A stretch of 33,980 bases of DNA from Thermoanaerobaculia bacterium (GTDB taxonomy: Bacteria; Acidobacteriota; Thermoanaerobaculia; Multivoradales; JAHZIX01): assembly GCA_027069135.1 (NCBI GenBank), contig JALXFE010000005.1, forward strand, positions 1-33,980. Direction: 5' to 3'. The translations under genes and the position numbers were made by a program. This document shows, in pieces, positions 1-33,980 of the stretch (positions are counted from its first letter, which is position 1; each line of letters begins with the position of its first letter). The notes below the pieces were generated by a model. The model saw only the letters and a program-made list of their open reading frames with translations. It was not told the origin of the DNA and did no database searches.

Positions 1-127
1 AGGCATTTCGGGACTCTGGCAAGGCGTGAGGACAAGTAATAGCAGAGCTATTGCGCGGAGGAACAACGCAGCTAGAGCCCGAAAGGGCCGCGTATTTATG
101 CGATGAATTTGTCAATCGGGACACTAG
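1..127 (-). repeat. MITE-like element, family A, copy 1 (cut by window edge)
   Basis: This is the reverse complement of the complete 165-bp copy at 1220-1384. The part inside the window differs at about one base. From alignment to that copy, only about 38 bp are missing to the left of base 1. The visible terminus reads CAATCGGGACACTAG. The element contains the central hairpin AATAGC-aga-GCTATT. There is no room for a transposase, so it is a non-autonomous element if mobile. It lies in inverted orientation to the next copy, and two foreign-looking genes sit between them. Confidence 0.8.
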
Positions 128-170
128 ACGGCAGCGGTGGAATTCAAACTGGGGCTGGCTGCTAACCCAA

Positions 171-764
171 ATGTCAACAACTCATCCAGCAACGGAATTC
201 GTCCAGCTCTACCTCGTGCTGGAGGACATCGAGCCGCCGATCTGGCGGCGAATTCGAGTGAACGGTTGCGCCACGTTCTGGGATCTCCACGTGGCTATCC
301 AAGATTCCATGGGTTGGCTCGACTATCACCTTCATGAGTTCTCGCTGGAGGTGAAGCCGGGCCAGCTCATCCGAGTCGGTAGTGCCTTTGAGGACGCCGA
401 ATGCCTTCCAGGCTGGGAAACGCCGATTCGAGAGTACCTCCATCCAGGTGTCGAGCTCGCCTACGAGTACGATTTCGGCGATGGCTGGCGCCACCGTATC
501 CTCGTCGAGGAATCAGGATCGAAGGTCAGCGACCAGGTGCTGCCGTGTTGCGTCGCCGGGGAGCGAGCGTGTCCTCCGGAGGACTGCGGTGGGCCGTGGG
601 GGTACGCTGAGTTGCTAGAGGCGTATCACGATCCATCCCACGAGCGACACGAGGAAGTCCGCGAATACCACGCTGGAGAATTCGACCCAGAGGCCTTCGA
701 TCCCAGCAAGGTGACGTTCGATGATCCGAAGCAGAGGCTCAAAATCGCACACGCAGGGATATAA
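171..764 (+). CDS. plasmid pRiA4b ORF-3-like family protein
   Basis: The protein of about 197 residues matches the pRiA4b ORF-3-like family, also annotated as 'IS1096 passenger TnpR-like'. Visible family features are an N-terminal 'LEDIEPPIWRRI' segment, then 'WDLHVAIQDSMGWLDYHLHEF', then 'YEYDFGDGWRHRILVE' and a C-terminal 'CVAGERACPPEDCGGPWGY' cysteine patch. Biochemical function is not established for the family; members are common on mobile elements and in gene cassettes. I chose the ATG at 171 because the family homology begins there and the upstream reading frame runs through the MITE-like repeat. No good Shine-Dalgarno sequence is visible. The gene is followed after 34 bp by the VOC gene on the same strand. 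Its base composition looks less GC-rich than the rest of the window, which fits acquisition by transfer. Confidence 0.85.
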   Translation: MSTTHPATEFVQLYLVLEDIEPPIWRRIRVNGCATFWDLHVAIQDSMGWLDYHLHEFSLEVKPGQLIRVGSAFEDAECLPGWETPIREYLHPGVELAYEYDFGDGWRHRILVEESGSKVSDQVLPCCVAGERACPPEDCGGPWGYAELLEAYHDPSHERHEEVREYHAGEFDPEAFDPSKVTFDDPKQRLKIAHAGI

Positions 765-798
765 CGTGGCAGCCAAACACCACCTATCGGAGGTTCAC

Positions 799-1185
799 AT
801 GAAGCGAGTCACTGGCATCGGCGGCATCTTCTTCAAGGCAAAGGATGCACCTGCGCTGCAGGCTTGGTACAAGCGTCATCTCGGCATCGATGTCCAGGAG
901 TGGGGCGGTACCGCGTTCACCTGGGCCGACTCGGATGGCAAGCCTACGGGTGGAACGACCGTCTGGTCCATTGGTCCGGAGGAAGGCGACTCGTTTGCTC
1001 CAAGCAAAGCCTCGTTCATGGTCAACTATCGCGTTGATGACCTTCACGCGCTGGTCGCGGCGCTCAAAGCGGAAGGCTGCGACGTCCTCGACAAGATCAC
1101 TGACGATGAGTACGGCAAGTTTGCCTGGGTCATCGATCCTGAGGGAAACAAGGTCGAGCTGTGGCAACCACCAGCCGGTCAATGA
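799..1185 (+). CDS. VOC family protein (glyoxalase/bleomycin-resistance/dioxygenase fold)
   Basis: A 128-residue single VOC module. It starts 'MKRVTGIGGIFFKAKDAPALQAWY', the usual first beta-strand and helix, and ends 'FAWVIDPEGNKVELWQPP', where the final Glu is the typical metal ligand of the second half. The family covers glyoxalase I, dioxygenases and antibiotic-binding proteins; the substrate cannot be predicted here. The ATG at 799 is preferred over upstream in-frame starts because CGGAGG sits 5-6 bases before it and the VOC fold starts directly there. It is probably co-transcribed with the pRiA4b-like gene upstream. Both genes lie inside the interval bounded by the inverted MITE-like copies. 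Confidence 0.85.
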   Translation: MKRVTGIGGIFFKAKDAPALQAWYKRHLGIDVQEWGGTAFTWADSDGKPTGGTTVWSIGPEEGDSFAPSKASFMVNYRVDDLHALVAALKAEGCDVLDKITDDEYGKFAWVIDPEGNKVELWQPPAGQ

Positions 1186-1219
1186 AACGCGTCTAACAGC
1201 CCGTGGCAGAAGTCAGGCG

Positions 1220-1384
1220 CTAGTGTCCCGATTGACAAATTCATCGCATAAATACGCGGCCCTTTCGGGCTCTAGCTGCGTTGTTCCTCCGCGCAATAGC
1301 TCTGCTATTACTTGTCCTCACGCCTTACCAGAGTCCCGAAATGCCTCGCGATTTCTCACGCGAATTGGCCAATCGGGACACTAG
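1220..1384 (+). repeat. MITE-like element, family A, copy 2 (complete, 165 bp)
   Basis: The element starts CTAGTGTCCCGATTG and ends with its reverse complement CAATCGGGACACTAG. The inverted termini extend imperfectly to AATTC, giving about 23 bp with two mismatches. Each end begins with the palindrome CTAG, which could be a duplicated target (YTAR-type, as in the IS5 family) or part of the element. A hairpin AATAGC-tct-GCTATT lies at 1295-1309. No coding capacity was seen. Copy 3 at 19250-19414 has the same length and differs at about two bases. Confidence 0.85.
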
Positions 1385-1503
1385 CGAGAACGAGGAGTAT
1401 TCGAGCCGAATCAAGGCGGAAAACCGCAGATGACTCTCAGAATCATCGAGGTTTGACAACGAAGATTCGGCCGGATAGAACCGCTCGGAGCGCGGTTCGA
1501 CTG

Positions 1504-1529
1504 GCGGCCTCCCGTACTCGGGAGGCCGC
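1504..1529 (-). terminator. perfect 11-bp hairpin downstream of the 1561-4842 gene
   Basis: The arms GCGGCCTCCCG and CGGGAGGCCGC pair perfectly around a TACT loop, about 30 bases past the stop codon of the minus-strand cytochrome/propeller gene. No U-tract follows on the minus strand. It is a plausible 3'-end structure but not a textbook intrinsic terminator. Confidence 0.45.
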
Positions 1530-1560
1530 GCAAGGAAGCGACGGAAGGGAGAGCTGGCCC

Positions 1561-4500
1561 CTACTGCACGAAGATCGGCTGCCAGCTGCCGGGGCTCACG
1601 GATCCGTCCTCGTTGAGCACCCTTACGAAGTGGAAATTCCAGTTTAGGGGATCGAAGAAGCCCGGTGTTGTGGGAGGCTCGGGGATGTTGCCCAACCAAT
1701 CGTTGAAGGAGGCAGCAACCCCCGGAGCAAACGCCCCACCGAGCATCATTCCGTAATAGATCAAGGGCTCGATCTCCACCGCCGTCTGCCACACCGGAAA
1801 GTTGGTTCCGACCTCGCGTTCCGTCGTGGGATACAGGGGGAGGAGCAACTCGTGGGTGATCATCTGGCTTAAGGGCCCCACGGGATTGGGGGGCACCGCC
1901 GCCGGATCGTTGGGAATATTGAGAAGCAGCGCCGCCCCCGGTCGGATATCCATTCCCGCAACCCGGAACCGCCGCGGCGCGTCATGGCGCAGCGGCGTCC
2001 CCGGCATCCCGAGGCCAAAGCCATTCTGGGCCACACCGAATTGGATCAACCCATGCTGGAATAGCTTGATGGTGTGAGGGAAAATCGCCTGGGGCGGCAA
2101 GGGAGTGAAGGGCCAGGTGAAATTATTCCAATTCCCGGTCAGGGTCGGCACCCGCTGGTAGGCGGTGTTCGGCACCATCGGCAACAAGGTCACGACGGAC
2201 GGCGGCGCCGCCGAGACGCTCGCCGTCACCCCGGTCGGTGAAGCGATCCGCCGCTCACTCCCCAGAGGCACGGCTTGGAAGATCAACCGGTCCCCGGGCC
2301 CTACCTGATTGAGCAAGGCCACGGTGCTCAGGTTGAGGCCCGCTGGCTCCTGTCGATAGAGGGGCGGCGTAACACTGGGGTCGTACCAGAACCCGGTCGC
2401 CGTCCCCCCCAAGAGGGCCTGCACGGCTAGACCGGCGTTGGCCACGTCGGCCTGACCCTCCATGCAGAGGATCGGATTGAAGGAGGGGCTGCTCGGATCG
2501 CCGCAGGCCAGAGTTCCGGTGACATTGAGCGCCGTGGCTACGTTGGTGCTGTCGACGGTCAAGGGAAAACCCACGAGGGGGCCGACGCCCCAATCGAACT
2601 CATGGACGAATTGATTGAGCTCGACCAACTCCGTAGCTCCCGGGAAAAAAGCGGTAAAGATCGAGTTGAATTGATTGATGCTGGAGTTGGCGCCGGTGTG
2701 GCTCAATCCCTCGTTTCCGGTGACGATCCCGGAGATTTGGAGACCGTTCAAGTCCAGTCGGGCCTCCTTTTGGAACAACCCCCGTAGGGCCGCCGTCTCC
2801 ACCGCGATGGTGTCTGAGCTGGGGTTCATGCTGCCGGGGTTCTTCAGATTTCCGAGGAACTCCGTCGACCGATTGTTGCTGCCTTCCGGAAGAGCATGGC
2901 AGTGGACGCAACTACGGTTTGCCTCCGCCTCGGAGAGGCAACCCGGGGTATTGCACAGGGGCCGTTCATGGTACAGCTCAAGCCCCGACTGGGCACCGGT
3001 GGACGTGCCCGGTGTGGCTCCGACGGTGCCGCTGAACACCCGATCCTTGGGCTGCTGGGGATTCGGCGGGTAGTGGATGGTGTTGATGAACTCCTGATAC
3101 GCGTCCATATCCGGCTGAGAGAGCCCCGGACCCAACATCAGATTCTGAAACCCACCGTTGAAATCCGGAAAATCGAACCGGGTTCCCCGCCAATAATAGG
3201 GAGCGTTGGAAGTAAAACCCCGATCCAGCAAGCGCACCTCGAAATTCAACAGCCCCTGGAGCGATTGAGTCATCATGAATCCCTTGTCGTCGGAAAACCC
3301 ATTGTTCAGGTTGTCCAGGAGCTGGCCGAAGACCTGATTGCCACTCATGTCGAACTCGACCAAACCGTCAGCAAAATTCAACCCGAAGGCGCTTTGGGGC
3401 TGCCCCGGTGAACCGAGATCCCAGATCAGACCGTCCGTGCGACCGTAGGGGTGACAGGTGGAACAAGCCGAGAAGCCGTTGCCGCTCTGCTCCGCGTCGT
3501 AGAGAAAATGCTGGCCCGCCAGGACGTGGGCCGGCCGCGGGTCGACGGCGAGGGGAATGCCTCCGACCACAATCTCCGCCACCGGATCGATGATGGTCAC
3601 GGAATAGTCGAAGCGGTTGAGCACGTAGAGTCGCTGCCCCGGGTCCGTGGACACTCCGAGATTGGCCGCTTTGAGGGCCAGAGCCACCGGCCCCGCCTTC
3701 GGACTGGCGGCCCCCAGCGGCGTCACGTTGATCGTGGTCCGAGGCCAACTGATGGGCGTCGCTGAGTTCGGTACAAAGACTCCGATGCGGTCACTGCTGA
3801 TCGCCGAAACGAAGACCTTCTGCACCGTACCGCTACTCTCCAACAGGGCCAGATCCGTCGGCTGGGTCAGGGCCATGTTCTTGGCCACCGGATTGCAGCC
3901 GCCAGCCGGGGCCATGGCGTTGAGATCCCGAGTCAGAATCGTCGGAGTCGCCGACACCGGATTTTGGATCCACGTGAGGATGCTGGGAGAAAAACCCGTA
4001 CAGGCGGCGGCCACTACCGGCTCCGGCTGCAGCACCCGGTTCAAGGCGTCCTGGGCCACGACGAAAAGGTCGCCGTTGCTCGCCAGGGCCATGTTGAAAT
4101 TGGTCGTGCCGACGCCGGAGATCCCCTGGAAGGCCGAGGTCGCGAGGTTGACCAACCAGATATCGAAATCGTAGGCGGCGGTATTCCCCCCCTTGCCTCC
4201 GAGGATGTAGAGGGCCTGATTGTTCACCAAGGTCGTCCGTGGCTCTTTGAGGGCGAAAGTCGTCGTCCCCACCGCCAGGGTCGCGGCCAGACGCTCGCTC
4301 AAGCCCGGAATCACCGGAGCCAAGGTCACCGCATCCCGCCAGCCGAAGGCATCGAGACTCATGTGGGTGATGATCACCGTCGGAGTCCCCGCGTTGTCGA
4401 CGAAAGAGATATCCAGAGGCTCATCGCCCACGAAGGTCGTCTGCTCCAATTGCACCGCCAGCGACGTCGGGCCGCTCGGTGCCGTGATGTTGACCACCGA

Positions 4501-4842
4501 AACCGAATCACCGAGAAAATTCGCCGTGTAGAACCGGCCCAGGTTCGCGTTGAACCGTACCGACACCGGCTCCTGCCCCACCCGCACCCGGGCGAGGCGG
4601 CGACTGGCCGGCGGGATCATCTCGTTGGTGTCGAGGATCTCGACCGTGCCGTCGGCGGTGTTACAGACCAGGATGTAGTCGTAGCCGCCGATCCGCACCA
4701 CCTCCAGGGGATGCACGTGGGGGCTCTCGACATTCATATAATCCGTGCGGCCTTGGGCTCGGGCCGGGGATCCGACGACGGCTGCCATCGTTGCCAGACA
4801 AAGCCCGAAGCTCAGGGAGAGTCGGAAAAGGGTTCTTCGCAT
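1561..4842 (-). CDS. secreted YVTN-type beta-propeller / di-heme cytochrome c protein
   Basis: The product of 1093 residues has a Sec signal peptide (1 to about 29, ending ARAQG). Residues from about 40 to 430 carry repeating 'xxVxIxD...' propeller-like units such as 'TVEILDTNE', 'SVSVVNITAP' and 'SVTIIDPVAE'. Two c-type heme motifs follow: CSTCH (460-464) and CVHCH (645-649). The latter half resembles secreted di-heme cytochrome c peroxidase/MauG-like proteins fused to a YVTN propeller. It is probably periplasmic or surface-exposed and redox-active; the substrate is unknown. AGGAGG sits 5-6 bases before the ATG, which supports the start. It diverges from the FadL-type barrel gene across a 328-bp gap. 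Alternative: an electron-transfer scaffold without enzymatic activity. Axial heme ligands other than the motif histidines cannot be assigned by eye. Confidence 0.8.
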   Translation of the reverse strand: MRRTLFRLSLSFGLCLATMAAVVGSPARAQGRTDYMNVESPHVHPLEVVRIGGYDYILVCNTADGTVEILDTNEMIPPASRRLARVRVGQEPVSVRFNANLGRFYTANFLGDSVSVVNITAPSGPTSLAVQLEQTTFVGDEPLDISFVDNAGTPTVIITHMSLDAFGWRDAVTLAPVIPGLSERLAATLAVGTTTFALKEPRTTLVNNQALYILGGKGGNTAAYDFDIWLVNLATSAFQGISGVGTTNFNMALASNGDLFVVAQDALNRVLQPEPVVAAACTGFSPSILTWIQNPVSATPTILTRDLNAMAPAGGCNPVAKNMALTQPTDLALLESSGTVQKVFVSAISSDRIGVFVPNSATPISWPRTTINVTPLGAASPKAGPVALALKAANLGVSTDPGQRLYVLNRFDYSVTIIDPVAEIVVGGIPLAVDPRPAHVLAGQHFLYDAEQSGNGFSACSTCHPYGRTDGLIWDLGSPGQPQSAFGLNFADGLVEFDMSGNQVFGQLLDNLNNGFSDDKGFMMTQSLQGLLNFEVRLLDRGFTSNAPYYWRGTRFDFPDFNGGFQNLMLGPGLSQPDMDAYQEFINTIHYPPNPQQPKDRVFSGTVGATPGTSTGAQSGLELYHERPLCNTPGCLSEAEANRSCVHCHALPEGSNNRSTEFLGNLKNPGSMNPSSDTIAVETAALRGLFQKEARLDLNGLQISGIVTGNEGLSHTGANSSINQFNSIFTAFFPGATELVELNQFVHEFDWGVGPLVGFPLTVDSTNVATALNVTGTLACGDPSSPSFNPILCMEGQADVANAGLAVQALLGGTATGFWYDPSVTPPLYRQEPAGLNLSTVALLNQVGPGDRLIFQAVPLGSERRIASPTGVTASVSAAPPSVVTLLPMVPNTAYQRVPTLTGNWNNFTWPFTPLPPQAIFPHTIKLFQHGLIQFGVAQNGFGLGMPGTPLRHDAPRRFRVAGMDIRPGAALLLNIPNDPAAVPPNPVGPLSQMITHELLLPLYPTTEREVGTNFPVWQTAVEIEPLIYYGMMLGGAFAPGVAASFNDWLGNIPEPPTTPGFFDPLNWNFHFVRVLNEDGSVSPGSWQPIFVQ

Positions 4843-5170
4843 ACCTACCTCCTAGAAAAAAGTGGCGATGAGAAGCCGAAGCCCCGGCGGGGCATGGCCC
4901 GCAAGTACCCGATCGATGAGGGGGCCCGGAGGGGGTGCCTCGAGCACCGCCCAAAAGAAAGGGATCTCTATCTAGACCAGCGGAATCACCGCCCCGAACG
5001 AACAGAAGGGGGAAAATCTTGGTCGGCGGGATGCCTGTACTGCAACCGCTTCAAAGCCCGGGTCGGCGGAACCTCTTTCTCCTCCCGGGCGAGGTGATCG
5101 ACACCGTTCGGGGCTGCTGTGGTGAGTCTGGAAATCCCTCCACCGTGGTATTCTCCCCCTCTGGGAACCT
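4843..5170. promoter_or_regulatory. divergent intergenic region
   Basis: This gap of 328 bp separates two divergently transcribed envelope genes and should contain both promoters. The AGGAGG ribosome-binding site of the minus-strand gene lies just right of 4843. I see no convincing -35/-10 pair, RNA gene or additional coding frame. Confidence 0.35.
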
Positions 5171-5173
5171 GTG

Positions 5174-6475
5174 ATGACCTGCCGTGACCGACCTTCTCTC
5201 CTGCGAAATCCCTACCTTTTCGCCGCGCTGCTGGTGGCCTCCTTGGGACTCCCCGAGGGGTCCGAAGCCCAGCCCCTGACCATCCCGCGCTTTGATTTCA
5301 GCTTTTCCAATCCGGGGGCTCGGAGCCTCGGCTTCGGAGGAGCCTTCGTGGCGTTGGCGGATGATGCGACGGCGGCCTTTGCCAACCCGGCGGGGCTGGT
5401 GCAGCTGACGGAAGCGGAGCTGTCGGTGGAGGTCCGGCTGTGGAGCCGGTCGCCGTCGTTCATCTCCGGCGGTCGCCGGGATGGCGAGCCTTCCGGCAAC
5501 GGTGTCGATACAGCGGCGGGAATCGTTTTTGGCCGTGATCGGAGCGAGGACTTCGGGCCTTCCTTCGTCTCGGTGGTGATCCCTAAGGGGAAATGGTCCT
5601 GGGCCGTCTACGGCCACCAGATGGCGAAGTTCGAGCAGACGGTGGAGTCTCAAGGACTGTTCTTCGAGGACGACACCGCCGCCCATCGGACCGGCCGCCT
5701 CCCGGCGACTCAAGAGCGGGTGGATCTCGAGGTCACTGCCTTGGGGGTCGCCACCGGCTGGAAGATGAACGAGCGATGGAGCTTCGGCCTCGGTCTGGTC
5801 TTCTCGGATACAACTCTTACGACCCGCTCGGAGGCCTTCCTGACGGATGACTTGAACCCCGCGGCTCAATTCGGTGGCGTCTCCTTTCTTCCGGAGCGGC
5901 GCCTCTCGACCAGCGCCGTGACCGCCGACGGTACCGATTTCTCCCTCACTGGAGGAATTCTGTGGCAGCCTTCGGACCGACTCACCGCCGGCCTCTCCTA
6001 CCGCCAAGGCGGTGAAGTGGACGGGGTTGCCCAGCTCGAGGTCGGCCCGGTTCTGCCCGTTGACGGCCAGTTCCGAAACAAGGCCGTCTTCGACCTTCCG
6101 GACGTTGCCAGCGCCGGCCTTGCCTACCGCTTCGGGGAGGGCCGGATGACCCTCGCCGCCGAGGTGGACCGGATCACCTACTCCGGATTGGTACGGATCT
6201 CTGAAAGTGCGGATCTCATCGTAGACGGGCGAGAATATCGGGACGCCTGGGACTATCGCGCCGGCGCCGAATACGCCCTTCTCCAGCGATCCCCCATCCT
6301 CGCCTTCCGGGTCGGGATCTGGATCGAGGACAACGGTCAGGACGTGCTGAACGAGGAGTTCACCCACGTCAACGCAGGATTGGGCGTCGCCGGCGAGACG
6401 TTCCAGGTCGATCTCGCGGGTGATTTCTCGGAAGAGATCGACAGCGTCTCCCTGTCTCTCATCTATCGCTTCTGA
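5174..6475 (+). CDS. OMPP1/FadL/TodX-type outer-membrane protein
   Basis: About 433 residues with an N-terminal signal peptide (cleavage probably after GSEA). The mature N-terminus reads 'FDFSFSNPGARSLGFGGAFVALADDATAAFANPAGL', broken here into 'NPGARSLGFGGAFVALADD' and 'ATAAFANPAGL'; this is the hallmark of OMPP1/FadL-like barrels and PorV-like proteins. The protein ends in 'LSLIYRF', a typical C-terminal aromatic barrel-assembly signal. It probably forms a beta-barrel for hydrophobic or other small-molecule uptake; the substrate is unknown. A GTG at 5171 directly precedes the ATG chosen here, and neither has a strong Shine-Dalgarno sequence. The stop codon lies only 3 bp from the stop of the convergent winged-helix/AAA gene. 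Confidence 0.8.
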   Translation: MTCRDRPSLLRNPYLFAALLVASLGLPEGSEAQPLTIPRFDFSFSNPGARSLGFGGAFVALADDATAAFANPAGLVQLTEAELSVEVRLWSRSPSFISGGRRDGEPSGNGVDTAAGIVFGRDRSEDFGPSFVSVVIPKGKWSWAVYGHQMAKFEQTVESQGLFFEDDTAAHRTGRLPATQERVDLEVTALGVATGWKMNERWSFGLGLVFSDTTLTTRSEAFLTDDLNPAAQFGGVSFLPERRLSTSAVTADGTDFSLTGGILWQPSDRLTAGLSYRQGGEVDGVAQLEVGPVLPVDGQFRNKAVFDLPDVASAGLAYRFGEGRMTLAAEVDRITYSGLVRISESADLIVDGREYRDAWDYRAGAEYALLQRSPILAFRVGIWIEDNGQDVLNEEFTHVNAGLGVAGETFQVDLAGDFSEEIDSVSLSLIYRF

Positions 6476-6478
6476 GAC

Positions 6479-7927
6479 TCAGCCCGATGCGGCCGCCCGC
6501 TGTCGCAACCAATGACAGTGGATCGCCGAGGCGATGGCAAACGTCCCGTCCTCGAAACGGCGGATCTGTCCCAGGCGTTCCAGGTGCAGCAGCCGGGAAG
6601 CTATCTCCGAGGCCGGTGAGGAGAGCCCCAGCTCCCCCGCCGGGGTCGGGGTGTCGTGGGCGGCCAGACGCAGCTGGATTTCCTGCTCCAGCGGCGTCAG
6701 GGAATCGAAATCTACCGAGAAGAAGTAGTGCACCGTGAGATCTGCCGTCACCGCTTCGGTGGCCGTTTCCAACTCCCCACTCTCCAGGAAGCGCATGCAG
6801 AGCAGTTGCAGCAGGCTGGGATGATTGCCGCAGCGGCGCAGCAACTCCCGGACGGTGGCTGCGTCCCGGATCGGCGCGGGACTCCCTGGTGCTTGGACCT
6901 GCCCCACCAAGGCCTCCGCGGCCCCGTCCCCCAGGGGCCCCAGATAGAGGGGCGGAGCGAAGCCGTGGAGGAAAGGCGACGTGTCGCCCCGCTGCGCCGC
7001 CAGCTGCCAGAGGCCGGGGCCCGAGGCAAGGACCGTGCGGATCCCCTCCTGAGACTGCAGAGCCCGCCGTAGCTTGCGCAGCAATACCGGCCAGCGGCCG
7101 TGGAGGTTTACGAGCTCCTCTACCTCGTCCCAGAGCAGGAGGAGGGTGCGCCCGCGGGACCGCAACCCTCGCCGCAGGCGGCCGATGGAGCGAAAAAAGT
7201 CCTCCCCCCGGACCTCTTCCAGGGGCAGCCCAAGGAGCTCCAACCTATCTTCCGCATCCGCTAGAGCTGTAGCGAAATCCCGATGCAGATCTTCCGGCTC
7301 GGCGCTTCCTTGCAGATCCCAGAACAGCGGGAAGTAGCCCCCTTCTCCGTCCTCAGCGGTCAGATGCTCCAGTTGTTTGAGGACCGAGGTCTTCCCCACC
7401 GCCCGAGATCCAAGGAGCCAGATGCCGTTGCGGGGTCCTTTGAGGATCTCCCGAATCTCTGCCTCGCGGCCATAGAAGAGATCTCCCCGCACCCATTGGC
7501 CGACCACGAAGGGGCCGACGACGAAGGGCTGGCTAGAAATCCCGCAAGACGTATCGAGGGCGGTTCCCGGGGCTGAGGGCCCGCCCAAAGGTCGACCGGC
7601 AGCCTCCACCTTCACCGGCTGGATCAGCAGCCGATAGCCCCGCTTGGCGATGGTCTCGATGAAGCGGGGCGAGCGGGCGTCGTCTTCGAGAGCTCGCCGC
7701 AGACCGGCGATGGCCCGGGTGATGACGGACTCCGTAACGAAGACCCCGGGCCACACGGCCTCGGCGATGTCGTCTTTGGAAACCACCTGTCCCGGCTGGT
7801 CCGCAAGAAAGAGCAAGACGTCCATCAACTTCGGCTCCACCCGGGCGATGTCGTCGCCGCGGCGGAGACGGTTGAGCGATGGATGGACCCGCCACTCCTC
7901 GAGATCGAAGTCGTTCTGTTCTTCCAT
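6479..7927 (-). CDS. winged-helix (OmpR/CadC-type) DNA-binding protein fused to a P-loop AAA/STAND-like ATPase
   Basis: A 482-residue protein. Residues about 8-105 form a transcriptional-regulator C-terminal winged helix: 'LMDVLLFLADQPGQVVSKDD', then 'ESVITRAIAGLRRALEDD' and 'FIETIAKRGYRLL'. A linker leads to an ATPase domain starting near 'VVGQWVRGDLFYGREAEI'. Walker A is GSRAVGKTS (173-181) and Walker B is LLLLWDEVE (262-270). The last 85 or so residues look like a second winged helix, as in STAND NTPases. There is no sensor domain or membrane segment, so the input is probably protein-protein contact with related ATPases next door. It is the third gene of a minus-strand run, 141 bp after the AAA-only gene. 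The AAA part is clearly related to that gene, sharing VVGQWV, FYGR and LFWDLQG. DNA targets are unknown. Confidence 0.8.
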   Translation of the reverse strand: MEEQNDFDLEEWRVHPSLNRLRRGDDIARVEPKLMDVLLFLADQPGQVVSKDDIAEAVWPGVFVTESVITRAIAGLRRALEDDARSPRFIETIAKRGYRLLIQPVKVEAAGRPLGGPSAPGTALDTSCGISSQPFVVGPFVVGQWVRGDLFYGREAEIREILKGPRNGIWLLGSRAVGKTSVLKQLEHLTAEDGEGGYFPLFWDLQGSAEPEDLHRDFATALADAEDRLELLGLPLEEVRGEDFFRSIGRLRRGLRSRGRTLLLLWDEVEELVNLHGRWPVLLRKLRRALQSQEGIRTVLASGPGLWQLAAQRGDTSPFLHGFAPPLYLGPLGDGAAEALVGQVQAPGSPAPIRDAATVRELLRRCGNHPSLLQLLCMRFLESGELETATEAVTADLTVHYFFSVDFDSLTPLEQEIQLRLAAHDTPTPAGELGLSSPASEIASRLLHLERLGQIRRFEDGTFAIASAIHCHWLRQRAAASG

Positions 7928-8068
7928 CAGGGTGGATGTTACACAAAATCCACCGCCCCTCTATTCCCGAAGCGAAGAGTTGGGCATCGGGAGAGCGCTT
8001 TACGGTCCAAGGCCTGTAAGACGGCCGTTGGGAAGAACCTCGGTGGGTGGCCAATCCAGGGGTTCATT

Positions 8069-9088
8069 TCAGATGACGTGACTCAACCAGGAATCGAGGA
8101 ATGAATTGGGGATCTCGAAGCCGCCACGACCCCGCCGGAGAACACCCAAGGCGACGAGTCGTTGCGCTTCGCCGGATGGTCCCGAAGGGTCTGCGGGATC
8201 GAAATCTTCACCCCCCGTGGCGACGCCTCGTAGGATGGCCTGCTCAGCCTTTGAGAGAAGCTCGAAGTCAACGGCCAGAAGGTGCTGCACAGCTCTGTCC
8301 GAGGCCATCTGCCGGATCGCAGCTTCCGGATCCCCGATCTCCAAGCAGCGCTTGCCAGCGATCTGCAACAACATCGGGTGGTTTCCGCAGGCCTTGCGAA
8401 GAACATCTGCCCAAGCCCCTTCGATCCTCGGCTGGGAGGGGGCCGGCAGCTGACCTTGAAGTAGGAGAGATCGCGCCTCTTCGTCCGTCAACGGGCCGAG
8501 AAGGTAGGGGGAGCGGAAGGGCTTCATCAGCTGTGCCGCGGCTCCCTCCACCGCCGCGGCGTCGCAGAGCCGCAGGGAGGAAGCGACGACGACACGGGCC
8601 CTCCCGAAGCCCCCGACAGCCTGCCAGAGGCTTGCCGCGAGGCCTGGATGGCGCTCTTCCAGAGCCACCCCCTCGTCCACTTCGTCGCAGAGCAGCAAGA
8701 GCTCACCACCGCGGCGCCGCAGGGCCGAGCCCAGCTTCCGGAGGGCGGTGAAGAGCTCCCCATCCTCGACCGATTCCAACGAGATCCCCACTCGATCCAG
8801 GGCGTCCTGGGCATCGAGGAGGGCGTCACAGAAGGTGAGGCCCAAGTCTTCGACGCTGTCGACACCTTGGAGATCCCAGAAAAGAGGCAGACAACGCTCC
8901 CGGTTGGAACTCTTCAAGAACTCCAGCTGCTTGAGCAGGGACGTCTTTCCGATCCGCCGAAGGCCGGCGATCCAATGCCATTCCTGAGGGCTCCCGAGGA
9001 GCTCCGTGATGCACCGGTTCCGGCCGTAAAACTTCGGGCCACACACCCACTGCCCGACGACGTAGGGAAGCATCCGACGCCGGGTCAC
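8069..9088 (-). CDS. stand-alone P-loop AAA/STAND-like ATPase, paralogue of its neighbours
   Basis: About 339 residues. It begins 'MLPYVVGQWVCGPKFYGRNR' and has Walker A GLRRIGKTS (42-50), LFWDLQG (69-75) and Walker B LLLLCDEVDE (130-139). The C-terminus 'VQHLLAVDFELLSKAEQAIL' and what follows align with the C-terminal winged-helix-like part of the 6479-7927 protein. It lacks the N-terminal DNA-binding domain. Start choice: a GTG at 9088 overlaps the TGA of the upstream gene by 4 bases (GTGA), with GAGG about 9 bases before it; an ATG at 9073 is the alternative and removes five residues. Either way the gene appears translationally coupled to the TPR-AAA receptor gene. Its role is unknown; I infer an adaptor or relay ATPase in a three-protein system. 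Confidence 0.8.
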   Translation of the reverse strand: MTRRRMLPYVVGQWVCGPKFYGRNRCITELLGSPQEWHWIAGLRRIGKTSLLKQLEFLKSSNRERCLPLFWDLQGVDSVEDLGLTFCDALLDAQDALDRVGISLESVEDGELFTALRKLGSALRRRGGELLLLCDEVDEGVALEERHPGLAASLWQAVGGFGRARVVVASSLRLCDAAAVEGAAAQLMKPFRSPYLLGPLTDEEARSLLLQGQLPAPSQPRIEGAWADVLRKACGNHPMLLQIAGKRCLEIGDPEAAIRQMASDRAVQHLLAVDFELLSKAEQAILRGVATGGEDFDPADPSGPSGEAQRLVALGVLRRGRGGFEIPNSFLDSWLSHVI

Positions 9089-11523
9089 GCCCCTTGGCCT
9101 CGGGAGGCGTCGGAGGAGGCGGCCGACTGGGCTTCGACGTCTTCGACATCTTCGACGGTAATGGTCCGGCGCCCCGCCTCGTGGAGACGCCCCACCAGGG
9201 TCAGGCAGCGGCGTTGGATCAGGAAGGGCTTGCCATCGCTTAAGGCCACGATGCGCTCGGCCGCTCCAGCCTCGAATCGGAACATCTCCCCGACGGGCTC
9301 CACCACCAGGCGCAGGGCCTCCTCCGGCGGGATGGCCCGTACCTCCACCTCCTCGAAGAAGTTGTACCAGGGGCTGGCTTCTTTCTCCCATTCCTTGCGG
9401 ATACCGACACCGGCGACCACCGCTGCCAGGTTCTCCGCGAACCGCTTCATGAAGAGACTCCGGAGGCCCTGGTTGACCCGCGGGTCATAGTGATTGAGCT
9501 CGTCTACCTCGTCGATCAGGAGCACTACTTTGAGTCGTTTCGGACTCCCGTCCCGGAGTTTCGCGAGGAGGCCGTGGAGCTCCCGAAAGAGGTCGTGATG
9601 ACTGTAACCGGCGGCCCCTCCGAGGGCTCGCCGACGGTCCGCCGCGGGATCCAGGGCCTCGAAGATCTGGTCCGCCAGGGTGGCGAAGAACCGCTCCTCG
9701 GGAGTGCCCTGAAGGTCGATGTAGACGGGCAGGAATAGGAAGTCCGGATCGTCCAGGGCCTCCAGACGACGGTGGACCTGGTGCAGCAAAGAGGTTTTTC
9801 CGATGCGCCGCTCCCCAAAGAGCAGGAGGCTGTTGTTGTGGACCGTCTGGAGGATCTTCTGCACCAGCGGCTCGCGGCCAAAAAACAGATCCGGATCGAA
9901 GATCGGCCCACCTGCAACGTAAGGATTGAATCGCCGCTGGCGCAGCTCCTGACGCTGTCGGCGGCGTCTCCACGCCCTCGTCCGCCAGAGGGCGAGGAGC
10001 GCTGCTACCGCCACTGTCCAGGGCCACGGAGATCGCCACCACGCAGGCCGATAGAGCACCCGGTACTCGGCCCGGGAAGTAGAGCCGGCCTCGTCCGTGG
10101 CCAGGATCGTGAAGACGGCAGGGCCGGGACTCAAGGTCTCGCCCAGCCGGAACTCGGTGATGAAGGTCCCCCCCACCTCCTGAGTGCTGAGGCTGCCTTC
10201 GAGAGACCTGCCCTCGCCATCCAGGAACTCCAGGTTCACCGGGGATCGATCGATCACCACGCCGCTGAGCCGGAAATCCTGCCCCCCGATCGCTTCGATC
10301 AACTCGCCGTCGATCTCCTGGCGTCGATCGGCGAAGCGGATCGCCGGTGGTAAGTTCTCCCGGGCGGAGATCCCCAGGAGCCGCTGGCTGATCCGGCCGT
10401 AGGCTTGGCGCACGAGATCCAGGGCCTCGGCGTTTCCCCGATCCAGGGCGAGGACCCGATTGGCGGCGGAGAGGGCCTCCTCGAATCGGTCGGCGGTAAA
10501 GGCTCCGGCGGCGACCTCCAGACTCTCGGCGACCTGGTTGTCGTGGCGGGCTTGGGCTCGGGCCGCCAAGATCTCCTCCCGAAGCCGGCCCCCTTCCCGA
10601 TGATCCGCCTCGAGGGCGAAGATCCTCTCCAGGCGGCCCAGGGCCTCCTCCCAGCGACCGGCGGCCGACTGGCTGCGGGCGCTCTCGAGAGCGGTGGCGA
10701 TCATCGACCGGCGCTCATCCTCCGCCACCGCCGCGGAAATCTCCCCCAGGGCCCGACGGAGCAAAATCTGAGCTTCCTCGCCGCCCCCGGCCCCCAGGAC
10801 CTGGCGCAGCAACCCGGCCGCCGCCTCCGCATCGCCCTGCTCCAGGAGGTCTTTGCCCCGCCGGAGATTTTCCCGGGCCTCTTCCTGATCCCGCCGGACC
10901 TGCTCCTCGACCATGGCGCGGGTGCGCAGATCTTCCATGAGGCGGACCGCTTCCGGGTGCTCCGGCTGAGCCGCCAGGCCGGGAGTCAGGGCTTGTATGG
11001 CTTCGTCCACGCGGTCTTGCTCCTGCCACCTGCGAGCCGAGATGAGGCTCTCCTGGACAATCTTCTCGATCCGCTGGCGGGCGGAGGCCCTCGCCCGACC
11101 TTCCGAATCCGCTACCGATTGGCGGAAACGCGCCAACTGCTGAAGGGCTTCAGGAGAGCTCTCAATGGCGCCGAGCCGCTCCTCCGTGTCGAAGGCCTCG
11201 AGCGCTGCCGCCGACTGGCCCAGATGATGGTAGGCAATGCCGAGCTTGAGGTACGGGAAGTAGTCCATCACCCGCATACCGTAGGTGCGCACCCGGGAGC
11301 CGGAATCCCCTCTTCGCTCCAGGGCTTCCTGGATCTCCCCCACGGCCTCGGACCACTCTTCGGCCTCCAAAGCCCGCTCGGCGTTCTCATAGTGGACGTA
11401 CCAGCGGTCAGCGAAGGCCTCTACCGGCAGCCACCAACACACAACGACGGCAACTATTGTGGGGATTGGTCGCCACGAGCCGCCGCTGCGGCAAGCCCGG
11501 TCTGCTGTTGGGTTCGCTGCCAT
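9085..11523 (-). CDS. membrane-spanning TPR receptor with cytoplasmic P-loop AAA/STAND-like ATPase
   Basis: An 812-residue protein with a clear order: N-terminal hydrophobic signal/anchor (about 19-37), TPR-like helical repeats (about 41-380, e.g. 'RWYVHYENAERALEAEEWSE'), a beta-rich segment (about 395-490), one transmembrane helix (about 497-513, 'SPWPWTVAVAALLALW'), a basic stop-transfer stretch, then an ATPase domain from 'FNPYVAGGPIFDPDLFFGRE'. Walker A is GERRIGKTS (570-578) and Walker B is VVLLIDEVDE (666-675). By topology the TPR and beta parts face the periplasm and the ATPase the cytoplasm. The ATPase resembles those of the two downstream genes. It is the first gene of the run and overlaps the next. 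No strong Shine-Dalgarno sequence precedes the ATG. Ligand and output are unknown; I infer an envelope sensor. Confidence 0.8.
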   Translation of the reverse strand: MAANPTADRACRSGGSWRPIPTIVAVVVCWWLPVEAFADRWYVHYENAERALEAEEWSEAVGEIQEALERRGDSGSRVRTYGMRVMDYFPYLKLGIAYHHLGQSAAALEAFDTEERLGAIESSPEALQQLARFRQSVADSEGRARASARQRIEKIVQESLISARRWQEQDRVDEAIQALTPGLAAQPEHPEAVRLMEDLRTRAMVEEQVRRDQEEARENLRRGKDLLEQGDAEAAAGLLRQVLGAGGGEEAQILLRRALGEISAAVAEDERRSMIATALESARSQSAAGRWEEALGRLERIFALEADHREGGRLREEILAARAQARHDNQVAESLEVAAGAFTADRFEEALSAANRVLALDRGNAEALDLVRQAYGRISQRLLGISARENLPPAIRFADRRQEIDGELIEAIGGQDFRLSGVVIDRSPVNLEFLDGEGRSLEGSLSTQEVGGTFITEFRLGETLSPGPAVFTILATDEAGSTSRAEYRVLYRPAWWRSPWPWTVAVAALLALWRTRAWRRRRQRQELRQRRFNPYVAGGPIFDPDLFFGREPLVQKILQTVHNNSLLLFGERRIGKTSLLHQVHRRLEALDDPDFLFLPVYIDLQGTPEERFFATLADQIFEALDPAADRRRALGGAAGYSHHDLFRELHGLLAKLRDGSPKRLKVVLLIDEVDELNHYDPRVNQGLRSLFMKRFAENLAAVVAGVGIRKEWEKEASPWYNFFEEVEVRAIPPEEALRLVVEPVGEMFRFEAGAAERIVALSDGKPFLIQRRCLTLVGRLHEAGRRTITVEDVEDVEAQSAASSDASRGQGA

Positions 11524-11677
11524 GGGTCCATTGTCGCATCACAGATCCCCCCCATCTGGCGGGACGACGTCGACAATATAAGGATTCTTCAGCCCAGAAC
11601 TGGCCCAAGACTTGAGGATCCCATGAACCCTCCATGAGGAATTTCCGAAGTTTTTCCTAGGCCACCCTCGAAAGGCC

Positions 11678-12505
11678 CTACCAGCTATTGCGGCGCACCG
11701 GCTCGCCGGGCCTCCAGAGGTTCAGCCGGCGCCGGACCCCGGCCCGGAGGCGGATATCGTCGGAGTCTTCGTTGAGCCCCAACATGCCCTGGCCATAGAG
11801 GGCCCATTTGCCCACTTTCTGCGAGAACACACCCCCGATAAAGGCGGGATCATCGGCCGCTTTAGGTCCGCCCTCGAGGCTGGCCTCGATGCCGAATTGC
11901 CGAGTCTTGGATAGCCGATGCTCCCAGGCCAGACGAAGAATAAAAACGTCGTCCTGCTCGGAGTTGACAAAGGGATTCCCGAGAATTCCGAGCCCGAGGT
12001 TGGCGTGAATCAGGTTCCTGGGGGAGATCTCCTTCGTGGCGAGGATGAAGCCGAAGAAGTCCGTTTCATCGGTGGCTCCACCGTCCTCGTCGTCGCCGTT
12101 GGGCAATTTGACCTCGTAGAGGAAGGCGAGGGCGGGACGCATGCCCTTCTCCTGCAGAAGCCAAATCTTCGTACCGAAGGTCCAATCCCCACTGTTGCTG
12201 GTGCTGGAGCTCCCGTCATCGATCAAAGAGACGGCGACGCCGGTGACCTGGAGCTCAGCGAACTTTCCCAAACCGAAACTGAAGCGGGTCGCCAACAGAT
12301 CCCATTGGCGGTCCCGATTCTCGATGCCGAAATTCACCGGATCCTTGCGGAATATGAAACCGGTATCCAACGTGAAGGCCCCGGGCTGCAAGGTCTCCGC
12401 TTCTTCGGTCGAGAAAGGCAACTCCGCTGCCGCCGGTAGCGTCCGGAGCGAAAAAGCGAGCCCGGCCAGGAGGGCTAAGATCCAATACGTGGCTCGATAT
12501 CTCAT
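11678..12505 (-). CDS. putative outer-membrane beta-barrel, phenol MetA-pathway-like family
   Basis: 275 residues with a signal peptide (about 1-27, 'TLPAAAELPFSTEEAETL' at the junction). The mature part has alternating beta-strands typical of 'transporter / putative MetA-pathway of phenol degradation' proteins: an N-terminal 'ETLQPGAFTLDTGFIFRKD' segment, glycine- and aromatic-rich strands such as 'WDLLATRFSFGLGKFAELQV', and 'RPALAFLYEVKLPNGDDED'. The family name is historical and does not show that phenols are handled here. GAGGGA lies 6 bases before the ATG. The gene diverges from the IPTL-tailed gene over 316 bp. The end 'LWRPGEPVRRNSW' lacks the usual terminal Phe but ends in Trp. Confidence 0.7.
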   Translation of the reverse strand: MRYRATYWILALLAGLAFSLRTLPAAAELPFSTEEAETLQPGAFTLDTGFIFRKDPVNFGIENRDRQWDLLATRFSFGLGKFAELQVTGVAVSLIDDGSSSTSNSGDWTFGTKIWLLQEKGMRPALAFLYEVKLPNGDDEDGGATDETDFFGFILATKEISPRNLIHANLGLGILGNPFVNSEQDDVFILRLAWEHRLSKTRQFGIEASLEGGPKAADDPAFIGGVFSQKVGKWALYGQGMLGLNEDSDDIRLRAGVRRRLNLWRPGEPVRRNSW

Positions 12506-12821
12506 GGAAAAATCCCTCGTCTACAGCCCAATTTGGGCACTATCGGAAATTGGATCCCCTTCCAGCTCCAAATTTCTGGCGAAGTAAGAGTTGGCAATCC
12601 GGCCTTCCCTTCGAAGCTCCGGACCTACCTGCACTACGGTCACGGGTCTACGGTCGGCTTGATCTCACTTCAGGGCTGCTTCCTCGAGGGTGGTATCAGC
12701 GCTCTGAGGACCGCCCCGCTTGCCGCTCTTCTGCTAGGATTCGCGGGTCCGCGGCCGCTGCTTCCGGAGAGCGCCGCAATCCGTGCCCTCCTGCTAATGA
12801 TCGACAACCCAAGGGAACACC
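12506..12821. promoter_or_regulatory. divergent intergenic region
   Basis: This 316-bp gap lies between two divergent exported-protein genes. It should hold both promoters; ribosome-binding sites GAGGGA (minus gene) and AAGGGA (plus gene) sit at its two ends. I found no conserved repeat, RNA gene or persuasive coding frame inside. Confidence 0.35.
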
Positions 12822-13793
12822 ATGACTTGCCGAAAGCTGCTTCCGGTCCTCGCCGCCGTGTTGACTCTCATCTTGACTTCCGGCATCTCGACTTCCGACC
12901 TCTGGGCCGGTGGGCCTCCGCCGGTGGTTCCCGGGGAGCTCCTCGGTTCCACTGGCGCCATCGGTGCGTCCCTGATTTCCATCGATCCCGCGACCGGTGC
13001 CGGCGCCACCCGCTTTCCCCTCGGTGCTTTGGGGCCGGTCACCGACATCCGCTACAGCCCGGACGGCACCCTCTACGGCTCAACCGGTGGCAGGACTTCG
13101 AATTTCATCATCATCGACCCGGACACCGGCGCCGAAACCTTGGTGGGAAATCATGGGAGTGGCGCGTTGACAGCGCTGGAGTTTGCCGACGGCCTTCTCT
13201 ATGGAGCACTCTTCGGCGCGGCCCCTCCTCCGACCCTGGGCAGAGGTACAGATTTGGTCGTGATCGACCCCGCCGATGGCAGCCTCACGACCGTCGGCAG
13301 CATCTTCGGCTACTCGCCGGTGCGGGGCCTGGCCTACGATCCGAGCACGGGTACGATGTATGGCGTCGGCTCTCCCATACCGGCCGCCGGTGAGGGGTCG
13401 AGGGGAGCCTCCGATGAGCTCTTCATGGTGGATCTCGCCACCGCCGCCACCACGATGATCGGACCGACCAGCGGGTTCGGAATCGGTGGCATGACCTTCG
13501 GCCCGGACGGCCTGCTCTACGGTGGATCTATCGGTCCTCCCGCCGTCGAAGGTCAGGAGCAAAGCCTCGGTGGACCCGGGGCACCGCTTGTGATCCTCGA
13601 CCCGGCGACGGGCACAGCGACAGTGGTAGGAGACACGGGCTCCCCCGCTCTGAGCGGTCTGGCCTTCGTGCCGGTCGCCGGTGGCGGCGGAGGAGAGAGA
13701 ATCCTGGCAATCCCTACCGCTTCCGTGATGGGCCTCCTGCTACTAGGGGCCCTGATGGCCGCCGCCGCCGTCTTCGTGCTGCGCCGCGGCTGA
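12822..13793 (+). CDS. secreted repeat (propeller-like) protein with IPTL-CTERM-like sorting tail
   Basis: 323 residues. A signal peptide (about 1-29) is followed by six or so blades built on 'ISIDPATGAG', 'IRYSPDGTLYGSTGG', 'LVVIDPADGSLTTVGSIFGY', 'MTFGPDGLLYGG' and 'LVILDPATGTATVVGDTG', typical of extracellular propellers. The C-terminus is a glycine spacer, 'IPTASVMGLLLLGALMAAAA', then 'VFVLRRG'. This layout (short motif, hydrophobic helix, basic end) closely resembles IPTL-CTERM, the substrate tail of exosortase-type processing (XrtH). Ala replaces the canonical Leu after IPT, and the usual WG is MG. It is therefore likely anchored and then processed at the cell surface. AAGGGA precedes the ATG. 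The function of the propeller is unknown. Confidence 0.75.
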   Translation: MTCRKLLPVLAAVLTLILTSGISTSDLWAGGPPPVVPGELLGSTGAIGASLISIDPATGAGATRFPLGALGPVTDIRYSPDGTLYGSTGGRTSNFIIIDPDTGAETLVGNHGSGALTALEFADGLLYGALFGAAPPPTLGRGTDLVVIDPADGSLTTVGSIFGYSPVRGLAYDPSTGTMYGVGSPIPAAGEGSRGASDELFMVDLATAATTMIGPTSGFGIGGMTFGPDGLLYGGSIGPPAVEGQEQSLGGPGAPLVILDPATGTATVVGDTGSPALSGLAFVPVAGGGGGERILAIPTASVMGLLLLGALMAAAAVFVLRRG

Positions 13794-13857
13794 GGAAGGT
13801 TGGGGCTCAAGCCCTGGGGTCGTTAGGCGGAGGCCGGTCGACGGGATCGTAGGCGAC

Positions 13858-13888
13858 GCACGAAGTCCCACCCAAATCCCACGCCACC
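13858..13888. repeat. 31-bp direct repeat, copy 1
   Basis: The sequence contains CACGAAGTCCCACCCAAATC. It recurs at 14379-14409 with one base difference, and its core TCCCACCCAAATCCCATGCC recurs at 33818-33837. The first two copies flank the small secreted protein gene at 13938-14270. Confidence 0.75.
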
Positions 13889-13937
13889 GCACCGCACCGC
13901 GCCAAGGCCGAGGTTGCCCGAGCTTGAGAGGCCCTTC

Positions 13938-14270
13938 TTATTCCGGCACGACATCCCGATCAGAGATCGGTATTGGCTCTCCTGATGCTGAAACGCAAGC
14001 GGAGGGATTCCAGGTGCCCAACGAGCTGGGGTAGACACAGCATTTCTTCTTGATGCCGTTGATGTGGGGACTCAAGAGTTCAGCACAGATCGTGTCGGGG
14101 TTTGGGCAGCTATTATTGGCGCTGGGTGTCCAGACGTAGTCGACCGAGTTAGCCCCAGCCGTCCCTTGAGGATCCTCCCCTGCCTCGGCCTGGGCTGGGA
14201 ATGGACTTGTGCCGAGACCTATGAGGCAGATCGAGGCGGCGCTCACCGCGAGTCTCCAGTTGAACTTCAT
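13938..14270 (-). CDS. small secreted cysteine-containing protein of unknown function
   Basis: 110 residues. The ATG at 14270 is chosen over the longer frame because AGGAGA lies 4-5 bases upstream and a signal peptide follows at once ('MKFNWRLAVSAASICLIGLG', cleavage near QAEA). The mature part of roughly 80 residues has five cysteines in 'NNSCPNPDTICAELL', 'KKKCCVYP' and 'WNPSACVS', compatible with disulfides in the periplasm or outside. I do not recognise the family. The gene is convergent with the IPTL-tailed gene and is bracketed by a 31-bp direct repeat. Confidence 0.6.
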   Translation of the reverse strand: MKFNWRLAVSAASICLIGLGTSPFPAQAEAGEDPQGTAGANSVDYVWTPSANNSCPNPDTICAELLSPHINGIKKKCCVYPSSLGTWNPSACVSASGEPIPISDRDVVPE

Positions 14271-14378
14271 GCTTTCTCCTCCGTTGCGGTCTTGATTCCT
14301 GGGTAGTGTGGGCGTCTCTGCGTCCTCTGTCTCGATACGCGCGAAACCGAGGCAAAACCGACCGAAATTTTTGACACT

Positions 14379-14409
14379 GCACGAAGTCCCACCCAAATCC
14401 CATGCCACC
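14379..14409. repeat. 31-bp direct repeat, copy 2
   Basis: Matches 13858-13888 at 30 of 31 positions, in the same orientation and 521 bp away. It lies upstream of the small secreted protein and about 60 bp before the antitoxin gene, so it could be a shared regulatory or mobile remnant. Confidence 0.75.
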
Positions 14410-14470
14410 CGGAAAACTACGTGACACATCATCGATCAATGTGCTACCTTCGTGATTGAAGGAGGCTCCG

Positions 14471-14698
14471 ATGAAACAGCTGTCGATTCGAGAAATGCGC
14501 GGCGCCCTTGGGAAGCTCGATGAGATCCTGGCTGAGGAACGGGAAATTATCGTTGCCCGGAGGGGTAAGGCCATTGCCCGTGTTCTGCCGATACGACCGC
14601 GCGGCGAGATGCCGTCCCATGCTGACCTGAGGGCACGCATGCCGAAGCGTCCTTCGAGCGCGGATCTCCTTCGAGAAGATCGGGACTCCCGGGGGTGA
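14471..14698 (+). CDS. type II antitoxin, Phd/YefM-like
   Basis: 75 residues: 'MKQLSIREMRGALGKLDEIL' then 'EREIIVARRGKAIARVLPI', the fold of Phd/YefM antitoxins (DNA-binding N-terminal half), followed by a flexible C-terminus that would wrap the toxin. GGAGG lies 5 bases before the ATG at 14471. The stop overlaps the toxin start (TGATG). Known relatives repress their own promoter, so an operator should lie in 14410-14470, but I could not define one. It is a stand-alone TA module between unrelated genes, typical of horizontally gained loci. Confidence 0.85.
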   Translation: MKQLSIREMRGALGKLDEILAEEREIIVARRGKAIARVLPIRPRGEMPSHADLRARMPKRPSSADLLREDRDSRG

Positions 14699-15147
14699 TG
14701 ACGCCCTACCTCGACACCTCAGCTCTTGCCAAATGGTATGTCAACGAGGACCTTTCCGAGGCCGTCGAAGAATATTTGTCGGCTCTTCCGGCAGCGTACA
14801 TCAGTTCCCTGACAAGGACCGAGCTCCGCTGCTTACTGGCTCGACGACGGCGCGCTCGCGAGATCTCGGCACAGCTCGAATCCCAGATCTGGGGGCGCTT
14901 TCACCAGGATATTCGTCAGAGCCACCTACGAGTCTTGCCGATAGAAGACTCCCACTTCGACTCTGCAATAGAGCTCATGGACGCCTTGCCCGGACTTCCT
15001 CTGCGGACTGTGGACGCCCTTCATTTGGCAGTGGTCCAAGCAGCCGGCCTCGAGAGCATCGCGACCGCCGACCGCATCATGGCCTCCGCTGCCGAGGAAC
15101 TGGGCCTCAGCGTGGAGAGCTTCTTACCCTCACCGAGAGTCCCCTAA
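14698..15147 (+). CDS. PIN-domain ribonuclease toxin (VapC-like)
   Basis: 149 residues. All four acidic PIN residues can be placed: D6 in 'YLDTSAL', E42 in 'SLTRTELR', D106 in 'TVDALHLA' and D125 in 'TADRIM'. PIN toxins are Mg-dependent RNases that cleave tRNA or rRNA and are held inactive by the partner antitoxin. ATG 14698 shares one base with the antitoxin stop; a GTG at 14695 would give a 4-base overlap. The pair is co-translated. All catalytic residues are present, so it appears intact. Confidence 0.88.
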   Translation: MTPYLDTSALAKWYVNEDLSEAVEEYLSALPAAYISSLTRTELRCLLARRRRAREISAQLESQIWGRFHQDIRQSHLRVLPIEDSHFDSAIELMDALPGLPLRTVDALHLAVVQAAGLESIATADRIMASAAEELGLSVESFLPSPRVP

Positions 15148-15185
15148 GAGCCGCGGTCCACTCCAGGTGCGCTCCTCACCAAGGC

Positions 15186-15527
15186 CTACACCGGAACCGC
15201 GTGGGCGGCAAAGGTTTGGAGCGCGATCTTGCCGCCCTTGATGATGAAGGTATCGGTTCCCAGGGGAATCCAGGGCCGGGCTTCCCACACGACGTAGGCG
15301 ACATTGCCCAAAACCTCCTGACGGCTAATCTTCATGGCGTCGAAGAGCTCCGCCGGCAAGGAATCGAGGAACGCTGTGAAAAACACGCGAATCTCTGTGA
15401 GGCCTTCGTAGTTCGCCCCCGGAGTCATCAGCACCGAATCCTCTGTATAGGACTCCATGAGGGCTTCGACCCCTTCGCTGAAGGCCTCGAGATGGTGCGC
15501 CAAAATTGCAGCCGTAGCTTTGGACAT
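15186..15527 (-). CDS. SnoaL-like / NTF2-fold protein
   Basis: 113 residues matching the SnoaL-like/NTF2 fold: 'HHLEAFSEGVEALMESYTED' then 'SVLMTPGANYEGLTEIRVFF', and later 'VAYVVWEARP' and 'DTFIIKGGKIALQTF'. Members include small isomerases, hydrolases and ligand-binding proteins, so substrate and function are open. AAGGAG about 8 bases before the ATG confirms the start. It is cytoplasmic, with no signal peptide. A 268-bp gap separates it from the mobA-like gene on the same strand upstream. Confidence 0.75.
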   Translation of the reverse strand: MSKATAAILAHHLEAFSEGVEALMESYTEDSVLMTPGANYEGLTEIRVFFTAFLDSLPAELFDAMKISRQEVLGNVAYVVWEARPWIPLGTDTFIIKGGKIALQTFAAHAVPV

Positions 15528-15795
15528 ATGTCGTCTCCTTCTTTCTTTTCCTTATGCTAGCTATGGACTTCGGCCTCTTCTAAGACACCGGAGTTTTCTC
15601 TGTAGATACGAATTGATTCCCCGAGGGGACTCGTCTCTCTCACCTTTTACACCCTGTCCGGTGGGACAGAGCTTCCCGCGAGAGGAGGTCCAGGCCCTCC
15701 TCGGATCACCGAGGTTCGTGAATGGTACCCCAAGGTGGAAGGATTCGACCCCGGGTAGATTCCCTGGGCTAGAGTTTCCCCCGCCGGGAAGGAGA

Positions 15796-16497
15796 TCAGG
15801 GGTCTTCTCCTCGGGAAAAGCGGAGGCCTGCAGGTAAAGCTCCAGGGCTGACAGCCCCACGATCCAAGGCCCCGCCACCGCGATTCTCCCGATGCTCGAG
15901 CAGCCTCTCAAAATCGTCGGGTCGATCCACATCGAGGAAGGGCTCCTCGTTGGGCATGGCCACGAATAGAGCCTGATCCTGAGATCTTCGGAGGATCTGA
16001 CGTCCCCCTTCGTCACCCGTCAGGGAGGCCAGCTTCGGGAAGAGGGACCTCCCAAAAAGAACCGGCGAACGCCCCTCGCCGCGAAAGGTCGGGACGACGA
16101 TGGGCCTTGCGCTGCGCCGGTGGGCGGCGACGAGGCTATCGAGAACCTCCGGCGTCAAGAGTGGCTGGTCGCAGGGCATGAAGAGAGCCCCGTCGCTCGC
16201 CGAGGAAACCTCCGCAAGGCCCCGGCGAACGGAGAAGCTCTGCCCTTCGGACCAACGCAAATTCTCGATGACCACGACGGGCAGATCTTGGAGCGCCCGA
16301 CGAACCTCTGCTCCCTGGTTCCCGACGACGACGATGACCTCCGCCAGGTCCGCCGCCAATGCCACTTCGACGGCTCCTCGCACCAAGGGTTTCCCCCGGA
16401 ACGCCAGGAGCTGCTTGGTAAGCTCGCCACCAAACCTCCGAGATCCTCCTGCCGCCAATACGACCCCGCTGACCGGAGCCATCTCCCGGCGACTCAT
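15796..16497 (-). CDS. MobA-like nucleotidyltransferase (molybdenum cofactor cytidylyltransferase type)
   Basis: 233 residues. The N-terminus 'VSGVVLAAGGSRRFGGELTK' holds the L-A-A-G-x-S-x-R-x-G...K nucleotide-binding signature of MobA/MocA-like enzymes, and 'DGALFMPCDQPLLTPEVLD' is the conserved metal-binding CDQP segment. Next to xdhC it most likely makes molybdopterin cytosine dinucleotide for a molybdenum hydroxylase. The start ATG at 16497 overlaps the TGA of xdhC by 4 bases (ATGA), which fixes the start; an ATG five codons later is possible. The last 25 or so residues ('GGGALDRGAVSPGALPAGLR') look like a non-conserved extension. Confidence 0.85.
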   Translation of the reverse strand: MSRREMAPVSGVVLAAGGSRRFGGELTKQLLAFRGKPLVRGAVEVALAADLAEVIVVVGNQGAEVRRALQDLPVVVIENLRWSEGQSFSVRRGLAEVSSASDGALFMPCDQPLLTPEVLDSLVAAHRRSARPIVVPTFRGEGRSPVLFGRSLFPKLASLTGDEGGRQILRRSQDQALFVAMPNEEPFLDVDRPDDFERLLEHRENRGGGALDRGAVSPGALPAGLRFSRGEDP

Positions 16498-17552
16498 CTG
16501 CCCTCCTGAGACGCTTTGCCATTGGCTGCAGCCACCACTTCCGCGAGGACGGCGACGGCAATCTCCTCCGGACGGCGCCCACCGAGATCGAGACCGATGG
16601 GAGCGTGGATGCGACGGATCTCCTCTTCGGAGAAGCCTCGTTCTTCCAGCTCTGCGACGCGCTTGGCGTGGGTCTTCTTCGAACCCAGAGCACCGATGTA
16701 GCGCACCGGCTCTCGCAATACGGCTGTGATCGCCGGCAGATCGATCTTCGGATCGTGGGAGAGCGTGGCGACATAGGTAGCCTGGTGGAGGAGGATCTTC
16801 TCCAAAGCCTCCTGCGGCCACTCCCGGATGAGCTCGTCGGCCTCGGCGAATCGTTCCTCCGTGGCAAAGGTCCCCCGGGGGTCGATCACCACAGTGCGAA
16901 AACCGGCGATCTTGGCCAGGGAGATCAGCGGGATGGCGACGTGGACCGCGCCCACCAGGATCAGCTTCGGCCGGGGGCGATGAAACTCCAAAAAGACCTC
17001 CTGGAGGCCGGCCCCGGTCTCCACCGAGAAGCGGCAGGCCCCCGCGGTTTCGCTAGACTTCTCAACCCGCTCCTGCACCGCCTCGTCCAAGGACGTATCC
17101 CCGAGGCTACCCAGGCTCTCCCCCTCCGGCCATAGCAATCGCCGCTGCCCAAGCCCGGCGCCCGCCACCACCGTCGCCAGAGCGACGAAGCGCTCATCCC
17201 GAAGGCTCCGGTGCAGGGCTTCGTACATCTCCTGGCCGCTCTCGCTGAGGGCCTCGACATAGATCTGGATCTCGCCGCCACAGGAGAGTCCGACCGTCCA
17301 GGCCTGCTCGTCACTGACCCCGAAGGTCAGGAGCTTGGGGCGACCGGTCGAGAGGACCTCCTGAGACTCTTCAAAGACAGCTCCTTCGACACAGCCGCCG
17401 CTCACCGAGCCTGCCATCGCTCCGCCGGAAGACACCGCCATCTTCGATCCCGGAGGCCGAGGAGCAGAGCCCCACACCTTGACCACCGTCGCAAGGGCCA
17501 CTCCGTGCCCCTTCCGCCTCCAGGTCTCGATCGATTCAAGAACGTCTCGCAT
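16494..17552 (-). CDS. xdhC: XdhC/CoxF-type molybdenum hydroxylase maturation protein
   Basis: 352 residues. The XdhC N-terminal domain is seen in 'GVALATVVKVWGSAPRPPGS' and 'MAGSVSGGCVEGAVFEE', including the conserved SVSGGCVE; 'TVGLSCGGEIQIYVE' is another family block. A C-terminal Rossmann-like domain begins 'KLILVGAVHVAIPLISLAKI'. XdhC proteins bind the molybdenum cofactor, promote its sulfuration and deliver it to xanthine dehydrogenase or CO-dehydrogenase-like hydroxylases. It lies 5 bp after the coxE-like gene and overlaps the mobA-like gene by 4 bp, so the three form one operon. With the purine genes nearby, xanthine dehydrogenase is the likely client, but no hydroxylase subunit is in the window. 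Confidence 0.9.
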   Translation of the reverse strand: MRDVLESIETWRRKGHGVALATVVKVWGSAPRPPGSKMAVSSGGAMAGSVSGGCVEGAVFEESQEVLSTGRPKLLTFGVSDEQAWTVGLSCGGEIQIYVEALSESGQEMYEALHRSLRDERFVALATVVAGAGLGQRRLLWPEGESLGSLGDTSLDEAVQERVEKSSETAGACRFSVETGAGLQEVFLEFHRPRPKLILVGAVHVAIPLISLAKIAGFRTVVIDPRGTFATEERFAEADELIREWPQEALEKILLHQATYVATLSHDPKIDLPAITAVLREPVRYIGALGSKKTHAKRVAELEERGFSEEEIRRIHAPIGLDLGGRRPEEIAVAVLAEVVAAANGKASQEGR

Positions 17553-17557
17553 ACGTA

Positions 17558-18811
17558 CTACCCCTCGAGCTTGGCAGCCCGCCTCGGCCCCCGCTGCCGA
17601 CGATCCAGAGTCTCGAGATGCCGCCCGAAATCTTTGAGACTGCGCAAATTATGCACCGGCAGAAAATCATCGACGAAGGGCAGGGCCGTGGCCATGCCCC
17701 GTGCCAACGGCTGGTAGCCGGGCGAGGCGATCAGGGGATTGAGCCAGATGAGCCGCTCACAGGTCCGTTGCAGCCTCCCCATTTCCCTCTCCAAGACCTC
17801 GGGTTCTCCCCGATCCCACCCGTCACTGATGATCACCACCACCGCGGAAGTCCCCAGAACACGCCTGGCCCAATCCCGATTAAAACGACCCAGGGCTTCC
17901 CCGATACGGGTTCCGCCCCCCCAATCGGTGACCGCCGTCGTGGCGTCTCGAAGGGCCCGGTCCACGTCCCGATGGCGCAGGGCCGGCGTCAGTCGGGTGA
18001 GACGCGTCCCGAAAGCGAAGGCTTCGCGCCGACCCCTGATCTTCGCGGCTCGGCCGTTCCCGGATTTCCCCCGGCCGGCGACGTAGAGAAATTGCAAGAG
18101 AATGCGGGAGTAGCTCTCCATCGATCCGCTGACGTCACAAAGAAGTACCAGGGCTCGGGGCTTGGTGCGCCGCCCCCGTCGCACCAGATGCAGCAGCTCT
18201 CCTCCCTGGTTTAGGTTTCTGCGAACGGTGCGCCGGAGGTCCAATCGAGGCCCGCGGGGGGCCTCCATCCAACGGCGACTCCTGCGCTCGCCCACCGGCA
18301 CCACCTGCTGGTGCATCAGCTGACGTACCTGCTGCTCTTCCTCCGCCGTCAGCTCAGCGAAGTCCTTGGTCCGCAGCACGTCCCGGTGGCTGGCGGTCTG
18401 CCGTCGGTCCGACAATTCCAGATCCTCCTCCGGCGTTTCGTCCCCAGTTCCTTCTCCGGCATCCTCGAAGAGTGTGCTCAAGACCCGTCGTTTCACCCGA
18501 GTCGATCGCTGCAGCAGCTGCCCCAACTCGAGGCGGGCGCCGGACGCCGCGATCCCCGGTCGCCAGAAGAGATCGAAGGCGGCATCGAAGGCCACTCCCT
18601 GCTCCCGGCAATCGGTTAAGACCGTGCGTAGGGCGTCTCGTACCTGGGAGCGCCGACGCAGGTCCACCATCGAAAGGGCCTGCAGCGCCGTCGCCTCGCG
18701 CTCCGGGGTCACGACCGACCCAAGGCCGCGCAGAAGGCGCAAGAAATGGATGAAGTTGAAGACAAAAAAACCGGCGGGTGCCGTTTGATCCTCGGTATCT
18801 GGGTCCGTCAT
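17558..18811 (-). CDS. CoxE-like von Willebrand factor A domain protein
   Basis: 417 residues matching the VWA containing CoxE-like family. The N-terminal half starts 'FFVFNFIHFLRLLRGLGSVV', and a VWA domain follows with the MIDAS signature 'LVLLCDVSGSMESYSR' (DVSGS at 226-230) and later 'VVVIISDGWDRGEP'. CoxE works with the MoxR-type ATPase CoxD in maturation of molybdenum hydroxylase active sites. It heads the operon coxE-like / xdhC / mobA-like. A CoxD-type ATPase usually precedes it but is not seen in the window. The long charged linker (about 110-200) is normal for the family. Confidence 0.88.
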   Translation of the reverse strand: MTDPDTEDQTAPAGFFVFNFIHFLRLLRGLGSVVTPEREATALQALSMVDLRRRSQVRDALRTVLTDCREQGVAFDAAFDLFWRPGIAASGARLELGQLLQRSTRVKRRVLSTLFEDAGEGTGDETPEEDLELSDRRQTASHRDVLRTKDFAELTAEEEQQVRQLMHQQVVPVGERRSRRWMEAPRGPRLDLRRTVRRNLNQGGELLHLVRRGRRTKPRALVLLCDVSGSMESYSRILLQFLYVAGRGKSGNGRAAKIRGRREAFAFGTRLTRLTPALRHRDVDRALRDATTAVTDWGGGTRIGEALGRFNRDWARRVLGTSAVVVIISDGWDRGEPEVLEREMGRLQRTCERLIWLNPLIASPGYQPLARGMATALPFVDDFLPVHNLRSLKDFGRHLETLDRRQRGPRRAAKLEG

Positions 18812-18950
18812 CGAGTCGGAGTGTAGCGCAGCCTACAGACCGAGCCTCTTCCCAAGCCCTTCTCAAAGCCGATCCGATGCAGTAGGTTCGGGCCCTGGAT
18901 CTCAAGGACCCGGGCAACTCTGCCAAGGGCCCATCTTCAGGAGCTTCTGC

Positions 18951-19253
18951 GTGCGTCTCGGCTGGGCTATTTTCATCACTCTCGCTCTCTTCACCCTCTC
19001 GGTCCAGATCTCCTTTGCGACCGAGAAAAACGCGAGCTTCGTCATCGTCTTCGGCTCCGCCATGTGGGCAGCCTTTGATTCCGCAGCCCTCGGGCTCCAA
19101 CGCTACAAGACTCGCCTCGCCGTCTCCCCCGCCTTCGTATTTCTCGGCTTAAGCCTCCTCTGGATCATCGGCTTCCCGACCTATCTGATGTTGCGGCAGA
19201 GAATCCGGGCCGGCGAGGTGGAGCTCAAGAAGCCGCCTTCCCCTCCCCTCTAG
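18951..19253 (+). CDS. small membrane protein of unknown function, 3' end set by MITE
   Basis: 100 residues starting at GTG with AGGAG 8 bases upstream. Hydrophobic segments are 'LGWAIFITLALFTLSVQI' (about 3-22), 'SFVIVFGSAMWAAFDSAALG' (about 29-48) and 'LAVSPAFVFLGLSLLWIIGF' (about 56-75), followed by a charged tail 'LRQRIRAGEVELKKP'. This pattern fits an inner-membrane protein with 2-3 spans. I do not recognise the family. The stop codon TAG is formed by the CTAG terminus of the MITE-like element at 19250, so the original gene may have been longer or ended differently. Confidence 0.55.
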   Translation: MRLGWAIFITLALFTLSVQISFATEKNASFVIVFGSAMWAAFDSAALGLQRYKTRLAVSPAFVFLGLSLLWIIGFPTYLMLRQRIRAGEVELKKPPSPPL

Positions 19254-19414
19254 TGTCCCGATTGACAAATTCATCGCATAAATACGCGGCCCTTTCGGGC
19301 TCTAGCTGCGTTGTTCCTCCGCGCAATAGCTCTGCTATTACTTGTCCTCACGCCTTACCAGAGTCCCGAAATGCCTTGCGATTTCTCACGCGAATTAGCC
19401 AATCGGGACACTAG
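19250..19414 (+). repeat. MITE-like element, family A, copy 3 (complete, 165 bp)
   Basis: Same length and orientation as the copy at 1220-1384, and it differs by about two bases near the right end (atgccTtgcg; gaattAgcc). The ends are CTAGTGTCCCGATTG and its complement, and the central hairpin AATAGC-tct-GCTATT lies at 19325-19339. It sits between convergent genes and supplies the stop codon of the upstream one. The near identity of copies 18 kb apart suggests recent mobility. Confidence 0.85.
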
Positions 19415-19448
19415 GGATGGGAAGGTGGGGTCGTCGAGTCCCCGGTGG

Positions 19449-21650
19449 CTACAATAACTGGCCGGCAAAGGGGCCCGCGGCGCGAACGAGCATGACGGTG
19501 GGAAGGCCTTCCACCAATGAGTAAAGACGCTCAGCATAGGCCTCTTCCCCTCCCGGTTTGGGCTCCCGGAGACCCAGGAAGACCAGGTCGGCAGCGCTCG
19601 AGTGTTGGTGAATGATCTCCTGGACGGTCGCCCCTTCCGGGCGACGGATGACCTCCGTGCGGGCTCTGATGCGGCTGCGCTGGATGAGCTCCTTGAGACC
19701 GGTCTCCGATTGCTCGAAGGTCATGGCGTTGGAGGCGATGCTCTTGACCTTGATCTCCGCTCCGGACCACTCGGGATTGGCGGACATCAGATGGGCGAAG
19801 AGCAGGAGCATATCGCCGTTGTTCTGGAGCCCGCCCCACCAGATATCGATGCGCCGCCGGGTCGCGAAGGGGCGAGCCACGATACGGCAGACGATGGTCG
19901 ACTTCCCAATATGGGCCGCCAGACGCATGATTTTGAGCCGTGACGCCGTGCGCTCCACCTTTTGGCTCCAGCCGAACATGAGAGTGTTGGAAGCGATCCC
20001 AGCGATTCCGTTGGCCTGCGCCACCGCCAGGCAACCGGATTCGAAATCAGGGACGATATCCACCTCCGCGAAAGCGGTGAGGCCTTCCCGTTCCAGAAGG
20101 CGGCTCATTTCCTCCGAGAGCTTCGGAACCTCCGGCCCGAGCTCCAACAAATCCCCGACCTGCAGACGACAGACCGTGAGGATCCCCCGTTCCTGAATTA
20201 ACCAGGAGGCGAAGCGAACCAACTCCGGCCGTTTTTCCGGCTTTCCGACAAAGGCGAGGATGTGGGGCCGCCAGTTGCGAGGATCGACGGGCAAATCCCG
20301 CAGCTTGAGCATAGTGACCCGGGCCAGGGACATCAGGGCACCGTAGCGCAGATCCCCCCAGGCAGCGGTAAACGACCTCCGGCGGAGGAAAACGTAGATT
20401 CCGACCTCGACCACGATGGCCACCAGCGCCGCCGGCTTGTTGATCAACCACATGACCAAAACACAGCCCATCGACCCCAAGAAGGAGACCGGCCAGGGCA
20501 CCCGGATCGTCGGCCGATATGAGGGAGAGCCGCTGAGCTGCTCCAGCCCGGCCACCAGATTCACCATGCCGTAGGTGGTCAGAAAAAACATTGTCAACAC
20601 CGGTGCCACGGCGTTGAGATCCCCCAGGGCCACCGCCGCCAAGGCGACGGCCGTCGACAGAAGATGGGCGATACGCCCCAACCCGGACTCGTCCGGCAAT
20701 TTCACCGAACGGGGCACCAGGATCCGGTCCCGGGCCAGGGCCGCGAGGGTCCTGGGAGCTCCCAAGATACTCCCGACGGCGGAGGAAAAAATGGCTCCTA
20801 GGAGACCCGGCAGCACCAGCCAAGCGACGGCGGACACGCGGAACCAGACGAGGTTGTCTCTCACCAAAGTCGCCGGATCGGCCATCGAAGCGAGAACGAC
20901 GGGAACGGCCAGGTACACCACCAGCCCCACCGCCACGGCCGCCAGGGTTCCCTTGGGGATCGCCCTCGCCGGATCCTTGAGATCGCCGGAGAGGCTGATA
21001 CCGGCCATAATGCCGGTAACCGCCGGGAAAAACACCGCGAAGACCGCCCAAAAGGGCAATCCCTCCGGGGTTCCCTGCCAAAGACTCACATTCCCCGGTG
21101 CATGGGCTCCGAGGCCGGCCACCAAAGACACCAAGGAGGCGACGATGCAAACCATGATGGGAATCTGCAGCCGCAAGGCGAGCTTGGCGCCCCGACCGGC
21201 CAGGAGAGACACCACGAGGATTGTCGTCGCGGCCACGGTCTGCTGAGGAAGACCCGGCCGCAGGAGGGCGAGGCTCTCGGCAAATCCGAAGGCGTAGAGG
21301 GTCACGGAGAACGTCTGCGCCAGGAAAAGGGGGATCCCGATGGCACCCCCGAACTCGAGGCCCAAAGACCGGGAGATGATGTAGTAGGCGCCGCCCGCTC
21401 CCACTTCCATATTGGTCGTCACGGCGGAGATCGAGAGAGCCGTAGCAATGGTGATGCAATGCGCCAGAAGGACGATTCCCAAGGCCGGTAGCAAGCCCAC
21501 GTTGCCCACGACCCACCCCAGGCGCAGGTACATGATGACACCCAAAATGGTGAGGATCGACGGCGTGAAAACCCCCAGGGCAGCCCCCATTTTCAAAGGC
21601 TGATTCTTGGCGGCTTGCGAACGAGATAGGGAAGAAGTGGGCTTGAACAT
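19449..21650 (-). CDS. APC superfamily transporter, cation-chloride cotransporter (SLC12)-like
   Basis: 733 residues. The first transmembrane block 'GVFTPSILTILGVIMYLRLG' with 'WVVGNVGLLPALGIVLLAHC' is highly characteristic of SLC12-type Na-K-Cl / K-Cl cotransporters and their bacterial relatives. About twelve membrane segments span residues 20-430. The last 280 or so residues are a soluble domain resembling the SLC12 C-terminal or Usp-like region ('PTVMLVRAAGPF' at the end). It lies in the inner membrane. The substrate cannot be read from sequence: ions or amino acids are usual. Lying between the xdhC operon and the allantoinase operon, purine-related uptake is possible but unproven. No clear Shine-Dalgarno sequence precedes the ATG; a downstream Met (residue 21, 'MGAALGVF') is an alternative. 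Confidence 0.82.
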   Translation of the reverse strand: MFKPTSSLSRSQAAKNQPLKMGAALGVFTPSILTILGVIMYLRLGWVVGNVGLLPALGIVLLAHCITIATALSISAVTTNMEVGAGGAYYIISRSLGLEFGGAIGIPLFLAQTFSVTLYAFGFAESLALLRPGLPQQTVAATTILVVSLLAGRGAKLALRLQIPIMVCIVASLVSLVAGLGAHAPGNVSLWQGTPEGLPFWAVFAVFFPAVTGIMAGISLSGDLKDPARAIPKGTLAAVAVGLVVYLAVPVVLASMADPATLVRDNLVWFRVSAVAWLVLPGLLGAIFSSAVGSILGAPRTLAALARDRILVPRSVKLPDESGLGRIAHLLSTAVALAAVALGDLNAVAPVLTMFFLTTYGMVNLVAGLEQLSGSPSYRPTIRVPWPVSFLGSMGCVLVMWLINKPAALVAIVVEVGIYVFLRRRSFTAAWGDLRYGALMSLARVTMLKLRDLPVDPRNWRPHILAFVGKPEKRPELVRFASWLIQERGILTVCRLQVGDLLELGPEVPKLSEEMSRLLEREGLTAFAEVDIVPDFESGCLAVAQANGIAGIASNTLMFGWSQKVERTASRLKIMRLAAHIGKSTIVCRIVARPFATRRRIDIWWGGLQNNGDMLLLFAHLMSANPEWSGAEIKVKSIASNAMTFEQSETGLKELIQRSRIRARTEVIRRPEGATVQEIIHQHSSAADLVFLGLREPKPGGEEAYAERLYSLVEGLPTVMLVRAAGPFAGQLL

Positions 21651-21745
21651 GAGGTGGATTGGGGCGGGGTGGCTCCGGGAGTATACGGCACCGCGGGATG
21701 GAAGAGGATTCGACAGCCAGGGGCCTGGCCCGATAGCGTAGGGAT
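21651..21745. promoter_or_regulatory. divergent promoter region, transporter / allantoinase operon
   Basis: These 95 bp must contain the start signals for both the transporter gene (minus) and the purine-degradation operon (plus). The shared space makes co-regulation likely. I cannot define a binding site. Confidence 0.35.
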
Positions 21746-23188
21746 ATGGAATCCGAGCGCTGCATTCTCAAGAGCCGACGGGTGCTGCTGGCCGGGGGCG
21801 TCCAACCCGCGACGCTGGTGGTCGAGGACGGTCGCTTCACCGCCATCGGAAGCTTCGAGGAATCCCCAGCCCATGCCCTCGACCTGGGAGACGGTGTCGT
21901 CCTTCCCGGACTGGTGGACGCCCATGTGCATGTCAACGATCCCGGGCGCAGCCATTGGGAGGGGTTTGCGACGGCCTCCCGGGCCGCCGCCGCGGGAGGC
22001 GTCACGACGTTGGTGGACATGCCCTTGAACAGCTCCCCGGTGACGACCTCCCCGGCGGCTTTGCGGGCGAAGGTTCAAGCGGCGGCAGGAACGAGCCGGG
22101 TGGATTTCGCCCTCTGGGGGGGCCTCGTCCCGGGCAATGCCGACGAGGTCAGCGCCCTCCTCGAGGCCGGAGCCGTCGGCATCAAATGCTTTCTCTGCCC
22201 TTCCGGCCTCGACGAATTCCCCCCCGCCTCCGCCGCGGACCTACATGCCGCTCTACCGCAGATCGCATCGCACCGCAGCATCCTGCTGGCTCATGCGGAA
22301 GACCCTGGAATCCTCGAACAAGCAGCTTCGCCGGGCCCCGCAGATCCTACGTCCTACCGCGCCTACCTCGCGACCCGCCCGCCTGCCGCCGAGGTCCGGG
22401 CCATCGAGACGCTTGTTGCAGCGGTGCAGGTGAGCGGCGCATCGCTTCATGTCGTCCACGTGGCCTCGGTGCAAGCCCTCGAGGTCCTGAGCCAGGCTCG
22501 TCGACGAGGCCTCCCCGTCACCGCGGAGACCTGCCCTCATTACCTGACGTTCGAAGCCGAAGAGATCCCGGACCGGGCTACAGCCTTCAAATGCGCCCCG
22601 CCGATCCGCGATGGCCGCCATCGGGAGGCTCTTTGGCAAGCCCTCAGCGACGGCGTCCTCGACCTCGTCGCAACAGACCACTCCCCCTGCCCGCCGGAGC
22701 TCAAGGCTCCCGAGAGCGGAAATTTCTTCGAAGCCTGGGGTGGGATCGCCTCCCTCGAGCTCCTGGTCCCGGCGGTGTGGACCGAGGCCCGCGCTCGCGG
22801 CTTCCAATTGGAGCATCTGGTCCGATGGTTATCCCAGGCCCCGGCCCGTCTCGCCGGTTTGGGCCATCGGAAAGGGGCCATCGCCGTCGGCTATGACGCC
22901 GATCTCGTGGTCTTTCAACCGGATCGCGAGCTCCTCGTGAAGGGCGAGGAGCTGCAGCACCGCCATGCCGTCACTCCCTATGATGGTCGAAAGCTTCTGG
23001 GCGTCGTCGAAAAAACCTACCTTCGAGGCCATCTCGTCTTCGATCGCGGCACTTTCCCCGGGGAGCCGAGGGGACGCTGGCTGCGGCGGGGACTCCCAGG
23101 GGAGCAGGCCCAAATGGAGCGGGCCCAAATGGAGCGGGCCCAAATGGAGCGGGCCCAAATGGAGCGGGCCCAAATGGAGCAGGAATGA
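21746..23188 (+). CDS. allB: allantoinase (cyclic amidohydrolase) with tandem-repeat C-terminus
   Basis: 480 residues of the dihydroorotase/allantoinase amidohydrolase family. Metal-binding residues can be placed: H60-x-H62 in 'GLVDAHVHVNDPGR', the carboxylated Lys K147 in 'AVGIKCFLCPSG', H183 in 'LLAHAEDPG', a His in 'LHVVHVAS', and the catalytic Asp in 'VATDHSPCP'. 'DHSPCPPELK' and the KCF context favour allantoinase over dihydroorotase. It opens allantoin to allantoate, following the urate steps encoded next. The C-terminus carries five AQMER-type repeats (from 23108) beyond the usual end 'RGRWLRRGLPGEQ'. The stop overlaps the next start (ATGA), so the genes are translationally coupled. 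AGGG lies just before the ATG. Confidence 0.9.
   Translation: MESERCILKSRRVLLAGGVQPATLVVEDGRFTAIGSFEESPAHALDLGDGVVLPGLVDAHVHVNDPGRSHWEGFATASRAAAAGGVTTLVDMPLNSSPVTTSPAALRAKVQAAAGTSRVDFALWGGLVPGNADEVSALLEAGAVGIKCFLCPSGLDEFPPASAADLHAALPQIASHRSILLAHAEDPGILEQAASPGPADPTSYRAYLATRPPAAEVRAIETLVAAVQVSGASLHVVHVASVQALEVLSQARRRGLPVTAETCPHYLTFEAEEIPDRATAFKCAPPIRDGRHREALWQALSDGVLDLVATDHSPCPPELKAPESGNFFEAWGGIASLELLVPAVWTEARARGFQLEHLVRWLSQAPARLAGLGHRKGAIAVGYDADLVVFQPDRELLVKGEELQHRHAVTPYDGRKLLGVVEKTYLRGHLVFDRGTFPGEPRGRWLRRGLPGEQAQMERAQMERAQMERAQMERAQMEQE
23108..23182 (+). repeat. 15-bp tandem repeat, 5 units, at the allB-uraD junction
   Basis: Five units of GCCCAAATGGAGCGG (the last ending CAG) encode AQMER repeats in frame. 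Each unit contains ATG and GGAG, and the last unit provides the GGAG ribosome-binding site of the next gene. Because 15 is a multiple of 3, copy-number change would alter length but not frame. Confidence 0.95.
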
Positions 23189-23721
23189 CGAACTCGAGAA
23201 TCGCTCGGTACTTGAATCACCGGTCCGAGGACGAGGCCCGGCACGCGCTCCAGCGCTGCTGTGGATCCCGGCGCTGGATCGCCGAGATGTTGGCAGAGCG
23301 TCCTTTCGTGGTGGACGAAGAGGTGTTCTCAGCCGCTGACAGAATCTGGCAGAGCCTCGCCCCGGACGATTGGTTGGAAGCCTTTTCCCATCATCCCCGC
23401 CTCGGCGAACGCCGCATCGAGGCCGCGGCTCCGGAATCGACGCGGGAGTGGTCTCGGCGAGAGCAGGACGGCGCCGCCGAAGCTTCGCAGGCAACCCAGG
23501 ACGCCTTGGCCGCCGGCAACGCTGACTACGAGCGGCGTTTCGGCCACGTATTCCTCCTCTGCGCCACGGGCAAGAGCGGCGAAGAAATGCTCGCCGAGCT
23601 TCAGCACCGGCTCGATCAGGAGCCCGCTGCGGAGCTCGTGACCGCCGCCGGAGAGCAGGCGAAAATCACCCGACTCCGCCTGGCAAAGCTGGTGGAAGAA
23701 ACTTCCAGGAGAGATTCATGA
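23185..23721 (+). CDS. uraD: 2-oxo-4-hydroxy-4-carboxy-5-ureidoimidazoline (OHCU) decarboxylase
   Basis: 178 residues. Family blocks are 'EAFSHHPRLGERR', with the catalytic His near H70, 'QDALAAGNADYERRFGHVFL' and 'LCATGKSGEEMLAELQHRL'. It decarboxylates OHCU to S-allantoin, the last step of urate oxidation to allantoin. The ATG overlaps the allantoinase stop by 4 bases, and GGAG five bases upstream lies within the last tandem-repeat unit. It overlaps the next gene by 4 bp. Length is normal for stand-alone bacterial forms (about 165-180). The order allB-uraD-uraH gives consecutive steps of one pathway. Confidence 0.93.
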   Translation: MTNSRIARYLNHRSEDEARHALQRCCGSRRWIAEMLAERPFVVDEEVFSAADRIWQSLAPDDWLEAFSHHPRLGERRIEAAAPESTREWSRREQDGAAEASQATQDALAAGNADYERRFGHVFLLCATGKSGEEMLAELQHRLDQEPAAELVTAAGEQAKITRLRLAKLVEETSRRDS

Positions 23722-24059
23722 GCCCCATCACCACCCACATCCTCGACACCTCCTGCGGTCGGCCGGCGGCGGGGGTCCGCGTCGTGCTGGAAGCCCTCTC
23801 CGGTCACCGATGGGAGAACCTCGGCAGCGGCTCGACCAACGACGACGGGCGGGTCACGGACCTCCTTCCTGAGGACTCAGCGCTCGAGGCCGGAACCTAC
23901 CGCCTCCGCTTCGAGGTGGGCGACTATTTCGAAGACCAGCAGATCGAAAGCTTCTACCCCTTTGTCGAAGTCGTCTTCCGCCTGGAGGATCCTGCCCAGC
24001 ACTACCACGTCCCCCTCCTCCTCAACCCCTTCGGCTACTCCACCTACCGCGGCAGCTAG
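23718..24059 (+). CDS. uraH: 5-hydroxyisourate hydrolase (transthyretin-like)
   Basis: 113 residues, a full-length HIU hydrolase. The N-terminal signature 'ITTHILDTSCGRPAAGV' contains H7; 'NDDGRVTDLL' contains R45; 'HYHVPLLLNPFGYSTYRGS' contains H97 and the diagnostic C-terminal YRGS. It hydrolyses 5-hydroxyisourate to OHCU, which UraD decarboxylates. The start overlaps the uraD stop (ATGA) with AGGAGA before it. No signal peptide is present, so it is cytoplasmic. A urate oxidase that would supply its substrate is not in the window. Confidence 0.95.
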   Translation: MSPITTHILDTSCGRPAAGVRVVLEALSGHRWENLGSGSTNDDGRVTDLLPEDSALEAGTYRLRFEVGDYFEDQQIESFYPFVEVVFRLEDPAQHYHVPLLLNPFGYSTYRGS

Positions 24060-24084
24060 CCGCCGTGCTCACGATCCTATGCAC

Positions 24085-24144
24085 GGCCATCTTCGCGGTC
24101 ATCTTTACGGTCATCTTTACGGTCATCTTTACGGGCATGCTTAT
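24085..24144 (+). repeat. 12-bp tandem repeat, 3 exact plus 2 degenerate units
   Basis: GGTCATCTTTAC occurs three times exactly (24097-24132), with a degenerate unit on each side (GGCCATCTTCGC; GGGCATGCTTAT). It lies 25 bp after the uraH stop, between convergent operons. One frame would read a His/Gly/Leu/Tyr repeat from an ATG at 24079, but that frame overlaps the kinase gene's 3' end and is probably not expressed. Confidence 0.9.
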
Positions 24145-24252
24145 TGGGGCTCGCCCTCAACGAATCAGCGTATTCCTTATACCGTCGCTGGATCCCGAAG
24201 GATATCTCTGCGTGAGCCTATAAGGCTGCACGTCCCGGCGGTGGAATGCCAG

Positions 24253-26856
24253 CTACCGCGTATGCCGGTCCAGATCCTCAGCCAGGTCTTCGCGCCCGGC
24301 GGCAACCAGGCCTGCTCGGCCCCGGTCGATCCAGCCTCGTGCCTCCTGCTGCTTCCCCGCTGCGGCTAGGGCTTCCCCCAGAAGGCCCTGGGTGTAAGGG
24401 ATATCCCAATTGCGGGCCGGAGGCGTCTCGCTCCAGGCGTCCAAAGCCTCCCGCAAATAGGATTCCGCCCGCGTCAGGGCGCCCGCGGAGCGAAGGACAA
24501 CGGCCAGGGTGTAGAGAGCGCCGGCAAAATCCACGTGTCCCGCTCCGAGACCCTCCCGCCGCAGATCCAGGCAACGGATCAGAGCCGCCTCCGCCTCCTT
24601 GAACCTTCCTTCCTTGAACAACACGATCGCCAGCTGACTGAGGTTGGTCGCCAGAGCGACGCCGCCCCGGCGGGCCTCGTTGATGGCTATCGCCTGGTGG
24701 TAGTAGGCCTCGGACGCTTTGAAATCACCGGTCCGGGAAAGCAATTCCGCCAGGTTGTGGAGGGCCGCGGCGACCCGCGGGTGGTCGTCTCCCAGGAGCT
24801 TCCGGTAGATCCCGAGGGCCTTGCGAGATTGCTCCTCCGCAAGATTGAGCTCCCCGAGATCGGCGAGGACAAGGGAGAGATTATGGCGGCTGTGGGCCAC
24901 CAGCCAATGGCCCTCCCCATAAAGCTGCAGCTGTTGCGCCAGAGCCTCTTCCAGCAACGGTCGAGCTTGGTCCGGCTGGCCCGATTCCTGGAGTGAGAGC
25001 CCCAGATTGTTGAGACTCACGCTGACTTCCCGTTGGGGCTCTCCGAGAAATTTTCGCCGCTGGGCCAGAGACTCTCGGAAGAGAGGGCCAGCGGTGGCCA
25101 CTTCCCCCTTTCGGCGCAGGATAAGGCCGAGGCTGTTGAGGCTCTCCGCCACGGCCAGATGCTCCTCACCGAAAGTGCGGCGCTCGATTCCAAGAGCCTG
25201 ACGGACCAGGCCTTCGGCCTTCTCCAGGCGGTCCAGATCCATAAATGCTAGGCCGAGGCTGTCGAGGCTTTCAGCCACCGCCGGATGGTCTTGGCCAAAG
25301 GTCTTGCGTCGAACCTCGAGGGCCCGCTCGAGGATCTCTCGGCTTTGCTCGTAGAGTCCCAGGCGCCGATACCCCTGCCCCAGGGTATCGAGCAAGCGGC
25401 CCTGGATTTCCGGCTGGGTGGCCAATTCCGTCGGCACTTGCCGTGCGGCATCGTCCAGAAAGGAGCGCAGAGTGAGATCCGGATTGGGGGTGAGGCCCGG
25501 ATCGGCGGCACGAAAGAGGTCCTCGAGGAATGCCGAGACCTCCTCTGCCCGGCGCTGTTCCTGCTCGGCTCGATGACGCGCGGCTTGCGCCTGGCGGGCT
25601 TGCCAGGTGGCAGCGGTGATTCCCGTCAGCAAAGAGAGGACGATGAGCGCTGCCGCCGCGGCTCCCAACCGGTGTCGGCGGACAAATTTGGACATGCGGT
25701 AGGCCAAGGTTTTCCGGCGGGCCAAAACCGGTAGGCTCACCTGATGATTCCGCAGATCTTGAGCCAGCTGCTCCACCGAGCTGTACCGCCCTCCGGGATC
25801 CTTGTGAAGAGCCATCCCGGTAATCGCGTCGAGATCACCGCGCAGGCGACGGCGTAGGCCCTCGAGGGTGCTGCCGCGCGCCTGGGCCAGAGCCGCCTCT
25901 TTCAGGACCTCGCTCGGCGGGAGCGGAGCTTGCTCGCAGATGATCCGCTCCAGCTCCTGCCGCGAACGTCCCCGAAGCCCATAAGGCTGGCGACCGGTCA
26001 GCAGGATGTAGAGGAGAACCCCCAGGGAGTACACGTCGCTGGCGGTGGTGACAGGCTCGCCCCGGACTTGCTCCGGACTGGCGAAGGCCGGTGTCATTCG
26101 CTGGGCCCCCGACGGCTCCTTCGTCGCCGGTTGAGGTCCGTGGCCGGAACCCAGGAGCTTGGCTACCCCGAAGTCCAGGAGCTTGGGCTCACCGTCGGCG
26201 GTAACCAGGATGTTGCTGGGTTTGAGATCACAATGTACGACCAGGTGACGGTGGGCGTGGTGCACCGCGGCACAGACCTGTCGAAAAAGATCCAGCCGCG
26301 CCCCCAGAGAGAGGCGGTGCTGGTCACAGTGGACGTCTAGGGGCTCCCCTTCGACATACTCCATCACGAGGTAGGGGTGATGGCCTTCTTCAGTGACCCC
26401 ACCGTCCAGCAGGCGGGCGATGTTGGGGTGCTCGAGGCTGGCGAGAATTTGGCGTTCCTGTTGGAAGCGGAGGGGATCCTGGGTACTCTCCAAGCCGTCC
26501 CGCACCTTCTTGATGGCCACCTGCTGGCGATACTGGCCGTCGGCCCGTTCCGCCAGGTAGACCGTCCCCATCCCCCCCCGACCCAGCTCGCGAAGAATGC
26601 GGTAGGAGCCGATGCGGTGCCCCACCGCTTCCGTCGTCGCTTCGTGGGATAAGAGCCCGGCGGCGGCCTCGAAGACCGGCCGGTCGAGAAAGGGTTCGCT
26701 CTTCCCGTCCCTTTCTAGCAGGCCTTCGACCTCTTTCCTCAATCCTTCGTCACCGGCGCAGGCCCGTTCTAAGAAGGCAGCCTGCTGTGGCGCATCGAGG
26801 TCGAGAGCGCCGTTAAAGATCTCCTTGACCCGCTGCCAACTCGATTCCTCTGCCAT
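24253..26856 (-). CDS. membrane Ser/Thr protein kinase with C-terminal TPR domain
   Basis: 867 residues from the ATG at 26856; the longer frame overlaps no extra conserved sequence. Order: a short N-terminal helical region shared by acidobacterial kinases ('WQRVKEIFNGALDLD'), then a PknB-like kinase domain (about 84-370) with G-loop LGRGGMGTVY (91-100), K116, HCDLKPSN (catalytic D210), DFG (228-230) and 'MTPAFASPEQVRGEP'. One membrane helix (about 397-419) leads to about ten TPR/kinesin-light-chain-like repeats (about 440-860), probably periplasmic. HRD is replaced by HCD, so it is a non-RD kinase, which suggests it does not depend on activation-loop phosphorylation. It lies 58 bp after the ECF sigma gene, so the two are an operon. 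Substrates are unknown. Confidence 0.88.
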   Translation of the reverse strand: MAEESSWQRVKEIFNGALDLDAPQQAAFLERACAGDEGLRKEVEGLLERDGKSEPFLDRPVFEAAAGLLSHEATTEAVGHRIGSYRILRELGRGGMGTVYLAERADGQYRQQVAIKKVRDGLESTQDPLRFQQERQILASLEHPNIARLLDGGVTEEGHHPYLVMEYVEGEPLDVHCDQHRLSLGARLDLFRQVCAAVHHAHRHLVVHCDLKPSNILVTADGEPKLLDFGVAKLLGSGHGPQPATKEPSGAQRMTPAFASPEQVRGEPVTTASDVYSLGVLLYILLTGRQPYGLRGRSRQELERIICEQAPLPPSEVLKEAALAQARGSTLEGLRRRLRGDLDAITGMALHKDPGGRYSSVEQLAQDLRNHQVSLPVLARRKTLAYRMSKFVRRHRLGAAAAALIVLSLLTGITAATWQARQAQAARHRAEQEQRRAEEVSAFLEDLFRAADPGLTPNPDLTLRSFLDDAARQVPTELATQPEIQGRLLDTLGQGYRRLGLYEQSREILERALEVRRKTFGQDHPAVAESLDSLGLAFMDLDRLEKAEGLVRQALGIERRTFGEEHLAVAESLNSLGLILRRKGEVATAGPLFRESLAQRRKFLGEPQREVSVSLNNLGLSLQESGQPDQARPLLEEALAQQLQLYGEGHWLVAHSRHNLSLVLADLGELNLAEEQSRKALGIYRKLLGDDHPRVAAALHNLAELLSRTGDFKASEAYYHQAIAINEARRGGVALATNLSQLAIVLFKEGRFKEAEAALIRCLDLRREGLGAGHVDFAGALYTLAVVLRSAGALTRAESYLREALDAWSETPPARNWDIPYTQGLLGEALAAAGKQQEARGWIDRGRAGLVAAGREDLAEDLDRHTR

Positions 26857-26914
26857 GGCCTGCTTCCGGATTGTTGCCCCGTCTACGGTTGGCGTCCCAC
26901 CTCCTTGGTCAAGC

Positions 26915-27547
26915 TCAGCCGAGCAAGGAGGTACCACCTCGTCGCGGCTCTTCTGGTGGAACACACCCTACCCGGGGGCCGTGGGAAGCCGGGGCGCTCT
27001 CCAATTCCCGGCTCAGCCAAGCACGGGCCAGACGCCACTCGCGATGGATCGTCGAGGGGGACACGCCCAGCACCTCAGCGGCTTCTTCCACGGTCAACCC
27101 ACCATAGAAGCGAAGCTCCACGACCCGCATCTGCTGGTGGTCGAGCTCTCCCAAACGGGCCAGGGCTTCCTCCAGAGCGAGTATTTCTACATCCAGCATC
27201 TGATCCGAGACCATCACATCTTCGAGGGTGACCTTGGCGGCGCCGCCGCCTCGCTTGGCGGCGTTGTGCCGTGCTGCATGCTTGACGGTGACGCGACGCA
27301 TCAGATGGGCCGCCACTCCCAAGAAGTGAGCCCGGTTGCGCCACCGGACGCGGGTCTGGTCGATCAGGCGCAAGAAGGTCTCATGAACCAGAGCGGTGGG
27401 CTGAAGGGTGTGATCCGGTCGCTCCCGGCGCATATGGAGCCGAGCCAGACGCCGCAGCTCGTCATAGACCCGGCCCATGAGCTCTTCCAAGGCGTCCGAC
27501 TGACCGTCGTTCCAATCCAAAAGCAGGTCCGTGATGTCGCGGGTCAT
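26915..27547 (-). CDS. ECF-type RNA polymerase sigma factor
   Basis: 210 residues. Region 2 spans 'GQSDALEELMGRVYDELRRL' to 'LVHETFLRLIDQ', and region 4 has the helix-turn-helix 'LTVEEAAEVLGVSPSTIHRE'. The 'HTLQPTALVHETFLRL' block is typical of the ECF subgroup that pairs with Ser/Thr kinases in Acidobacteriota and Planctomycetota. No anti-sigma factor is adjacent; the co-transcribed kinase is the likely regulator. ATG 27547 is preferred (GGAG 6 bases upstream) to an in-frame TTG at 27565. The C-terminal 25 or so residues are rich in Pro/Gly/Arg and may be non-conserved. Confidence 0.9.
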   Translation of the reverse strand: MTRDITDLLLDWNDGQSDALEELMGRVYDELRRLARLHMRRERPDHTLQPTALVHETFLRLIDQTRVRWRNRAHFLGVAAHLMRRVTVKHAARHNAAKRGGGAAKVTLEDVMVSDQMLDVEILALEEALARLGELDHQQMRVVELRFYGGLTVEEAAEVLGVSPSTIHREWRLARAWLSRELESAPASHGPRVGCVPPEEPRRGGTSLLG

Positions 27548-27800
27548 AGCCTTCTCCCACGTCAAGAGTCTCTAAACAATTCAAACGTACCACGAGAGAA
27601 AGGAATAGTAAAAAAAGTCGCCGCAACCGCCACCGATTGACAGTCTTTGGCCCCGTTTTGGGCGTTACCAGGTACAGGCCCTGAGACCTCCGCCCAAGCC
27701 CGGGAAAAGGACGGCCGACAGGGGTCAGACATGCCGGGAGAGCCCCTCCCGGAGTAAGAGAACTACTACGAATGTAGTCATGACCAGAGGGAGAATTGAA
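27548..27800. promoter_or_regulatory. divergent intergenic region, sigma-kinase operon / exported protein
   Basis: About 250 bp between divergent genes. It holds an A-run (near 27608-27616) and a small inverted repeat ACTAC-gaat-GTAGT just before the exported-protein gene. No RNA gene or coding frame is convincing. ECF autoregulation through this region is possible but not shown. Confidence 0.3.
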
Positions 27801-28904
27801 GTGAAAAGAAAGACAAGAATGATCTCGGATTTCAGCGTGGCTCTCGCCGTCCTGATGCTTCTGGGCGGCCTGGTGCTGCCTTCCGTGGCCAACGCCTCCG
27901 TCGACGAAGAAGGAGCGGGCTTCACCCCGGCGACGGGCGAAGAAACCACCATGGACGCCTGGAGCTCCAAGGACGCCTTTGAGCTGACGACGGTTTCTAA
28001 AGAGGAAGTGGAGACTCTGACCAAGAAACACGCCAAGACCCACCAGGTCTTTCTGAAATACCGCTGGGCGCCGAAACTTCCCGGCGGCGTGGACCACATC
28101 GCTGCCGGCGTCGGCACCCGCAACACCGGCTTCGGGGCCATCAATCTGCAGGGCACTCCCGTCGGCTCAACGCCGGTCAGCGCCTTTCTCTTCGTCGGTG
28201 TGATCATGGCTAATCCGCCGGCCACCCTGACGGTGAACTTCCAGGGAACCCCGGTCACCGCCTTCCAGACCGGCACTACCGCCCAACCCTGCTGGAACCC
28301 CGCCGGCACCTTCGCGGCCTACCGCGCCAACGTTCTGCCTCAGCTCAACGCGGGCATCAACGGCGTCTACCTGGTGAGCGGAATGCCCAGCAACCTGACC
28401 GACGGCCGCGACCCGGCGAACCCGCCCAACAACACTCTGCCCCTGTCGGAAGGCGCCAGCCTGGTCGTGCTCTACTCCCATAGGTCCGTGCCAGCAGGCT
28501 CGTTTGTCCAGATTGACAACGTGGTACAGATGACTTCCGCAAACCTCGTGGTGCAGCATTTCCTCAACCAGCCCGTCACCAACGGCTCGGCCCTCAAGCA
28601 CACCCGCCTCGGAGCCGACGGCCAGCCGGGGATTGGCAACAGTCACTTCGCCTTCGCTACCAACGAGTCGACCTTCCTCGGGCCCATCGGCGGAGCCTCG
28701 AGCCAGATTCGTGGCATCGGATCCCCCCTCGATACGGACTCGGATTGGAACGGCAACGACGCCCACCCCTTAAACCAGCTCTGGGATACCAACACCCTCC
28801 TGGTTCCGGGAGCCATTCCCACCGGTACGGCCAACTACCAGGTGACCTACAGCTTGCAGGGCGATTGCGTGGTGCCCGTGGCCCACGTCCTCACCGCTCG
28901 CTAG
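27801..28904 (+). CDS. exported protein of unknown function
   Basis: 367 residues from the GTG at 27801, chosen because GAGGGAGA lies 7-8 bases upstream; the ATG at 27780 has no ribosome-binding site. The signal peptide runs from 'MKRKTRMISDFSVALAVLML' to PSVANA. The mature protein is beta-rich, with blocks 'WAPKLPGGVDHIAAGVGTRN', 'ATLTVNFQGTPVTAF', 'AYRANVLPQLNAGINGVYLV' and 'SLVVLYSHRSVPAGSFVQID'. It contains two cysteines (in 'PCWNPAG' and 'GDCVVPV'). I do not recognise the family. A strong hairpin terminator follows. It diverges from the ECF-kinase operon and is a possible regulon member. Confidence 0.7.
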   Translation: MKRKTRMISDFSVALAVLMLLGGLVLPSVANASVDEEGAGFTPATGEETTMDAWSSKDAFELTTVSKEEVETLTKKHAKTHQVFLKYRWAPKLPGGVDHIAAGVGTRNTGFGAINLQGTPVGSTPVSAFLFVGVIMANPPATLTVNFQGTPVTAFQTGTTAQPCWNPAGTFAAYRANVLPQLNAGINGVYLVSGMPSNLTDGRDPANPPNNTLPLSEGASLVVLYSHRSVPAGSFVQIDNVVQMTSANLVVQHFLNQPVTNGSALKHTRLGADGQPGIGNSHFAFATNESTFLGPIGGASSQIRGIGSPLDTDSDWNGNDAHPLNQLWDTNTLLVPGAIPTGTANYQVTYSLQGDCVVPVAHVLTAR

Positions 28905-28946
28905 CACCCCGCTGATCAAAAGGTCCGGTCAAGGGTCCACACCCTC

Positions 28947-28978
28947 GCCTGCCCGGTCTGACCTCCGACCGGGCAGGC
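28947..28978 (+). terminator. 12-bp perfect hairpin terminator
   Basis: The arms GCCTGCCCGGTC and GACCGGGCAGGC pair perfectly around an 8-base loop, about 40 bases after the stop of the exported protein gene. A short, interrupted T-rich stretch (AATCTTGGCTT) follows. It very likely acts as a transcription terminator. Confidence 0.7.
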
Positions 28979-29082
28979 AATCTTGGCTTCCGATGACAGC
29001 TTTCTTCTTCGTTTCGGGCGTTCTATAGATGAGAAGTTTTTCCGATACCGTAAGCCCCGGCGTATCTCGGCCTCTCTCGCGG

Positions 29083-29250
29083 CTAGTGTTCTGTGCGGGA
29101 AATTCGGTCTACACCGAGAGGCCTGATGCGCCCGGTCTGCAAGGCGCACGAACGCAGCCATAGCCTTGAGCTATGGCGAGTTTGGGCAACGCAGCAGAGC
29201 GGGATGCAGCGGGCCTCGAATGTGAGCGAATTTCCAGCACCGGACACTAG
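29083..29250 (-). repeat. MITE-like element, family B (168 bp)
   Basis: The ends CTAGTGTTCTGTGC and, on the other strand, CTAGTGTCCGGTGC extend to GGAAATTCG, giving 24-bp inverted termini with about three mismatches. The hairpin CCATAGC-cttga-GCTATGG is central (29158-29176). Read on the minus strand, the core 'CTGCGTTGccc...ATAGC...GCTAT...GCGCCTTgCAG' parallels family A (CTGCGTTGttcc...ATAGC...GCTAT...ACGCCTTaCCAG). It is therefore a divergent relative of the family A elements, with the same CTAG borders and nearly the same length. No coding capacity was seen. Confidence 0.8.
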
Positions 29251-29300
29251 GGATTCTGCTTATGCGGTATCGCACCCAACGAAGAAAGGAGCCCGACATC

Positions 29301-29888
29301 ATGAAACACCACATCCTCTCCCTGATGATCTGCCTATTGGGGCTGTCGACGGTCGCCGGCCCTGCCCAAGCCCAATTTCCCGATGCCCTGAATGGATTCT
29401 CCGACCTGCGCTCGTCCTGTTCTGCCTCCCTGAACCATATCTCCGTCACCAGAGGCACCTGGTTTGCCGGCAGCGTCGAGGCTCTGGAGCGCCAGGGATA
29501 TGGCATCTCCGTCGCCTCCCGGAGCTGTAGCGACGGCTATTGCACCCTCGGGCTTGTCTTCGGGTTCGCTCTACCCAATCTCAAAACCGTGGCCTGCGAT
29601 TCCAGCAGGAACGGAAATCCGATGGGCTTTTCTGCCAGTCTGAACGTCTATCCGGGCACGGTGGTAGAGGTCTACCTGCGAGATCCCGAGACAGGCCTAT
29701 GGCAACACGGCAAGACCTTCACAGGAGAAGGACTCCTCGAGCCTCGGATCCCAAAACTGGGAACCGCCCTCTCTTTGGGGCCATCGGTGGAGATCGCCCT
29801 GATCTTGATCTATCCGGAATTGGAGCCTTGTCCCAATTGCGGAACCGCCGCCATCGGCATCCGCAACGTGAGCCTCGGCCCCTCCTAG
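29301..29888 (+). CDS. exported protein of unknown function
   Basis: 195 residues from the ATG at 29301, with AAGGAG about 10 bases upstream. The signal peptide 'MKHHILSLMICLLGLSTVAG' ends at PAQA. The mature part has seven cysteines, including 'RSSCSASLNH', 'SRSCSDGYCTLG' and 'EPCPNCG'. The last pair (CPNC) is not a heme motif because no His follows. It is probably a disulfide-stabilised beta protein in the periplasm or outside. No family recognised. It lies 50 bp downstream of the family B repeat. Confidence 0.65.
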   Translation: MKHHILSLMICLLGLSTVAGPAQAQFPDALNGFSDLRSSCSASLNHISVTRGTWFAGSVEALERQGYGISVASRSCSDGYCTLGLVFGFALPNLKTVACDSSRNGNPMGFSASLNVYPGTVVEVYLRDPETGLWQHGKTFTGEGLLEPRIPKLGTALSLGPSVEIALILIYPELEPCPNCGTAAIGIRNVSLGPS

Positions 29889-29917
29889 AAGGCCTCGGCA
29901 AGAAATCCACGCTTCTT

Positions 29918-29944
29918 CGTCCTCGTCGCGCCCGGACGAGGACG
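29918..29944 (+). terminator. 10-bp perfect hairpin after exported protein gene
   Basis: CGTCCTCGTC and GACGAGGACG pair around a 7-base loop, about 30 bases past the stop codon at 29888. No T-tract follows, so this is a terminator-like structure of moderate confidence. Confidence 0.5.
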
Positions 29945-30095
29945 GCTTGGGATTGTCGACGATTTCCATCTCCGATCGATTCGCAGTACCCTCCTCGGGC
30001 TCCTTGAGTCTCAGCGCTTCGCTCGAACCGAGTGCCCCTGGAAGCGTCAATACGCTAAACTGCATATCCAAATTCGACTACGGAGGTCCCGGATT

Positions 30096-31568
30096 ATGAA
30101 ATCTGACCGTTTTCCAAGGCCCTGGCGCAGCCGAGTCTATTTCCTCGGCTTGGTTTTCGCCCTCCAGACAATCGCCGCTCCAGCAAGGGGTGCGACCGAT
30201 TGCGTCAACGTCTCTTGCGGCATGGCCTGCACGCCGGGGCCCCCGGTGCAGATTTCAACGCTGATTCCCAGTTCCGAGTTTCCCGCCGGGGCGACGACTC
30301 CCATCGCCTTCCTGGATCCGGACGACGGCCGGAATCGCCGGCTCATCGCCACCCAACAGGGAACCATCCTGGTTTGGGACGCGGCCACGGACTCGATTCT
30401 GCCGACCTTCTTCCTCGATCTACGGGACAATACCGGCGGGCCGGTGCTCGACGGTGGAGAGCGAGGGCTGTTGGCCATGGTTCTCGATCCGGACTACGTC
30501 AGCAACGGCCGCTTCTACGTGTATTACACCCGCCGGGACCTCGGTGCCGGAACCCTCGGGGATATCGTCATCGAACGCTATCAGCGCTCTGCTGGCAATC
30601 CGGACATAGCTGACCCTGCAGCCACGATGATCTTGGTCATCGAGCACTCCTCGGCAAGCAATCATAACGGTGGTCAGATGGCCTTCGGCCCCAACGACGG
30701 CTTCCTCTACATTTCTACCGGTGATGGCGGCGGCGGCTGCGATAGCGGCCAGGGCACCAACGGCGACGGTCAGAGGAGCGACACGCTGTTGGGCAAGATG
30801 CTTCGCATCGATGTGCGGGGTGTCGATCCCGGTGGAACCGCTCCCGACGATTGCGGTGTCACCGCCGCGAATTACACGATCCCTACCACCAACCCTTTCT
30901 CCGGCCAGGAGCCGGCCTGCGACGAGGTCTGGGCCCTGGGGCTGCGCAACCCCTTCCGGTTCAGCTTCGATCGAGATACCGGCGACCTGTACATCGGCGA
31001 CGTCGGGCAGCTGAAATGGGAGGAGATCAACCTCCAGGCAGCGTCCACCCCGGCCCCGGTGAACTTCGGCTGGGTATGCCGGGAGGGATGCGAGACCGCC
31101 GGCAACAACGAATCCAATTGCTCCACTGGCGGCTGTCCCAACGATCCCGGGACCACCTGTCAATTTCCCCGGGCCATGGGCAATTATTGGGATCCCGTCC
31201 TCTGCCATCACAACGGCGGCTGGGCCTCCATCATGGGTGGGTACCGCTACCGGGGCAGCAACGTGCCGTCCATTGCCGGGGACTACATCTATGGCGACGC
31301 CGCCTGCGGCCAGATCTGGAAGACCTCGACCCTGGATCCCACCAACCCGGCGGCCATCGCGTCCTCCTGCTGGGCTAGCGGCTTCGCCGGCACCTTCGGC
31401 TTCGCTGAGGATGCCATCGGTGAGCTCTACGTCATCGTCGGCGGCGCCGGCCGCATCGATTGCATCCACAATGGCGACGGCTGCACCTGGGTCGACGGCC
31501 CGCAGCCCTTCTTCCAAGACAGCTTCGAATCCGGCGACACCGGCGAGTGGGCTTCCCAGGCTCCCTGA
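30096..31568 (+). CDS. secreted glucose/sorbosone dehydrogenase-like (PQQ-dependent sugar dehydrogenase family) protein
   Basis: 490 residues. A signal peptide (about 1-33) is followed by a short cysteine-rich segment and a GSDH-type beta-propeller. Family blocks are 'GGERGLLAMVLDPDY' (120-134), 'SNHNGGQMAFGPNDGFLYIS' followed by TGDGG (188-212), 'LRNPFRFSFDRDTGDLYIGD' followed by VGQ, and 'GGYRYRGSNVPSIAGDYIYG'. Known relatives oxidise sugars using PQQ in the periplasm; some are Hedgehog-interacting-like binders without activity. Extra cysteines ('VCREGCETAGNN', 'CSTGGCPNDPGTTC') suggest disulfides. The last residues 'FQDSFESGDTGEWASQAP' form a tail seen on exported proteins of similar bacteria. 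GGAGG lies 9 bases before the ATG. Confidence 0.85.
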   Translation: MKSDRFPRPWRSRVYFLGLVFALQTIAAPARGATDCVNVSCGMACTPGPPVQISTLIPSSEFPAGATTPIAFLDPDDGRNRRLIATQQGTILVWDAATDSILPTFFLDLRDNTGGPVLDGGERGLLAMVLDPDYVSNGRFYVYYTRRDLGAGTLGDIVIERYQRSAGNPDIADPAATMILVIEHSSASNHNGGQMAFGPNDGFLYISTGDGGGGCDSGQGTNGDGQRSDTLLGKMLRIDVRGVDPGGTAPDDCGVTAANYTIPTTNPFSGQEPACDEVWALGLRNPFRFSFDRDTGDLYIGDVGQLKWEEINLQAASTPAPVNFGWVCREGCETAGNNESNCSTGGCPNDPGTTCQFPRAMGNYWDPVLCHHNGGWASIMGGYRYRGSNVPSIAGDYIYGDAACGQIWKTSTLDPTNPAAIASSCWASGFAGTFGFAEDAIGELYVIVGGAGRIDCIHNGDGCTWVDGPQPFFQDSFESGDTGEWASQAP

Positions 31569-31605
31569 CCTAGGCCCCGCTGACCTAGGCCCTGCTCTAA
31601 AGAAA

Positions 31606-31633
31606 AGCCCTCGGCGGAAATCGCTCGAGGGCT
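31606..31633. terminator. hairpin between dehydrogenase and peptidase genes
   Basis: AGCCCTCG and CGAGGGCT pair, with GCG/CGC inside after one bulge, around GAAAT. An A-rich run precedes the hairpin, so it has the T-tract on the minus strand. It is probably a 3'-end structure of the dehydrogenase mRNA. A 15-bp imperfect duplication (TGACCTAGGCCCYGC) lies just before it at 31566-31595 and includes the stop codon. Confidence 0.5.
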
Positions 31634-31708
31634 CGAGAGATGAAGGAAGGCTTGCTTCGTCGGGAGGAGATATCCTTAGAGGATCGTTTCTGACCCCAAG
31701 GAGACCTG

Positions 31709-33814
31709 ATGAGGAAAGCACTCCCCTGCCTGATCACCGCCGCCTTTCTCTCGGTGGCCCCCAGCCTCGCCGCCGAAACGGCCGACAAACGAGCCTTTGA
31801 AATCGCCGACTACTATCGTTCGACGTTCATCAAAGCTCAGGATCTGAGTCCGGATGATCGTTGGGCGGTTCTGGCGGTTCGCCAATACCGCTTGGAGACC
31901 GCCGAGAGTTGGAGCCACCTGTGGCGCGTCGACCTCGAGGGAGGGGAGGTCCGGCAACTCACCTTCGGCGAGCACAGCGACGGCTCCCCCGTGTTCTCGC
32001 CGGATGGCAAGAACATCGTCTTTACTTCGGACCGGGGAGACGGTGCCACCCAACTTTGGACCCTGGCGACGGACGGCGGCGGCCCCCGCCAGCTGACGAG
32101 CTTCTCCATGGGGGTGAGTGATCCGGTCTTTTCCCCGGACGGCCGCTTCCTCGCCGTAACGGCGGAGGTCTACCCTGAATGTGGGGCCGACAGCGCATGC
32201 AACGAGAAGATCCAAAAGGCCTGGGAAGACGGTCCGTTGAACGCTCACCTGACGGATTCCCTGCTCTACCGGCATTGGACGTCCTGGTCCGACGGCCGGT
32301 ACCCCCACATCCTCCTGGTCGATGCCGCTGCCGGGAAAGTCCTCCGAGACCTGACCCCGTGGCCCCGGGAAAGCCCCACCTTCTCTGCTTCCGGCCCAGC
32401 CGGGTACACCTTCTCGCCGGATTCAAAAGAGCTCTGCTTCGTCTCGAACTCGGACCCTCAGGCGGCTTCCTCCACCAACGTCGATCTCTGGACCGTCGCC
32501 TTGGAAGGGGAAGGCGAAGCCGTCAACCGCACGGCCCTAAACCCGGGTTGGGATGCCCATCCCGTCTACTCGCCGGACGGCTCCTCCATCGCTTTCCTCA
32601 GTATGAAACGAGGCGGCTACGAGGCGGACCTCACCCGTCTGGCATTGCTCGACCGCAAGACAGGACACATCCGCTTCGTCTCCGACGAAAAGAATTTTGA
32701 CGATCAGATTCAGGACCTCGCTTGGTCGCCGGACGGCAAGACCATCGTCTTTGACGGCGTTCATCACGGCCGCAACCCCCTCTTCACGCTGGATCTTGCC
32801 TCGGGCAAGGTCGAGGAGCGCCTACGCCACTCCACTCTGGACGCCTGGCAGCTGGCCTCGGACGGCAAGACCATCGTCTACACCCGCCGTGCCATCGATG
32901 CTCCCACGGAGCTCTACCGAGCCTCCCTCGCCGGCGGCGAGCCCGAACGCCTGACCCGCTTCAACGCCGACCTGGAAGCCGAAGTGGACCTGCGCACCCC
33001 GGAAGAGCTGTGGATCGAAGGGGAGGAGGGCAACAGGATCCACGTCTTCCTGATCAAGCCCCACGGTTTCGACCCGGCGAAGAAATACCCTCTCATCCTC
33101 AACGTCCACGGAGGTCCCCAGGGCATGTGGGCGGACAACTACCGCGGCGACTGGCAGGTCTATCCCGGCAAGGGTTACGTCCTCGCCTTCGCCAACCCCA
33201 CCGGTTCCACCGGCTACGGCCAGGGCCTGACGGATGGCATCCACTGCGATTGGGGCGGCCGGGTCTTTGCAGACCTGATGAACGTCACCGACCACCTCGA
33301 AAAACTCCCCTATGTTGACAAGGAACGGGTCGGCGCCATGGGATGGTCCTACGGTGGCTACATGATGATGTGGTTCGAGGGACATACGGACCGTTTCGAG
33401 GCCATCGTGTCGATGATGGGCCTCTACGACCTGCCCTCCTTCTACGGTGCCACGGAGGAGCTGTGGTTCCCGGATTGGGACCTCTGCGGCCAGCCCTGGA
33501 ACTCCGACGACTACAAAAGGTGGTCCCCTTCGGAGCACGTCAAGAACTTCAAAACTCCGGCCCTGGTCCTCACCGGCGAGCTCGACTATCGAGTGCCCTA
33601 CACCCAGAGCCTACAATTCTTCACCGCCCTCCAGCACCGACACGTCCCTTCCCGCCTCGTCGTCTTCCCCGAAGCCGGCCACTGGCCCGGCTGGTACGAA
33701 ATGGCCTTCTACTACCTCGTCCACCTGGATTGGTTCCACAAGTACCTGGACGGCGGCGCCCCACCGTGGGAGGTGGAGAAGTTCCTGAGGAATTCGGTCT
33801 TCGAGAGAAATTAG
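31709..33814 (+). CDS. secreted S9 family peptidase (dipeptidyl/acylaminoacyl peptidase type)
   Basis: 701 residues. A signal peptide (about 1-22, 'LSVAPSLAAETAD' at the junction) is followed by an N-terminal propeller with TolB/WD40-like 'FSPDGK' repeats (e.g. 'SPVFSPDGKNIVFTSDRGDG', 'PVYSPDGSSIAFLS'), then the C-terminal alpha/beta hydrolase from 'YPLILNVHGGPQGMW'. The catalytic triad can be placed: S547 in 'GWSYGGYMM', D626 in 'LTGELDYRVPY' and H658 in 'FPEAGHWPGW'. It cleaves short peptides in the periplasm or outside; specificity is unknown. AAGGAG before the ATG fixes the start. All key residues are present and length is normal for S9 enzymes. Confidence 0.92.
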   Translation: MRKALPCLITAAFLSVAPSLAAETADKRAFEIADYYRSTFIKAQDLSPDDRWAVLAVRQYRLETAESWSHLWRVDLEGGEVRQLTFGEHSDGSPVFSPDGKNIVFTSDRGDGATQLWTLATDGGGPRQLTSFSMGVSDPVFSPDGRFLAVTAEVYPECGADSACNEKIQKAWEDGPLNAHLTDSLLYRHWTSWSDGRYPHILLVDAAAGKVLRDLTPWPRESPTFSASGPAGYTFSPDSKELCFVSNSDPQAASSTNVDLWTVALEGEGEAVNRTALNPGWDAHPVYSPDGSSIAFLSMKRGGYEADLTRLALLDRKTGHIRFVSDEKNFDDQIQDLAWSPDGKTIVFDGVHHGRNPLFTLDLASGKVEERLRHSTLDAWQLASDGKTIVYTRRAIDAPTELYRASLAGGEPERLTRFNADLEAEVDLRTPEELWIEGEEGNRIHVFLIKPHGFDPAKKYPLILNVHGGPQGMWADNYRGDWQVYPGKGYVLAFANPTGSTGYGQGLTDGIHCDWGGRVFADLMNVTDHLEKLPYVDKERVGAMGWSYGGYMMMWFEGHTDRFEAIVSMMGLYDLPSFYGATEELWFPDWDLCGQPWNSDDYKRWSPSEHVKNFKTPALVLTGELDYRVPYTQSLQFFTALQHRHVPSRLVVFPEAGHWPGWYEMAFYYLVHLDWFHKYLDGGAPPWEVEKFLRNSVFERN

Positions 33815-33980
33815 ACTTCCCACCCAAATCCCATGCCCAAATCTCATGGAGAATCTTTGACCGCCCGTGCAAGATGACTCTCACCTTCTGCGTCCTATAT
33901 AGATGAGATGTCAAATTCACCACGCTATGTCCCGTCGCCCGGAGAGATGGTCCTCGTCTCTATCCGATGTATCCAAGCAC
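33815..33980. other. non-coding window end
   Basis: Apart from the repeat core at its start and a motif CTATATAGATGAGA near 33895 (similar to CTATAGATGAGA near 29023), I see no gene in these 166 bases. Confidence 0.4.
33818..33837. repeat. third copy of the TCCCACCCAAATCCCATGCC core
   Basis: Identical in 20 bases to the core of the repeat at 14379-14409. It directly follows the peptidase stop codon. The partial motif CCCAAATCTCATGG follows at once, as if the unit were starting to repeat. Confidence 0.7.

Follow-up and report, generated by a model that had tools for sequence, protein, structure and literature searches.

What do three adjacent genes do, each of which encodes a related P-loop ATPase and each of which attaches something different to it? 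The question is raised by a stretch of 33,980 nucleotides from a Thermoanaerobaculia bacterium (Acidobacteriota; contig JALXFE010000005.1), the whole of which we call ‘the window’. The genes, referred to here as A, B and C, are real and intact, and all lie on one strand, the minus strand. Their proteins are related as originally predicted: the AAA domains of B and C are 42% identical over 328 amino acids (E 1e-57), those of B and A are 36% identical (E 1e-7), and the attachments differ from gene to gene. The reported 4-bp overlap of the first two genes is also real; B starts with GTG, and the letters GTGA are shared with the stop of A. C is not overlapped, and lies 141 bp from B. Our answer, which we consider probable on balance, is that A and C, together with B, carry out transmembrane signalling by means of paired STAND-family ATPases that take the place of a histidine kinase and response regulator.

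Gene A (9085..11523, minus strand) encodes an envelope receptor ATPase of 812 amino acids with, in order, a signal peptide, a TPR region, a beta-sandwich, a transmembrane (TM) helix and an AAA domain. The TPR-like, helical, putatively periplasmic region (amino acids 41–382; 10378..11403) scores below threshold in Pfam, and is recognized from AlphaFold helices and from Foldseek matches to TPR superhelices. A nine-stranded beta domain (amino acids 394–491; 10051..10344) precedes the TM helix, and occupies the same position as Y_Y_Y in Chloroflexota homologues. The TM helix itself (about amino acids 500–520; 9964..10032) is Arg-rich on its cytoplasmic side. Its hydrophobicity is weak in the window protein (0.84) and clear in 11 relatives (1.5–2.25), and the same 11 display positive-inside charge, with 7–10 Lys or Arg residues at the ATPase side of the helix. 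Because the helix is clear in these relatives, and the Lys and Arg residues lie on the ATPase side, the ATPase of A is most likely in the cytoplasm and the TPR/beta region outside. The AAA domain (9109..9897) is of the STAND/ORC type, with Walker A motif GERRIGKT and Walker B motif LLIDEVDE. The model of the whole protein has a low pTM (0.35), and so we used only single domains from it; in structure comparisons the predicted ATPase domain matches the AAA domains of ORC/Cdc6 with Z 16–17. The predicted fold stops without a second, C-terminal winged helix, unlike that of C.

Gene B (8069..9088, minus strand) encodes a short, AAA-only protein of 339 amino acids belonging to what we term the ‘effector’ clade. 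It retains the ATPase without the output domain that B proteins carry in relatives, and for this reason it is most likely an adaptor, or a ring subunit, between A and C. Gene C (6479..7927, minus strand; 482 amino acids) joins an OmpR/ToxR/CadC-type winged helix to an AAA domain. The winged-helix DNA-binding domain (7613..7915) matches Pfam Trans_reg_C (PF00486, 3.5e-17) and, in the predicted model, resembles those of ToxR (Z 18.7, rmsd 1.3) and CadC. The BTAD domain that follows the winged helix in SARP/AfsR proteins has no Pfam match in C at E ≤ 1, and C contains no hydrophobic segment, and thus no TM helix in the same chain as its winged helix. The remainder, an AAA domain with a C-terminal winged helix (6500..7501), is archaeal STAND-like: the predicted model of C (pLDDT 82.6) matches 2qen with Z 22.8 over 313 residues and 2fna with Z 20.7, followed by NLR resistosomes and CED-4 with Z 16–18.

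Pfam scores for these ATPase domains lie near or below the cut-offs, the AAA_22 match of C being above; by predicted structure, the fold is of the STAND/ORC type. Walker A and B motifs are intact in 59 of 60 A domains and in 86–87 of 89 B/C domains, and the exceptions are mostly fragments. In trees, the three domains belong to one superfamily, as the original prediction supposed, within which the A ATPases and the effector ATPases form two clades, each extending across phyla. The gammaproteobacterial A proteins and effectors each nest among acidobacterial sequences, which suggests that the two moved to Gammaproteobacteria as a unit.

The partnership of A with an effector is conserved well beyond the window. 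When named genomes were searched with only the aligned ATPase domains of B and C as the query, 77 loci emerged, 63 of them with an A-type gene beside or divergent from the effector gene. In 61 the A-type ATPase is present (47 with A and B in tandem, 3 with the effector gene first and 11 divergent, all of the last gammaproteobacterial), and in two more A is partial, truncated at a contig edge. The remaining loci are mostly at contig ends, plus a single Chloroflexota clade of seven in which B has no adjacent A. Of the 72 genomes of the window's taxonomic order, 16 have A, invariably with B/C, and 18 have B/C; the two genomes with B/C only are incomplete drafts, and none has A only (Fisher p about 4e-14, a value that overstates independence since the genomes are related). 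Both A and B/C are missing from the one further genome that represents the window's genus. In a sample of the phylum, all eight strong A loci (six genomes) adjoin B/C. The pair is found in Acidobacteriota, Gammaproteobacteria and, outside the systematic survey, in Chloroflexota and one Bacteroidota MAG; neighbourhood conservation, proposed at the outset as a check, thus extends to four phyla. Cultured isolates possess it too, namely Sulfidibacter corallicola (L135, L147) and Acanthopleuribacter pedis (L140), and so it is not a binning artefact. Judged by these neighbourhoods, the basic unit is A plus one effector-AAA protein. Such pairing could reflect co-regulation without physical contact.

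The conserved unit reaches beyond 6479–11523, to a gene on the plus strand (5171..6475), convergent with C, for an outer-membrane barrel of the FadL/OMPP1/TodX type (Toluene_X, PF03349, 4e-20, 72 bits; a match to TonB barrels is below the cut-off). This channel gene had been missed in the first reading of the sequence. Of 49 diderm loci, 40 have a Toluene_X homologue no more than 200 bp from the ATPase unit, and no locus from Chloroflexota, which lack an outer membrane, has one there; the latter is a consistency check rather than independent proof. The entire genome of the window contains only five Toluene_X-family genes above the cut-off, and so adjacency by chance should be rare, roughly 0.5% per locus by our estimate. 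One could argue that the locus is an outer-membrane transport or envelope-assembly cluster, in which A is an energized scaffold on the FadL-like barrel, B and C regulate the cluster in response to cytoplasmic cues, and no signal passes from A to C. Barrel genes are the commonest neighbours, often in several copies, and TPR scaffolds are frequent in envelope assembly. The Chloroflexota, however, keep the pairing without an outer-membrane gene, and there A carries Reg_prop/Y_Y_Y sensors; the versions of A with REC and GAF domains or a periplasmic binding protein also look sensory. TPR plus a beta domain is the sensor in Acidobacteriota and Gammaproteobacteria; in Chloroflexota (L122) it is replaced by a propeller of eight Reg_prop repeats with Y_Y_Y, in Bacteroidota (L157) by a receiver (REC) domain and seven GAF domains, and in deeper relatives (L220, L236) by Reg_prop and Peripla_BP_6 sensors. 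On the B/C side, moreover, the outputs are regulators and are carried by the same ATPase, and on this evidence we regard a transport or assembly role without signalling as unlikely.

Those outputs are as varied as the sensors, and the original division into sensors on the A side and regulatory outputs on the B/C side is borne out across homologues. Effector ATPases are joined to Trans_reg_C winged helices, Ser/Thr kinases (Pkinase), ECF sigma factors, other HTH domains and SIR2-like domains. One effector combines Pkinase, Sigma70_ECF and the ATPase in a single chain (L059); others carry Sigma70_ECF alone (L070), or a LuxR-type HTH (GerE; L158). In most acidobacterial relatives the fused domain is a Ser/Thr kinase, and the motifs VAIK, HRD.K and DFG are retained in all 19 fused kinases. 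The fused ECFs have QPTA in place of the acidic DAED motif of other ECFs, at the alignment position as read; absence of DAED and presence of a QPTA-type motif are the hallmark of kinase-activated ECFs (PMC8103513). The window also contains an unfused kinase–ECF pair (24253–27565), the domains of which are homologous to the fused outputs; we considered it as a further partner, and found no link to A, B or C. The original prediction of a pathway free of histidine kinase and phosphorelay holds for the window, in that A, B and C have no Pfam match to HisKA/HATPase or receiver domains at E ≤ 1; freedom from phosphorylation is not general, given the kinases of the acidobacterial relatives.

A defence role had also been suggested, and the locus might be a conflict or cell-suicide module in which STAND ATPases detect an invader, or a breach of the envelope, and trigger an effector. 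The STAND/NLR-like fold is in keeping with this, as is the SIR2-like domain (SIR2_2) fused to one distant B (L121), where defence may still apply. For the system at large the suggestion finds little support, and we consider it very unlikely: the best PADLOC match is not significant (E 6e-4, covering 47 amino acids of the P-loop only), most outputs are domains of transcriptional or kinase type whose motifs are intact, and the neighbours are outer-membrane channels, not defence genes.

The trio in the window is a derived variant of the pair, present in about seven acidobacterial genomes. A short B and a winged-helix–AAA C stand beside A in the window, in G002, G022 and G016, and in L113, L115 and L119; in the last three the gene order is C-A-B, and the C of L113 is truncated. 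The A, B and C sequences of the trio-bearing genomes each cluster together, in matching clades. The trio spans several families and is not confined to close relatives, as the original prediction hoped; it is not the basic unit. In G436 a FadL-type gene lies between A and C, and there is no clear B. A single origin of the winged-helix fusion is not rejected by the AU test (p-AU 0.089), and repeated fusion is unproven. That C is a lone, one-component cytoplasmic regulator beside which an unrelated A–B pair lies by chance is highly improbable, for while C is far enough from B to have its own possible promoter, lies about 8 kb from an A–B(kinase) pair in two genomes (L083/L055, L084/L058), and occurs without partners on one draft contig (L082), its AAA domain is close kin to that of B, the three trio proteins cluster in matching clades, and Gammaproteobacteria and G436 have A with a winged-helix–AAA protein and no other effector nearby.

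Signalling through paired ATPases is, then, the reading that we favour. The periplasmic TPR/beta part of A would read the state of the FadL-like barrel, or detect a ligand that the barrel delivers. The signal would cross the membrane through the single TM helix, and cause the cytoplasmic ATPase of A to toggle between ADP- and ATP-bound states. Once switched, A would recruit B and C, the ATPases of the effector clade, or co-assemble with them. C would be the output here: assembly would gather OmpR/ToxR-type winged helices on DNA, and so alter transcription. We infer the physical contact between A and B/C, the nucleotide switch, the direction of signalling, the ligand and the target genes; what points to a relay is the conserved pairing, the swapping of sensors and outputs, the predicted folds and the outer-membrane neighbour.

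More generally, the window's three genes are probably the local form of a widespread and apparently undescribed bacterial signalling system. We put at about even the chance that this is a general class, represented in four or more phyla, whose two components are cognate partners comparable to kinase and response regulator: one a STAND ATPase in the membrane that bears the sensor, the other a STAND ATPase in the cytoplasm that bears the output. In such a class sensors and outputs would be freely exchanged, and in diderms a FadL-type outer-membrane channel would come first. Bacterial signalling is usually divided into one-component, two-component, Ser/Thr kinase, ECF/anti-sigma and second-messenger systems. 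If our reading is correct, this would be a new class, a route by which signals enter the cell with no histidine kinase involved, with a sensor repertoire like that of histidine kinases and outputs ranging from DNA-binding domains to kinase–sigma fusions, and it would bring ordinary envelope sensing together with NLR-like ATPase switches. That the class is new is a claim based on comparative genomics and a limited check of the literature. The original statement that no named system has this trio stands to the extent that no published description of such a system of paired ATPases was found in the open-access literature, the scope of the search; it needs recasting in that the pair, not the trio, is basic.

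Parts of the system have counterparts among known ones: conflict systems built on STAND ATPases, ECFs under kinase control and hybrid two-component systems are all known already. Two-component systems and the Reg_prop/Y_Y_Y hybrids (HTCS) likewise combine a modular membrane sensor with a modular output, and the A proteins of Chloroflexota share their Reg_prop and Y_Y_Y domains; A, B and C, in contrast, use an ATPase pair without histidine kinase or phosphorelay, and the outputs include kinases and sigma factors. The winged helix of C is nearest to those of ToxR and CadC (33–37% identity), but compared with ToxR, CadC and TcpP, the C of the window has an ATPase and no TM helix, and gammaproteobacterial C has C-terminal TM helices. 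FecA–FecR–FecI likewise ties an outer-membrane barrel, via a periplasmic part, to transcription; here the barrel is of the FadL type (Toluene_X), the relay is by ATPase, and there is no FecR-like anti-sigma factor, FecR having no Pfam match in A, B or C. The kinase-controlled ECFs (ECF43, EcfP/PknT; PMC8103513) resemble the fused ECF in lacking DAED and having QPTA, whereas here kinase, sigma factor and ATPase form one polypeptide adjoining a membrane ATPase gene. The iSTAND and other NTP-dependent conflict systems (PMC7159879) are also clusters of STAND ATPase genes with variable effectors, but their partners differ, and the MoxR–vWA pair is absent here. In fold and motifs, the closest likeness is to the STAND NTPases (MNS/ATPase_2-like), MalT and the AP-ATPases, all of them switch ATPases with effector domains. 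STAND NTPases were reportedly described by Leipe, Koonin and Aravind in 2004, and in known members sensor, switch and effector usually occur in one chain; here, by contrast, these functions appear to be divided between two partner ATPases, one of them membrane-bound.

Immediately upstream of A, the envelope receptor ATPase gene, lies the gene for a second outer-membrane protein (Phenol_MetA_deg; window 11678-12505, minus strand), no homologue of which was found beside A in the other loci searched. Another outer-membrane protein, an OmpW-type barrel (L052:1864-2595, plus strand), occurs within the ATPase cluster of a genome from the window's family, between B, the short AAA-only gene, and C, the wHTH-AAA gene. 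In gammaproteobacterial loci, A and wHTH-AAA genes are divergent and are separated by a conserved lipoprotein-like gene (L101:6728-8368, minus strand, with DUF5666 and DUF2807; L107:6806-8416, minus strand), whose family is present in 10 loci.

Some Chloroflexota loci (L131, L132, L133, L136 and L137) hold effector-clade ATPase genes that are orphans without an A partner, and a peptidase-like gene adjoins each. Reg_prop-TM-AAA proteins of 1300-1400 aa (L219:2937-6881 and L223:3523-7680, both plus strand) exemplify a related, larger family of ATPases with propeller sensors; no effector ATPase gene adjoins either. Two Holophagae effectors (L147:8977-10524 and L151:8980-10479, both plus strand) have a tail that resembles a degenerate kinase C-lobe and may be a pseudokinase output. 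The window also has an ECF sigma gene upstream of a Ser/Thr kinase-TPR gene (24253-27565, minus strand). This pair is an unfused counterpart of relatives' kinase-sigma outputs, and the sigma factor's HTLQPTALVHE motif is that of their fused forms.
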